Positions 1 to 64,000 of a stretch of 64,000 nt of DNA are shown here, piece after piece. The notes beneath the pieces are model-generated. The model saw only the letters and a list, made by a program, of their open reading frames with translations. It was not told the origin of the DNA and ran no database searches. The translations under genes and the position numbers were made by a program. Origin of the DNA: Comamonas sp. SCN 65-56 (GTDB lineage: Bacteria > Pseudomonadota > Gammaproteobacteria > Burkholderiales > Burkholderiaceae_C). Numbering within the stretch: position 1 is the first letter of the stretch; the number at the start of each line of letters is the position of its first letter. The stretch spans positions 1 to 64,000 of the forward strand of contig NZ_MEDS01000012.1 in NCBI RefSeq assembly GCF_001724135.1, read 5' to 3'.

Positions 1-290
1 TAGTGATCGCCCGTGCGATCGCACTCGAACCCGAAGTGCTGTTACTCGACGAGCCCTGTTCGGCACTGGACCCGATCGCGACTGCCCAAATTGAAGAGTT
101 GCTGAACAACCTCAAGCGCAAGCTGACGATCGTCATCGTCACGCACAACATGCAACAGGCTGCGCGGGTCTCAGACTTCACGGCCTACATGTACCTTGGC
201 AAGCTGATCGAGTACACCGACACCAAGCAGCTTTTCACCAAGCCCTCGCGGAAGGAAACCGAGGATTACATCACCGGCCGTTTCGGATAA
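1..290 (+). CDS. pstB: Phosphate ABC transporter ATP-binding protein PstB, 3' part (5' truncated by window edge)
   Basis: Translation [32 protein letters not shown]...[13 protein letters not shown]: Walker B and H-loop typical of PstB; phoU follows. Confidence 0.93.
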
Positions 291-318
291 ACGCGGCCTA
301 CGTCGAGGAAATCTCACC

Positions 319-1062
319 ATGCCCCATTCTTCTTCGCACATAGTCAAAGCGTTCGATCAGGAGCTGGATACGCTGACCAACAGCATTGGCGCCATGGGCG
401 ACTTTGCCGGCAGTCAACTGACCGACGCGGTGAGGGCGCTGTTGCATGGCGACATGGCGCTGGCTCAACGCGTCATCGATCAGGACCGACAACTTGATGC
501 CTTGCGTCGCGATTTGTCCGCTTCTGCTGCGTCCGTCATTGCGCGCCGTCAACCGCTTGCCGGCGATCTCGACGAGGTTCTGGCGGACTTCAAGATCGTC
601 GAGGATCTCGAACGCATCGGCGATCTCGCGAAGAACATTGCCAAGCGCGCCATCGCGACCGCAGGCATTTCATTCTCGGATGACCTAGTGCAGAGCTTGG
701 AGAAGCTTGCGTCGCTGGCCTCAGAGCAATTGAAGCACGCCCTTGCCACCTTCATCGCGCGCGATGCCGAAGAGGCACTATTGGTGCGTCAGAACGACGA
801 GGCCATCGACGAATTGCACTCAGTGATTTTTCGCGATCTGGTCTCCCGGATGAGCCCAGAGCAGTCGCATGTAATTGGCTTCGTTCACCTGCTGTTCTGC
901 GCGAAGAACATCGAACGCATTGGCGACCACGCGACCCACATTGCGGAAGCCGCCTATCTGAAGGCAACCGGCCGCCGCCCCGAATCGGAACGCCGAAAAC
1001 TCGATGAAAGCAGCATGATCACCGGCGACACGCAAGCAGGAGACATCGACTCAGCCACATAA
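319..1062 (+). CDS. phoU: Phosphate signalling/transport accessory protein PhoU
   Basis: FDQELDTLTNSIGAMG...ERIGDLAKNIAKRA...KNIERIGDHATHIAE duplicated PhoU helical motifs. Confidence 0.95.
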   Translation: MPHSSSHIVKAFDQELDTLTNSIGAMGDFAGSQLTDAVRALLHGDMALAQRVIDQDRQLDALRRDLSASAASVIARRQPLAGDLDEVLADFKIVEDLERIGDLAKNIAKRAIATAGISFSDDLVQSLEKLASLASEQLKHALATFIARDAEEALLVRQNDEAIDELHSVIFRDLVSRMSPEQSHVIGFVHLLFCAKNIERIGDHATHIAEAAYLKATGRRPESERRKLDESSMITGDTQAGDIDSAT

Positions 1063-1148
1063 GAACACTCTGATGAACGACATCGTCTACGGACGCCTCC
1101 TGGCGCGCTGCCATTGAATGGCCTTTCTGCTTCGAGGCCGCCACGTTT

Positions 1149-1166
1149 CCGTCACATATCGGTCAT
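1149..1166 (+). promoter_or_regulatory. Putative Pho box (PhoB site) upstream of phnD
   Basis: CCGTCAC-ATAT-CGGTCAT: two 7-mers with 4-nt AT spacer resembling CTGTCAT-N4-CTGTCAT; TATTCA (-10-like) at 1177-1182. Confidence 0.6.
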
Positions 1167-1211
1167 AGGGTCACTCTATTCATCCATATTCAATTAGCAG
1201 GGAGTTCAAAT

Positions 1212-2171
1212 ATGGTGACGAAATTGAAAGTGAAAGCCATTGCCTTGGCGATGGGTTCATTGTTGGTTGCTGTCTCGGCGCATGCACTGGACCCCCGCTA
1301 CAAGGACGCAGACGGCGACCTGGTCGCCGACGCGCCCACCGACCCCAAGGATTGGGTAGACCCCGCCACGCTGATATTCGCCTACACCCCGGTGGAAGAC
1401 CCGGCGGTCTACGCCAAGGTGTGGGACGGCTTCCTCCAGCACCTGGCCCAGGTCACGGGCAAGCGCGTGCAGTTTTTCCCGGTGCAGTCCAACGCGGCGC
1501 AGCTCGAAGCCATGCGCGCCGGGCGCCTGCACGTGGCTGGCTTCAATACCGGCTCCAACCCACTGGCGGTCAACTGCGCCGGCTTCGTGCCCTTCGCCAT
1601 GATGGCATCCAAGGACAATCGCTACGGCTACGAGATGGAAATCATCACCTACCCGGGCAGCGGCGTGGACAAGGTCGAAGACATCAAGAACAAGAAGCTG
1701 GCCTTCACCTCGGAGACTTCCAACTCCGGCTACAAGGCCCCTTCTGCGCTGCTGCGCAGCCAGTTCAAGATGGAGGCGGGCAAGGACTACACCCCGGTGT
1801 TCTCCGGTAAGCACGACAACTCCATCCTCGGCGTGGCCAATAAGGACTATCCCGCCGCCGCCATCGCCAATTCGGTCAAGCAGCGCATGGAAGCGCGCAA
1901 CATGGTCAAGCCCGAACAGCTCAAGGTGATCTACAAGTCGCAGACCTTCCCGACCACCGGCTATGGCCTGGCCTACAACCTCAAGCCCGAGCTGGCGGCC
2001 AAGATCAAGCAGGCCTTCTTCAGCTTCAACTGGGAAGGCTCGGAACTGGCCAAGGAGTTCAATGCGAGCGAGCCGCCGCAGGAGAAGTTCATGCCCATCG
2101 TCTACAAGCAGCACTGGCAGGTGATCCGCGATATCGACCAGGCAATGAACGTGAGCTACGCCTGCAAATAA
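1212..2171 (+). CDS. phnD: Phosphate/phosphite/phosphonate ABC transporter substrate-binding protein (PhnD/PtxB type)
   Basis: Signal peptide, then PhnD-like fold sequence ([44 protein letters not shown]); adjacent PhnC/PhnE. Confidence 0.88.
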
Positions 2172-2197
2172 GCCCGCAAGCGGCAAGGAGGCAGGGC

Positions 2198-3025
2198 ATG
2201 TTGGAGTTGCGCGCGCTAGATAAGCGCTATCCCACCGGCGATCTGGCGCTCAAGGGTGTGAGCCTGCAAGTGGCGGCGGGCCAGGTGCTGGGCCTGATCG
2301 GGCCTTCGGGCGCTGGCAAGTCCACGCTGATCCGCTGCATCAACCGGCTGGTCAGCCCCAGCGCCGGGCAGATCATGCTGGACGGCCAGGACCTGGGCCG
2401 CCTGTCAGGCCAGGGCCTGCGCCTGGCGCGGCGGCAGATTGGCATGATTTTCCAGGAATACGCGCTGGTCGAGCGCCTGACGGTGATGGAGAACCTGCTC
2501 TCGGGCCGGCTCGGGTACACCGGCTTCTGGGCCAGTTGGTTGCGCCGCTTCGCGGACGACGACATCGCGCAGGCCTACCTGCTGCTCGACCGCGTCGGCC
2601 TCGCGGGCCTGGAGAACAAGCGCGCCGACGCGCTCTCGGGCGGCCAGCGCCAGCGCGTGGGCATCGCGCGTGCACTGATGCAAAGCCCCAAGCTGCTGCT
2701 GGTGGACGAGCCCACCGCCAGCCTGGACCCCAAGACCTCGCGCCAGATCATGCGCCTGATCCTGGAACTGTGCGAGGAGCGCGGCCTGGCCGCCATCGTC
2801 AACATCCACGACGTGGTGCTGGCCACCGAATTCCTGCCGCGCATCGTCGGCCTGCGTGCCGGCAGCGTGGTCTACGACGGCCCGGCCACGGGCCTCGACC
2901 GCGAAGTGCTGACCCGTATCTACGGCGACGAGGACTGGAGCGCCATCACGCGGCAGATGCAGTCGTCGGATGCCGAGGCGCCGCATCCGCAGCCCGCCGG
3001 TCGCCTAGAAGCGGCGGCAGCATGA
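2198..3025 (+). CDS. phnC: Phosphonate-type ABC transporter ATP-binding protein
   Basis: [44 protein letters not shown]. Confidence 0.92.
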
Positions 3026-3825
3026 CAGCGGCCGCCGCGCCCCGGCATTGGCGCCGCCCGCCTTTCATCACCAGCCTCGCATGGCGCTGGGGGCTGATCC
3101 TCGGCGGGGCTCTGTACTTGGTGCTCGCCCTGGCCTCGCTGGAAGTCAACTGGGCGCGTGTGAGCGAGGGACTGGCGCGCGGCTTGCGCTTCGTGGCCGC
3201 CTTCCTGCAGCCCGACTTCGGCTCCCGCCGGAGCGACATCGTGATCGGCTTCCAGGAAAGCCTGACCATGACCGTCACCTCCACTGCGCTGGGCGTGGCG
3301 CTGTCGATTCCGGTCGCGGTCGGCGCGGCGCGCAACTTGGCGCCGGCCTGGATCTACCTGCTGTGCCGCGGCTTCATCGCCGTCTCGCGCACGCTCAACG
3401 AAATCATCGTCGCCATCTTCCTGGTCGCCATGTTCGGCTTCGGCCCCTTCGCCGGTTTCCTGACGCTGACCTTCGCCACCATCGGCTTCATGGCCAAGCT
3501 GATGGCTGAGGACATCGAGGAAATCGTGCCCGGCCAACTCGAAGCCCTCCGCGCCACCGGCGCGAGCTACCCGCAACTGCTGGATTTCGCCGTGCTGTCG
3601 CAGGTGCTGCCGCGCCTGATCGGCCTGTCGCTGTATCGGCTGGACATCAACTTTCGCGAGTCGGCGGTCATCGGCATCGTGGGCGCGGGCGGCATCGGCG
3701 CCACGCTCAACACCGCCATGGATCGTTATGAGTTCGACACCGCTGCGGCAGTCATCCTCGTCATCATCGTCATCGTCATGCTGGCCGAGTACGCCTCGGG
3801 CTGGCTTAGGAAACACGTCCAGTGA
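3022..3825 (+). CDS. phnE: Phosphonate-type ABC transporter permease PhnE (copy 1)
   Basis: [14 protein letters not shown]...; [44 protein letters not shown] overlaps phnC stop. Confidence 0.88.
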
Positions 3826-4625
3826 GCAGCTCGGCACCCCTGTGGCGCAAGCGCACGCCCGGCCAGGACGCCACCGTCTTCATGGCCTGGGTGCTGGCGC
3901 TCGCCTTCGTCTCATGGACCTTCCAGGTGATGACCCAGAACACCATTTGGGCCTTCGTCGCCGACGCGCCGGCCCAGGTCGCCGACATCGGCTCGCGCAT
4001 GCTGCCGCCGGCCTGGTCCTTCATGGGCGAGCTGTGGTGGCCGCTGTGGGAAACGCTCAACATCGCCACCCTGGGCACTTTGCTGGGCGTCATGCTGGCG
4101 GTGCCGGTGGCCTTTCTGGCGGCGCGCAACACCACGCCCAGCGCGCGCTTCGTGCGCCCGCTGGCGCTACTGGCCATCGTTGGCTCGCGCTCCATCAACT
4201 CGCTGATCTGGGCTCTGCTGCTGGTGGCCATTCTGGGCCCCGGCGTGCTGGCCGGCATCATTGCCATTGCGCTGCGTTCGATCGGCTTCATCGGCAAGTT
4301 GCTCTACGAGGCCATCGAGGAAATCGACCCCCGGCAGGTAGAAGCGGTGCAAGCCACCGGCGCCTCGGGCGCCCAGGTCATGGCCTGGGGCGTGGCGCCA
4401 CAGATTGCGCCCACCCTGGCCGGCATCAGCGTGTTCCGCTGGGACATCAACATCCGCGAATCCACTGTGCTCGGCCTGGTGGGCGCAGGCGGCATCGGCG
4501 TCAAGCTGGAAGCCGCGCTGGGCACGCTGGCCTGGCCGAAGGTCACGATGCTGCTGATCGCCATTTTTGCGACGGTGCTGGTCAGCGAATGGGTCACGGC
4601 CCACGTGCGCAAGGAGTTGATCTGA
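3822..4625 (+). CDS. phnE: Phosphonate-type ABC transporter permease PhnE (copy 2)
   Basis: GTG start overlapping previous stop (GTGA); paralogous permease sequence (AVPVAFLAARNTTPSARFVRPLALLAIVGSRSINSLIWALLL). Confidence 0.86.
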   Translation: MSSSAPLWRKRTPGQDATVFMAWVLALAFVSWTFQVMTQNTIWAFVADAPAQVADIGSRMLPPAWSFMGELWWPLWETLNIATLGTLLGVMLAVPVAFLAARNTTPSARFVRPLALLAIVGSRSINSLIWALLLVAILGPGVLAGIIAIALRSIGFIGKLLYEAIEEIDPRQVEAVQATGASGAQVMAWGVAPQIAPTLAGISVFRWDINIRESTVLGLVGAGGIGVKLEAALGTLAWPKVTMLLIAIFATVLVSEWVTAHVRKELI

Positions 4626-4747
4626 ACCTGTCAACGCCAGAGCAGGAGTGCGGACCCCAACCGGGACAGCAGTACGAGCACTGTCGGCAGGGCATTGCGC
4701 ATCGCGCGGTCCACCAATTTGACCGGCATCGTCGCGACGCCGTGAGT

Positions 4748-4903
4748 GCAGGTGAAGTCTGTGGCATTGATGGAGTAGCAGGACCGGGGCAAATCTGCTC
4801 CCTAAGCAGAGCAGAGCCAGAACCTCTTTCCCATCATCGAAGGAGAAAGCGAGGCGCAATCCGCATGAGGTGGACGCAGGCCAGGAACGGGGCGAACAGG
4901 AGG
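4748..4903 (+). repeat. Direct repeat copy 1: modC 3' scar plus modC-lysR intergenic region
   Basis: Near-identical (about 95% by eye) to 11186-11350; first codons read VQVKSVALME*, the C-terminus of the modC at 11225. Confidence 0.9.
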
Positions 4904-4908
4904 CCGCA

Positions 4909-5817
4909 TTGGAACTCAGACTACTACGCTATTTCGTTGCGGTCGCGGAAGAACTGCATTTCGCGCGAGCGGCCGAGCGCCTTGGCGTTGAGCAATCGCC
5001 TGTGTCGCGCGCAATGCGCAATCTCGAAGCCACGCTCGGCGTGCAGTTGTTCGACCGCAGCGCGCACCAGACGCGACTGACCTGGGCCGGTCAAGTGTTC
5101 CTCGGTGAGTGCCGGCGCGTGTTGGCCACCGTGGAGCAGGCGGTGAGTGCTGCAAAGGCGGCGGCGCAGGGCTATCAGGGTTATCTGCGCATCGCCATCT
5201 GCGATAGCTTGGCGCAGCCCCACATTGCCACCTTGCTGGCACGCAGCCGCGAGGAAGAGCCGGAACTGGAGATTCGCGTCTTCGAGTTGCCTTTCGCGCA
5301 GCAGCTCAAGGGCCTGCACAACGATCTCCTGGACATCGGCTTTGCGCTGTCGGACGCGGTGAGTGAAGGCCTTGTCGCCGAGCCCGTGTGGACCGATCCG
5401 CTGTCGGTGATCGTGCCCGTGCGCCACCCCTTGCTGGCGCACGCGGAAGTGCCGCTGGATGAAGCCTTGAAGTTTCCGCTGGTGCTGTGCCATCCCGACG
5501 CGGGATCGGGCTGTCACCATCAGATCCAGGCGGTACTTCAAGGTGCGTCCATGCCGCTCAAGCTGGTAGATCAGGTGACGAGCTTAGGCGTGATGCTGAC
5601 TCTGGTCGGTGCAGGTTACGGCATCGGTTTCGCCATTGCCTCGCAGGTGCAGACCCTGAACCGCCCCGACATAACCGTCCGCCCCTTGGCCGGCACGCCG
5701 CCCATGCTGTCCACCTACCTGCTGCGCCGCGGCGCCGAACCCTCTGAGCCCATGAAACGGTTTCTGCAGCGCGCCCGCGAGGAGTTCCTGCCAAAGGGAG
5801 ATGAACCGGCCTCGTGA
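4909..5817 (+). CDS. LysR-family transcriptional regulator
   Basis: LELRLLRYFVAVAEELHFARAAERLGVEQSPVSRAMRNLEATLGVQLFDRSA; TTG start 5 nt after a perfect AGGAGG (4898-4903); ORF track extends to GTG 4870. Confidence 0.9.
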   Translation: MELRLLRYFVAVAEELHFARAAERLGVEQSPVSRAMRNLEATLGVQLFDRSAHQTRLTWAGQVFLGECRRVLATVEQAVSAAKAAAQGYQGYLRIAICDSLAQPHIATLLARSREEEPELEIRVFELPFAQQLKGLHNDLLDIGFALSDAVSEGLVAEPVWTDPLSVIVPVRHPLLAHAEVPLDEALKFPLVLCHPDAGSGCHHQIQAVLQGASMPLKLVDQVTSLGVMLTLVGAGYGIGFAIASQVQTLNRPDITVRPLAGTPPMLSTYLLRRGAEPSEPMKRFLQRAREEFLPKGDEPAS

Positions 5818-5893
5818 CGTTGAGTGCTCGGGTACATTGGCTATTGCTGGCTGTCCATGGCTCGCACTGGACCTGCTCGGAGCGCGCGTTGCC
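5784..5893 (+). repeat. lysR 3' end and downstream tail, repeated at about 11439-11550
   Basis: Shared GACGTTG(AG)TGCTCGGGTACATTGGCTATTGCTGGCTGTCCATGGCTCGCACTGGACCTGCTCGGAGCGCGCGTTG. Confidence 0.9.
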
Positions 5894-5900
5894 AGGAGAC

Positions 5901-6854
5901 TCAGGTTTCCGTGATGACGTTGCCCATGTCGCGAATGTCATAGCCGCCGATGCTTCTAAACTCATTCCGGAACTTTTCTGAGCGAAGTATCCGCAGCATG
6001 GCCTTCACTTCCGGCGTGTCAAAACGCTCCTTCTTGACGACGAGATCGTATCGCTCCTTCTTCAGCGGAATGAAATCGACGTTCTCGACCTGCCGGGCAA
6101 TCTTCTCGCTGCCAACCGCCACGTCCGCATCGCCACGCCCCACCGCGCTTGCGACAGCAAGGTGGGACTGGTTTTCGTTGCCGTAGCCTCTGATGCTGCT
6201 TCCGTAGAGATCGAGCAGCTTCAGGTTTTCGTCCAGCAGCACCCGCGATCCGGCGCCTTTCTCACGATTGATCATCGTGATGTCATCCCGGCCGAAGTCC
6301 TCCCACGACTGGATGCCTTTGGGATTTCCCTTGGCGACGTAGAGCCCTTGCGTGCGGTACGTGACGTTGACGACCACGCAGCGGATGCCAGGCAGGATGT
6401 AGCGGACATACGGCACGTTGTAGTCGTCGGTCAGGCTGTCCCAAAGGTGAGTGGTCGCGACGCTGACCCGGTCCTGATAAAGCGAAATGAGGCTGTCATA
6501 GCTGCCGATATAGGCCCGCAGCGCCATGACGCCGTGCAGGCGCAGGAAGTTCGACAGGATGTCCAGGATCAGGTCTTGTCCGCAGATGACAAAGCCGGCT
6601 TCGCTCCGGCGTTCCTGCGACAGGTCGAAATACTGATCCTCGCGGAGCGCCACTGTTTCAGGGCGCCCGCCATCACGGGCATTGGTTTTTGACTTCTCGA
6701 TGTAGTCGCGGACATCGCTTTCGGCGAAGCGAATCTTGCGCCCGACTTTGTAGAAGCCGATCTCACCGCCTTTGACCAGAGCGTACACCCCGCTCTTGCT
6801 GACATGCAGCCGCTCGGCCACGTCTTCGGCGGTCAAGGCTCTCTCATCGTTCAT
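5901..6854 (-). CDS. Helix-turn-helix (excisionase/MerR-type HTH_17) regulator fused to periplasmic-binding-protein-like sensor domain
   Basis: N-term ALTAEDVAERLHVSKSGVYALVKGGEIGFYKVGRKIRFAESDVRDYI; C-term PBP-like; divergent from modA; TTG start at 6872 also possible. Confidence 0.8.
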   Translation of the reverse strand: MNDERALTAEDVAERLHVSKSGVYALVKGGEIGFYKVGRKIRFAESDVRDYIEKSKTNARDGGRPETVALREDQYFDLSQERRSEAGFVICGQDLILDILSNFLRLHGVMALRAYIGSYDSLISLYQDRVSVATTHLWDSLTDDYNVPYVRYILPGIRCVVVNVTYRTQGLYVAKGNPKGIQSWEDFGRDDITMINREKGAGSRVLLDENLKLLDLYGSSIRGYGNENQSHLAVASAVGRGDADVAVGSEKIARQVENVDFIPLKKERYDLVVKKERFDTPEVKAMLRILRSEKFRNEFRSIGGYDIRDMGNVITET

Positions 6855-6859
6855 GGCTT

Positions 6860-7836
<977 letters not shown>

Positions 7837-7858
7837 CCAACCTTGTCGAGGACAACCC

Positions 7859-8629
7859 ATGAAGACGATCAAGTCACTCCTGCTTGCATGCGCACTGCTG
7901 TTCGCCGCCTCTGCCCATGCCGAAAAGATCACCATTGCGGCCGCGGCCGATCTGAAGTTTGCGATGGACGAAATCGTCACCGCCTTCAAGCAGGCCAATG
8001 CCGCCGACGAGGTGGAAGTCATCTACGGTTCTTCTGGCAAGTTTCATACGCAGATTCAGCAGAACGCGCCCTACGACCTGTACTTCTCTGCGGACATTGG
8101 CTTTCCCCGCGAGCTGGTGAAAGCGGGTTTTGCTGCTTCCGATGCGAAGCCTTATGCCTTCGGCCGCATCGTGCTGTGGAGCGCGACGATGGACGCTACC
8201 AAGATGACTTTGGCGAGCCTGACCGATCCGAAGATCATTCGCGTTGCCATTGCCAACCCGAAGCACGCGCCCTATGGCAAGCGCGCCGAAGAAGCATTGC
8301 GGGCGTCCGGTCTGTGGGAGAAGGTCGAACCCAAGCTGGTCTATGGCGAGAACATCGCCCATACCGCGCAGTTCGTGCAGACCGGCAATGCCCAGGCCGG
8401 CATCATCGCGCTGGCCCTCGCCGTTAATCCCGAGCTGGCGAACAAGGGGGGCTACTACCTGATCCCGGACAACCTGCACGAACCGCTGGAGCAGGGCTTC
8501 ATCATCACCAAGCGAGCCGAAGGCAATGCCTTGGCCAAGCGCTTCGCCGACTACATGGGCAGCAAACCGGCCCGCGCCGTGATGGTCAAGTATGGCTTTG
8601 TTCTGCCCGGTGAATCTGCCAGCAAGTAG
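7859..8629 (+). CDS. modA: Second ModA-like substrate-binding protein (ModA2)
   Basis: KITIAAAADLKFAMDEIVTAFKQ...IYGSSGKFHTQIQQNAPYDLYFSADIGFPRELVKAG; signal peptide. Confidence 0.9.
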   Translation: MKTIKSLLLACALLFAASAHAEKITIAAAADLKFAMDEIVTAFKQANAADEVEVIYGSSGKFHTQIQQNAPYDLYFSADIGFPRELVKAGFAASDAKPYAFGRIVLWSATMDATKMTLASLTDPKIIRVAIANPKHAPYGKRAEEALRASGLWEKVEPKLVYGENIAHTAQFVQTGNAQAGIIALALAVNPELANKGGYYLIPDNLHEPLEQGFIITKRAEGNALAKRFADYMGSKPARAVMVKYGFVLPGESASK

Positions 8630-8638
8630 CCCGAGGAC

Positions 8639-9463
8639 ATGGACATGAGCGCGACGACTATGACTGTGCGCATGCGCAACGGCCAGGGATTCTTGGCCGG
8701 TTCGCTGATCGGCACGCTGGGCGGTCTGATTGGCCTTGGCGGTGCCGAGTTTCGCCTGCCAGTGCTCGTCGGCATGTTCCGGCTCGGCACGCTGGAGGCC
8801 GTCATTCTCAACAAGGCCATGAGCCTGGTGGTGGTGGCGTCCGCTCTGCTGTTCCGGGGCAGCGCGATCTCGCCCACGCTCCTGATGGAGCACCTCGATG
8901 TCGTGGTCAACCTGCTCGCCGGCAGCCTGGTCGGCGCCTGGTGGGCCGCAGGCCACGCCATGAAGCTGCCTCGGCACTGGCTCAACCGCATCATCATGGT
9001 GTTGCTGATGGGCCTGGCGCTGGTGATGCTGGCGGAAGCCTGGGCGGGCAACCATGGAGGCGGCACGCCGCTGTTCGAGGCCGGCCCGCTGCGCATCGTT
9101 GCGGGGGTCATTGCCGGCCTGGGGATCGGGATCGTTGCCGCTTTGCTGGGCGTGGCCGGTGGCGAGTTGCTGATCCCGGCCATCGTGCTGCTCTACGGCC
9201 TGGACATCAAGATCGCGGGCAGCCTCTCGCTGATGGTGAGCCTGCCCACCATGATCGTCGGCTTTGCCCGCTACACCAGTTCCGACGCCTTCGACGTGCT
9301 GCGCAAGGAACGGCCGTTGGGAGTGTGGATGGCGATCGGCTCGATCCTCGGCGCAGCCCTGGGCGGCGTGCTGCTGGGCCTCGTGCCCACCCGGCTGCTG
9401 CTGGCCCTGCTGGGCGTGGTTCTGCTTATTTCGGCCATCAAGACGTTCAAGCATGCGCATTGA
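8639..9463 (+). CDS. TauE/SafE-family (sulfite/anion exporter) membrane protein
   Basis: GSLIGTLGGLIGLGGAEFRLPVLVGMF and GIVAALLGVAGGELLIPAIVLLYGLDIKIAGSLSLMVSLPTM paired TauE motifs. Confidence 0.85.
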   Translation: MDMSATTMTVRMRNGQGFLAGSLIGTLGGLIGLGGAEFRLPVLVGMFRLGTLEAVILNKAMSLVVVASALLFRGSAISPTLLMEHLDVVVNLLAGSLVGAWWAAGHAMKLPRHWLNRIIMVLLMGLALVMLAEAWAGNHGGGTPLFEAGPLRIVAGVIAGLGIGIVAALLGVAGGELLIPAIVLLYGLDIKIAGSLSLMVSLPTMIVGFARYTSSDAFDVLRKERPLGVWMAIGSILGAALGGVLLGLVPTRLLLALLGVVLLISAIKTFKHAH

Positions 9464-9478
9464 CGGGAGGGTGTTCGC

Positions 9479-10156
9479 ATGCTGACGGACAGTGATCTGC
9501 AGGCCATATGGCTGACTGTGCGCCTGGCGAGCATCGTGACCCTGATTCTGCTCGTGGTGGGTACGCCCATCGCCTGGTGGCTGGCGCGCACAAAGGTCTG
9601 GTGGAAGGGAACGATCGGCGCGGTGGTCGCACTGCCGTTGGTGTTGCCGCCCTCGGTGCTTGGCTTCTACCTGCTGCTGACGCTGGGACCACACGGGCCG
9701 ATTGGGCAACTGACTCAGGCGCTGGGCATCGGGCCGTTGCCGTTCACCTTCTGGGGCCTCGTTGTTGCCTCGGTGTTCTACTCGTTGCCCTTCATGGTGC
9801 AGCCGTTGCAGACCGCCTTCGAGGCGGTGGGCGAACGGCCCCTGGAAGTTGCCGCCACCTTGCGGGCTTCACCGCTCGATGCGTTCTTCACGGTGGCAGT
9901 GCCGCTAGCTGCGCCGGGCTTCCTGACCGCCGCGATCCTGACCTTCGCCCATACGGTGGGCGAGTTCGGCGTGGTGCTGATGATCGGTGGCAACCTGCCC
10001 GGCATCACGCGCGTGGTGTCCGTGCAGATTTACGACCATGTGGAGGCCTTGGAATATGCCAGTGCGCATCGCCTGGCAGCGGTGATGCTGATCTTCTCCT
10101 TCCTGGTGCTGCTGATCCTGTACGCATGGCGTCCGCGCCCGAGAAATGGGGGCTGA
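9479..10156 (+). CDS. modB: Molybdate ABC transporter permease ModB
   Basis: LTDSDLQAIWLTVRLASIVTLILLVVGTPIAWWLARTK...LPLVLPPSVLGFYLLL. Confidence 0.93.
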   Translation: MLTDSDLQAIWLTVRLASIVTLILLVVGTPIAWWLARTKVWWKGTIGAVVALPLVLPPSVLGFYLLLTLGPHGPIGQLTQALGIGPLPFTFWGLVVASVFYSLPFMVQPLQTAFEAVGERPLEVAATLRASPLDAFFTVAVPLAAPGFLTAAILTFAHTVGEFGVVLMIGGNLPGITRVVSVQIYDHVEALEYASAHRLAAVMLIFSFLVLLILYAWRPRPRNGG

Positions 10157-10160
10157 CGCG

Positions 10161-11225
10161 ATGGGTATTCAAGCGTGCTTCCGGCTCGACTGGCCGGGGT
10201 TCTCGCTCGATGTGGACCTGGCCCTGCCCACGCGGGGCGTTACGGCCCTGTTCGGGCATTCCGGTTCTGGCAAGACGACGCTGCTGCGCTGTATCGCCGG
10301 GCTGGAGCGTGCGCCGCAAGGTCGGCTCATCGTCAACGGCGAGGTGTGGCAGGACGAGCAGCGCTGGGTGCCGACGTACAAGCGGCCGATCGGCTACGTG
10401 TTCCAGGAACCCAGCCTGTTTTCGCATCTGTCCGTCATAAGCAATCTGCGCTACGGCCTCAAGCGCATGTCGGACGAGCAGCGGGTCAGTCTGGACCAGG
10501 CCATCGATCTGCTGGGCATCGGTCATCTGGTCGACCGCAAGCCGGATCGGCTGTCGGGCGGTGAACGACAGCGGGTCGGCATGGCACGGGCATTGGCCGT
10601 CAGCCCGCGTCTGCTGCTGATGGACGAACCGCTCGCTGCGCTGGATTTGAAGCGCAAGCAGGAAATCCTGCCCTACCTCGAACGCCTGCATGACGAACTG
10701 GATATCCCGGTGCTCTACGTCAGCCACTCGCCGGATGAAGTGGCTCGGCTGGCTGACTACCTGGTAGCGATGGAGGATGGTCGGGTACTGGCGAGCGGCC
10801 CCTTGGCCGACACGCTGGCACGGCTCGATCTGCCGATTCGGCTGGGCGAGGATGCCGGTGCCGTTCTTGATGCAACCGTCGCAGAGGTGGACAAGGACTG
10901 GCACCTCGTGCGGGTGGACTTTTCGGGAGGCAGCCTGTGGGCGAGAGATTCCGGGCTGGTGGTTGGTCATCGCGTGCGTGTGCGCGTCTTGGCGCGGGAC
11001 GTGAGTCTGGCCGAGCAGCCAGGGACCAGCAGCATTCAGAACGTGCTCCGCGGTTGCGTTGATGCGGTGGGTGACGATGTGCATCCTGGGGTTGCACTTG
11101 TGCGAGTCCAGGTAGGCGATACCGTCCTTTTGTCCAGGTTGACGAAGCGGGCCGCGGCATCCCTTGGTGTCAAGCCTGGGCTCGAACTGTGGGTACAGGT
11201 GAAGTCTGTGGCGTTGATGGAGTAG
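10161..11225 (+). CDS. modC: Molybdate ABC transporter ATP-binding protein ModC with TOBE domain
   Basis: GHSGSGKTTLLRCIAGLER, LSGGERQRVGMARAL, LLLMDEPLAALD; C-terminal TOBE ending LELWVQVKSVALME; alternative ATG 10146. Confidence 0.93.
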   Translation: MGIQACFRLDWPGFSLDVDLALPTRGVTALFGHSGSGKTTLLRCIAGLERAPQGRLIVNGEVWQDEQRWVPTYKRPIGYVFQEPSLFSHLSVISNLRYGLKRMSDEQRVSLDQAIDLLGIGHLVDRKPDRLSGGERQRVGMARALAVSPRLLLMDEPLAALDLKRKQEILPYLERLHDELDIPVLYVSHSPDEVARLADYLVAMEDGRVLASGPLADTLARLDLPIRLGEDAGAVLDATVAEVDKDWHLVRVDFSGGSLWARDSGLVVGHRVRVRVLARDVSLAEQPGTSSIQNVLRGCVDAVGDDVHPGVALVRVQVGDTVLLSRLTKRAAASLGVKPGLELWVQVKSVALME

Positions 11226-11350
11226 CAGGACCGGGGCGAATCTGCTCCCCAAGCAGATCAGAGCCAGAACCTCTTTCCCATCATCGAAGGAGAAAGCGAG
11301 GCGCAATCCGCATGAGGTGGACGCAGGCCAAGAACGAAGCGAACAGGAGG
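11186..11350 (+). repeat. Direct repeat copy 2 (modC end plus modC-lysR intergenic)
   Basis: Matches 4748-4903. Confidence 0.9.
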
Positions 11351-11476
11351 TCCCGTGCGATGCGCAATCTCAAAGCCACGCTCGGCGTGCCGTTGTTCGA
11401 CCACAGCGCGCGCCAGATGCGACTGACCTGGGTCCGGTTAAGTGTTCCTGCCGAAGGGGATGAACTGGCCTCGTGA
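11345..11476 (+). pseudogene. Deletion-derivative of the LysR gene (delta-lysR)
   Basis: MRNLKATLGVPLFDHSARQMRLTW...GDELAS* corresponds to residues around MRNLEATLGVQLFDRSAHQTRLTW and the C-terminal GDEPAS* of the intact copy; about 100 bp of 5' and 687 bp of middle missing. Confidence 0.88.
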
Positions 11477-11606
11477 CGTTGGTGCTCGGGTACATTGGCT
11501 ATTGCTGGCTGTCCATGGCTCGCACTGGACCTGCTCGGAGCGCGCGTTGACCAAGGGTGGTTTTTCAGTCCATAATCATGTCCATCTCGGTTCGCCGAGT
11601 GCGGAA

Positions 11607-11629
11607 AACTCGTTATCAATCAACGAGTT
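11607..11629. repeat. Perfect inverted repeat AACTCGTT-ATCAATC-AACGAGTT
   Basis: 8-bp perfect arms, 7-nt loop, shortly after the duplicated block ends. Confidence 0.5.
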
Positions 11630-11955
11630 GGGAACACGATGAGGTTCCCTTCACCCGCTCCAATCACGAAGGTCCGAGACCTTCCAATCCCCCATTCAGG
11701 CAGGCGCAGGTGCGACCGCATCCGAGCGCAGCCGTTGCCGTACCGGTTCACGTGGCATCGGGTTGGCAAAACGCCAGCGCTGCAGCAACGATGCATCACC
11801 CAGGCACACTGCGCGGTGGCATGTGTGCGCTGACTTCGCCCTCGGTGAACCGAAAGAGCCGGTCATTGCCACCGGCCGCCACCACCAGCGTGCGGTGCAG
11901 GGCTGAAGTTCAGGGCCGCGACGGCAGCTTGCGATCGGGCTGCATTGCTAAAATC

Positions 11956-11970
11956 TGGTTGATTCAACCA
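11956..11970. promoter_or_regulatory. Palindrome TGGTTGA-T-TCAACCA upstream of antitoxin (candidate TA autoregulatory operator)
   Basis: 7-bp perfect arms, 1-nt centre, 18 bp before antitoxin ATG. Confidence 0.6.
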
Positions 11971-11988
11971 ATTTTTCGGAGGACTGCG

Positions 11989-12324
11989 ATGAACGCCACC
12001 GCTACCGCCGTCGGCCTGTTCGAGGCCAAAACCCGCTTGTCCGAGTACGTCGCCCGCGCCGAGCGCGGCGAGGAAGTCATCATCACGCGCCACAACAAGC
12101 CGGTGGCGCGGATCGTGCCGATCGCGGCGCAAGCAGCGATGGTTGCCGAGAAGGTTCCGCCGTTTGTCCAGCGCACCTTCCACAGTGGTGTTCCACTGGT
12201 GGACCTGACCAAGGCCAATCAATTGGCAGGCGCGATGGAGGATCAGCATTTCCTTGAGCTGAACCGCCGCCTGGAAGCCGAGGCCGCTGCGCGCAAGAAG
12301 ACCGCGAAGACCGGCAAGGCATGA
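11989..12324 (+). CDS. Type II antitoxin, Phd/YefM family
   Basis: TAVGLFEAKTRLSEYVARAERGEEVIITRHNKPVARIVP; ATGA overlap with PIN toxin. Confidence 0.9.
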   Translation: MNATATAVGLFEAKTRLSEYVARAERGEEVIITRHNKPVARIVPIAAQAAMVAEKVPPFVQRTFHSGVPLVDLTKANQLAGAMEDQHFLELNRRLEAEAAARKKTAKTGKA

Positions 12325-12746
12325 AGCTGCCCGACACCAATGTGCTGCTCAGTGCTGTGCATGCCGATAGCGCCCACCACGAGCGTGCGCGGCGCGAGAT
12401 GGACGCCTTGCTGAACGATGCACGCGGCATGGCGCTGTCGTGGGTGGTGTTGCTGGGGTTCGTGCGCTTGTCCACCAGGCGCGGCATCCTGCCGTCCCCG
12501 CTCACCACGGTCGAGGTACTGGGCGTGCTGGAGGATTGGCTGACCCACCCTTACGCCCGCGTGTTGCAGCCGGGGCCCATGCATGCGGGCATCCTTGGCC
12601 GCTTGCTGCTGCAGGCAGGCACCGCCGGCAACCTGACGACCGACGCCCACATCGCGGCGCTCGCCATAGAGCACAACGCCGAGGTGCTCACTTTCGACAA
12701 AAATTTCACCAAATTCACCGGTTTGCGCTATCAATTGTTGAGCTGA
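12321..12746 (+). CDS. vapC: PIN-domain toxin (VapC family)
   Basis: MKLPDTNVLLSAVHADSAHHERAR...LTTDAHIAALAIEHNAEVLTFDKNFTKF: conserved acidic PIN residues. Confidence 0.9.
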   Translation: MKLPDTNVLLSAVHADSAHHERARREMDALLNDARGMALSWVVLLGFVRLSTRRGILPSPLTTVEVLGVLEDWLTHPYARVLQPGPMHAGILGRLLLQAGTAGNLTTDAHIAALAIEHNAEVLTFDKNFTKFTGLRYQLLS

Positions 12747-12748
12747 CA

Positions 12749-12767
12749 GCGCTTTATTTAAAAGCGC
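12749..12767. terminator. Hairpin GCGCTTT-ATTTA-AAAGCGC after vapC
   Basis: 7-bp perfect stem, 5-nt loop, lacks a following T-tract. Confidence 0.35.
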
Positions 12768-12784
12768 CAGAGCCATAAACCATC

Positions 12785-15483
<2,699 letters not shown>

Positions 15484-15484
<1 letters not shown>

Positions 15485-16014
15485 TGCCGCAGTTTTCACG
15501 GCGCGACTGGCTGGCCCTGTTGCTGGCGGGCGCGCCGCTGCTGCCCGCCCGGGCGCAACACCGCTCATCCCCCTGGCCCGCAGACCGGCCCCAGCCACTG
15601 CTGGCGGCGCAGGACTTGCTTGGCAAGACCTGGGAGCTGGCGGCGTTCAAGGGCCGTGTCGTGCTGCTCAATTTCTGGGCCACCTGGTGCGGCCCCTGCA
15701 AGGAAGAGATGCCTACGCTGCAGACCCTGGCCGAGATGGAGGGCGACGATCTGGCGGTGCTCGCCATCGACGTGGCCGAACCGGTGGCGCGCGTGCGCCG
15801 CTATCTGCAGGCAACGAATCTGCGGCTCACCGTGCTGCGCGACCCGGAGGGCGACATCGCCCGCGCCTGGGGCGTGTCGGTGTTCCCCACCACGGTGCTG
15901 ATCGATACCGAGGGCCATGCCCGCCAGGTGGTGCTGGGCGCGGTGGACTGGACCGGGCCTGAAGCGGCCCGCTGGCTCCAGGCGCTGCGCATGCCGCACG
16001 CGCGAAGCACATAA
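15484..16014 (+). CDS. TlpA/ResA-like thioredoxin-family protein
   Basis: KGRVVLLNFWATWCGPCKEEMPTLQTLAEM (WCGPC motif), N-terminal signal. Confidence 0.88.
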
Positions 16015-16139
16015 TCGGAGCTATCGCGCGCAGCGCCTGTGCTGCGCCGATCACCTGCCTTCGAGGCATGGGCGTTTGCAAAACAACGCCCCGTATGCGC
16101 CGACAGGTGTTGTCTTCTGCAATCAAAAGGTTCTCTTTC

Positions 16140-17252
16140 ATGGACTTGCATCGTCGCTCTCTCGTGCGGCGCGTGGCCAGCGTAGGCATGGCCGCCGCCT
16201 TCCCCGTCACCTGGGCCGTCTCCGCCCGCGCCCAGACTGCCGACAGCCCTCGGTTCGCGCCGCGCGCCGGTGACTGGCGCACCTTTGATGTCACCACGCG
16301 GGTCGATCTGCCCGCCACCACCAGCGCCACGCGGGTCTGGCTGCCGCTGCCCGCGGTGCAGACCGGTTGGCAACTGCCGATCAACGACGCGTTCACGAGC
16401 AACGGCAAGGCGCGCCTGATCGCCGATGGCGAGCAGGGCGTGCGCATGCTCGCGGTGGAGTTTGCCGATGGCGTACAGCAGCCGTTCGTCGAGGTGACGA
16501 GCCGCGTGAGCACGCAAAGCCGCGAACGCGCGCACCACCGGCAGGCCGAAGACCCGGCCACGCTGCGCCACGCGCTGCGCGCGACGCGGCTGCTGCCGCT
16601 GGATGGCATCGTGCGCGCAACGGCGCTCAAGGCGACGCACGGCGCACGCGGCGATGAAGCCAAGGCGCGCGCGATCTATGAATGGGTGGTCGCCAACGCC
16701 TGGCGCGAGCCCGAGGTCAAGGGCTGCGGCGAGGGCGACATCAAAACCATGCTGGAGACGGGCAACCTGGGCGGCAAGTGCGCCGACATCAACGCGCTCT
16801 TCGTCGGCCTGTGCCGCGCGGCGGGCGTGCCGGCGCGCGATGTTTACGGCATTCGCGTGGCGCCGTCCGCCTTCGGTTACAAGCAGCTGGGCAGCAGCTC
16901 GGCCAGCCTCACCGGCGCGCAGCACTGCCGCGCCGAGGTCTATCTGCAGGCGCATGGCTGGACGGCGATGGACCCGGCCGACGTGGCCAAGGTCATGCGC
17001 CAGGAAAAGCCGGAGTGGATCAAGGATGTCGCGCACCCGCTGATTGCGCCGGTCCATGCCGGCCTGTACGGCGCCTGGGAGGGCAACTGGATGGCCTACA
17101 ACACCGCGCACGACGTCAAACTGCCCGGCAGCCGCGGCAAGGCACTGGGCTTTCTGATGTACCCGATGGCGGAAGATGCCGACGGCTGGCTGGACCAGTA
17201 CGACCCGGCCACCTTCATCTACCGCATCAGCGCGCGGCAGATCAGCGCTTGA
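16140..17252 (+). CDS. Transglutaminase-like domain protein, exported
   Basis: Arg-rich Tat/Sec-like leader MDLHRRSLVRRVASVGMAAAFPVTWAVSARAQ; core GNLGGKCADINALFVGLCRAAGVPARDVYGIRV...HCRAEVYL. Confidence 0.85.
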   Translation: MDLHRRSLVRRVASVGMAAAFPVTWAVSARAQTADSPRFAPRAGDWRTFDVTTRVDLPATTSATRVWLPLPAVQTGWQLPINDAFTSNGKARLIADGEQGVRMLAVEFADGVQQPFVEVTSRVSTQSRERAHHRQAEDPATLRHALRATRLLPLDGIVRATALKATHGARGDEAKARAIYEWVVANAWREPEVKGCGEGDIKTMLETGNLGGKCADINALFVGLCRAAGVPARDVYGIRVAPSAFGYKQLGSSSASLTGAQHCRAEVYLQAHGWTAMDPADVAKVMRQEKPEWIKDVAHPLIAPVHAGLYGAWEGNWMAYNTAHDVKLPGSRGKALGFLMYPMAEDADGWLDQYDPATFIYRISARQISA

Positions 17253-17263
17253 GAGGGCAGGGC

Positions 17264-17602
17264 ATGGACACCATCGCGTGGGACGACTTCATGAAGGTGC
17301 AACTGCGCGTCGGGCGCATCGTTGCCGCCGAGGTGTTCAAGGAGGCGCGCAGGCCGGCGTACAAGCTGCAAGTCGATTTCGGCGGCGAGATCGGCGTGAA
17401 AAAGTCCAGCGCCCAGATCACCGCGCATTACACGCCCGAGTCCCTCGTGGGGCGCTTGGTGGTGGCGGTGGTCAACTTTGCGCCCAAGCAGATCGGCCCG
17501 CTGATGTCTGAATGCCTGGTGACCGGTTTCCACGACGAAACCGGCCACGTGCGGCTGTGCGTGCCGGATGGCGAGGTGCCCCTGGGTACCCGACTGCTCT
17601 GA
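17264..17602 (+). CDS. CsaA-like tRNA-binding domain protein
   Basis: WDDFMKVQLRVGRIVAAEVFKEARRPAYKLQVDFGGEIGVKKSSAQITAHY. Confidence 0.9.
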   Translation: MDTIAWDDFMKVQLRVGRIVAAEVFKEARRPAYKLQVDFGGEIGVKKSSAQITAHYTPESLVGRLVVAVVNFAPKQIGPLMSECLVTGFHDETGHVRLCVPDGEVPLGTRLL

Positions 17603-17620
17603 TCTGCCCCTGGCCCATCG

Positions 17621-18103
17621 ATGCGGTGTTCATCTATTATTTTGATAGTGGCTGGCGCTTTGTCTGCCTGCGCTACAGGCCAAAATGGATCGAAAACCAG
17701 AGCGGTTTCCACGGCCGCGGCGGACACCAACCCCGCATGCCCCCATCTCGCCCGCTGGCAGGCGCGCGAACTCCATGGCCTTTGGCGCGTGGAGCTGCCG
17801 CAGCTGGGTGAACGCGGCACGCTGGTGTTGCGCCAGCACCCGGAGTTTGCCGCGAGCCTGCGCGGCGAATTTGAGCTGGCAGGCGTGCGGTCGATTGCCT
17901 CGGGTGACGTGGAAGAGGGCGAGTTCAACCTCGATGAATCGCACGACGGCAAGCGTCTGTCGGCGTTCTGGAACGGACGGCTCGATGCCGCCACTTGTGG
18001 GCGCGAGATTCATGGCACCGTGCAGCGACTGCCGGTTCCCGGTCAGCGCGCGGTGGAGACGCCGTTTGTCCTGCGCCGCAACCCGCCGGCGCAGAGTTGG
18101 TAG
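17621..18103 (+). CDS. Hypothetical lipoprotein
   Basis: MRCSSIILIVAGALSAC lipobox; no recognised domain. Confidence 0.6.
   Translation: MRCSSIILIVAGALSACATGQNGSKTRAVSTAAADTNPACPHLARWQARELHGLWRVELPQLGERGTLVLRQHPEFAASLRGEFELAGVRSIASGDVEEGEFNLDESHDGKRLSAFWNGRLDAATCGREIHGTVQRLPVPGQRAVETPFVLRRNPPAQSW
17634..17690 (+). repeat. Dispersed GATAGNNGCTGNCGCTTTG...GCGCTANAG repeat-like element (copy A)
   Basis: Similar to reverse complement of 56050-56102. Confidence 0.5.
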
Positions 18104-18106
18104 CCC

Positions 18107-19128
<1,022 letters not shown>

Positions 19129-19132
<4 letters not shown>

Positions 19133-20718
19133 CGCGTGGGGTGCAGCATGCGCCGCGCAAATACCCAGACGGGAGCAATCGAGAGCACCACCAGCATGGC
19201 GGCAAAGGGCGCGGCTGCGGCGTATTCGCCGTCGTTGGTGTAGGACCAGACCTCGGTGGCGAGCGTCGTCGCGCCGGTGGGCGCGAGCATCAGCGTGGCG
19301 GTGAGCTCGCGCACCATCTGCAGCGCCATCAGCGCCAGCGCCGCGGCGATGCCGGGGGCAATGTTGGGAAGAACAATGGAGAAAAACACCTGCACAGGCC
19401 GCTTGCCCAGGCTGCGCGCCACGGCTTCGATTTGGGGGGGCAGCAGCTCGATCGAGCCACGCAGCGATGATTGTGCCAGCGGCAGATAGAGGATGGCGTA
19501 GGCCACCAGCAGCACCAGCAGGCTCTGGTAGATGCCGGGCACCAGCCGCAGCGAAAGAAACACCAGCGCCAGCGCCACGACCACGCCCGGCAGGCCGTGC
19601 ACGATGTAGGGCAGGCGCTCGGCAGCCTGTGCCCATTGGCTGCGCTGGCGCACCGCCAGCAGCACCAGCGGGATCGCCAGCACGCTGGTGAGCAGCGCGC
19701 CGCTGGTGGCGAAGGTGATGGAGCCGCGGATGGCGGGCCAGAGCCCTTCATGGCCGCCGCCCGCCGAGCTGCCGGTGAGCAGCCAGTAGCCCAGCGTTCC
19801 CAGCGGCATGCCGAGCGACAGCGCGCCGAGCAGCGCGAAAGCGGCGAGCACGCCGCACAGCCGCCAGCCGCGCAGGCGCACCAGATGCGGCGTGCGCACC
19901 GCACCGCGCCCGACGTGGGCGATGCGCCGCTGTCCGCGCAGGTGCATCTCCAGCCATGCCGCGGGCAGGCACAGCAGCATCAGCACGATGGAGAGCGCCG
20001 CGGCGGTGGCGCTGTCGAAGTGCAGCTCGTAGGACTCGAAGATGGCCGTGGTGAAGGTCTGCACGCGCAAGAAGGCGAGGGCGCCGAACTCGGCAAACAT
20101 GTGCGTGAGCACCAGCAGCGCCCCGCCACCGAGCGCCGGCATGAGCTGCGGCAACAGCGCACGCCGGAAGGTCTGCCAGGGCCCGGCGCCGAGCGAGCGC
20201 GAGATATCTTCAAACCCCGGATCGGTACTGCGCAGCGCCGCCGCGACCGGCAGGTACACCAGCGGGTAGCTGGTGAGCGTCAGCACCATGATGGCGCCGC
20301 CCAGGTTCTGGAACTGGGTGCCGATGGACGCCCAGGCGTAGCTGGCAACAAACGCCGGCAGCACCAGCGGCAGCGCGGCGGCCACGCGCCAGACATTGCG
20401 CAGCGGCAGATCCGTGCGCTCTACGCACCAGGCGACGGACAGGCCTATGCCGACGGTGAGCAACGTCACGCCCGTGCCCAGTGCTACGGTATTGAGAAGC
20501 AACTGCAGAGTGCGCAGCCGCAGCAGCTCGGCCAGCAGGTCCGACAGGCCCGCCTGCGTCGTGCGCACCGCCACATAGATCAGCGGCAGCGAGATCAGCA
20601 GCACCGGCACCAGCGCCGCCAGCAGCAGCCAGGGAAAGGGTTTGCGGCGCCGCAAAGCCGCGTGTGGGGCGGACAGCGGGGCGGTGATCTCCGTGGGGGA
20701 CATGGTGCTGGTCGGCAT
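19129..20718 (-). CDS. fbpB: Iron(III)-type ABC transporter permease (two fused permease units)
   Basis: Long multi-TM protein with duplicated permease EAA-type regions; ATGA-type overlap with ATPase. Confidence 0.86.
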
Positions 20719-20720
20719 GC

Positions 20721-21836
20721 TCAAAATCGGTGATGCAGGCCCATGGCAAACGCGTGCTCGCCAAAACCTCTGAGATATGCCATGCCGCTTACCCTGGCGC
20801 CATACACGTACACCAGTGTGCGCCTGGAAAGCGCGTACAGGTACTGTGCCGCGACGATGGTTTGCGCACTGTCCGACAGTGGTGTTGTGCCGTGGTTGGC
20901 GGCGTGGATCTGCCCCAGGTTGGACAGGGATCGGCTCCAGGCCAACCCGAGGGTGTGCTCGCCCCATTCGGCCGAAACACCCAGGTAGTAATTGCGCGAC
21001 CTGAAGCCGCGGCGGTTGTATTCCCCCAAGCCTGCAGGTACGAAACCACCGAGGGTGGTTTCGTCGGCATCGGCAGGCTGCTTGATCTTGCCGTTGTGGT
21101 CTTGCCCGTAGGCCGTGCTGAACTGGATTCGACCAAGGCGGTAGCGCACAGCCAGTATCCAGTCGCGTACCGCGTAGCCGGCAGAGCCGCCGGTCACCGG
21201 GTCCAGCATGGTCAGCTGGTCGATGGTGGCGGCCAGGTGCCATGAACCATGGTCATAGCGCAGTGCCGCACCCTTCCAGTGGCGGAAGGTCTCGCCCGCG
21301 TCGGCGCCGCCACGGGCATACGCCAGCCCCGCCTGCACGCCGGACCAGCGCGGGCTGACGTAGCTCAGCATGTCATTGGCGCTGGCATCTTCGCCACCGC
21401 CAAAGCTGCGGCTCAATTTGCCTTGGGCGCGCACAGTGCTGATGCCCAGAAAATCGTCGGGCAAAGTCATCTGCCGCCCCAGCTTCACTGTTCCCCAGCG
21501 GGTGCTGGACAGCCCCAGCCAGGCCTCGCGCCTGAAACCGCCATCACTCGATCCGTCAGTGAGCCCCACCTCTTGCTCAAATTTGAAGCGGGCTGAGAGC
21601 CCACCTCCAAGGTCTTCCTGGCCTTTCATGCCGAAGCGGCTCGCATGGTGCAAACCGCTCTGCATGCCGGTGCGGCTCAACCGAACGGAAGTGGTGCCGC
21701 CATTGAACCTGGCCGTGCGGTGCAAGAGGCCTGCATCGGCACGACCGTAGAGAGTGACCGCGGGAGCTGCGCAGGCGGCACCGGAGGCGATACCCGCCAT
21801 CGCGGCAAGCGCCATGCATGCATCAGCAGCGCGCAT
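20721..21836 (-). CDS. Gram-negative porin (general diffusion porin family)
   Basis: Signal peptide then VTLYGRADAGLLHRT...RFGMKGQEDLGGGLSARFKFEQEV...C-terminal GLHHRF aromatic terminus. Confidence 0.92.
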   Translation of the reverse strand: MRAADACMALAAMAGIASGAACAAPAVTLYGRADAGLLHRTARFNGGTTSVRLSRTGMQSGLHHASRFGMKGQEDLGGGLSARFKFEQEVGLTDGSSDGGFRREAWLGLSSTRWGTVKLGRQMTLPDDFLGISTVRAQGKLSRSFGGGEDASANDMLSYVSPRWSGVQAGLAYARGGADAGETFRHWKGAALRYDHGSWHLAATIDQLTMLDPVTGGSAGYAVRDWILAVRYRLGRIQFSTAYGQDHNGKIKQPADADETTLGGFVPAGLGEYNRRGFRSRNYYLGVSAEWGEHTLGLAWSRSLSNLGQIHAANHGTTPLSDSAQTIVAAQYLYALSRRTLVYVYGARVSGMAYLRGFGEHAFAMGLHHRF

Positions 21837-21884
21837 GGGAGAGCAGCTTGGCAAAGCCGTGCTGGTGGTGGCGTGGCGAGTCGC

Positions 21885-22925
21885 TCACGCCAATCCGGCT
21901 TCCCGGCGCAGTTCCAGCGCCTCCTCGGCGCCTTTGAGGCTGGACGGATTCACCTTGGGCGGGTGCAGATCAGCGAAAGGTTTGAGGCCGAACGAGGGCT
22001 GGACCTGCGGGTTCATCGGCCATTCCGCGGCCGCCTTGCTGAGGATTTCCTGGCCCGCCACCCCGGTCATGAAGGCTGCCAGCGTTTGCGCCGCCTCGGC
22101 GTTCCTGGTGGTCTTGAGGATGCCCACGGCGGACACGGTGACCAGCGCACCGGGATCGCCGTTGCCGGAAAAATGGATGGCCGACTGCATCTTGTCCGCG
22201 CCTTTTTCCTGCGCCAGGTTGTACCAGTAGTAGTTGTTGATCAGCGCCGTTGCGATCTCGCCGCGCTCCACGGCGGTCATGGCGGCCTTGTTGCTGCCGT
22301 AGGCCTCGCCATACTGCTTCAGGCCCTTGAGCCAGGCGAGCGCCGTATCCCGACCCTTGAGCGCACTGATCGCGACGATTTGCTGCTGGAAGGCGCCACT
22401 GGTGGGCACGTAAGCGACGCGCCCCTTCCAGGCGGCGGTGGCCATGTCGAGCACGGAGGCCGGCAGCTCGCTCTCCTTGACCATCTTCTTGTTGTAGGCA
22501 GTGACGCGGCAGCGCGCCGTCACGCCGCTCCAGTACCCCTCGGGGTCGCGGTAGCCGGCGCGCACCTGCTCCAGCGTCGCGGGTGCGAGCCGGGTCAGCA
22601 GGCCGCGCTCGGCCAGCGCTGCCACGGGCGGACTTTCCTCGGAGAAGAACAGGTCGGCGGGCGAGCGCTCACCCTCTTCGATGATTTGATTGGCCAGCTG
22701 GATGCTGCTGCCCTTGCGGCTTTCCACCTTGATGCCGGTGGCGGCAGTGAACGCATCCAGCAGCTTTTGCGTCGTCGCCTTGTGCTGGCCGTTGTACAGG
22801 ATGAGGGGGCTCTGATTGGCGGCCAGGGCGCTGGCGGCTGCACCGGACAGTGCGCCGGCGATACCCAGGGAGAAACCGCGCTGGAGTACGGTGCGGCGGG
22901 TGATGGAGTGCATGGAATGGGTCAA
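21885..22925 (-). CDS. fbpA: Iron(III)-type ABC transporter substrate-binding protein
   Basis: SPLILYNGQHKATTQKLLDAFTAATGIKVESRKGSSIQLANQIIEEGERSPADLFFSEESPPVAAL. Confidence 0.9.
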   Translation of the reverse strand: MTHSMHSITRRTVLQRGFSLGIAGALSGAAASALAANQSPLILYNGQHKATTQKLLDAFTAATGIKVESRKGSSIQLANQIIEEGERSPADLFFSEESPPVAALAERGLLTRLAPATLEQVRAGYRDPEGYWSGVTARCRVTAYNKKMVKESELPASVLDMATAAWKGRVAYVPTSGAFQQQIVAISALKGRDTALAWLKGLKQYGEAYGSNKAAMTAVERGEIATALINNYYWYNLAQEKGADKMQSAIHFSGNGDPGALVTVSAVGILKTTRNAEAAQTLAAFMTGVAGQEILSKAAAEWPMNPQVQPSFGLKPFADLHPPKVNPSSLKGAEEALELRREAGLA

Positions 22926-22994
22926 TGATGGTTGGTTTATGAGATTTTAAACAAGAATTATTCGTATTTCCAAAAACAATGCCGACGAAAGCGG

Positions 22995-23459
22995 TCAAAC
23001 CGCGATAGTCAGCACGCCGTTTTCCTTGATTTCCTCCATCACCACATAACTGTTGCTTTGGGCTGGTACCGGGATCTGGCGCAGGATGTGACCCAGCAAC
23101 TCGCGGTACTCACGCATGGCGGTCAGGCGCACCTTCACCAGGTAATCGAAGCTGCCCGAGATCAGGTGGCATTCGATCACGCGTGGCTCCAGCAGCAGGG
23201 CCTGGCGTACTGCCTCGAAGGTCTGGGTGGATTTGGACGATAGCGTGAGTTCGACGAACACCAGCAGGCTGCGGCCCAGTGCCTCAGGATTCACGCGTGC
23301 CTGGTAGCCGGTGATTACGCCTTCGCGCTCCAGCCGCTTGACGCGCTCGGTGCAGGGCGAGGTGGTCAGGCCGATGCGCTGCGCCAGTTCGGTCATGGGC
23401 AGCCGGCCTTCGCGCTGCAGAGCATCGATGATTTTCTGGTCGATGCGGTCAAGCTCCAT
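22995..23459 (-). CDS. lrp: Lrp/AsnC-family transcriptional regulator
   Basis: ELDRIDQKIIDALQREGRLPMTELAQRIGLTTSPCTERVKRLEREGVITGYQARVNPEALG. Confidence 0.93.
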   Translation of the reverse strand: MELDRIDQKIIDALQREGRLPMTELAQRIGLTTSPCTERVKRLEREGVITGYQARVNPEALGRSLLVFVELTLSSKSTQTFEAVRQALLLEPRVIECHLISGSFDYLVKVRLTAMREYRELLGHILRQIPVPAQSNSYVVMEEIKENGVLTIAV

Positions 23460-23601
23460 TATGGTTGCCTTTGAATTGGATGAATAAAAGTGATTTTTGC
23501 TGAGTATTCGAGCTTTGGCTAGCTATTTCAGTGAGTCTTTCTGCGTCGTCTTGCCTAAACTTTCAGCAGATCAAGGTGATCCAAACCGGTGGAGGCAGAT
23601 C

Positions 23602-24915
23602 ATGAAAGTTCTGGTATTGGGCGGTGGCGTGATCGGAGTCAGCACGGCGTACTACTTGGCGCGCGCCGGGGCGGATGTGACGGTGATCGAACGCGAAGAC
23701 GGCGTGGCGCTGGAAACCAGCTTTGCCAATGCCGGTCAGGTCTCGCCTGGTTACAGCACGCCCTGGGCCGCGCCCGGCATTCCGCTGAAGGCGCTCAAGT
23801 GGATGTTCCAGAAGCATGCGCCGCTGGCCATACGGCTCGATGGCTCGCTGTTTCAGCTGCGCTGGATGGCGCAGATGCTGCGCAACTGCACCAGCGCGCG
23901 CTACGCTGTGAACAAGGAGCGCATGACGCGCATCGCCGAGTACAGCCGCGACTGCCTGCGCCAGTTGCGCAAGGACACGGGTATTGCGTATGAGCAGCGC
24001 ACGCAAGGCACGCTGCAGGTGTTTCGCACGGCCAAGCAACTGGCGGCAGCGCACCGCGATACCGAGGTGCTCGACGAATGCGGCGTACCGTATCGCCTGA
24101 TGACCGATCCGGCGCAACTTGCGGATTACGAGCCGGCACTGGCGCATGCCAAGGGCCTGATCGGCGGCCTTCAGTTGCCGGGCGACGAAACGGGCGATTG
24201 CCAGCGCTTTACCACCGAGTTGGCCGCGAAGGCCAAGGCCTTGGGTGTGAAGTTTCGCTTTGGCGTTCGGATTGCCGAGCTGCAACGGCGCCGTGGCCAG
24301 ATCAGCGGCGTGCGGCTGGCAGGTGAGGCGGGCGAAGTGCTCACCGCCGATCGCTATGTGCTGGCGCTGGGCAGCTATTCACGCGCGATGACCCATGCGC
24401 TGGGGCTGGATCTGCCGGTCTACCCGGTCAAGGGCTATTCGCTCACCATCCCGCTGGTGGACGAAAGCCGCGCGCCGGTCTCCACCGTGATGGATGAAAC
24501 CTACAAGATCGCGATCACGCGGTTCGATGAGCGCATCCGCGTCGGCGGCATGGCGGAGCTCGGTGGTTTTGATCTGCGCCTCAATCCGCAGCGCCGCGCC
24601 ACGCTGGAGATGGTCACCCAAGGGCTGTTTGCCGGCGGCGGCGACCTGCCCGCCGCGCAGTTCTGGACTGGCTTGCGCCCCATGACGCCCGATGGCACGC
24701 CCATCGTGGGCGCCACGCGCATACCCAATCTGCTGCTCAACACCGGCCACGGTACGCTGGGTTGGACCATGGCGGCCGGCTCGGGCAAGCTGCTGGCCGA
24801 TATCGCGCTCGGTCACACGCCCGATATCTCGACCTCCGGCCTGGGTCTTGGCCGCTACGACAACGATAGTGGCAACCGCTTGGTGGTGGCGGGCCACAGG
24901 CCTTTGCACGCCTGA
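23602..24915 (+). CDS. dadA: D-amino acid dehydrogenase
   Basis: [32 protein letters not shown]...[27 protein letters not shown]. Confidence 0.95.
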
Positions 24916-24928
24916 TTCGCTCGCGCAC

Positions 24929-26365
24929 TCAAACGAAGCGCTTGATCATTGCCATGATCTGCTCGAACTTCGGCCCATAGGGCGGGTAGAAGACCTCGCC
25001 GACGTTGAAGCGCGACTGGGTGAACACCGGCTTTTCCATGCTCAGGCGCGCAAAGCCGGTTTCTGAATGGTAGGCGCCCCAGCCACTGTGGCCGACGCCG
25101 CCAAACGGCAGGTTCTCATGCGCGAAGTGCATCAGCGTGTCGTTGATGCACACCCCGCCGCTCACCGTGCCCGTGAGGATGCGTTCCTGCGCCTTGGCAT
25201 CCTGGCCGAACCAGTACAGCGCCAGCGGCCGGGGGCGCGCGTTGATGTAGGCGATCGCGTCGGCCGGGCTCTCGCAGGCGAGAACGGGCAGGATGGGGCC
25301 GAAGATTTCCTCCTGCATCAGCGCGCAGTCCTCGGGCACGTTGAACGCCAGCAGCGGCCTGAGCTGGCGCGAGGCGCTGTCGCCCGGATTGCCGGGGCCG
25401 ATGTCGACGATGCGGGCGCCGCGGCTGCGTGCCTCCTCGACGGCCGTTTGCAAGCGGTCGAGCTGCGCCCCATTGATGATGGCTGCGTAGTCCGGGTTGT
25501 CGGCAATGCCGGGAAAGAGCCTCGCCACGGCCTCGCGCATGCCGTGCTCGAAGGCCTCGTGCCGGGCCTTGGGCAGCAGCAGGTAGTCGGGCGCGATGCA
25601 GGTTTGCCCGGCGTTGAGCAGCTTGCCGTGGGCAATTTTCAGCACCGCATCGTTGAGGGTTGCCGAGGCATCGACCACACAGGGCGACTTGCCGCCCAGC
25701 TCCAGCGTCGTCGGCGTGAGGTTGCGCGCGGCCGCTTGCGCTACCAGCCGCCCGGTGTGGGTGGAGCCGGTGAAGACCAGGTGATCGAAGGGCAGGGCGG
25801 CAAAGGCCTGCGCCATCGCCGCACCGCCCAGGTGCACGCTCAGTTCTTCGTCGGAAAAATGGCTGTGGATCAGCTTGGCCAGCAGGGCGGAGGTGGCAGG
25901 CGTGTGCTCGCTGGGCTTGAGCAGCACGCGGTTGCCGGCGGCCAGCGCCGTGGCCACCGGGCCGAGGGCGAGCTGCACCGGGTAGTTCCAGGGCGACATC
26001 ACGCCCACCACGCCCAGCGGCTGGCGCATCACATAGGCCTTGGCGGGTTTGAGGTAGAAGGGCGTGGCCACCGGCCGAGGCTGCATCCACTCGGCCAGAT
26101 GGCTGTCCAGCTGGTGCAGCATGGCACGCAGCACGAACAGGTCGGCGATCTCGGTGAGCGCGGCCGAGCGCATGCCGAAATCCTGCTGCACGGCCTGGCT
26201 CAGCGCCTGGGCGTTGTCCTGCACCAGCGTGCGCAGACGGCGCAGGCGGTCGCGGCGCAGGGCCAGCGGGGTTTCGGGTTGGGAGCGGGTGGCAGCGTGC
26301 TTGAGGTCGAAATCCTCGCGCAGTCGGTCCAGGTGCTGGTCGTGGGTATCGCAGGCAATCGTCAT
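24929..26365 (-). CDS. Coniferyl/long-chain aldehyde dehydrogenase family protein
   Basis: QPLGVVGVMSPWNYPVQLALGPVATALAAGNRVLLKPSE; LELGGKSPCVVD; NAGQTCIAPDYLL; overlaps WS/DGAT stop. Confidence 0.9.
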   Translation of the reverse strand: MTIACDTHDQHLDRLREDFDLKHAATRSQPETPLALRRDRLRRLRTLVQDNAQALSQAVQQDFGMRSAALTEIADLFVLRAMLHQLDSHLAEWMQPRPVATPFYLKPAKAYVMRQPLGVVGVMSPWNYPVQLALGPVATALAAGNRVLLKPSEHTPATSALLAKLIHSHFSDEELSVHLGGAAMAQAFAALPFDHLVFTGSTHTGRLVAQAAARNLTPTTLELGGKSPCVVDASATLNDAVLKIAHGKLLNAGQTCIAPDYLLLPKARHEAFEHGMREAVARLFPGIADNPDYAAIINGAQLDRLQTAVEEARSRGARIVDIGPGNPGDSASRQLRPLLAFNVPEDCALMQEEIFGPILPVLACESPADAIAYINARPRPLALYWFGQDAKAQERILTGTVSGGVCINDTLMHFAHENLPFGGVGHSGWGAYHSETGFARLSMEKPVFTQSRFNVGEVFYPPYGPKFEQIMAMIKRFV

Positions 26366-27867
26366 GGGGTGTCGGTCTGGATGGCCGCGGCCTTTTTGCG
26401 CGGCGCGCGTTGGCGCGTCGCTGTTTTTGCGGCGGGCGCGGTCTTTTTGGCGGGTGTCGCTTTCTTTGGGCGAAAGGCCTGCTCCAGCTCGTTCATGGCT
26501 TCGCCCAGGTAGACGGCGATGCGCTGCATGCTGGGCACCGAGGTGTGGCAGGCGACAAAGCCGAAGTCCATCTGGCCGTTGTAGCTGCAGCAAGTGATGT
26601 TCATCGCCTGTCCGTGGGTGGCGATGGAGGCGGGATAAATCGCCAGCAGTTCGGCCCCGCGGAAATATAGCGGTTTGGCGGACCCGGGCACGTTGGAGAT
26701 GGTCATGTTGAACATCGGGCGGACGCGCCCGCCCAGGCCCAGCAGCATGGTGAGGATGGTGGGCCCCATGAGCAACATGGTGTATTGCGTCATGGCCTGG
26801 CGCGGCAGGCTTTGCACATGGGCCTTGGCCTCGCGCGTGGAGGCCTGGATGGCCTGCAGGCGCAGCCGCGCATCCTCGATGTCGGTGCCCAGGGTGGCGA
26901 CGATGAAGCTGATCGCGTTGCCCGTGCCGTCGTCATCGCTGGGGCGCACGGAAATCGGAATGCCGGCGGTGAGCGGCTTCTCTGGCAGCGCATCGCGCTC
27001 GATCAGAAAGCGGCGCAGTGCTGCGCCGCACAGCGCCAGCACCACGTCGTTGAGCGTGGCACCCGTGGCGTCGCACACCGCCCGCATGCGCGCCAGCGGC
27101 ACCTGCTGCGTGGCAAAGCGGCGCTTTTCGTGCACCCGGCCGTTGAACAGCGATTGCGGCGTGTTGAACGGCACGGCCAGGCCCTCGGACGGGTCGCCGA
27201 TGCGGCGCATCATCTTGCCGAAGGCCGACGCCAGATGAGGCAGTGTCGCGGCACCGAGGTTGAGCGCTTTCATCGCGGACGCCATCACCTGTGCCATCGA
27301 GGGCGCAGGCCGCTCCTTTTTCTCGCGCCGCTCGCCCTGCGCCGCGCTCTGGTCCCAGAACGGCGGCTGTTTGAAGCTGGCCTTCTGGCTGGTTGACATG
27401 GCACGCTGCAGCATCGCCATGCCGCTCACGCCGTCGATCAGCGAATGGTGCATCTTGACGAACAGTCCGAAGCGGTCGTTTTCCAGGCCCTCGATGAGCG
27501 TGCATTCCCAGGGTGCGCGCGTGAGATCGATCGGCGTGCTCTGCAGGCGCCCGACGAGCTCGCCCAGTTCGCGCTCGCCGCCGGGCCAGGGCAGCGCGGC
27601 ATGGCGGATGTGGTATTCGAGGTCGATCTCGTCGGCCTCCACCCAGCAGGCCAGTGGATTGATCGTGAGGGCGGACTTGAGCTTCAGATTCCACGGTGGG
27701 GTAAAGGCCTGATGCGCGCGAAACTCCGCCAGCATGCTGCGCAGATAGTCGCGTGGTGCGTCTGCCGGCAGCTGAAAGATCAGCAGCCCGCCCACATGGT
27801 TGGGCGTGACGCGCGAATCGGTCACCAGCCATGCGAGATCCACCGGGTTGAGGCGCTTGTGTGTCAT
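26362..27867 (-). CDS. Wax ester synthase/diacylglycerol acyltransferase (WS/DGAT) with basic C-terminal tail
   Basis: MTHKRLNPVDLAWLVTDSRVTPNHVGGL...; catalytic HHSLIDG motif (KMHHSLIDGVSG); tail KKATPAKKTAPAAKTATRQRAPRKKAAA. Confidence 0.93.
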   Translation of the reverse strand: MTHKRLNPVDLAWLVTDSRVTPNHVGGLLIFQLPADAPRDYLRSMLAEFRAHQAFTPPWNLKLKSALTINPLACWVEADEIDLEYHIRHAALPWPGGERELGELVGRLQSTPIDLTRAPWECTLIEGLENDRFGLFVKMHHSLIDGVSGMAMLQRAMSTSQKASFKQPPFWDQSAAQGERREKKERPAPSMAQVMASAMKALNLGAATLPHLASAFGKMMRRIGDPSEGLAVPFNTPQSLFNGRVHEKRRFATQQVPLARMRAVCDATGATLNDVVLALCGAALRRFLIERDALPEKPLTAGIPISVRPSDDDGTGNAISFIVATLGTDIEDARLRLQAIQASTREAKAHVQSLPRQAMTQYTMLLMGPTILTMLLGLGGRVRPMFNMTISNVPGSAKPLYFRGAELLAIYPASIATHGQAMNITCCSYNGQMDFGFVACHTSVPSMQRIAVYLGEAMNELEQAFRPKKATPAKKTAPAAKTATRQRAPRKKAAAIQTDTP

Positions 27868-27905
27868 GGTGCTGTGTCTCCGGGGTCATGCCTGCCCAAG
27901 GGGTT

Positions 27906-30155
27906 TCAAACCGCCGTGGCGGCTGGCGTGCGGCGGCCGGCTTTTTTGGCCGGCGCCTTGGCGGCGGGGGAGGCGCCCTTGGACACCGCGTCGGGTGCAG
28001 TCGCTTTGGTGCGCCGCGCTGCAGCCACCTTCTTGGCCGCAGGGCTTGCCAGCGCCTTGCTCTTGGCAGGAGCGGCAGCGCGCTTGCGCGGCGCGGGTGC
28101 CACGGGCGTGGCGGGCGTTGCCCCGCCCCAGGTCTTGAGCGCCTTGCGCGCCAGCTTCACCACCTGGGCGATGTCCTCATCGGTGTACATGCCCTTGACG
28201 CCGGAGATGGCCGAGAGCTTCATGCCGTGCCTGAGACCGAGTTTGTAGATCTCCTTGACCTTTTCCCATTCGGTATCGCGCCCGACGGTAAAGACCTCGA
28301 AGCGCCCCTCCAGCGCCAGCACGATGGTCTCGGCCAGGCAGGCGTAGACCACGTTGGGCGGCAGGCCAATGCTCTTGAGGCCCTTGACCTTGGTCGGCAG
28401 CTCGATTTCTCCCGATTCGATCACCAGCACGTCCGGGCGCTTGGCCACTTCCTCGGGTGGCAGATCGAGCGGGCGCGCCACGTCGGTGATGACGCAGCCG
28501 GGCTTGACCTTGGTGATGTCCAGAATTTTCTTGCCCGCGCCCGAGGTGGAGGTGACGATCATGTCCATGGAGCCGAGCAGCGCGTCGTAGTCGGTGGCGC
28601 AGACCACCTTGGCGTCGGGCGTGTCCTGCAGGATGGAGGCCTTGAGCTGTTCGAGCTTCTTCATGTCGCGCCCGGCGATGACCACCTCGTCAAACGCCAT
28701 TGCCAGCAGGCGCGCACTGACCGAGCCGATCGAGCCCGAGGCGCCGATCACCATGGTCTTGGCCATCACTTTCTTGCTCTTGGGATCAAGCTGCACCAGA
28801 CCCATGCGTTTCATCGCGTCGGCCGCGGCCCAGAGCGCGCCCGAGGCGGAATAGCTGTTGCCGGTGGTGATCGGCAGGCGCGAACGTTTGGCGACGGTGA
28901 CACCGGCGTCTCCCACCACCTTGGTGAACGCGCCCAGGCCCATGATTTGCGCGCCCATTTTTTCCGCCAGACGCGAGGCTGCCAGCAGCCGCCGGTAGGT
29001 GAACTCCGGGCTGCGCGCGAGCATCTCCCTGGGCGTGCCACCGACGGTGATGAGCCAGCCCTCGGCCTCGGCGCCGGTGGGCGAGACGATGTTCTCCATC
29101 TTGCAATAGACCCAGGGCGGCATGTGCGCGGCCATGCTCTCGACCTTGTTCATGATGAACTTGGGCGTGGCCTTGGGGATGGGCAGGCCCTTGCGGATGA
29201 ATTCCTGGCTCAGCGGGTGGATCACGAAAGCAAAGCGGCGGATGTCGCGGAATTTGCCGGTAGGGTGCAGCAGACGGGGCTTGAGGTCGAGCTCATCCAG
29301 GATCTCGATGAAATCGTCGTCGGAGACATCCTCGGGCGATTTGCCGAGCTTGGCCAGAATCATGGCTTCGATCACGTTCACGCCCACCACATGCTCGAAC
29401 AGCTTGGGCGAGACATCGATCACCAGGTTGACCTTGCAGTGCTTGAAGAAGGCAAGGCGATCGTCGTCCACGGCGGAGGTGATGACGGTCTTGCCCTCCA
29501 GATTGGCGGGGCTGCCCGCCGCCTTGATCTCGTGGAAGGTGCCGACGATCACGTGCGACTTGTGCACGGCCGCGGCCAGACGGTTGTTCTTGAAGGCCGT
29601 CAGCGCCGATTCGAGCAGCTCGCCCGGTCTGCCCGAGAGCACCAGATCGCGCCCCTTGGCGTACAGCTCCAGTTGCGTGAGCGAGGTCAGCAGCTTGGGC
29701 GCGCCGGTTTGCGTGAGCGCATCGGCAAACTGCAGATTGGGCGTGTAGTCCGACAGCGCCAGCGCCATGTCGTAATTGCGCATGCCGCTCAGGAACAGCA
29801 CGATGTTGTTGTTGAAATAGTCCCTGAGTTCGTGTTGCACGTGACGCACGGCGCGCACCTGCAGCAGACGGCGCAGCGTGGCGCCGGTGGTGGCGGGCAC
29901 GCGCGTGACGACGTTGAGCAGGCGCCGCGTCTCGGCGTTGATCAGCGTGCTCTGGCCGACATGCCAGTGGTCACCGATCTCGCCCAGGCCCATCGCGTCG
30001 GCGCTCGTCTGGTGGCGGCGCAGCAGCTCCCAGGCCTTGGTGGTGTCGTTGTCCGCGCCCAGGCGCTTGACCTGGAAGCGCTCGCCGAGGAAATCGGTGG
30101 TGAAGCTGAAATCCTGCCTGGACGAACCGAGTGACACGGTGACGATTTTTTTCAT
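27906..30155 (-). CDS. Long-chain acyl-ACP reductase (AAR)-like C-terminal domain fused to an N-terminal domain of unclear family; basic C-terminal tail
   Basis: LGAFTKVVGDAGVTVAKRSRLPITTGNSYSASGALWAAADA..TMVIGASGSIGSVSARLLA and VYACLAETIVLALEGRFEVFTVGRD resemble AAR motifs including the conserved Cys; tail RKRAAAPAKSKALASPAAKK. Confidence 0.72.
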   Translation of the reverse strand: MKKIVTVSLGSSRQDFSFTTDFLGERFQVKRLGADNDTTKAWELLRRHQTSADAMGLGEIGDHWHVGQSTLINAETRRLLNVVTRVPATTGATLRRLLQVRAVRHVQHELRDYFNNNIVLFLSGMRNYDMALALSDYTPNLQFADALTQTGAPKLLTSLTQLELYAKGRDLVLSGRPGELLESALTAFKNNRLAAAVHKSHVIVGTFHEIKAAGSPANLEGKTVITSAVDDDRLAFFKHCKVNLVIDVSPKLFEHVVGVNVIEAMILAKLGKSPEDVSDDDFIEILDELDLKPRLLHPTGKFRDIRRFAFVIHPLSQEFIRKGLPIPKATPKFIMNKVESMAAHMPPWVYCKMENIVSPTGAEAEGWLITVGGTPREMLARSPEFTYRRLLAASRLAEKMGAQIMGLGAFTKVVGDAGVTVAKRSRLPITTGNSYSASGALWAAADAMKRMGLVQLDPKSKKVMAKTMVIGASGSIGSVSARLLAMAFDEVVIAGRDMKKLEQLKASILQDTPDAKVVCATDYDALLGSMDMIVTSTSGAGKKILDITKVKPGCVITDVARPLDLPPEEVAKRPDVLVIESGEIELPTKVKGLKSIGLPPNVVYACLAETIVLALEGRFEVFTVGRDTEWEKVKEIYKLGLRHGMKLSAISGVKGMYTDEDIAQVVKLARKALKTWGGATPATPVAPAPRKRAAAPAKSKALASPAAKKVAAARRTKATAPDAVSKGASPAAKAPAKKAGRRTPAATAV

Positions 30156-30176
30156 GCTTTGTCTCCTGAGGGGTGT

Positions 30177-31559
30177 TTACGATGTTTTTATGGCCTTGGC
30201 GCTTTTGGGGTCTGCGGCTGCAGCTTCCTTTTTTATAGTTCGTTTGCGTGCAGCCTTGGGTGCCGAGGTGGTTGAGGTGGTCTTGGCGGCCCTGGTCGCC
30301 TTGGGCTTGTCGGTGGCGGGTTTTCCGGATTCCGCTGGCAGCAGACTGCGTATCAGCGATTCGCACTGGCTCTGCGTCATGTAGCGCGGCACGGGGTAGC
30401 CGGTGTGGGCTTCCTTGAGCGCGGCGCGCGCAAGCGAGGAGATGTCTTCCTTGCGCAGGGCCTGCAGGTGTTGGGGAATGTTCAGGGTGTGCAGCAGTGC
30501 ATCGACCGCATCCAGGAAGGACTGCGCACGCTCGGTTTTTGAGAGGCCTTGCAGGTCTGCGCCGGTCTTTTCGGCCAGCAGCGCCAGCCGGTCTTCGATG
30601 GCGGGCGCGGAAAACCGCAAGACATGCGGCAGCACGATGGCGTTGGCCAGCCCGTGCGGCGTGTGGTAGCGCCCGCCGAACTGGTGCGCGATGGCATGCA
30701 CATAACCGACGTTGGCGCGCGTGAAGGCCATGCCGGCAAAGGTGGACGCCAGCGCCATCTGTTCGCGCGCCTGCAGGTCTGCGCCCGTGGCGTAGGCCGT
30801 GGGCAGGTTCTTGAAAATCATGCCGACGGCCGCCAATGCCAGGCTGTCGGTCTGCGGGCTGGCCCAGCGGCCGATGAAGGCTTCCACCGCATGGGTCAGG
30901 GCATCGACTCCGGTGGCCGCGGTGACCGCGGGCGGCAGCCCCGCCATCAGCACCGGATCGAGCGCCGCCATGCGCGGCACCATGCGGGTATCGACGATGA
31001 CCAGCTTGGATTGGCGCTCCGGGTCGGCCACCACGGCGGCGACGGTGACCTCCGAGCCGGTGCCCGCCGTGGTGGGCACGGCGTAGATGGGCACGGGGCT
31101 GTGCAAGCCCTTGAAGTAGCCCGCCAGCTGGCGCAGCCGCTTGCCCGGGTTGCTGATCGCAAGCGCTATGGCTTTGGAAGCGTCAATCGAAGAGCCACCG
31201 CCGATCGCGACGATGGCATCGCAGTCGTTTTCCTGGTAACACTGGATGCCGCGCTCGATCAGCGGGATAGGCGCATCGGGTGTGATTTCGTCGAAAACGG
31301 CAAATTGCACACCGGCTTGGGTGAGTTGCCCGGTTAGCCCGTGGTGCAAGCCGAGCTGCACCAGCACCTTGTCGGTGACGATGAGCAGCTTGCGGTGGCC
31401 AAAGCCTGCGATCGCCTGGCCCAGGCGGATGCTCGCATCCGGCCCGACCAGCAGGGTCGGCTGCGGGATGGGCAGCCAGCGGGTGACTTTGCCGGCCCCT
31501 TTCATCAAGGCGCCAAGGCCTGCCTTCTGGGCCGATTCCGGGATGAGGTCAAGCAGCAT
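30177..31559 (-). CDS. Iron-containing (group III) alcohol dehydrogenase with basic C-terminal tail
   Basis: DAIVAIGGGSSIDASKAIAL; PTTAGTGSEVT; VDALTHAVEAFIG; VHAIAHQFGGRYHTPHGLANAIVLPHV; tail ATRAAKTTSTTSAPKAARKRTIKKEAAA. Confidence 0.92.
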   Translation of the reverse strand: MLLDLIPESAQKAGLGALMKGAGKVTRWLPIPQPTLLVGPDASIRLGQAIAGFGHRKLLIVTDKVLVQLGLHHGLTGQLTQAGVQFAVFDEITPDAPIPLIERGIQCYQENDCDAIVAIGGGSSIDASKAIALAISNPGKRLRQLAGYFKGLHSPVPIYAVPTTAGTGSEVTVAAVVADPERQSKLVIVDTRMVPRMAALDPVLMAGLPPAVTAATGVDALTHAVEAFIGRWASPQTDSLALAAVGMIFKNLPTAYATGADLQAREQMALASTFAGMAFTRANVGYVHAIAHQFGGRYHTPHGLANAIVLPHVLRFSAPAIEDRLALLAEKTGADLQGLSKTERAQSFLDAVDALLHTLNIPQHLQALRKEDISSLARAALKEAHTGYPVPRYMTQSQCESLIRSLLPAESGKPATDKPKATRAAKTTSTTSAPKAARKRTIKKEAAAADPKSAKAIKTS

Positions 31560-32289
31560 TTTTGCGGTTTCCGGTGGTTTTGGAGGGGGTTTTGCGCGCC
31601 GTTGCAGCACGCGTGCTGACGCGGGGTGAAGCGGTCTTGCGCTTGGCAGCGGCGGCCGCTGGCTTGGCATCGGCGGGTTCTTCCGCCTTCCCGAGCGGCG
31701 CTTTCGCGGGGCGGCTCTGGCTGAAGTCCACCGCCATGTCAAAGCCCTTGCGGGTGAACTCCAGCACCTCGGCGAATTGCGCGTCGCTGAGCTTGCGCGC
31801 CGCATCGTTGGCGCGGTAGATATTGGCCAGCTCCCGCTCGCGCAAGCCCTGCACCACCAGCAGGCCAATGCCCATGTCTTCCAGCGCGCGCCAGAGTTTG
31901 GGGTTGTACTTGCGCGTGAGCGTCATTACCAGCGACAGCGGGTCGCGCCGACCGAGCACCGCCGCCAGGCGCAGGATGACCTCGAACGGCAGTGCCACCT
32001 TGCCCTGTTCGGCCTGCTCGATCAGGCTGGGGTCCTTCAGGTCGATGGCAGTGCCCAGCTCCGCCAGCGTCATCCCGGCGGACTCGCGCCACTGGCGCAG
32101 TTGCTGCCCGGCCTGGGCGACGGCCGCTTTCTTCTTCGGGTCGCTCAGGCTCGATTGAGTCACGTTCAGGCTCAGGTCCGTGAGCTGGCCCGCGGTCTGC
32201 AAAAAGGTACCGGCCCAGCCCTTGGCCTGATGGATCAGGCCCAGCCAGCGCGGGTCTTGCGCAACGTGCTTCTTGGCGGATGGGGGCAT
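31549..32289 (-). CDS. XRE-type helix-turn-helix protein with basic C-terminal tail
   Basis: LRQWRESAGMTLAELGTAIDLKDPSLIEQAEQGKVALPFEVILRLAAVLG; tail AKRKTASPRVSTRAATARKTPSKTTGNRKNAA. Confidence 0.82.
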   Translation of the reverse strand: MPPSAKKHVAQDPRWLGLIHQAKGWAGTFLQTAGQLTDLSLNVTQSSLSDPKKKAAVAQAGQQLRQWRESAGMTLAELGTAIDLKDPSLIEQAEQGKVALPFEVILRLAAVLGRRDPLSLVMTLTRKYNPKLWRALEDMGIGLLVVQGLRERELANIYRANDAARKLSDAQFAEVLEFTRKGFDMAVDFSQSRPAKAPLGKAEEPADAKPAAAAAKRKTASPRVSTRAATARKTPSKTTGNRKNAA

Positions 32290-32348
32290 GGTGTGTCTCC
32301 TGCAAGCGCGATGGTGTTGTTGTGTCCCGAGCGTGACGATACCCAAAA

Positions 32349-33350
32349 TCAGCGGCACTCGGCCGTTTTTGCGCCGCCGCGGGTTCCGATCCAGGTGAGG
32401 ATGCGCGCAAGCAGCTTCAAATCGCGCGCCATGGCGACATGGCCGACGCCGGCCACCAGCCAGTTGCTGCCTGACGGGAAGGTGGCTGTGGCAGGCGGGA
32501 AAACGATCTGGTCGGTCTGCGCATGCACACTCAGCCGGGGGATCTGCGACAGGCGTTCGCTCTGTTCGGTTTCGCGCTGCTGCAAGGCCTGCAGCCAGGG
32601 GCTGTGCTGGCGCATCTGCTGCCCGTTGGGTGTGTGCGCCAGCCTGGAGAGCCAGGTGCCGCGGTGCGGCGTGCCCAGCGTCACGATGCCGGCGATGCGC
32701 TGCTCTGCATCGGGCGTTGCCGCAGCCCAGACGCGCGCCACCAGACCGCCCATGCTGTGGCAGACCAGCCAGGGTTTGGCGCTGCCCAGCGATGCGGCGC
32801 GCGCGACGGCGTCGTCGACCAGCGGGATGTAGCGGTCGATGGGGCCGAAAACCGGCTCCAGGTTGACGCTGGCGTAGGGCCATCTTCGGTGCGTGAGTTC
32901 GCGCATCCAGCGCCGCCAGATGCCGCGGTTGCAGACATAGCCGTGGATCAGCACCAGCGGGGGTTGTGTGCTGTCGTGCGCGCCGCCCGGCAGGCTGTCG
33001 GGGTAATCGCGCCAGCGAAAGGCCTGCTCGAAGGTGAACACCGACAGGCATGCGCGCGCCTCGCGCAGCGCGGCGTCGTGGAAGCCGGGCCAGGTGACCG
33101 CGGGCGTGGGATCTGCGCAGCGCCGGCTGATCGCTCGCGCCCACAGCATGAGCAGGATCTGGCTGAGCCCGAGCACGGCCAGCAGCAGCAGCGCCGCCGC
33201 TGGCAGCCACAGCCACCAGGGCATCCCGGCCGTGCGCGGCCAAAGCCGCAGCAGCAGTGCGCAAGAAAGCAGCCCGGCCAGCAGCATTCCTATCTCGCGC
33301 CGGGCGAGGGCGGACACTGTGGCTGGGGCGGGCGTCGAAGCGTGCTGCAT
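32349..33350 (-). CDS. Membrane-anchored alpha/beta hydrolase (triacylglycerol lipase-like)
   Basis: Two N-terminal hydrophobic segments; PPLVLIHGYVCNRGIW; CHSMGGLVARV nucleophile elbow; TLGTPHRGTWL. Confidence 0.85.
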   Translation of the reverse strand: MQHASTPAPATVSALARREIGMLLAGLLSCALLLRLWPRTAGMPWWLWLPAAALLLLAVLGLSQILLMLWARAISRRCADPTPAVTWPGFHDAALREARACLSVFTFEQAFRWRDYPDSLPGGAHDSTQPPLVLIHGYVCNRGIWRRWMRELTHRRWPYASVNLEPVFGPIDRYIPLVDDAVARAASLGSAKPWLVCHSMGGLVARVWAAATPDAEQRIAGIVTLGTPHRGTWLSRLAHTPNGQQMRQHSPWLQALQQRETEQSERLSQIPRLSVHAQTDQIVFPPATATFPSGSNWLVAGVGHVAMARDLKLLARILTWIGTRGGAKTAECR

Positions 33351-33400
33351 GGTGGGTGTGTAGCGTAGTCAGTGCCCTGCGGGCTTTCAAGGTCCAACTC

Positions 33401-33416
33401 TAGAGTGGACACTCTA
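33401..33416. promoter_or_regulatory. Palindrome TAGAGTG-GA-CACTCTA (candidate TetR/PhaD-like operator, site 1)
   Basis: 7-bp perfect arms in divergent promoter region; similar to 34231-34246. Confidence 0.65.
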
Positions 33417-33463
33417 CAAGCAGCAGCGCTTGCGTTCCATGATGTCTGCGTTCTCTTCCTTCA

Positions 33464-34216
33464 ATGCCGTCCACCATGTCTTCCATCCCCTCGCACGGCC
33501 ACGCCCAGGCGATCCGGCGCGACCTGCAGGCCATCCAGCGCCTGCGGGCGCAGGCGGCTGACGACGGCCTGCGGGATGCCGTCAACGCGATCAAGCAGTT
33601 TCAGTCCCGCCGTTTTTCGGCAACCTATGCCGATTGCCTGCACGGCGGGCCGATGCGGCCGGCGGCGCAGTTCTTCCTCGACGAGCTCTACGGTCCGCAT
33701 GATTTTTCCCGGCGCGACGCGCAGTTCGATCGCATTGCGGGCAGCATAGAGCGCTTGTTCCCGGACCATGTGGGACAGCTCGCCGAGAACCTCGCGCGGC
33801 TGCATGGCCTGTCGGAAGCGCTGGACTTTACGATGGCGCAGCATTGGCGCGCCTGCCCACCCGCATCCACGTCCGTCGAGCGGTATGTGAGCAGCTGGCG
33901 CCAGACGGGATCGCAGCAACAACGCCACGAGCAATTGCAACTGGTGACCGAACTGGGCGACGCTCTGGCGCGACTCACGCGCATGAAGGCCTTGCGGCTG
34001 GCGCTGCGCATGATGCGTGCGCCCGCCAAGGCTGCGGGTCTGGCAGCGCTGCAGCGCACTTTGGAGGCAGGCTTTGATGCATTTGCCGCCTTGCCCGATC
34101 CGCAGGCCTTCCTGTCACTGGTGCACGAGCGCGAAGCGACAGCGATCGACACGCTGTTTCAGAGCGACCGCGCCGCCGCCTGCGCCTGGTTGCAGTCGCA
34201 GCTGGGCGCAGCCTGA
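33464..34216 (+). CDS. Conserved hypothetical helical protein
   Basis: FFLDELYGPHDFSRRDAQFDRIAGSIERLFP; no recognised catalytic motif; start could be a downstream ATG. Confidence 0.65.
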   Translation: MPSTMSSIPSHGHAQAIRRDLQAIQRLRAQAADDGLRDAVNAIKQFQSRRFSATYADCLHGGPMRPAAQFFLDELYGPHDFSRRDAQFDRIAGSIERLFPDHVGQLAENLARLHGLSEALDFTMAQHWRACPPASTSVERYVSSWRQTGSQQQRHEQLQLVTELGDALARLTRMKALRLALRMMRAPAKAAGLAALQRTLEAGFDAFAALPDPQAFLSLVHEREATAIDTLFQSDRAAACAWLQSQLGAA

Positions 34217-34230
34217 GCCTTTTCATTTTC

Positions 34231-34246
34231 TAGACTGCACGCTCTA
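34231..34246. promoter_or_regulatory. TAGACTG-CA-CGCTCTA (candidate operator, site 2, upstream of phasin)
   Basis: CTAGA[GC]TG[GC]AC[AG]CTCTAC shared with 33400-33417 (15/18 identity). Confidence 0.6.
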
Positions 34247-34310
34247 CCAAAGCACAGCCGTCGTCCCTACAGTTCCGTCATCGCACCACTTTTTCTCACA
34301 GGAGATTTCC

Positions 34311-35009
34311 ATGGCTACCAAGAAGACCGCTTCCACCGCTTCGAGCAAGCGTCCCGCCGCTTCCAAGTCGGCTTCCAAGACCGCTGCCAAGACTACTTCC
34401 AAAGCGTCTGGCAAGAAGGCATCGAGCAGCAAGAAGACGCTGCCCTATCCCTTCGCCAACCTGCCGCTGCCGGCGCCGCTGAACGAGAAGGCGCAGCAGA
34501 TCTGGGCCGCCGGCCTCGCGGCCTTTGCCAACGCGCAGGCCGAGGGCGGCAAAGTGGGGCAGTTGTTCGAGACGCTGGTCCAGGAAGGGCAGTCGCTGCA
34601 GCGCAAGGCGCAGGATCTGGCCGGCATGCGCGTTCAGAAGGCGCAGGACCGCATCAACTCCATCGCCAAGGACATCACCGCCACCGCCGCCGGCAAGCTG
34701 GACCGTTTCGAAGGCATTTTTGAAGGCCGTGTGGAGCGCGTGATGGACAAGTTCGGCGTGCCCTCGGCGCGCGAAATGGGCCAGCTGCTCTCGCGCATCG
34801 AAGAGCTCAACGAGCGTGTGGTGCAGTTGACCCAGGCCATCACTGGCAAAGTCATGGCACCCGTGAAGCAGGCGCGTGCCGCCAGCGCCAAAGCGGCAGC
34901 AAAGGCGCCCGCTGCAAAGAAACCGGCTGCAAAAAAAGCGGCTGTCAAAAAGAGCACTGCCAAGCAAGCCAAGCCGAAGACGGCGTTTGACGAGGTCCAA
35001 AAGGCCTGA
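34311..35009 (+). CDS. PhaF/PhaI-type phasin with Lys/Ala-rich tails at both termini
   Basis: NEKAQQIWAAGLAAFANAQAEGGKVGQLFETLVQEGQSLQRKAQ...VMDKFGVPSAREMGQLLSRIEELNERVVQL; tails MATKKTASTASSKRPAASKSASKTAAKTTSK and AKAAAKAPAAKKPAAKKAAVKKSTAKQAKPK. Confidence 0.88.
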   Translation: MATKKTASTASSKRPAASKSASKTAAKTTSKASGKKASSSKKTLPYPFANLPLPAPLNEKAQQIWAAGLAAFANAQAEGGKVGQLFETLVQEGQSLQRKAQDLAGMRVQKAQDRINSIAKDITATAAGKLDRFEGIFEGRVERVMDKFGVPSAREMGQLLSRIEELNERVVQLTQAITGKVMAPVKQARAASAKAAAKAPAAKKPAAKKAAVKKSTAKQAKPKTAFDEVQKA

Positions 35010-35111
35010 ACCATGCAGGGAGCACCCGCGGGTTGACCTGCGCGGCGGCTCCCCCGAGAATGCCTTTCGGCGACGCTGGTGCCGCCGTCTGTCTATCTGA
35101 AACCCTAGCGC

Positions 35112-36344
35112 ATGCCCACCAAAGCCAAGGCCTTGCCTGCTCGACCGATGACAAAGCCCCGGGTGGCCCTGGCGCTGGCGGGCGGCGGTCCGCTGGGGGC
35201 GATTTACGAAATTGGCGCGTTGTGCGCGCTCGATGAGTGCCTGTACGGGCTCAAGCTGCACCAATGCAGCGATTACATCGGCGTGTCGGCCGGGGCCTTC
35301 ATTGCGGCCGGTCTGGCCAACGGCATTCGCCCGCGGGACATGTGCCACATGTTCATCGATGACCCGCTGGCCGATGAAGACTTCGACATGAACGCGCTGC
35401 TGCGCCCGGCCTGGGCCGAGGTGCTGCAGCGCAGCGCACGCGCGCCGTGGCTGCTGGCACAGGGCTTGTGGGGCTGGGCCGCGCAAGGCCATTCACTCGG
35501 CAGCATTCTGGAGACGCTGGGGGCGGCGCTGCCGACGGGCTTGCTGGACAACGAGGCCGTGCACCGCGAGATCGAGGCGCTGCTCACGCGCAAGGGGCGC
35601 TGTAACGATTTCCGCCAGCTCAAGGCCAGCCTGACGCTGGTGGCCACGGACCTCGATAGCGGCGATGCCGCGCCGTTCGGCCAGCCTGGATGGGAGCATG
35701 TGCCGATCTCGCGCGCCATCGTCGCCAGCGCAGCCTTGCCCGGGCTGTTCCCGCCGGTGGAAATCGACGGACGCCACTATGCCGACGGCGCGCTCAAGAA
35801 GACCATGCACGCCTCGATCGCGCTGGAGCAGGGTGTGGACATTCTCATCTGCCTCAACCCGTTGGTGCCGTTTCTGGCCAACCAGGGCGTGACGGAGCGC
35901 GAGCGCATTCCGCCGCTGGTGCGCGGCGGCCTGCCCGTGGTGCTGAACCAGACCTTCCGCTCGCTGATCCACTCGCGGCTGGAGCTGGGCATGAAGCATT
36001 ACGCGCAGGATTATCCCGACACCGACATCGTGCTGCTCGAACCCGACCACCGCGATGCGCAGATGTTTCTGGCCAACACCTTCAGCTACCGCCAGCGCCG
36101 CGAACTGGCCGAGCACGCTTACCAGCAGACGCGGCACTGGTTGCGCCTGAATGCGGTGCGGCTGACGCAGGTGTTTGCGCGCCACGGCATTGGCTTTGAC
36201 GCTGAAATGCTGCACGACAAAAATCGCCATCTGGTGGTTGGCATGCTCCAAAGCCCTGCACCCGCCGCGCGCCTGAATGCGGTGCTCGATGCACTGGAGG
36301 CGGCCATGAAGACCGGGCTTGAACCCAAGCGCGCGCCCGCATGA
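35112..36344 (+). CDS. Patatin-like phospholipase/acyl hydrolase
   Basis: VALALAGGGPLGAIYEIGAL; GVSAGAF (GXSXG); DGA dyad region YADGALKKT. Confidence 0.92.
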   Translation: MPTKAKALPARPMTKPRVALALAGGGPLGAIYEIGALCALDECLYGLKLHQCSDYIGVSAGAFIAAGLANGIRPRDMCHMFIDDPLADEDFDMNALLRPAWAEVLQRSARAPWLLAQGLWGWAAQGHSLGSILETLGAALPTGLLDNEAVHREIEALLTRKGRCNDFRQLKASLTLVATDLDSGDAAPFGQPGWEHVPISRAIVASAALPGLFPPVEIDGRHYADGALKKTMHASIALEQGVDILICLNPLVPFLANQGVTERERIPPLVRGGLPVVLNQTFRSLIHSRLELGMKHYAQDYPDTDIVLLEPDHRDAQMFLANTFSYRQRRELAEHAYQQTRHWLRLNAVRLTQVFARHGIGFDAEMLHDKNRHLVVGMLQSPAPAARLNAVLDALEAAMKTGLEPKRAPA

Positions 36345-37012
36345 AGCCGCGCAAGGCCCACCCCACGGCAGAGCGCATCCTGGCGGCGACGCTGGCCTTG
36401 TACAACCGCTTTGGCGAGGCCAATGTCTCCACCGGGCTCATCTCCAGCGAGTTGGGCATCAGCCCCGGCAATCTCTATTACCACTTCCCGGCCAAGGAAG
36501 AGCTGACCAATGCGCTGCTGGAGCGCTACATGCGCGCCGTCGAGCCACTGGCGCAGGCGGCGGCCGAGGTGGGCAGCCTGGAGGACGCGTGGTTCCTGCT
36601 GCACACTTGGCTGGAACATATCCGCGACTACCGCTTCATCTACCGCGACATCAGCGATCTGATTTCGCGCAACCGCCATCTGGAGCAGCAATTCAGGCAA
36701 TTGCTGGACCGCAAGCAGCAGGCGATGCAGGGCATGGTCAGCGGCCTGGAGCGCCATGGCGTCATCGATATCTCGGGCAGCGAGCGCGAGCGCCTGAGCG
36801 GGCAGCTGGTGTTCACCATCAATTACTGGCTGAATTTTGAATACGCGCTGCAGCCGCGGCTGGACGAGCAGCCCGAGCATGCGCAACAATGTCTGGTGCG
36901 CGGCGCCTGGCAATTGCTGGGGTTGCTCGCTCCCTACGTTCGCAGCGATGCGCGGCAAGAGCTGGACCGTCTGATGCAGCTCTACCAGTTGCCGGTAAGC
37001 CCGCCGCGCTGA
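36341..37012 (+). CDS. TetR-family regulator resembling PhaD
   Basis: AERILAATLALYNRFGEANVSTGLISSELGISPGNLYYHFPAKEEL; ATGA overlap with patatin gene. Confidence 0.85.
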   Translation: MKPRKAHPTAERILAATLALYNRFGEANVSTGLISSELGISPGNLYYHFPAKEELTNALLERYMRAVEPLAQAAAEVGSLEDAWFLLHTWLEHIRDYRFIYRDISDLISRNRHLEQQFRQLLDRKQQAMQGMVSGLERHGVIDISGSERERLSGQLVFTINYWLNFEYALQPRLDEQPEHAQQCLVRGAWQLLGLLAPYVRSDARQELDRLMQLYQLPVSPPR

Positions 37013-37052
37013 TGCGACGCCCGTCACCACCTCACCCGCCACAGGAGTCCCA

Positions 37053-37400
37053 GTGCCCGCAATCCAGGTTCAGCGTGAACACCAGCTTGGCATGGCACAG
37101 GCGCGGCGCATGGCGGCGCAGTGGCAGGCGCGGGTGGAGCAAGAGTTTGACATGCGTTGCACGGTCGACAAGGGCAAGGCCCAGGACAGCATCGCGTTCG
37201 AGCGCCCGGGCCTGAAGGGGTGCTTGCTGGTGAGCGCTTCAGCGTTTGATCTGCAGGTGCAGCTGGGGCTGCTGATGGGCGTGTTCAAGCAGCGCATCGA
37301 GAGCGAGATCATCGACAACCTCGATCAACTGCTCAGCGAGCATGCGCCCGAATCCAGGCCCAAGCCCAAACCCAAGGCCAGGTCCAGGGCCAAGGCCTGA
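37053..37400 (+). CDS. Putative polyhydroxyalkanoic acid system (PHA_gran_rgn-type) protein with short basic tail
   Basis: IQVQREHQLGMAQARRMAAQWQARVEQEFDMRCTVDKGKAQDSIAFERPGLKGCLLVSASAFDLQVQLGLLMGVFKQRIESEI; tail RPKPKPKARSRAKA. Confidence 0.75.
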   Translation: MPAIQVQREHQLGMAQARRMAAQWQARVEQEFDMRCTVDKGKAQDSIAFERPGLKGCLLVSASAFDLQVQLGLLMGVFKQRIESEIIDNLDQLLSEHAPESRPKPKPKARSRAKA

Positions 37401-37421
37401 CCCCGGGCTGCCCGCGGCGTT

Positions 37422-37676
37422 TCAGCCGAGCGATTCAATCAGGTCGACATAGTCCTGCATCGCCTCATCGGTGCCAGTGCCCTTGAGCTTGTCCCAGGCA
37501 TCCCATTTGGCGCGGCCGACCGGGTCGAGCAGACCGGGGCGCTTGCCGCTGCAATCACCCTCGGTGGCCTGCTTGTAGAGTGAGTAGATTTTCAGCAGCG
37601 TGGCGTTGTCCGGCCGCGCGGACAGTTTCTTTGAATTGGTGACGGCGGTCTTGAACTGCGCTTTGAGGGTGGCCAT
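37422..37676 (-). CDS. Acyl-CoA-binding protein (ACBP)
   Basis: LKAQFKTAVTNSKKLSARPDNATLLKIYSLYKQATEGDCSGKRPGLLDPVGRAKWDAWDKLKG. Confidence 0.95.
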   Translation of the reverse strand: MATLKAQFKTAVTNSKKLSARPDNATLLKIYSLYKQATEGDCSGKRPGLLDPVGRAKWDAWDKLKGTGTDEAMQDYVDLIESLG

Positions 37677-37817
37677 GAAAAGTCTCCTTGCGTGCGGTAG
37701 GGGGTGAAATCGCCGGCCCGTTCAGCAGGCAGGCGCAGACGGATTCTGCCGCAGTCGGGGCGTGGCAGCATCGGAATGCCAGCCGGTCGGGGTGGGCGTG
37801 ATTTTTGGAATCTGGAA

Positions 37818-38837
37818 TTACAATTTTGAGAGCTTGACGCGCACGCGTGGCATGACTTCAAGCGCAAAAAGGCGCATGGAATGCGCGACATGCTCGGGCG
37901 CCAGGCCGCCGAAGTAATGCTGCGTCATCAGATGATCCACACCCATCTGGTGTAGTTCAACCACTTTGTCCACGACGTGATCGATCGAGCCGAACAGCGA
38001 CAGACCGCTTTGGAGGATGTCGTCATAGGTCTGGCGCCTGGCATACAGCCGGGTCTTGACGTACAGATCAAACGGATCGGCCGCGAGCGCACGCGCACGT
38101 TCGTCGGTCTCGGCCACATGCGTGTGCAGGCTGACCACGGCATCGCCCGGCTGATAGGGCTTGCCCGCCTCGGCTCGCCCGCGCTTGAATTCGTCCACGA
38201 TCTGCGCCACATCGGCCCAGCCATCGACCGAGGCATAAGGGACGGAGATGATGGCGTGCCCTGCGCGCCCGACATGGAAGGCCGCCTCGCGGCGCAGGAT
38301 GGCTACGGCGATCATCGGGGGCTTTTGCAGTGGCAGCACATTGAGCTGCACCGCATCAATGTGGTTGTGTTTGCCGTGGTAGGTCAGCCGCTCGCCGGCC
38401 AGCAGGCGCGTGACGATTTCCAGGTTCTCGTCGAAGCGATCGCGCTTTTCTTCCAGCGGGATGCCGTAGCCCTCGAACTCATGCTTGAGGTAGCCCGAGC
38501 CAACGCCCAGAAACAGTCGCCCGCCCGAGAGCACGTCGACCATCGCAAAATTTTCGGCCACCTCCAGCGGGTTGTGCAGCGTGAGCACCGAAATCGCCGA
38601 ACCGATGCGAATGCGCCGGGTGTGGTTGGCCAGGTGCGCCATCATGATGGCGGCGTTGGGGATGGCGCCGTATTCGTGGAAATGGTGCTCGGCGACGAAG
38701 AAGGTGTCGTAGCCGAGCTGGTCGGCCAGCGCGGCCTGGTCGGAGACCTCCTTGTAGATATCGGCGACGGTGCGGGTAAAGCCCGGAAATTTTTCCGGCG
38801 GGTAGTGGTCGTTGACGGAAAAGATCGAAAAACGCAT
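37818..38837 (-). CDS. LLM-class (luciferase-like) flavin-dependent oxidoreductase
   Basis: MRFSIFSVNDHYPPEKFPG...YDTFFVAEHHFHEYGAIPNAAIMMAHLANHTRRIRIGSAISVLTLHNPLEVAE. Confidence 0.9.
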   Translation of the reverse strand: MRFSIFSVNDHYPPEKFPGFTRTVADIYKEVSDQAALADQLGYDTFFVAEHHFHEYGAIPNAAIMMAHLANHTRRIRIGSAISVLTLHNPLEVAENFAMVDVLSGGRLFLGVGSGYLKHEFEGYGIPLEEKRDRFDENLEIVTRLLAGERLTYHGKHNHIDAVQLNVLPLQKPPMIAVAILRREAAFHVGRAGHAIISVPYASVDGWADVAQIVDEFKRGRAEAGKPYQPGDAVVSLHTHVAETDERARALAADPFDLYVKTRLYARRQTYDDILQSGLSLFGSIDHVVDKVVELHQMGVDHLMTQHYFGGLAPEHVAHSMRLFALEVMPRVRVKLSKL

Positions 38838-38959
38838 GCCTTGTCTCCTGTTTTCGTTTATGTCTGCAATGTTCGGTGCAGTGTAGCGACCATGTTTTGC
38901 ATGAAGACTTGGCTGCGTATGATGCAGGCCACCCATACATCATTTGCGGAGACAAGAGC

Positions 38960-39724
38960 ATGCCCAATACCCATCTTCTCCTCGGCGACGGTGCGCACAA
39001 GGTGATTGCGCTGCATGGCTGGTTCGGCCATGCGAATGGCTGGGGCCCGTTTGCCCGGCAGCTGGACGGCAAGGCCTTCAGCTATGCCTTCATGGATTAC
39101 CGCGGCTACGGCGGCATGCGCGGCTCGGGTGGGCCCTACACCGTGCAGCAGATCGCGCAGGATGCGCTGGCGCTTGCCGACCACTTGGGATGGCAGCGCT
39201 TTTCGCTCATCGGCCATTCGATGGGCGGTGCAGCCATCCTGCAGGTGCTGGCACGTGCGCCTGAGCGGGTGCGCGCGCTCGTCGGCATCACCGCAGTGCC
39301 GGCCTCGGGCCTGCCCTTTGACGAGCAGGGCTGGCAACTCTTCACCTCGGCCGAGAGCGTGATGGCGGCGCGCCGCGGCATCATTGATTTCACTACCGGC
39401 AACCGCCTGAGCGGCGCCTGGCTGGATGCCATGGTGGCCAGCAGCCAGGCGCATTCGGATACTGAAGCCGTCGGTGGCTATCTGCCCTCGTGGGCCAAGA
39501 CCAATTGCGTCGAACAGGTCAAGGGCCAGGCGCTGCCGGTACTGGTGCTGCCCGGCGAGCATGACCCGGCGCTGGGCGAGGCGACGGCGCGCGCCACCTG
39601 GATGCAGCAATTTCCGCAGGCCGAACTGCAGGTGTTGGCGAACGCCGGGCACTACCCCATGGACGAAACGCCGGTGTGGCTGGCGACGGTGATAGAGAAA
39701 TTTCTTTCGGGCGTGCCGGCCTGA
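38960..39724 (+). CDS. Alpha/beta hydrolase
   Basis: KVIALHGWFGHANGWGPFARQLDG; LIGHSMGGAAIL; catalytic His NAGHYPMDE. Confidence 0.9.
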   Translation: MPNTHLLLGDGAHKVIALHGWFGHANGWGPFARQLDGKAFSYAFMDYRGYGGMRGSGGPYTVQQIAQDALALADHLGWQRFSLIGHSMGGAAILQVLARAPERVRALVGITAVPASGLPFDEQGWQLFTSAESVMAARRGIIDFTTGNRLSGAWLDAMVASSQAHSDTEAVGGYLPSWAKTNCVEQVKGQALPVLVLPGEHDPALGEATARATWMQQFPQAELQVLANAGHYPMDETPVWLATVIEKFLSGVPA

Positions 39725-39738
39725 ACGCAGCGTTGAAC

Positions 39739-39761
39739 CCGCCTGGGCACGGCTCAGGCGG
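39739..39761. terminator. GC-rich hairpin CCGCCTG...CAGGCGG between convergent genes
   Basis: 7-bp stem, flanked by AA/TTT; overlaps ackA stop. Confidence 0.5.
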
Positions 39762-40989
39762 TTTGCGCCGCCAGCAACTCCAGCGTCTGCTGTGCGGCCA
39801 CCCACTCCTCATTGGTTTTTTCCACGCCCACGCTCACCCGGCTGCCCGCGGCCGAGATCGTCACTGCGTGGCGGGCGTTGGCCTGCGCGTCGATCTGCAC
39901 GCCCAGCCACCCCAGCCGCTCGCAGATGCGCGCGCGCAGCAGGTCGTTGTGCTCGCCGATGCCGGCGGTGAAGACGAGCATGTCCAGGCCGCCCAGCACG
40001 GCGGTGAGCGCGCCGATCTCGCGCACGATGCGCTGCACGTAGAGCGCAAGCGCCGCGCGTACGCGTTCGTTGCCCGCTTCCAGCGGCAGCAGTTCGCGCG
40101 GGTCAGGCGAGACGCCGGAGACGCCCAGCAGTCCGCTGTCGTGGTAGAGCATGGCGGCCACCGCGTCCGTGCTCAGCTTTTGCTCTTGCATCAGATAGAT
40201 CACCGCTCCAGGGTCCAGCAGCCCGCAGCGCGTGCCCATCATCAGCCCGTCGAGCGCGGAAAAGCCCATGGTGGTGGCCCGGCTTTGCAGGTTCTGCATC
40301 GCGCACAGGCTGGCGCCACTGCCCAGGTGCGCAACGATGGTGCGCCCGCATGCCAGATCACCATGGCGCTCGGGCAGTGCGCGGCTCATGAAGTCGTACG
40401 ACAGGCCATGAAAACCGTAGCGGCGAATGCCGGACTCCCAGGCCGACCAGGGCAGGGCGAACATCTGCTCGACTTGCGGCACGGTACGGTGAAACGCGGT
40501 GTCAAAGCAGGCCACCTGCGCCGTCGCTGGGTGCTGTTGCAGGATCAGGCTCATGGCCTTGAGCGGAAAGGGCTGGTGCAGCGGCGCCAGCGGTATCAGC
40601 GCGCGCAACTCGTCGATGACCGCCTGGGTGATGCGTGTGGGCGCAAAGTAGTGCTGCCCGCCATGCACCACGCGGTGCGCGACGGCCTTGAGCGGCGCGC
40701 CCTGCAGCTGCGCATTGACGCGCGCCAGGATGATCTGCAGCGCGGCGGTGGTCGGGTGCTCGGCATCCAGCACCAGGGGTAGCGGCGCGCGGCCCGACTC
40801 ATCCAGCGTCGGTTGCGCCTGGCCTATGCCTTGCACCTTGCCGCTGTAGAGCGCGGCGCGCGGCAGCGGCGTGCTGCCGGTATCGAACAGGGCGAACTTG
40901 ATGCTCGACGAGCCGCAGTTCAGGACGAGGATGGGGCCTTGATCGCTCATGGTGTTGCTCGGGCGGTGCATCGGCATGTCGGCGTTCAT
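39754..40989 (-). CDS. ackA: Acetate kinase
   Basis: ILVLNCGSSSIKFALFD; CFDTAFHRTVPQVEQMFALP; YGFHGLSYDFMS. Confidence 0.94.
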   Translation of the reverse strand: MNADMPMHRPSNTMSDQGPILVLNCGSSSIKFALFDTGSTPLPRAALYSGKVQGIGQAQPTLDESGRAPLPLVLDAEHPTTAALQIILARVNAQLQGAPLKAVAHRVVHGGQHYFAPTRITQAVIDELRALIPLAPLHQPFPLKAMSLILQQHPATAQVACFDTAFHRTVPQVEQMFALPWSAWESGIRRYGFHGLSYDFMSRALPERHGDLACGRTIVAHLGSGASLCAMQNLQSRATTMGFSALDGLMMGTRCGLLDPGAVIYLMQEQKLSTDAVAAMLYHDSGLLGVSGVSPDPRELLPLEAGNERVRAALALYVQRIVREIGALTAVLGGLDMLVFTAGIGEHNDLLRARICERLGWLGVQIDAQANARHAVTISAAGSRVSVGVEKTNEEWVAAQQTLELLAAQTA

Positions 40990-41912
40990 GGGCTTGCCAG
41001 CAGGCGTGCAATCGCGCAGGAGGCCAGCCGCGTGGTGCGCGAATCGGACCGGCTGGTGAGCACCAGTGGCACGCGCGCGCCCATCACGATGCCGGCGCTC
41101 TCGGCGCCGCCGAGGTATTCGAGCTGCTTGGCAAGCATGTTGCCGCTTTCCAGGTCCGGCACCACCAGCACATCCGCCTGCCCGGCGACGGGCGAGGTGA
41201 TGCCCTTAACCTGTGCCGCCTCGGGCGAGACGGCGTTGTCGAAGGCCAGCGGCCCATCGAGCACGCCGCCGGTGATCTGCCCGCGGTCGGCCATCTTGCA
41301 CAGCGCGGCGGCATCCAGCGTGGCCGGCATGCGCGGGTTCACCGTCTCCACTGCGGCGAGGATGGCGACCTTGGGCAGCGCCACGCCCAGCACCTGGGCC
41401 AGAGCGATGGCGTTGCGGATGATGTCGGCCTTGTCCACCAGCGTGGGGGCGATGTTGATGGCGGCGTCGGTGATGAGGAAGGGGCGCGGGTAGCTGGGCG
41501 TCTGCATCACGTAGCAGTGCGACAGGCGCCGCTCGGTGCGCAAGCCGACCTCGGGCGCCAGCACCGCGGCCAGGTATTCGTCGGTGTGCAGGCTGCCTTT
41601 CATCAGCGCCTGCACTTCGCCCTTGCCGGCCAGTTGCGCGGCTGCGGCTGCGGCTGCGTGGCTGTGGGGCGCATCGACGATTTCACAGCCGCTCAGGTCC
41701 AGTGCGCTTGCTTGTGCCAGATGTTCGAGTTTTGCCTTGGGTGCGACGAGCACCGGAGCAATGACGCCTGCATCGCGCGCGTCCAGCGCGCCGGCCAGGC
41801 TCAGTGCATCGCAGGGGTGCACGACGGCGGTGCGCATCGGTGCCATGCCGTGCACCTGGTTGAGCAGACGGGTGATGCCCTCGCGCAGGGCGGGTGCTTG
41901 GGTGGTGCTCAT
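40986..41912 (-). CDS. Phosphate acetyl/butyryltransferase family protein
   Basis: AGKGEVQALMKGSLHTDEYLAAVL; LSHCYVMQTPSYPRPFLITDAAINIAP; overlaps ackA. Confidence 0.9.
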   Translation of the reverse strand: MSTTQAPALREGITRLLNQVHGMAPMRTAVVHPCDALSLAGALDARDAGVIAPVLVAPKAKLEHLAQASALDLSGCEIVDAPHSHAAAAAAAQLAGKGEVQALMKGSLHTDEYLAAVLAPEVGLRTERRLSHCYVMQTPSYPRPFLITDAAINIAPTLVDKADIIRNAIALAQVLGVALPKVAILAAVETVNPRMPATLDAAALCKMADRGQITGGVLDGPLAFDNAVSPEAAQVKGITSPVAGQADVLVVPDLESGNMLAKQLEYLGGAESAGIVMGARVPLVLTSRSDSRTTRLASCAIARLLASP

Positions 41913-41962
41913 GCGGTCCGTGGTCCTTGAGGAAGAACCCGGATGCTATCCGCTGGCACGGG

Positions 41963-42796
41963 TCAGGGCTGAAACAGCGTGTTGAGCTCGCGCCCGGCCG
42001 TGGCGCCTGCGAAGCCGTCAAAACGTCCTTCGGTGGCGAGTGCGCTGGCGGCGCGCATGAAGCCGCCCCAGGCGGCACGTGCCAGAGCGCCGCCGACGCT
42101 GATGCGGCGCACGCCGAGCGCCGCCAGATCGGCGACGCTGAAGGCGCTGGTGCCGCCCACCAGCACGTTGACCGGCTTGGGCGCGCAGGCGGCGACCACG
42201 GCGGTGATCTGCTCGTGCGTATGGATGCCCGGCGCGTAGAGGCAATCGGCCCCCGCTTCGTCGTAGGCGCGCAGACGGGCGATGGCGTCGTCAATGTCTG
42301 GCCGGCCGACGAAGAAGTTTTCCGCACGGCCAATCAGCATCACGTTCTGGCCGCTGGCAGCGATCGCCTCGCGAGCGGCGCGCAGGCGCTCCACGGCGCG
42401 CGGGATCTCCATGAGGGGTGCGTAAGGGTTTCCCGTGGAGTCTTCAATGGAGATGCCGGATATGCCTGTAGCGCAAGCCAGACCTACGTTATGCGCTACG
42501 CCTTCAGGAGTATCAGCATAGCCGCTCTCGAAATCCGCGTTCACCGGCAGATCGGTGGCGGCGACGATGCTGCGCAGGTAACCGAGTACGGCTTCAAGCG
42601 GCATGGCGCCGTCCCGCGCGCCATGCGACCAGGCGAACCCCGAGCTGGTCGTCGCCAGGGCCTTGAAGCCCAGGCTGGCGAGGTAGCGTGCCGAGCCGAC
42701 ATCCCAGGGGTTGGGGATGACGAAGCAGCCCGCAGCATGCAGTGCGCGAAACTGCGTGTGCCGCGCCTCGAGCCGCGTTGGTTCCGGTGGGTTCAT
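41963..42796 (-). CDS. Isocitrate lyase/PEP mutase superfamily protein
   Basis: QFRALHAAGCFVIPNPWDVGSARYLASLGFKALATTSSGFAWSHG; GISIEDSTGNPYAPL. Confidence 0.88.
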   Translation of the reverse strand: MNPPEPTRLEARHTQFRALHAAGCFVIPNPWDVGSARYLASLGFKALATTSSGFAWSHGARDGAMPLEAVLGYLRSIVAATDLPVNADFESGYADTPEGVAHNVGLACATGISGISIEDSTGNPYAPLMEIPRAVERLRAAREAIAASGQNVMLIGRAENFFVGRPDIDDAIARLRAYDEAGADCLYAPGIHTHEQITAVVAACAPKPVNVLVGGTSAFSVADLAALGVRRISVGGALARAAWGGFMRAASALATEGRFDGFAGATAGRELNTLFQP

Positions 42797-42854
42797 GGCG
42801 GGTGCCTCCTCGCGATCATCGTAGCGCTGCCGTGGGAAGCGCGCCAAAAGGGAT

Positions 42855-44504
42855 TCAGGGGCGGGAAATCGGTGCGCCCCCATAGACGGATGCCGGATCG
42901 ACCTTGACGTCGATCACCATCGGGCGCTTGCGGTCGCGCGTGGCGATCGCTTGCATGGCCGATTGCAGCTCGGCGCTGCTGGTGACCGTGATGCCCTTGG
43001 CGCCAAAGGCTTCGGCGATGCGGGCGAAATCGCGCTGCGGCAGCAGCGACAGGCTGGGGTCCATGTTGTGTGCGGTCAGCGCGATGTGCTCGGCGCCGTA
43101 GCTGCCGTCGTTGGGCACGACGATGATGAGGTCCAGCTGCTCGTCCACCGCCGTCGCCAGCTCGCTCAGGCCGCTGAGCGTGAAGCCGCCGTCGCCCACG
43201 ACCAGCAGCGTGGGGCGCTCGCCCGCGGCCCTGGCGGCGCCGATCGAGTGGGCCAGACCCAGGCCGATGGAGGAGAAGCCATTGCAATCCACATAGGAAT
43301 GCGGGTTGGGCACCGAGATCACGTTCCAGAAGGCGAACATGAAGCGGCCGGAATCGGTTAGGAACACGCGGTCCCTGGGCAGCGCTGCTTCGAGCGCGAA
43401 GGCGATCTCGTACAGGTCCACCGTGCCGGCGGGGGTTTTGTGCATCAGCTTCTGGCGCTTGTGCGCATCCCAGGCCTGAAGCTGCTCACGCAAATGCTCG
43501 CTGCGCGCACCGGAGCCGGGGATTTCCGCTTCGTCCAGCCACTTGACCATGGCGTCGGCCGTCAGGCCCGGGTCACCCACCAGGCCCACCGTCACCGGCG
43601 TGCAGCGGCCGATCTCGCTGGCCAGCGGGTTGATCTGGACGATGCGCTTGCCGCGTGTCAGGCCGCGGTGGCCCGAGGTGTACTTGTTGAGGCTGGCGCC
43701 GAAGACCACGAGGCAATCGGCCTTGCCGATCACGTCCAGCGCCACCTCATGGCTCACGGTGCCCGAGATGCCGAGGTGAAACGGATCGCCAGCGAAAAGA
43801 CCCTTGCCGCGCAGGGAAGTCGCCACCGGCGCCTCGATGCGGTGGGCAAAACGCAGCACCGCCGCCTCGGCTTCGGGGGTATCAATGCCGCGCCCGCCAA
43901 TGACCACCGGCAGGTGGGCCGAGGCGATGATGCCGATGGCATCGTCCATGTCGGTGCTGCTGGGGATGGCGCTGCGCGTTTGCGGCAGGCGCAGCGCGGG
44001 TTTTTCGTATTCGATCTCCTTCCACTGCAGCTCGACCGGCATGTTGAAGACGATGGGCCGGCGCTCGGTCCAGGCGCGATGAAACGCCCGCACCAGGTCT
44101 TCGGCCACCGTATCGATGCCGCGCAGGTTGACCACGCCCGCGCCGGTGGCGGTGACCAGCTCCACATGGTTGATGTGCTGCGCGTGCTCCAGGTCGGTCG
44201 CCGGGGTCACGCCGGCCAGCAGCACCATGGGGGTGGCGGCCTTCACGCCCTCGATCAGCGCGGTGACGGTGTTGGCCAGCCCCGGGCCATGGGTCACCGT
44301 GGCCACACCGATGCGGCCGGTGACGCGCGCCCAGCCCTGCGCCATCAGCACCGCGCCGCCTTCGTTGACGGCGGGGAAGTAGTGGCCCTGGGTGTCGCGG
44401 CGGAAGCTGTCCACGACGTAGACGCAGCCATCGCCCAGCACGCCAAACAGCTCGGTGCACCCCATGTCCCACAATCCGTGGGCGATGGCTTCATAGACTT
44501 TCAT
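42855..44504 (-). CDS. Thiamine-pyrophosphate-dependent enzyme (acetolactate-synthase-like)
   Basis: GVLGDGCVYVVDSFRR...NEGGAVLMAQGWARVTGRIGVATVTHGPGLANT; TPP motif VVGDGGFTLSGLSELATAVDEQLDLIIVVPND. Confidence 0.9.
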   Translation of the reverse strand: MKVYEAIAHGLWDMGCTELFGVLGDGCVYVVDSFRRDTQGHYFPAVNEGGAVLMAQGWARVTGRIGVATVTHGPGLANTVTALIEGVKAATPMVLLAGVTPATDLEHAQHINHVELVTATGAGVVNLRGIDTVAEDLVRAFHRAWTERRPIVFNMPVELQWKEIEYEKPALRLPQTRSAIPSSTDMDDAIGIIASAHLPVVIGGRGIDTPEAEAAVLRFAHRIEAPVATSLRGKGLFAGDPFHLGISGTVSHEVALDVIGKADCLVVFGASLNKYTSGHRGLTRGKRIVQINPLASEIGRCTPVTVGLVGDPGLTADAMVKWLDEAEIPGSGARSEHLREQLQAWDAHKRQKLMHKTPAGTVDLYEIAFALEAALPRDRVFLTDSGRFMFAFWNVISVPNPHSYVDCNGFSSIGLGLAHSIGAARAAGERPTLLVVGDGGFTLSGLSELATAVDEQLDLIIVVPNDGSYGAEHIALTAHNMDPSLSLLPQRDFARIAEAFGAKGITVTSSAELQSAMQAIATRDRKRPMVIDVKVDPASVYGGAPISRP

Positions 44505-44637
44505 GTTCGCTCCTTGCGTTGTTTTCCAGACCGATCGCTGACAGCGCGGCTCCCGGCGAATTCTGGATCAACATGCGCCGCAGGGCAGCTCGATGCGGCA
44601 GAAACAGCTTCATCAGAAGTGCCAATAATCGCGCCCC

Positions 44638-45525
44638 ATGCCCTACCGCACCGCTACCCTCATCGGCCTGATCGCTGTCGTTCTCTGGGCCTCCATCGTC
44701 GGCCTGATCCGCAGCGTGAGCGACGGCCTGGGCGCCACCGGCGGCGCCGCGCTGATCTACACCAGTGCCTCTGTCCTGCTGGTGTTCAGCGTGGGCCTGC
44801 AGGGGCTGCGCCGCATGCCGCGGCGCTATCTGTGCTGGGGCAGCCTGCTGTTCGTGAGTTACGAGCTGTGTCTGTCGCTCTCGATTGGCTACGCGCACAC
44901 CGGCCAGCAGGCGATCGAGGTCGGCATGGTCAATTACCTCTGGCCGACGTTCACGCTGCTGGCGGCGATTGCCTTCAACGGCCAGCGCGCCAACTGGCTG
45001 GTCGCGCCAGGCGCGCTGGTGTCCATGCTCGGCATCGTGCAGGTGCTGGCGGGCGAGCGCGGCATTGATCTGGCCGGCATGTGGGCCAATGTGCAGGACA
45101 ACCCCCTGAGCTATGGCCTGGCGTTTGCCGGGGCCGTGATCTGGGCCGCCTATTGCGCCGTCACCGCGCGCATCGCCCGGGGCAGCAACGCAATCACGCT
45201 GTTCTTCATGCTGACGGCGCTGGCGCTCTGGGCCAAATACCTGCTGGACGGTGGCGGCGCGATGCACTGGAGTTGGCCAACCACCGTTTACCTTGCGCTG
45301 GCCGCCTGTGCCATGGGCTTTGGCTATGCGGCCTGGAATGTGGGCATCCTGCACGGCAACGTGACGCTGCTGGCGGGCGCGTCGTACTTCATCCCGGTGC
45401 TGTCGGCGGCACTGGCGGCGGTGATGCTGCAGGTGCCGCTGGCGGCGCCGTTCTGGATCGGCGCCTTCATGGTCTGCGGCGGTGCGATTTTGTGCTGGCT
45501 GGGCACGCGGGAAGGGGCGGCCTGA
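44638..45525 (+). CDS. yddG: Aromatic amino acid exporter YddG-like (DMT family)
   Basis: ATLIGLIAVVLWASIVGLIRSVSDGLGATGGAALIYT; ten hydrophobic segments. Confidence 0.85.
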   Translation: MPYRTATLIGLIAVVLWASIVGLIRSVSDGLGATGGAALIYTSASVLLVFSVGLQGLRRMPRRYLCWGSLLFVSYELCLSLSIGYAHTGQQAIEVGMVNYLWPTFTLLAAIAFNGQRANWLVAPGALVSMLGIVQVLAGERGIDLAGMWANVQDNPLSYGLAFAGAVIWAAYCAVTARIARGSNAITLFFMLTALALWAKYLLDGGGAMHWSWPTTVYLALAACAMGFGYAAWNVGILHGNVTLLAGASYFIPVLSAALAAVMLQVPLAAPFWIGAFMVCGGAILCWLGTREGAA

Positions 45526-45592
45526 GCCACCGGCGCCTGTGCGTCGCCCATCGGACAGGCGTTTGGGCTGCCGCGCTCCCAAAATCCGCGGC

Positions 45593-47554
45593 ATGACTTC
45601 CCCGTTGCGCTCCACCCTCGATTTCCTGCTCTACGACTGGCTGCAGGCACCCGCCCTGACCGAACGGCCGAGGTTCGCCGACCATTCGCGCGAGACCTTT
45701 GACGCCGTGCTCGACACCTGTGAGCGCATCGCGCGCGAGAAATATGCGCCGTTCAACCGCCAGGTCGACACCGAGGAGCCGCGTACCGAGCCCGACGGCG
45801 CAGGCAGCCTGCGCGTGGTGCTGCCGCGCTGCACGCACGAGGCGCGCCAGACCTACGCCGACAGCGGCATGCTGGCCGCGGCGCAGGACTACGCGCTGGG
45901 CGGCATGCAGCTGCCCTGGCTGGTGGATGCGGCGGCCAACACTTTTTTTGGCGTGGCGTCGATCAGCATTGGCTCCAACCTGCTGACCACGGGCAACGCC
46001 AACGCCATCCTGGCGCACGGCACTGCCTTGCAGCAGCAGGTGTTTGCCGCCAACGAGTTCAATGGCCGCTGGGCCGGCACGATGTGCCTCTCGGAGCCGC
46101 AGGCGGGCTCTTCCTTGAGCGACATCGCCACGCGCGCCGTCGCTGATGGGGCGGACTTTGCCGCCGACCCGCTCGGCCCGCGCTACCGCCTGACGGGCAA
46201 CAAGATGTGGATCAGCTCTGGCGAGCACGAGATGACGGAGAACATCGTGCACCTGGTGCTGGCCAAGATCCCGCAGGCCGATGGCACGCTGGTGCCGGGG
46301 GTCAAGGGGATTTCGCTGTTCATCGTGCCGAAATTTTTGGTGGAGGTGGGCAGCCCTCACCCCGGCCCTCTCCCAGAAGGAGAGGGGGGAGTACCGCTGG
46401 GCGCTGGCGATGGTCCCGACTCCTTCCCCCTCTGGGGGAAGGCTGGGATGGGGGCTGCGCGCGTCACGCTGGGCGAGAGGAATGACATCGCCCTTGCCGG
46501 CCTGAACCACAAGCTCGGCTGGCGCGGCACGACGAATACGCTGCTGAACTTTGGCGAGGGCCGTTACCCCGTCAAGGGCCAGGCCGGCGCCATCGGCTAC
46601 CTGGTCGGCCAGCCCGGCGAGGGGCTCAAATGCATGTTTCACATGATGAACGAGGCGCGCATCGCCATCGGCATGGCGGCCACGGCACTGGGGCTCGCCG
46701 GCTATTACGCCAGCCTGGACTACGCCAAGACCCGGCTGCAGGGCCGGCCCGTGGGCGCCGGCGGCAAGGACGCCGCTGCGCCGCAGGTGGCGCTGATTGA
46801 GCACGCCGACGTCAAGCGCATGCTGCTGGCGCAAAAGAGTTTTTGCGAGGGCGCGCTGGCGCTCAACCTGTACTGCGCGCGGCTGGTCGACGAAGGCCGC
46901 ACCGGCGCGCCGGAGGCCGCGGCCGAGGCCAAACTGCTGCTGGAGCTGCTGACACCGATCGCCAAAAGCTGGCCGAGCGAGAACTGCCTGGAGGCCAATT
47001 CGCTGGCCATCCAGATCCACGGCGGCTATGGCTATACGCGCGACTTTGCCGTCGAGCAGTACTGGCGCGACAACCGCCTGAACATGATCCACGAGGGCAC
47101 GCACGGCATCCAGGCGCAGGATTTGCTCGGGCGCAAGGTGGTGATGCAGGGCGGCGCGGCGCTGGCGCTGTGGGCCGCGCGCGTGCAGGCCACGGCAGTG
47201 GCGGCCGCGCAAACGCCGGCGCTGGCCGCCTGGGCCGGGCAGTTGCAGCAGGCGCTGGCGCAGCTGCAAGCGGCCACGCGCGATGCCTGGAGCAGCGGCG
47301 ACCCGGCCGCGGCGCTGGCCAACGCCGTGCCCTATCTGCAAGCCTTTGGCCACGTGGTGCTGGCCTGGGTGTGGCTCGACGTGGCGCTCTGCGTGCAGCA
47401 GCAGGATGCTCCGCTACCGATAGCTGCCAACGCAGGCAGGATGGGCGCTGCATGCTATTTTTACCATTACGAACTGCCAAAAATAGCCGCCTGGCTGGCG
47501 CCGGTGGCGCGGCGTGACAGCACCTGCATGGCAGTGCCAGCAGATGCTTTTTGA
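45593..47554 (+). CDS. Acyl-CoA dehydrogenase family protein with in-frame palindromic insertion
   Basis: GTMCLSEPQAGSSLSDIATRA; GLNHKLGWRGTTNTLLNFGEG; IQIHGGYGYTRDFAVEQYWRD. Confidence 0.93.
   Translation: MTSPLRSTLDFLLYDWLQAPALTERPRFADHSRETFDAVLDTCERIAREKYAPFNRQVDTEEPRTEPDGAGSLRVVLPRCTHEARQTYADSGMLAAAQDYALGGMQLPWLVDAAANTFFGVASISIGSNLLTTGNANAILAHGTALQQQVFAANEFNGRWAGTMCLSEPQAGSSLSDIATRAVADGADFAADPLGPRYRLTGNKMWISSGEHEMTENIVHLVLAKIPQADGTLVPGVKGISLFIVPKFLVEVGSPHPGPLPEGEGGVPLGAGDGPDSFPLWGKAGMGAARVTLGERNDIALAGLNHKLGWRGTTNTLLNFGEGRYPVKGQAGAIGYLVGQPGEGLKCMFHMMNEARIAIGMAATALGLAGYYASLDYAKTRLQGRPVGAGGKDAAAPQVALIEHADVKRMLLAQKSFCEGALALNLYCARLVDEGRTGAPEAAAEAKLLLELLTPIAKSWPSENCLEANSLAIQIHGGYGYTRDFAVEQYWRDNRLNMIHEGTHGIQAQDLLGRKVVMQGGAALALWAARVQATAVAAAQTPALAAWAGQLQQALAQLQAATRDAWSSGDPAAALANAVPYLQAFGHVVLAWVWLDVALCVQQQDAPLPIAANAGRMGAACYFYHYELPKIAAWLAPVARRDSTCMAVPADAF
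46353..46457. repeat. REP-like palindromic element (CCCTCACCCCGGCCCTCTCCC...) inserted in acyl-CoA dehydrogenase gene
   Basis: Encodes SPHPGPLPEGEG...; outer arms CCCTCACCCCGGCCCTCTCCC / GGGGGAAGGCTGGGATGGGGG form imperfect inverted repeat. Confidence 0.88.
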
Positions 47555-47615
47555 ATGATAGCTTCAGTCGCTTGATAGGCATGCCTTGGCGGCATTTTTG
47601 ACGCAAAATGCCACC

Positions 47616-48107
47616 ATGCGCACCCTGCTCATCGTCCATCACACGCTCACCGGCGGCACGCTACAGATGGTGCAGGCGGCGCAGCAGGGGGCGGCGGGTG
47701 AACCGGATGTGCAGGTGCGACTGCTGAGCGCCCAGGAGACCGGTGTGGGTGACCTGCTGGCCGCAACGGGCTATCTGTTTGCCACGCCGGAAAACCTGGC
47801 CAGCATGGCCGGCATGATGAAGGATTTTTTTGACCGCACGTATTACGGCGCGCTGGGTCGTATCGAGGGGCGTCCGTATGCGGGCATGGTCTGTGCCGGC
47901 AGCGATGGCGAGGGCGCGGCGCGCCAGATGGCACGCATTGCCACGGGCTGGCGCTTGAGACCGGTGGCCGAGCCCCTCATCGTCTGCACCCATGCGCAAA
48001 CGCCGGAGGCGATTGCGGCGCCCAAGCACATAGTCGAGGCCGATCGCGAACGCTGCCGAGCGCTGGGCGAGGCGCTGGCTGCCGGGCTGGCACTGGGCAT
48101 TTTTTAG
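47616..48107 (+). CDS. Flavodoxin/NADPH-dependent FMN reductase-like protein
   Basis: TLLIVHHTLTGGTLQMVQAAQQGA...LFATPENLASMAGMMKDFFDRTYY. Confidence 0.8.
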   Translation: MRTLLIVHHTLTGGTLQMVQAAQQGAAGEPDVQVRLLSAQETGVGDLLAATGYLFATPENLASMAGMMKDFFDRTYYGALGRIEGRPYAGMVCAGSDGEGAARQMARIATGWRLRPVAEPLIVCTHAQTPEAIAAPKHIVEADRERCRALGEALAAGLALGIF

Positions 48108-48137
48108 CGCAGCGTAGACTTGCCTTGTGCGCTATAA

Positions 48138-48168
48138 AATGGCTGTTCCCGCACTGCGGGCAGCCATT
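48138..48168. promoter_or_regulatory. Strong hairpin AATGGCTG-TT-CCCGC-ACT-GCGGG-CAGCCATT just after TATAAAAT
   Basis: 8+5 bp stem with 2-nt bulge, upstream of ACAD/PhnD-like/diiron cluster. Confidence 0.5.
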
Positions 48169-48310
48169 CGCTGATGGCCTCCGTATGATGGTGTTGCAGG
48201 TCTGCACAGGAAATCATCGTGCGAGAACGTGTCCATTGCAGCGCTCTTTTCCACGATCGGTCACCAGTGTGAATTGCGCCCTGGTTTGCGGTCTTGCTTG
48301 TTTTCATCCC

Positions 48311-49432
48311 ATGTCTTTTATTTCTACGCTGGAGCCCATCGTTCAGGACGTGATCGCGCCCACGGCCGAGATCACTGACAAAGAGGCCCGATTCCCACGT
48401 GCTGCACTCGACGCCTTGGGCGCGGCTGGGCTGCTGGGCCTGATCAGTCACCGCGATGTCGGTGGTTTGGGTCTTGGCCTGACCGAGGCAACCCAGGTCG
48501 TCGAACGCATTGCGCGCGATTGCTCTTCCACCGCCATGGTGCTGACCATGCACTACGCGGGTACCACCCTGATCGAGAAGTATGGGCAACGTGCCCTGCG
48601 CGAGGCGATTGCCGCCGGTCGGCACCTGACCACGCTGGCGTGGTCAGAGGTGGGTACGCGCAGCCATTTCTGGGCACCGGTGGGTACGGCCCGTCGCGAG
48701 GGGAACGCGGTGGTCCTCGATGGACGCAAGAGCATGGTCACGTCGGCAGGCGCGGCGGATTCCTACGTCTGGTCCTCACGCCCTACGCAGGGCGATGCAG
48801 CTTGCAGCCTCTGGGTGGTCGACAGCCGCCTGCCGGGTTTGTCCAGCCCCGCTCCGTTCGATGGGCTCGGCTTGCGCGCGAACGCTTCGGCGCCGGTCAG
48901 CGCTGAAGGTGTGCGCATCGGCCTCGACTGCCTTCTGGGCGACGACGGCCAGGGCGCCGAACTGATGAACAACGATGAGTTGCCGACGTTCACGGCGCTG
49001 ATTGCCTCCTGCTCCATCGGCATGATGGATGGTGCGCTCTCGCGTGCCACGGCGCACATCACCCACGGCCGTTTTGCCGAAAGCGGCAGCAGCATTGCCG
49101 ATTTGCCGACGGTGCGCGCGTATCTCGCACGGGCCTGCATCCGTGCCGACCAGGCGCGCCTGTTGCGCGACGACACGCTGGCGGCACTGGCTGCAGGGCG
49201 TGCCGATGCGACACTGCGTGTGCTGCAGGTCAAGGCCAGCGCTGCCGAGGCTGCGCTGGAAGTGACTGATACCGCAATGCGCATTTGCGGTGGCGCGGCC
49301 TTCCGCAAGGATCTGGGCATAGAGAGGATGTTCCGCGATGCGCGAGCGGCATCTATCATGGCGCCGACGTCGGACGTACTGTTCGATTTCATCGGCGGTG
49401 CGCTGTGCGATGCCGCGGCCCCCAAAAAATAA
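48311..49432 (+). CDS. Acyl-CoA dehydrogenase superfamily protein (possibly DszC/SfnC-like flavin monooxygenase relative)
   Basis: FPRAALDALGAAGLLGLISHRDVGGLGLGLTEATQVVERIARDCSSTAMVLTMHYAG; MRICGGAAFRKDLGIERMFRDARAASIMAPTSDVL. Confidence 0.85.
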   Translation: MSFISTLEPIVQDVIAPTAEITDKEARFPRAALDALGAAGLLGLISHRDVGGLGLGLTEATQVVERIARDCSSTAMVLTMHYAGTTLIEKYGQRALREAIAAGRHLTTLAWSEVGTRSHFWAPVGTARREGNAVVLDGRKSMVTSAGAADSYVWSSRPTQGDAACSLWVVDSRLPGLSSPAPFDGLGLRANASAPVSAEGVRIGLDCLLGDDGQGAELMNNDELPTFTALIASCSIGMMDGALSRATAHITHGRFAESGSSIADLPTVRAYLARACIRADQARLLRDDTLAALAAGRADATLRVLQVKASAAEAALEVTDTAMRICGGAAFRKDLGIERMFRDARAASIMAPTSDVLFDFIGGALCDAAAPKK

Positions 49433-49452
49433 GGCGTTTTCCAGGATCTCCC

Positions 49453-50316
49453 ATGCGTTCATCCCCTCTCATGCTTGGCGCCGTTGCCTATGCGCCCAAG
49501 GTCGTCACCATCTGGGAAGGCTTCAAGGCGTGGTTGGCAGAGCGCGGCTTTGCCATGGACTACGTCTTGTATTCCAACTACGAGGCGCAGGTGCAAGCGC
49601 AGTTCACGGGCGATATTGCATTCGCCTGGAATTCACCGCTGGCCTGGGTGCGGGCCGACCGCATGGCGCGCGCGCGCGGTCAGAGCGTGCGTTCGCTGGT
49701 GATGCGTGACACTGATCAGGACCTGCAGTCGGTGCTTGTCGTCAAGGCCGACAGCCCGCTGAAGCAATTGGCCGATCTGCGTGGCCAGGCGGTGGGCTTT
49801 GGCGCCATCGATTCACCGCAAGCCACGCTGATTCCGCTCGATCATCTGCAGCACCAGGGGGGCTTGGTGGGCGGACGTGAGTACGAGGTGTGCCGCTTTG
49901 ACGTGCTCGGCGGCAAGCATGGCGACCATATCGGCGGTGAACGTGATGCGGCGCAGGCCATGCTCAGAGGCGAAGTGGCGGCAAGCTGGATGATTGCCGG
50001 CAACTACCAGGCGTTCGCGCAAGAAGGGACTTTGCCAGCCGGCGGAACGCGCGTGCTGGCCACGACGAGCTTGTTCGACCACTGCACGCTTACCGTGAGC
50101 CCCGGCGTGGATGCGCAGGCGGCCGATCGCCTGGGCGGGTTGCTGCTGTCCATGGATTGGGACGATGCGCAGGTACGCCCGCTGCTGGAGCTTGAAGGTT
50201 TGCGCCAATGGCGCGCGGGGCGCACCAGCGGGTGGGCGCTGCTTGAACGTGCGGCAACGGAGCAGGGGTTTTATGACGCCAACGGTGGACTGCTCGCCAG
50301 CGACTATCGATATTGA
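49453..50316 (+). CDS. PhnD/SsuA-like substrate-binding fold protein lacking a signal peptide
   Basis: LMLGAVAYAPKVVTIWEGFKAWLAERGFAMDYVLYSNYEAQVQAQFTGDIAFAWNSPLAWVRA; no hydrophobic leader. Confidence 0.8.
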   Translation: MRSSPLMLGAVAYAPKVVTIWEGFKAWLAERGFAMDYVLYSNYEAQVQAQFTGDIAFAWNSPLAWVRADRMARARGQSVRSLVMRDTDQDLQSVLVVKADSPLKQLADLRGQAVGFGAIDSPQATLIPLDHLQHQGGLVGGREYEVCRFDVLGGKHGDHIGGERDAAQAMLRGEVAASWMIAGNYQAFAQEGTLPAGGTRVLATTSLFDHCTLTVSPGVDAQAADRLGGLLLSMDWDDAQVRPLLELEGLRQWRAGRTSGWALLERAATEQGFYDANGGLLASDYRY

Positions 50317-51484
50317 AGACTTGGGCTTCGATGCCGGGGCGCACCTGCTGGTCAAGCACGCGCTCGCGCACGTTGCGGTAGGTGGTCGGCTGCGTGTGAC
50401 CGGGCAGGGCGCGGGCTGGCAAGCGCCGCTTGCCCATTGGTGTCGCTCGCAAGGGCACGCCATCAGCCTTGAAGGCGAGGCCGCCGTGATTGCGCGCGGC
50501 AGTGCACAGACCGGGCGTTGGCGCGATGCGCTGGCCACCGGGCGCAGCGATCCGCACGTGCCGGGTGCGGTGCTGGAACAGGCCGAACCCGGTTGGGGGT
50601 TGGCCGCCCGCGGAGCACTGGTGGAGGCGGGCTCGCCCTCGTTTGCGTTTCGCCTGGATCGCAAGGAAGAAGTCTGGTGCGACAACGCGGCAGAGCTCTA
50701 TGCGCAGGCTGTCGCGGCGCAGTGGAACCCGGATACCGCATTGGACTGGAGCGTTTCATTCACGCACCCGCCCGAGATCGAGCAAGCTGTGTGCCAGGTT
50801 ATGACCTACATGGTGGAGAACGAGAACGCTGCGCTGCTCGTTCCCGCTCGCTTTCTTGGCCAGATCCACCCGCATTTCCGCGAGATGCAGGCAGCGCTTG
50901 CCATTCAGGTGGCGGACGAGGCGCGCCATATCGACGTCTTCACCCGCCGCATTCGCAAGGGCGGGCGTGAGCCCGCACTTTCCACCGCGGGTGGACAGGC
51001 GTCGCTCAAGACGCTGCTCGATGAGCCGGACTTTTCGATGGCGAGCTTTTTGCTGTCGGTACAGGGGGAGGGCAGCTTTGTTCATTTGCTGCAGTTTCTT
51101 GCCGAGCACGGGCCGGATCCGCTTACGCGCCAGATCTGCAAGCTGGCGGCGCGCGACGAGGCACGTCATGTGGCTCTGGGCATGTCCCACCTGCTCTATC
51201 GCCTGCAGGCTGGGCCTGCGCTGCGCCAGCAATTGGCCCGGGCGATGCAGCAGCGCCACGAGGGCTTGTCCGGGACTTCGGGTTTGAATGAGGAAGTGTT
51301 CGATGCGCTGATCCTGATAGGTGCAGGAGCCTTGGACATCGCGGCGCTGCGGCGAGGCTTTGAGCGTGTGCAGGCATTGGTGCGGGACATGGCCGGGGGG
51401 CGCTTTGCACGCTTGCTGCGCTTGGGTTTCGAGCGCGACGAGGCGCAGCGGCTTTCGCTGCTGCACACGCGCAATTTCATGTGA
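50273..51484 (+). CDS. Ferritin-like diiron protein with N-terminal TusA-like domain
   Basis: DLGFDAGAHLLVKHALAHVAVGGRLRVTG...HWCRSQGHAI (TusA-like, CPxP lost); diiron motifs VADEARHIDVF and AARDEARHVALGMSHL. Confidence 0.78.
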   Translation: MTPTVDCSPATIDIEDLGFDAGAHLLVKHALAHVAVGGRLRVTGQGAGWQAPLAHWCRSQGHAISLEGEAAVIARGSAQTGRWRDALATGRSDPHVPGAVLEQAEPGWGLAARGALVEAGSPSFAFRLDRKEEVWCDNAAELYAQAVAAQWNPDTALDWSVSFTHPPEIEQAVCQVMTYMVENENAALLVPARFLGQIHPHFREMQAALAIQVADEARHIDVFTRRIRKGGREPALSTAGGQASLKTLLDEPDFSMASFLLSVQGEGSFVHLLQFLAEHGPDPLTRQICKLAARDEARHVALGMSHLLYRLQAGPALRQQLARAMQQRHEGLSGTSGLNEEVFDALILIGAGALDIAALRRGFERVQALVRDMAGGRFARLLRLGFERDEAQRLSLLHTRNFM

Positions 51485-51554
51485 CCCGCGATCTGGATTC
51501 AGCGTGAGCCATCCTTCACTGTCGCAGGGCACAGCCTCCTGGTGGCGTGGTCCC

Positions 51555-53183
51555 ATGTCCGCGCAGCGTGCGGTGCTGCTGCTCACGCTGTACCTGCTGC
51601 TCACGGCCAATTGGCCGCTGTGGCTGAGCCTGGCGCGTATTGCCCAGGGTCAGGGCGATGTGCTGTCGCTGGGTGTCCCCATGCTGGGCCTGCTCGCCAG
51701 TGCGACGCTGGCGGTGCTGGGCGTGACCGCCTGGTCGCGCGGCATGCGCTGGCTCTGGTGGCTCTTGCTGCTGGTGGCGGCGCTGGCGCAGTACTACATG
51801 CTGACCTACCGGGTGGTGATGGACCCGGGCATGCTCACCAACGTGATGCAGACCGATGTGCGCGAGACGCGCGATCTGCTCACCGCCCGTCTGCTGACGT
51901 CAGTGCTGCTGGTGATGACGCTGCCGACCTGGTGGTTGCTGCACCTGCAACTCCTGCCCGCTCCCTGGTGGCGCCAGATGGCGCGCAATGCGGGTTTGAT
52001 CGCGCTGGCGCTGGCGCTGGCAGGAGCCACCATCGCGCTGGGTTCGCGCAGCCTGGCGCCGCTGATGCGCAACCACACCGAACTGCGTTACCTGATGAAC
52101 CCGGCAGCGCCGCTGTTTTCGAGCGTGATGGCCGTGCACGACCAATGGTTCAGCCGCCCGCGTACCCTGGTGAAAATGACCGCAGGCGCGGCGCTTGGCG
52201 CGAGCCATGCCGGCAACCGACGGCCGCTGCTGCTGGCACTGGTGGTGGGCGAAACCGCGCGTGCGGACCATTTCGCGCTCAATGGCTATGCGCGTGCCAC
52301 CAACCCCGAGCTGGCCCGTCGCGATGATGTACTGAGCTGGCGCGACGTGTTTTCCTGCGGCACCAGTACCGCGGCATCGCTGCCGTGCATGTTTTCGCCA
52401 TTGGGGCGCGATGGCTTCCTCGCGCGCAGCGAGGACACGGAAAACCTGCTCGATGTCGTGCAAGCCGCCGGTCTTGCGGTGCTGTGGCTGGATAACCAGA
52501 GTGGCTGCAAGGGTGTGTGCGACCGCGTGCACCATGCGGATGCGATCGACGGCTTGAGCCCGCAGCAGCGCCAGCAGCTGTGCCCCGGCGGTGAATGCAG
52601 CGACGAGGCCATGCTGGCAGGGCTGGATGCGCGCATCGCCGCGTTGCCCGAGGCCGAGCGCGCGCGCGGCGTGCTGCTGGTGCTGCACCAGATGGGCAGC
52701 CATGGCCCGGCCTACTACAAGCGTTCAACGGCGGCGCAGAAAACGTTCGAACCCGAATGCCGCACCGAAGTGCTCTCCGACTGCGATCAGCAGGCGCTCA
52801 TCAACGCCTACGACAACTCCATCGTCGCCACCGATGCCTTTCTGGCCGGCACGGTGGATTGGCTTGCGCAGCGCTCGGCGCAAAGCGACACCGGCCTGCT
52901 GTACGTGAGTGACCACGGCGAATCGCTCGGAGAATACGGACTGTACCTGCACGGCATGCCCTACGCGGTGGCGCCCGACGTGCAAAAGCATGTGCCTATG
53001 CTTGCCTGGTTCAGCGCGCCACTGCAGCAGCGCCTGGGGCTTTCGCCGGTTTGTTTGCGCACGCATCTGGATGCGCCGCTGACGCACGACAACCTGTATT
53101 CGTCGGTGCTCACGCTGCTCGATGTGCGCTCGCCCAGCTACAACCGCGCGCTGGATCTGTTCGCGGCCTGCCGTCGTGAATAG
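51555..53183 (+). CDS. eptA: Lipid A phosphoethanolamine transferase-like protein (EptA family)
   Basis: Five N-terminal TMs; LALVVGETARADHFALNGYARATNP; FSCGTSTAASLPCMFS; SDHGESLGEYGLYLHGMPYAVAP. Confidence 0.9.
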   Translation: MSAQRAVLLLTLYLLLTANWPLWLSLARIAQGQGDVLSLGVPMLGLLASATLAVLGVTAWSRGMRWLWWLLLLVAALAQYYMLTYRVVMDPGMLTNVMQTDVRETRDLLTARLLTSVLLVMTLPTWWLLHLQLLPAPWWRQMARNAGLIALALALAGATIALGSRSLAPLMRNHTELRYLMNPAAPLFSSVMAVHDQWFSRPRTLVKMTAGAALGASHAGNRRPLLLALVVGETARADHFALNGYARATNPELARRDDVLSWRDVFSCGTSTAASLPCMFSPLGRDGFLARSEDTENLLDVVQAAGLAVLWLDNQSGCKGVCDRVHHADAIDGLSPQQRQQLCPGGECSDEAMLAGLDARIAALPEAERARGVLLVLHQMGSHGPAYYKRSTAAQKTFEPECRTEVLSDCDQQALINAYDNSIVATDAFLAGTVDWLAQRSAQSDTGLLYVSDHGESLGEYGLYLHGMPYAVAPDVQKHVPMLAWFSAPLQQRLGLSPVCLRTHLDAPLTHDNLYSSVLTLLDVRSPSYNRALDLFAACRRE

Positions 53184-54615
53184 CGCTGCGCACACCTCCC
53201 AGGGTTCGTTCACTTCTGCCAGCGCGCTGGACCGCGCCGTCGTGGTGGCGGCTGTCGCACGCATCGAGCAGGGCGGGGCGCTGGAAGACGATGCACCGCT
53301 GCGCCAGGCCTTTGCCGCCGCAGCGGACCGGCCTGTGCAGGTACAGCAGCGCGCCTGGCTGCTGGGTGAGCGTCTGGGTGTGGTGGCCGAGCTGGCGCGC
53401 TGGCGGCGTGCCACGCGCCTTTGCGCTTTACTGCTGGCGCTGCTGCTCGCGCTGGCGGGCCTGCTCGCCGGGCGGGCGGTGCTGAGCGAAGCGCGCAGCA
53501 TCAACGCCATCGCGGCCTTTGCCAGTCTGCTGGGGTTGCACCTCGTGACGCTGGTGATGTGGTTTTTTGGCCTGCTCTGGGACATGAAGAGCGGCAGCCG
53601 CCACGGCGATTGGTCTCTGGGCCGCTGGGCCTTGGCCTGGGCCGCGCGCCTGCCGCCAGACCGCGGGCGGCATGCGCCCGAGATCTGGCAGGCCTTTGCC
53701 GCGCTGGTGCAGCGCCAGCGCCTGTGGCCTTGGCTTGCGGGTCTGCTCAGCCACAGCATCTGGGCGGTTTCGCTCACGCTCACGCTGGCGGTATTGCTGG
53801 CGGGGTTTGCCTTCCAGGCCTACGCGCTGCATTGGGAAACAACGATCCTGAGCCCGGCGTTTTTCCAGCGCTTTGTCGCCTGGACGGGCAGCTTGCCCGC
53901 GCTGCTCGGCTTTGCCGTGCCCGATGCCGATGCGGTGCGCGCCGTGGCTGCCCACCACACCGCCGATGCCGTGCAGCAGCGCGCCTGGGCCTGGTGGCTG
54001 ATTGGCTGCGTGGTGGTGTATGGCGTGCTGCCGCGGGCGCTGCTTGCGCTGCTGAGCCTTGCGCGCTGGCGCAGCGGGCTGGCGCGGCTGGCGGTGGTGG
54101 ACACGGCCGATCCGCAGATCCAGCAGATCGTGCGGCGCCTGGATGCGCTGGAGCCGCCGCCGGTGGTGGTCGATGCCGAGCGGCGCGGCGTGGCGCTGCC
54201 CGCGCGGGCCGAACGCGAACCCGGCAACGCCGCGGCAGGGGTGGTGTTGATCGGCTTCGAGCTCCCGCCCGAGCTCGCCTGGCCGCCGACGGAGCTGGCC
54301 GGCGCTGGTGGGGGCTGGAGCGTGAATCTCAGCGGTAGCGCCGAGGAGCGTGAGGCCTTGCACGCACGCCTGTTGCGGGAGCGGCCAGGCGCGGCGCTGG
54401 TGGTGGTGGCTGCGCCGGGCAGCCCCGATCGCGGCACGGCGCGCTGGCTGCGTGAACTGCGCCAGAGCGTGCCTGAGGTCGCCGTGCTGGCCACGGGCGG
54501 TGATGGCGTGGCGCGCTGGCGCCGTTGGATGGATTCAGAGGGTTTTGAGGATCTTGCGCTTATGGAACATGCGCAACAAGCTATTGAATGGATAGTGAAA
54601 AGGAGCCAGCAATGA
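53176..54615 (+). CDS. DUF2868-type membrane protein
   Basis: RLCALLLALLLALAGLLAGRAVLSEARSINAIAAFASLLGLHLVTLVMWFFGLL; partner of GTPase gene. Confidence 0.75.
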   Translation: MNSAAHTSQGSFTSASALDRAVVVAAVARIEQGGALEDDAPLRQAFAAAADRPVQVQQRAWLLGERLGVVAELARWRRATRLCALLLALLLALAGLLAGRAVLSEARSINAIAAFASLLGLHLVTLVMWFFGLLWDMKSGSRHGDWSLGRWALAWAARLPPDRGRHAPEIWQAFAALVQRQRLWPWLAGLLSHSIWAVSLTLTLAVLLAGFAFQAYALHWETTILSPAFFQRFVAWTGSLPALLGFAVPDADAVRAVAAHHTADAVQQRAWAWWLIGCVVVYGVLPRALLALLSLARWRSGLARLAVVDTADPQIQQIVRRLDALEPPPVVVDAERRGVALPARAEREPGNAAAGVVLIGFELPPELAWPPTELAGAGGGWSVNLSGSAEEREALHARLLRERPGAALVVVAAPGSPDRGTARWLRELRQSVPEVAVLATGGDGVARWRRWMDSEGFEDLALMEHAQQAIEWIVKRSQQ

Positions 54616-56030
54616 ATGGCCAGCCCTTGACCGCCGTGGTGGTGGGCCATACCAACGCGGGCAAGACCTCGCTGCTGCGCGCGCTCACGCGCCAGCGCGA
54701 TTTCGGCGAGGTGTCTGATCGCCCCGGCACCACGCGCCATGCCCAGGTGGTTGATCTGCGCATTGCGGGCGAAGTGCTGGCGCGCTTTACCGATACGCCC
54801 GGGCTGGAGGATTCCATCGCGCTGCACGGGTTTCTGGCGCAGCAGCCGGGCCAGACGCGGCTGGAGAAAATCCGCGCTTTTCTCGCCGGCCCCGAGGCCC
54901 GCGCCGCCTTCGAGCAGGAAGCCAAGGTGCTGCGCGCGCTGCTCGATGGCGCGGACTGCGCGATGCTGGTCCTGGATACGCGCGCGCCGGTGCTGCCCAA
55001 GTACCGCGCCGAGATCGAAATCCTCGGCTGGTGCACGCGGCCCATCATGCCGGTGCTCAACTTCACCGCCGACGCCGCCAGCCGCGTGCCCGAGTGGCAG
55101 GCCCTGCTGCGCGAATGCAGCCTGCATGCCCAGGCGCAGTTCGATGTGGTGGCGCCGCTGCATGGCAGCGAGCAGCAGCTCTACGCCGATCTGGCCACGC
55201 TGCTGCCGCCCGAGCGGCGCAGCCAGGTGGCCGCCATCGGCGCCGCGCTCTCGCAGGCCGCGCAGGAGCGCGAACAGGCCGGCTGGCGCATCGTGGCAAG
55301 CACACTGATCGACGTGGCCGCCATGCGTCGGCAAGTAGCGGCCGAGGTGCTGCAGGATGAGGTCAGGCGCGAGCAGTGCGTGCTTGAATTCCGGACCGCG
55401 CTGCGCGCCCATGTGCAGGCGGGCATGGATGCGCTGCTGGCGCTGCACGCCTTTCGCGCGGGCGATGCCGAATTGGCGGACCTGCCCGAGCTCGCGGGCC
55501 GCTGGAAGGACGACCTTTTCGACCCCGAACTGCTTGCGCAGGCTGGCATGCGCCTGGGCTTGGGCTCGGTGATCGGCGCCGGCGTCGGTGCGATCGCCGA
55601 TCTGCTGCTCGCGGGCCTGTCGCTGGGTGCCGCGACTACGCTGGGGGCTACCGTAGGCGGCGCCCTTTCGGGCGGTTGGCGGCCGCTGTGGCGCAAGCTG
55701 GAAAACCGGCTGAGCGGCGTGCAGGAACTGACCGCGGAAGATGCGCTGCTGTGGCTGCTGCTGCAGCATCTGCATGCCCTGGCGCTGGCACTGGCCAGTC
55801 GCAGCCATGCAGTGCAGGATGCCTTGCGCATGCCGCTGGCACCCGCCGCGGCTGCCGAGGGCCCGGAGACAACGACCGCCTTGCCGCGCGCGTTGCTGTC
55901 CAGCCTGTTGGTGGCGCGCAGCCACCCGGATTGGGAGCGCAAGGGTCGCGGCGCTGGCGGTGGCGAAGAGCGCGATCGCTTGGAGCTGCGCCTGGCAAAC
56001 CAGCTGGCCAGCGGGCCGGCGCTGGCGTAG
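54612..56030 (+). CDS. GTPase with DUF3482-type C-terminal domain
   Basis: VVVGHTNAGKTSLLRALTRQRDFGEVSDRPGTTRHAQ G1 region; FTDTPGLED. Confidence 0.88.
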   Translation: MNGQPLTAVVVGHTNAGKTSLLRALTRQRDFGEVSDRPGTTRHAQVVDLRIAGEVLARFTDTPGLEDSIALHGFLAQQPGQTRLEKIRAFLAGPEARAAFEQEAKVLRALLDGADCAMLVLDTRAPVLPKYRAEIEILGWCTRPIMPVLNFTADAASRVPEWQALLRECSLHAQAQFDVVAPLHGSEQQLYADLATLLPPERRSQVAAIGAALSQAAQEREQAGWRIVASTLIDVAAMRRQVAAEVLQDEVRREQCVLEFRTALRAHVQAGMDALLALHAFRAGDAELADLPELAGRWKDDLFDPELLAQAGMRLGLGSVIGAGVGAIADLLLAGLSLGAATTLGATVGGALSGGWRPLWRKLENRLSGVQELTAEDALLWLLLQHLHALALALASRSHAVQDALRMPLAPAAAAEGPETTTALPRALLSSLLVARSHPDWERKGRGAGGGEERDRLELRLANQLASGPALA

Positions 56031-56049
56031 TGATAACTGCCAGGAAATT

Positions 56050-56102
56050 CAAGAATTTTCAGGCTCTAGCGCTTGACTGCAAAGCGTCAGCAGCTATCGT
56101 TT
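56050..56102 (-). repeat. Dispersed GATAGCTGCTGACGCTTTG...GCGCTAGAG repeat-like element (copy B)
   Basis: Reverse complement resembles 17634-17690. Confidence 0.5.
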
Positions 56103-56681
56103 TTACTTCTTTTCGCGCGGCTGACGCCCCATCAGATAGAACTCCGGGTTGGGCATCATGCCGGAGAAGCTCGCCATGCGATTGGACAGGCCGAAGAACG
56201 CGGTGATGGCGGCGATGTCCCAGATGTCCTCATCGTCAAAACCGTGCGCATGCAGCCGCTCGAAGTCCGCATCCTCGATGGCGCTGGACTGCTCGCAAAC
56301 CTTGAGCGCGAAGTCCAGCATGGCGCGCTGGCGCGGCGTGATGTCCGCCTTGCGGTAGTTCACCGCCACCTGGTCGGTGACCAGCGGCTTTTTTTCGTAG
56401 ATGCGCAGAATGGCCCCATGCGCGACGACGCAGTACAGGCACTGGTTGGCCGCACTGGTGGCGACCACGATCATTTCGCGGTCGCCCTTGGAGAGACTGC
56501 CTTCCTCTTTGAGCATCAGCGCATCGTGGTAGGCAAAGAACGCGCGCCACTCGGCCGGGCGGCGGGCAAAGCCGAGGAACACATTGGGGATGAAGCCGGC
56601 TTTCTCCTGCACTTCCAGGATGCGAGTGCGGATGTCCTCGGGCAGGCTGTCCAGGGTGGGGGCGGGGTAGCGTTCGGTCAT
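56103..56681 (-). CDS. Peroxidase-related (AhpD/carboxymuconolactone decarboxylase-like) protein
   Basis: AANQCLYCVVAHGAILR (CxxCxxxH). Confidence 0.9.
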   Translation of the reverse strand: MTERYPAPTLDSLPEDIRTRILEVQEKAGFIPNVFLGFARRPAEWRAFFAYHDALMLKEEGSLSKGDREMIVVATSAANQCLYCVVAHGAILRIYEKKPLVTDQVAVNYRKADITPRQRAMLDFALKVCEQSSAIEDADFERLHAHGFDDEDIWDIAAITAFFGLSNRMASFSGMMPNPEFYLMGRQPREKK

Positions 56682-57979
56682 GGCTTTCTCCTGGGGGTGG
56701 CGCCAGCCTGTGGCGGCGCGTAGATGTACTCGCGGTTGAAGGGGTAGCACGATTGCGCGCCGCGCATTGTGCCTGTCTCCTGCCGTCCATCGGGATGGGT
56801 CATCAAGATCTGGTGCAGCGCCACCCAGCCCTGCTCAAAGCCCAGCGCGCAGCCCGCAAGATAGAGGCGATAGGCCCGCAGCGCCTGCTCACCCTGCTCC
56901 TGGCCGTGCTGGGCCACCAGGATGGCGCGCGCGCCGGGCAGCTGTGCCTCCAGAGCGTCCGACCAAGCCCAGAGGGTTTTGGCGTAGTGCGGGCGGATGT
57001 TTTCGGTATCCACCATCTCAAGGCCCGCCCTGGCGATCTCATGCAGTGCCACGCTTACGTGCAGCAGCTCGCCACCGGGGAAGATGTAGCGATCGATGAA
57101 CTCGCCCATCCCGGCGCCCAGTTCATCGTTGTCGACGCCGCCAGCGGTGATGCCGTGGTTCATTGCCAGGCCCCCGGGCTTGAGCAGGCGGCGCACGGTA
57201 GCGAAGTAGGACGGCATCTGCGCGCGGCCCACATGTTCGAACATGCCGATGGAGGAAATCTTGTCGAAGGGCTGATCCACTTGCAGCTCGCGGTAATCCT
57301 GCAGCAGCACGCGCACGCGGCCCGTGAGGCCCCGCTCCTCGATCTGCCGTTGCACATAGGCGTACTGGTTCTTCGACAGCGTGATGCCGGTGCCATCGAT
57401 GCCGTAATGCTCGGCGGCCCACAGCAGCATGCCGCCCCAGCCGGCGCCGATGTCCAGCAGCCGCTCGCCGGGCTTGAGCTGCAGCTTGCGGCAGATGTGA
57501 TCAAGCTTGGCCTCCTGTGCCTGCGCCAGGGTCATCTCGGGCGTGCGGTAGTAGGCGCAGGAATAGACCCGGTAAGGATCGAGCCACAAGGCGTAGAAAT
57601 CGTCGGAAATGTCGTAATGGAACTGGATGTTCTTCGCATCCTTGGCCGTGGTGTGCCTGGCCTTGGAGACATACCAGGCCAGTGTCTGGCGCCACCAGCT
57701 GGTGTGCTCGTCCTGCGCCGGATCGGTGCTCAAAAGCGCTTGCGCCGCAGCCATCAGATCGCGCACGCTGCCTTCGAACTCGACGCGTCCCTCGACGATG
57801 TCGGCGCCCACCGTGCCGATGGCGCCGGTGGCAAGCGCGGCGATCGCCGTCTGATCGTGCAGCTTCAGCGTGAGCGAAGCATGGGCCGGGCCCACGCTGT
57901 CTCCGCCCGGCAGCTGTATGCGCATGGGGACCGGAGACAGAGCCAATCGGGTTTCCAAGGCGTCGTACGGCAGTTTCAT
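56678..57979 (-). CDS. cfa: Cyclopropane-fatty-acyl-phospholipid synthase
   Basis: HYDISDDFYALWLDPYRVYSCAYYRTPEMTLAQAQEAKLDHICRKLQLKPGERLLDIGAGWGGML. Confidence 0.94.
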   Translation of the reverse strand: MKLPYDALETRLALSPVPMRIQLPGGDSVGPAHASLTLKLHDQTAIAALATGAIGTVGADIVEGRVEFEGSVRDLMAAAQALLSTDPAQDEHTSWWRQTLAWYVSKARHTTAKDAKNIQFHYDISDDFYALWLDPYRVYSCAYYRTPEMTLAQAQEAKLDHICRKLQLKPGERLLDIGAGWGGMLLWAAEHYGIDGTGITLSKNQYAYVQRQIEERGLTGRVRVLLQDYRELQVDQPFDKISSIGMFEHVGRAQMPSYFATVRRLLKPGGLAMNHGITAGGVDNDELGAGMGEFIDRYIFPGGELLHVSVALHEIARAGLEMVDTENIRPHYAKTLWAWSDALEAQLPGARAILVAQHGQEQGEQALRAYRLYLAGCALGFEQGWVALHQILMTHPDGRQETGTMRGAQSCYPFNREYIYAPPQAGATPRRKP

Positions 57980-58100
57980 CGCGCGGGTCTCCTTGTTGGT
58001 GTGTTGCGAATATCCAGTTCTAAAGTATTTCCTGTTTTCATTGAATGGGCATTGGCGAAAAACCCTGCCCTGCATGCAGTTTCGTGCCTTTGACGCACAA

Positions 58101-58130
58101 AAAAGCCGCAAGAAAATTCATGCGGCTTTT
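58101..58130. terminator. Rho-independent terminator (bidirectional shape)
   Basis: AAAAGCCGCA-AGAAAATTCA-TGCGGCTTTT, perfect 10-bp stem downstream of cytochrome c gene. Confidence 0.85.
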
Positions 58131-58160
58131 CTGGAGGCTGCGCCGCAGGGCGCAGTCGGT

Positions 58161-58466
58161 TTACTTGAGCGACAGAATCCAGTCGACCAGCTGTTTGGCC
58201 TCTGCTTCGTTGACATTGGCATTGGCCGGCATGGGAATCGGGCCCCAGACGCCGGAGCTGCCCTTGAGAACGGCCTTGATCAGCTGCGCTTCGGCATCTT
58301 TCTGGCCGGCGAACTTCTTGGCCACGTCCTTGTAGGCCGGGCCCACGACCTTTTTGTCGACGCTGTGGCAGGCCATGCAGTTCTTGGACTTGGCCAGCGC
58401 TTCGTTGGCGAAGGCGGGTGAGGACGCGGCAAATGCCAAGGTCATGGCAATCAAAGCAGCTTTCAT
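58161..58466 (-). CDS. Cytochrome c (class I, c551/c552-like)
   Basis: Signal peptide; SKNCMACHSVDKKVVGPAYKDVAKKFAGQ (CxxCH). Confidence 0.95.
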   Translation of the reverse strand: MKAALIAMTLAFAASSPAFANEALAKSKNCMACHSVDKKVVGPAYKDVAKKFAGQKDAEAQLIKAVLKGSSGVWGPIPMPANANVNEAEAKQLVDWILSLK

Positions 58467-58572
58467 GGTGACTCCTTTACGGTTGGCTGGAAATACGGTC
58501 TGTATAACGCTATTCTAGTAACTGGCGTTGACCGGACCGGTCGGTGCACCATTATTTACCTTGGAGCAGCTT

Positions 58573-58815
58573 GTGTACACCTTGATTCTGGGCATCTTGC
58601 TGGTGGCGCTGAAATACCTGGAAATCGGCCCGGTGGCGCAGTGGTCGTGGTGGTGGGTGTTGTCGCCCTTTGCCGTCACGCTGCTGTGGTGGGCCTGGGC
58701 GGACATGACGGGCTACACCAAGCGCAAGGCGATGGAAAAGATGGAAGAGCGCAAAAAAGAGCGCATCGACAGACAGAAGGAAACGCTGGGGCTGGCGCCG
58801 CGCCGGCCGCGCTGA
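58573..58815 (+). CDS. Small Trp-rich membrane protein (TIGR04438-like)
   Basis: YTLILGILLVALKYLEIGPVAQWSWWWVLSPFAVTLLWWAWADMTGYTKRKAMEKM; GTG start. Confidence 0.82.
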   Translation: MYTLILGILLVALKYLEIGPVAQWSWWWVLSPFAVTLLWWAWADMTGYTKRKAMEKMEERKKERIDRQKETLGLAPRRPR

Positions 58816-58840
58816 CGCGCCAGCCCGGTGCGGCGGCGCG

Positions 58841-60103
58841 TCAGGCTGGCTGAGGCCGCCCCTCGGCGGCAGCCATGGGGTCGTAGCCAGGCGTCTTCAG
58901 CATCTGGTGCAACTGGCGGCGTCGCACGCCCATGTTGCCGCCATCGAACAGTGGGAAGGCGAGCGCGTCCTGCATCAGCGCGGCCAATGGCGTCATGTCG
59001 AGCGCGTAGCTGTCCATGCCGACGAGGCGCATGGTGTCGTAGATCGTCTGCACCGCGGTCTCGGTGCAGAAGACTTTGCTCATGATCGCCATTTCCTCGG
59101 ATGCGCCGTTGGTGCTGTCCAGGTAGTGGCATGCCTTCCACATCAGGTAGCGGCAGGCTTCGATGCGCATCTTGATGTCGGCGAGCTGGTAGCCGACGGT
59201 CGGGTGCTCGATCACGGGCACGCTGCCCGAGCGCTTGTCGGTCTTGGCGAACTGCCAGGCGATGTCGAAGGCGCGGCGCATCGCGCCCGTGCATTCGGCA
59301 CCGACCAGGGCGCCGGTCCATGCGAACACGCTTGAGCAAATCCTGATGCCGTCGCCCGGCTGCCCGAGCAGGTTGTCCAGCGGCACGCGCACGTTGTTGA
59401 AACGGATGCGCGGCAAGTCGACCGCGCGGTGGCCCATTGCGTTGATGTGGCCAACGACTTCAATGCCGCCGGCCGAACGCGGCACCACGATGACCGCGAG
59501 CGATTCGCTTGCCGGCCTGCCGCGGCCGATGCGGCAAACCAGCGTGTAGACATGCGCGCCCTGGTTGTCCCAGCCGCTGCCGTTGGGCGTCCAGTGCTTC
59601 TCGCCGTTGATGACCCATGCGTCGCCATCGCGTTCGGCGAAGGTCCGTACTCCGGCATCGGGGTCGGCGCAGTCGAAATTGGCGCCGCCGGTGACTTCGG
59701 TGAAGGCAAACGACGCGAGCTTGTCGGTGCCTGATTCGACGAAATCGGGCAGGAAGCGGCGCTTTTGCGCATCGCTGCCGAACTGGATGATCGCTTGCAG
59801 GCCCAGACCGGTGCCTATCAGCGAGGTGGGAACGTTGATGTCAACGGCGGTGAGCTCCTCGCCAGCGATCCCGAGGTCCAGCACCGACAGGCCGCCGCCA
59901 CCGTACTCTCGCGGGATGAAACCGGCCAGCAGTCCGGCACGGGTCAGCTCAAGAAAGAACGGTCGCGTGGCGGCGAAACGCTCGTGCGGGTGCTGCAATC
60001 CGGCAATGGTCGAGGGGACGCCCGTGAGCACGCGGGAGGCAATCTCGCGTGCGCCCGCCTGCAGCTCTCTCTGTGCCGCGCTGGGGGTGAAATCTATGGT
60101 CAT
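58841..60103 (-). CDS. Acyl-CoA dehydrogenase
   Basis: LASFAFTEVTGGANFDCADPDAGVRT; WVINGEKHWTPNGSGWDNQGAHVYTLV. Confidence 0.92.
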   Translation of the reverse strand: MTIDFTPSAAQRELQAGAREIASRVLTGVPSTIAGLQHPHERFAATRPFFLELTRAGLLAGFIPREYGGGGLSVLDLGIAGEELTAVDINVPTSLIGTGLGLQAIIQFGSDAQKRRFLPDFVESGTDKLASFAFTEVTGGANFDCADPDAGVRTFAERDGDAWVINGEKHWTPNGSGWDNQGAHVYTLVCRIGRGRPASESLAVIVVPRSAGGIEVVGHINAMGHRAVDLPRIRFNNVRVPLDNLLGQPGDGIRICSSVFAWTGALVGAECTGAMRRAFDIAWQFAKTDKRSGSVPVIEHPTVGYQLADIKMRIEACRYLMWKACHYLDSTNGASEEMAIMSKVFCTETAVQTIYDTMRLVGMDSYALDMTPLAALMQDALAFPLFDGGNMGVRRRQLHQMLKTPGYDPMAAAEGRPQPA

Positions 60104-60327
60104 CGTGTCTCCTTCTGGTGGTGCCTGCGACCACGCGCGTGCGGCGTGGTCGCTCGACGTCAGAAAGAGAGCACGCGCCGTGTGGCGCGCGGGCCGCGCC
60201 CGCCGCGCAGGCCGGCAAAGGATATCGCCCGCCGCGCGCGCCGAGGCAATGCGCGCAACGCCGGCAGGGTTACTCGGCCTGTGTGCCTGGAGCCGCCGCG
60301 TTGTGGCGCCAGGCGGGCGCCCGTACC

Positions 60328-61932
60328 TCAGTCAAATGCATCGAGCACCGCGCCGCGGCTGGCCGTCGATGCATTGCGTGCGAACTTGGCCAGCACGCCG
60401 CGGGTGTAGCGTGGCGCAGGGGCCTTCCAGGCGGCGCGCCGGCGTGCGATTTCCTCCTCGGGCACGTTCAGTTGCAGCACCAGTTGGTGCGCGTCGATGG
60501 TGATCGAATCGCCCTCGTGCACCAGCGCAATCGTGCCGCCCGCGAACGCCTCGGGCGCCACATGACCGACCACCATGCCCCAGGTGCCACCCGAAAAACG
60601 CCCGTCGGTGATCAACCCCACGCTCTCGCCCAGGCCTTCGCCGATCAGGGCGCCGGTGGGTGCCAGCATCTCGGGCATGCCCGGGCCGCCCTTGGGGCCG
60701 AGGTAGCGCAGCACCATCACGTCGCCGGCCTGGATCTTGTGGCCCAGGATCGCGGCAAGCGCCGATTGCTCGTCGTCGAACACGCGTGCCGGGCCGGTCA
60801 TCACCGGGTTTTTGAGGCCGGTGATCTTGGCGACGCAGCCCTCGGTGCTGAGGTTGCCGCGCAGGATGGCCAGGTGTCCTTGTGCGTACAGCGGTTTGTC
60901 GATGGGGTGAATCACCTTCTGGTTCGCACGCGGCTGATCGGGCACGTCCTTGAGCGTTTCGGCGATCGTCTTGCCGGTGATCGTCATGCACTCGCCGTGC
61001 AGCAGCCCGGCGTTCAGCAGCATCTTCATTACCTGCGGAATGCCGCCGGCCTTGTGCAGGTCGACGGCCAGGTACTGGCCGCTGGGCTTCAAGTCGCAGA
61101 ACACCGGCACCTTCTTGCGGATGCGCTCGAAGTCGTCAATGCTCCACTCCACCCCGGCCGCGTGCGCGATCGCGAGGAAGTGCAGCACCGCATTAGTCGA
61201 GCCGCCGACGGCCATGATCACCGCCACCGCGTTCTCGATGGCTTTTTTCGTGACGATGTCGCGCGGCTTCAGGTCCTTCCTGATCGCCTCGATCAGCACC
61301 TTGGCCGATTCGCGCGCCGAATCCACTTTCTCGGAGTGCGGGTTGGCCATGGTGGACGAGTAGGGCAGGCTCATGCCCATGGCCTCGAAGGCGCTGCTCA
61401 TGGTGTTGGCGGTGTACATCCCGCCGCACGAGCCGGTGCCGGGAATCGCGTGCTGCTCGATCTCCTTGAGCTGTCCGTCGCTGATCTTGCCCGCGGCGTT
61501 CTCGCCCACGGCTTCGAAGACGCTGACGATGTTCAGGTCGCAGCCGTTCACGCAGCCGGGCAGAATGGTGCCGCCGTACACGTAGATACTGGGCACGTTG
61601 GCGCGCAGCATGCCCATCATGCCGCCGGGCATGTTCTTGTCGCAGCCGCCGATGACGACGCAGCCGTCCATCCACTGCTGCACGCAGGTCTCGACGCAGT
61701 CGCTGATGACCTCGCGGCTCACGAGCGAATACTTCATGCCTTCGGTGCCCATGGCCATGCCGTCGCTGATGGTCGGCGTGCCGAACACCTGCGCATTGCC
61801 TCCGGCCAGCTGAATGCCCTCGATGGCGGCGTCCGCCAAGCGCTGCAGGCCGCTGTTGCACGGCGTGATGGTGCTGTGGCCGTTGGCCACGCCGACCATG
61901 GGTTTCTTGAAGTCACCCTCCTTGTAGCCCAT
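60328..61932 (-). CDS. ilvD: Dihydroxy-acid dehydratase, main ORF (N-terminal ~29 codons displaced by frameshift)
   Basis: [45 protein letters not shown]...[15 protein letters not shown]; upstream [25 protein letters not shown] in another frame (61937-62014). Confidence 0.93.
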
Positions 61933-62145
61933 GCCGTATCGAGCGGTTGGGTGCGCGGGCCTTGCCTTCGGTAATATGGGCGGAGCGGTGGTTGATGGCT
62001 TTGGGATCGGTCATGGCGAAGCAGGGGTGGCGTGTCGGCCACGGGTTGAAGGAGACTCTGCCAAGTGTAGTGCGGCCAACGCGGCTCGCCGAGGGGGTGG
62101 GAATGGCGGCGCGGTGGGTCGCAGAGGCTTTTGGAAGGACTGGAC

Positions 62146-62574
62146 ATGGATGAACGGCATGCGCGCGTGAGCGCGAGCTTCGAGCGGCAGGGGCTGATGA
62201 AGACCCTGGGTGCGCGCCTGGCAAGGGTGGCCGATGGCGAAGTGGACATCGACATGCCGTTCGGTGGCGCGCTGTCGCAGCAGCACGGCTATGCGCATGC
62301 CGGCTCGATCACCAGCATCGTCGACAGCGCCTGCGGCTATGCGGCGCTGACTCGCGCGCCCGTCGGCTGCGGCGTGGTGACCGTGGAGTTCAAGGTGAAC
62401 TTCCTGCGCCCCGCGATCGGACAGCGCTTCCTGGCCGCGGGCCGCGTAGTGAATGCCGGCAAGACCATGGGCGTGTGCACCGGCGAGGTGCGCGCGTTCA
62501 CCGGCGAGGGCGGCGACCACAAGGTGGTGGCGCTGATGCAGGCCACCATGGCGTTTGTCAGGGAAGGGGCCTGA
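62146..62574 (+). CDS. PaaI-family hotdog thioesterase
   Basis: [46 protein letters not shown]. Confidence 0.92.
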
Positions 62575-62690
62575 GGAAGGAAAACGCCCGGACTGGTGAA
62601 CCCTGCCCGGGCGGTGCGCATGCTCAACGGGGTGCGGGTGCCGGGTGCAGCCGCGTTTTCCCGCCATGCGGCTGCTGCACAATCGCCGTC

Positions 62691-63512
62691 ATGCTGATGT
62701 ACCCCCATATCGATCCGGTGGCGCTGCAGATCGGGCCGCTGGCGATCCACTGGTATGGCCTGACCTATCTGGCCGGTTTTGCGCTGTTCATGGGGCTGGG
62801 GACGCTGCGCCTGAAGCACCAGCCCTACGCCTCGCTCAGGGGCGAGCAGGCGTGGTCGCGCAAGGACGTGGAGGACATTCTGTTTCTCGGCGTGCTCGGC
62901 GTGATTCTGGGGGGGCGGCTCGGCTATTGCCTGTTTTACAAGCCCGGGTACTACGCCACGCACCCGCTGGAAATCCTGCAGGTCTGGCACGGCGGCATGA
63001 GCTTTCATGGCGGCATGCTGGGCGTGGCCGTGGCGATGATCTGGTATGCCCATTCGCGCCATCGGCCCTGGCTGCAGGTGGTCGATTTCATTGCGCCGTG
63101 CGTGCCTACGGGCCTGGCCGCGGGGCGCATCGGCAACTTCATCAATGGCGAGCTGTGGGGGCGCTTCGCCTCGCCCGATCTGCCCTGGGCCATGGTGTTT
63201 CCGCAAAGCGGCTCGATGCTGCCGCGCCACCCGTCGCAGATCTACCAATTCCTGCTTGAAGGCCTGCTGCTCTTCGTGCTGCTGTGGCTGTACGCGCGCC
63301 GCCCGCGCCGGCGCGGCGAGGTGACGGCGGCCTTCCTCATGGGCTACGGTGTACTTCGCTTCATCGCCGAGTTCTTCCGCGAGCCCGACGATTTTCTGGG
63401 CATCCTATCGCTGGGCATGAGCATGGGCCAGTGGCTGTGCCTGCCAATGATCGCGGCGGGCGTGGCCTTGTGGTTCTGGGTGCGGCGTGCCGAGGCAGGG
63501 CATGTCCGCTAG
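62691..63512 (+). CDS. lgt: Prolipoprotein diacylglyceryl transferase
   Basis: [43 protein letters not shown]. Confidence 0.96.
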
Positions 63513-64000
63513 CGTGCTGCTGCGGCCGGCGGATGACGCGGGCATCGTGCGCGTCACCCTGCGCCATGACGGGCGCCTGAACGCGATGACGCGCGCCATG
63601 TGGCGCGAGCTGCGCGCCGTGTTCGAACGCATTCAGGCCGACGCGGCGGCGCGCTGCGTGCTGCTCGAAGGCGAGGGCGCGGCCTTCTGCGCCGGGGGCG
63701 ATATTTCCGAATACCCGGCATTTCGTTTCGACGCGGCGCGGCTGCGCGACTTCCATGAAAACGAGGTCTGGGGTGGCCTCTCGGCCATGCTCGCGTGCGA
63801 CGTGCCCATCGTCGCGGTGATCCGCGGCGCCTGCATGGGCGCGGGCGTGGAGATCGCGAGCTGCTGCGACATCCGCGTCGCGGAAACGCACGCGCGCTTT
63901 GGCGCGCCGATCGCGCGCCTGGGCTTTCCCATGGCGCCGCGCGAAGCGGCGCTGGTGGCCAGCCGCGTGGGCGACGCAACGGCGCGGCAGATGCTTCTGG
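63502..64000 (+). CDS. Enoyl-CoA hydratase/isomerase family protein, 5' part (truncated by window edge)
   Basis: Reading from ATG 63502: [34 protein letters not shown]...[19 protein letters not shown]...[21 protein letters not shown]. Confidence 0.9.

Follow-up and report, generated by a model that had tools for sequence, protein, structure and literature searches.

Among known systems, the closest to the locus reported here is the actinobacterial Rv1678-Rv1681 cassette (NCBIfam NF049986, NF049984, NF049985, and NF049973), which includes FadE16, the Rv1680 SBP-like protein, and the radical SAM protein Rv1681/MoeX; a divergent Rv1679-Rv1681 cassette is present in Mycobacterium tuberculosis. 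Our literature search returned no functional description for Rv1679/Rv1680, for fadE16 with moeX, or for the Rv1678-Rv1681 cassette. At the level of fold, the nearest proteins are the periplasmic PtxB/HtxB/PhnD and AioX and the ferritin-like VlmB, AurF, aldehyde-deformylating oxygenase (ADO), and R2lox (diiron or Mn/Fe). Among selenium accessories, YedF/SirA-like, YedE, LysR-like, and DUF3343 proteins have been described, with a TusA/SirA-type domain linked to selD and other selenium genes, and there is no ACAD, SBP, or diiron protein among these candidates (PMC5322559). Reading published selenium-candidate surveys by keyword likewise turned up no ACAD, phosphonate-type SBP, or ferritin-like protein. 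The literature search found no functional description for TIGR04553 or for selenium with flavin or diiron enzymes, and no published description of a selenium-linked trio such as the following.

We analyzed a 64,000-nucleotide stretch of the Comamonas sp. SCN 65-56 genome (hereafter the window), in which ORF positions place three genes on the + strand, all in one direction:

48311..49432, + strand: ACAD-like flavoprotein, 373 aa, Rv1679/FadE16-like
49453..50316, + strand: leaderless PhnD/PtxB-fold protein, 287 aa, Rv1680-like, predicted cytosolic
49915..49941, + strand: KHGDHIGGE, codons 155-163, an 11-residue insert and substitution at the oxyanion-binding loop
50080..50085, + strand: His-Cys, codons 210-211, invariant in 41/41 homologues
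50273..51484, + strand: TusA-like/ferritin-like diiron fusion, 403 aa, overlapping the PhnD-like gene
50300..50497, + strand: TusA-like domain, residues ~10-75, without the CPxP cysteine
50771..51460, + strand: ferritin-like four-helix domain, residues ~167-396, with invariant candidate diiron ligands

A sequence-only reading of this DNA had described a co-directional trio whose last two genes share 44 bp, which is exact on the coordinates (50273-50316), and had noted no membrane transporter; indeed, none adjoins the trio in the window. The ACAD-like ORF is open from TTG 48125, and ATG 48311, rather than 48138, is the most likely start because relatives align from MSFISTLE. Simple scans of the window for a promoter or terminator gave nothing above chance. 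Three neighboring genes were considered as parts of the system and rejected, since the 80 trio loci contain no relative of any of them: a flavodoxin-like reductase (47616-48107), a FadE-type ACAD (45596-47554), and an alkaline-phosphatase-superfamily gene (51555-53183).

The three genes form one co-inherited evolutionary unit, as shown by computation: full-length good matches to all three were found in 65 of 80 related loci, and their divergence is correlated (pairwise-identity r 0.82-0.88, vs ≤0.11 in permutations). The neighborhood conservation on which the earlier reading depended is thus borne out. The unit is patchily distributed, occurring in 5/300 genomes of the order and 2/399 of the phylum, and the flavoprotein is dispensable in the Caulobacter family, whose loci carry no ACAD. 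Actinobacteria share the same ACAD-SBP pair in the same order, with 44% (ACAD) and 36% (SBP) identity between a Mycolicibacterium pair and the window proteins, and both groups have the KHGD, E, and HC residues as well as an APT motif replacing the catalytic Glu. Unlike the trio, the actinobacterial cassette has a membrane protein preceding this pair, and a radical SAM protein stands where the trio has its TusA/diiron fusion.

Comparison of the ACAD-like protein with known families supports a non-dehydrogenase flavoprotein, retaining the ACAD superfamily fold without the acyl-CoA dehydrogenase catalytic base. The N, middle, and C domains all scored above Pfam gathering thresholds (PF02771, PF02770, and PF00441), an SfnB/DszC-like score was among the superfamily matches in profile searches, and the best NCBIfam match was the Rv1679/FadE16 family NF049984 (342.7 bits, below the curated cut-off of 600). 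The position of the SCAD/MCAD catalytic Glu (YEGTSE) is Ala351 in the window protein and A, G, or S in 37/37 relatives; by-eye inspection of the alignment found no Glu at the IVD position in the aligned ACAD-like proteins.

The second protein matched Pfam Phosphonate-bd (E 6e-29), and its model (pLDDT 91) has a type II periplasmic-binding fold, with Foldseek matches to PtxB, HtxB, AioX, and ArrX (E ~1e-20 to PtxB/PhnD, and 6e-21 to 1e-15 across PtxB/HtxB/PhnD and AioX, to which sequence similarity is remote). Its best NCBIfam match, the Rv1680 SBP-like family NF049985, also fell below the curated cut-off (208.6 bits vs 400), which suggests a related sister clade. Unlike the periplasmic proteins, the window SBP has no export signal, transporter partner, or oxyanion loops. 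A leader is impossible in 38/80 homologues because ≤20 open codons precede the GAVAYAP motif, and in most of the others this stretch is only hydrophilic; the absence of a signal peptide noted previously therefore stands, and no exported form from an alternative upstream start was found. The oxyanion-binding STS loop is replaced by DSPQA and the G-H-D loop by KHGDHIGGERD, which makes a classical phosphonate or sulfonate unlikely as the ligand. K155, H156, D158, H159, and E163 are invariant in 41/41 homologues. The His-Cys pair is retained by actinobacterial Rv1680-family proteins and missing from the transporter-type paralogue, i.e., the TIGR04553 putative selenate ABC transporter binding protein, an exported member of the same PhnD superfamily with 26-27% identity to the trio SBP and without the KHGD insert or HC pair. 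This putative selenate transporter is encoded near the trio in ~10 relatives, including Variovorax, in which the binding protein gene adjoins selD a few kb from the trio.

For the third protein, standard profiles gave a weak AurF match below the Pfam cut-off and a TusA hint (Pfam E 0.17). The predicted TusA-like domain lacks the CPxP catalytic cysteine that defines the TusA sulfurtransferase, a loss already recognized in the sequence-only reading: A23/H24 occupy the site in the window protein, and none of 43 homologues has a Cys there. The second TusA position, which is not catalytic, keeps its cysteine (Cys57) in 39/43. In this respect the fusion differs from YedF, in which CPxP is kept and DsrE added (PMC5322559). 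The four-helix domain has the pattern expected of a ferritin-like diiron oxygenase, with two ExxH and two further Glu: the putative ligands E184, E216/H219, E266, and E296/H299 are all invariant in 43/43 homologues, and the modeled fold is nearest to the ADO, VlmB, and R2lox oxygenases, which agrees with the earlier diiron assignment. The paired ExxH is common to VlmB, AurF, ADO, and R2lox, but sequence similarity to them is marginal (PDB profile E ~1e-3), and in the window the diiron domain is joined to a TusA-like domain.

The genomic context of relatives points to selenium. At least one of selA, selB, selD, or selU lies ≤10 kb from the trio in 28/80 loci (SelD 20, SelA 21, SelB 20, SelU 14), a frequency far above chance even when counted by genus (binomial p < 1e-10, the number of sel loci per genome being assumed). 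The arrangements comprise at least six gene orders, across Beta- and Gammaproteobacteria: the trio sits between selA and selB in Variovorax and Rhizobacter, after selB in Ideonella, and directly before selD in Xenophilus and Lampropedia. Operon contacts are close, with selA ending 14-50 bp 5' of the trio, and selB and selD starting 3-17 bp and 1-46 bp 3' of it, respectively. Such recurrent linkage in independent arrangements is expected of an accessory gene of selenium utilization. DsrE2 and TusA genes lie 5' of the trio in one relative. SelD is present in 76/79 trio genomes vs 215/300 in the order (Fisher p 2.7e-7, relatedness ignored), and in 7/8 trio genomes vs 85/191 in the Caulobacter family (p 0.02); of the four SelD-less trio genomes across these two sets, three are MAGs or a fragmented assembly. 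The window genome itself has selA, selB, selD, and selU, and its formate dehydrogenase gene contains what looks like a Sec codon; among these genes is an fdh-fdhE-selA-selB cluster. Six Sec-only and about a dozen SeU-only hosts carry the trio, and since it occurs in both alike, it probably acts at SelD or before it. In Actinobacteria, a Miltoncostaea plasmid carries the ACAD-SBP pair ~6 kb from a divergent selD-selA-selB, in a neighborhood with a radical SAM gene, a glycosyltransferase gene, and a TIGR04282 'arsenosugar' transferase-like gene; a DUF2515 protein there, considered as a possible diverged form of the TusA/diiron protein, proved unrelated to it.

Tentatively, we regard the trio as an operon accessory to selenium metabolism in aerobic proteobacteria, encoding an O2-dependent cytosolic selenium-handling system. 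The leaderless PhnD-fold protein, with its invariant KHGD, E, and His-Cys residues, would bind a small cytosolic selenium species; the ACAD-like flavoprotein and the diiron domain with its TusA-like carrier fold would oxidize it using O2; and selenium would then be released or channeled in a form usable by thiols and SelD, likely at or upstream of selenophosphate synthesis. The earlier idea of an enzyme-like cytosolic system is retained here, given the flavoprotein, non-exported binding fold, diiron domain, and co-conservation, whereas its choice of sulfur or phosphonate as the element handled gives way to selenium. In Actinobacteria, a radical SAM protein takes the position of the diiron fusion, which is compatible with O2-independent and O2-dependent enzymes doing an equivalent step. 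A still more speculative proposal is a new selenium pathway, composed of ACAD, leaderless SBP, and TusA/diiron protein in Proteobacteria and of ACAD, SBP, and radical SAM protein in Actinobacteria, in which a specific selenium species may be made or mobilized through chemistry based on O2 or radicals, on a scaffold that has changed from binding protein to enzyme. Such a pathway would amount to either a supply of selenium dedicated to SelD or the route to a new selenium metabolite.

Several observations weigh against the accessory selenium operon. No sel gene adjoins the trio in the window, where the connection is drawn from relatives and from other parts of the genome, and 52/80 loci have none ≤10 kb, although some of these lie on short contigs; 72% of genomes in the order have SelD in any case, and the Caulobacter-family loci lack the ACAD. 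To our knowledge, M. tuberculosis, with its divergent Rv1679-Rv1681 cassette, lacks SelD, and the core chemistry may therefore be independent of selenophosphate. An enzyme system that scavenges sulfur or phosphonate and is only incidentally near selenium genes would fit the many stand-alone loci and the superfamilies to which the proteins belong (SfnB/DszC-like ACAD score, PhnD and TusA folds), yet it is very unlikely given direct operon contact with sel genes in various orders, and ssu, tau, phn, and sfn genes are not enriched near the trio. A role in formate metabolism or in the maturation of formate dehydrogenase, with sel genes nearby only because that enzyme is a selenoprotein, is highly improbable: fdh, fdhE, or fdhD is near the trio in ~20 loci, but the Xenophilus and Lampropedia selD contacts involve no fdh structural genes, about a dozen trio hosts lack SelB, and the trio occurs in selenouridine-only genomes.

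Two other readings keep selenium as the element. Under O2, the trio could protect the cell by oxidizing or sequestering reactive selenide, or by removing misincorporated selenium, instead of supplying SelD. The oxygenase-type components, the cytosolic Cys-containing binding-fold protein, the accessory, patchy spread, and the equal fit to Sec-only and SeU-only hosts would suit such a role; we consider it unlikely, as a detoxification system would be less likely to show such very tight linkage to biosynthetic genes, down to insertion between selA and selB, and efflux, stress, and metalloid-resistance genes are not enriched near the trio. It is more doubtful that the trio acts downstream of SelD, converting selenophosphate to a selenium-containing small molecule or cofactor. 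SelD is nearly constant in trio genomes, a TusA-like carrier and phosphite/phosphonate-type folds could hold selenophosphate-derived species, and the Miltoncostaea neighbors would be in keeping with such a product; against this, the oxyanion-binding loops are lost, the Rv1680 clade extends to presumed SelD-less organisms, and all intact SelD-bearing trio genomes tested (50 checked for both) have a Sec or SeU pathway, so that the trio explains no orphan SelD.

We know of no settled route bringing selenium to SelD in aerobic cells. A 2026 review states that a transport system specific for selenium and of high affinity is yet to be identified in prokaryotes (PMC13188914). The trio is a concrete, genetically testable candidate, i.e., a co-inherited oxygenase/binding-protein module inside selA-selB and selD operons, and its context suggests an unrecognized O2-using step in aerobic bacterial selenium acquisition or handling. 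If the selenium reading is true, the trio would also be an instance of a transporter-type fold put to intracellular use and given a new, invariant polar/Cys site, and it would offer the first functional lead for the uncharacterized mycobacterial Rv1678-Rv1681 genes.

The three genes that a sequence-only reading had described as lying on one strand are real, closely spaced open reading frames of the window, and the 44 bp overlap reported between the last two is exact; the start proposed for the ACAD-like gene, 48138, was about 170 bp too early and was placed at 48311.

48311-49432, + strand: ACAD-like flavoprotein gene, 373 aa
49453-50316, + strand: PhnD-like gene (SBP), 287 aa
50273-51484, + strand: TusA-like/ferritin-like (diiron fusion) gene, 403 aa

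A hairpin-like inverted repeat without a T tract (GGCTGTTCCCGCA-C-TGCGGGCAGCC, 48138-48165) sits between a flavodoxin-like gene and the ACAD gene. Because none of the window neighbours of the trio has a counterpart among 80 related loci, we excluded the flanking genes from the system. These flanks include a FadE-type ACAD gene (45596-47554) with about 35 in-frame residues (GSPHPGPLPEGEGG...KAGMG) inserted at 46349-46453, a site at which solved relatives have nothing; the inserted DNA looks like a repeat element that entered in frame. On the minus strand, 39754-44504 encodes acetate kinase-like, phosphotransacetylase-like and PEP mutase/isocitrate lyase-like proteins together with one TPP enzyme, which is closest to sulfoacetaldehyde acetyltransferase (222 bits vs a cut-off of 676). 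The cluster resembles a catabolic set for a C2 sulfonate or phosphonate, with the substrate uncertain.

Across 300 sampled genomes of the order, the full-length diiron fusion protein occurred in five (the window's own included), from three families, each time accompanied by the other two genes. An SBP profile run against ~85,000 species genomes returned 237 relatives, and the best 80 of these 237 loci, hosted by Beta-, Gamma- and Alphaproteobacteria, were analysed. Good full-length matches were found for the fusion protein in 72/80, the ACAD in 72/80 and the SBP in 79/80, and co-conservation, the check proposed for the cluster, was borne out by a complete trio in 65 of the 80. Pairwise identities of the three proteins correlate across loci (r 0.82-0.88; permutations <=0.11). 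Gene order is not fixed (SBP-ACAD-fusion in Luteimonas, SBP-fusion-ACAD adjoining selD in Lampropedia), and Caulobacter-family loci carry the SBP and fusion genes without the ACAD. The trio is therefore one unit, in which the SBP and the diiron fusion are the two partners most constantly found together within Proteobacteria. It is also dispensable, since one genome with a decayed trio (locus L027, G084:C23, 7226-8673; SBP in two frames, third gene interrupted by TAG) retains SelD and SelU.

When neighbouring genes of all loci were clustered blind and ranked by frequency, the commonest non-trio neighbours included SelD, SelA, SelB, SelU, FdhE, FdhD and FDH subunits, with SelD, SelA, SelB, MnmH/SelU and FdhE confirmed above NCBIfam cut-offs. 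At least one sel gene lay within 10 kb of the trio in 28 of the best 80 of 237 loci (p ~6e-11 by genus, assuming four sel loci in a 5.5-Mb genome), in several arrangements.

Arrangements of sel genes around the trio
fdh-fdhE-selA-[trio]-selB: Variovorax, Pseudacidovorax, Rhizobacter
selA-selB-[trio]: Ideonella, Hylemonella, Ramlibacter
[trio]-selD: Xenophilus and other Comamonadaceae
SBP-fusion-ACAD-selD: Lampropedia
selD-selB-selA-fdhE on the strand opposite to the trio: Luteimonas
selD-selA divergent: Peristeroidobacter

Same-strand gaps of 1-50 bp, taken from longest-ORF boundaries, imply that the trio and contacting sel genes would share transcripts. In L025, a Burkholderiales MAG locus, the trio is preceded on its own strand by genes for the sulfur carrier DsrE2 and for a TusA that contains CPxP (4829-5546). 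In the Caulobacter family, a gene for the oxygen-dependent tRNA U34 hydroxylase TrhO precedes the SBP-fusion pair at locus L074, where its identity was checked, which is a further wobble-uridine link; at locus L099 a similar ORF occupies the equivalent place upstream of the SBP.

SelD was present in 76/79 trio genomes vs 215/300 in the order (Fisher p 2.7e-7, relatedness ignored), and in 7/8 fusion-bearing Caulobacter-family genomes vs 85/191 others. The three exceptions are a 1.5-Mb MAG, an assembly of very short contigs and a Delftia MAG, unlike which the trio-bearing isolate Delftia tsuruhatensis has SelD. As SelD is widespread in the order, co-location carries more weight than co-occurrence. 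SelB without SelU was found in six trio genomes, and SelU without any SelB above cut-off in about a dozen; SelD is the sole selenium component common to both, so the trio probably acts at or above the synthesis of selenophosphate, outside the Sec and SeU branches. Contig 25 of the window genome carries fdh-fdhE-selA-selB as well as selU, and contig 11 carries selD; the FDH alpha subunit of this genome spans two same-frame ORFs divided by a stop, the pattern expected of a Sec codon.

The ACAD-like protein has a normal fold and domains by domain search, and the SCAD catalytic Glu (YEGTSE) is A, G or S in 37/37 homologues (APTSD); inspection of the same alignment found no Glu at the IVD position. 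The protein is thus no ordinary acyl-CoA dehydrogenase, and it may instead be a flavin-dependent monooxygenase or an oxidase resembling SfnB/DszC. The fusion protein (model pLDDT 90) indeed has a TusA-like N-domain without the catalytic Cys, as first read; Cys57, at the second TusA position, is kept in 39/43. Its ferritin-like domain, closest in fold to the ADO, VlmB and R2lox oxygenases, has six predicted metal ligands, all invariant.

The SBP model (pLDDT 91) most resembles PtxB, PhnD, HtxB and AioX. It keeps the PtxB fold and has lost both oxyanion loops: where PtxB and the TIGR04553 paralogue, a putative selenate transporter binding protein, have STS in the Ser/Thr loop, this protein has DSPQA, and the G-H-D loop is an insert carrying KHGDHIGGERD. 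Residues K155, H156, D158, H159, E163, H210 and C211 are invariant (41/41), and K155, H156, D158, E163, H210 and C211 are kept in the actinobacterial Rv1680 family and missing from the transporter paralogue. This polar and cysteine set is a predicted new site, which may bind a metal, act in catalysis or hold selenium at Cys211. Comparison with homologues upheld the absence of a signal peptide and hence a cytosolic SBP. Elsewhere in the window, a separate exported PhnD-type SBP (TIGR01098, 232 bits, above cut-off) is encoded with an ATPase and permease (1212-4625), followed by a ModA molybdate-binding gene (6961-7836).

An ACAD-SBP pair also occurs in Actinobacteria. In Mycolicibacterium vanbaalenii it lies within the Rv1678-Rv1681 cassette (members exceed their NCBIfam cut-offs), where the gene immediately after the SBP encodes a radical SAM protein; a Rhodococcus plasmid has the Rv1678-Rv1680 part. 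On a Miltoncostaea oceani plasmid, ~6 kb separates the pair, whose SBP shares 59% identity with that of the window, from a divergent selD-selA-selB operon; an Rv1681-like radical SAM gene precedes the pair and a radical SAM/SPASM gene follows it. The core is thus common to both phyla, whereas its partner is a radical SAM protein in Actinobacteria and a diiron enzyme in Proteobacteria, which suggests equivalent chemistry without and with O2. The M. vanbaalenii plasmid cassette (L130, 4339-15859) sits between deiodinase-like, AhpD-like, CcdA and TrsS-like radical SAM genes, families with selenoprotein members elsewhere.

The components belong to known superfamilies, and the system as a whole fits no characterised one. 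A literature search, with most subscription journals outside its reach, found no description of the trio, so an earlier report is possible; the selenium candidates already known are YedE, YedF, a LysR-like regulator and DUF3343 (PMC5322559). Taken together, we consider it probable that the trio is part of selenium metabolism. It would capture and oxidise a small selenium species in an O2-dependent, cytosolic step and hand the selenium on toward SelD, and that it supplies SelD in this way is a tentative proposal, somewhat short of an even chance.
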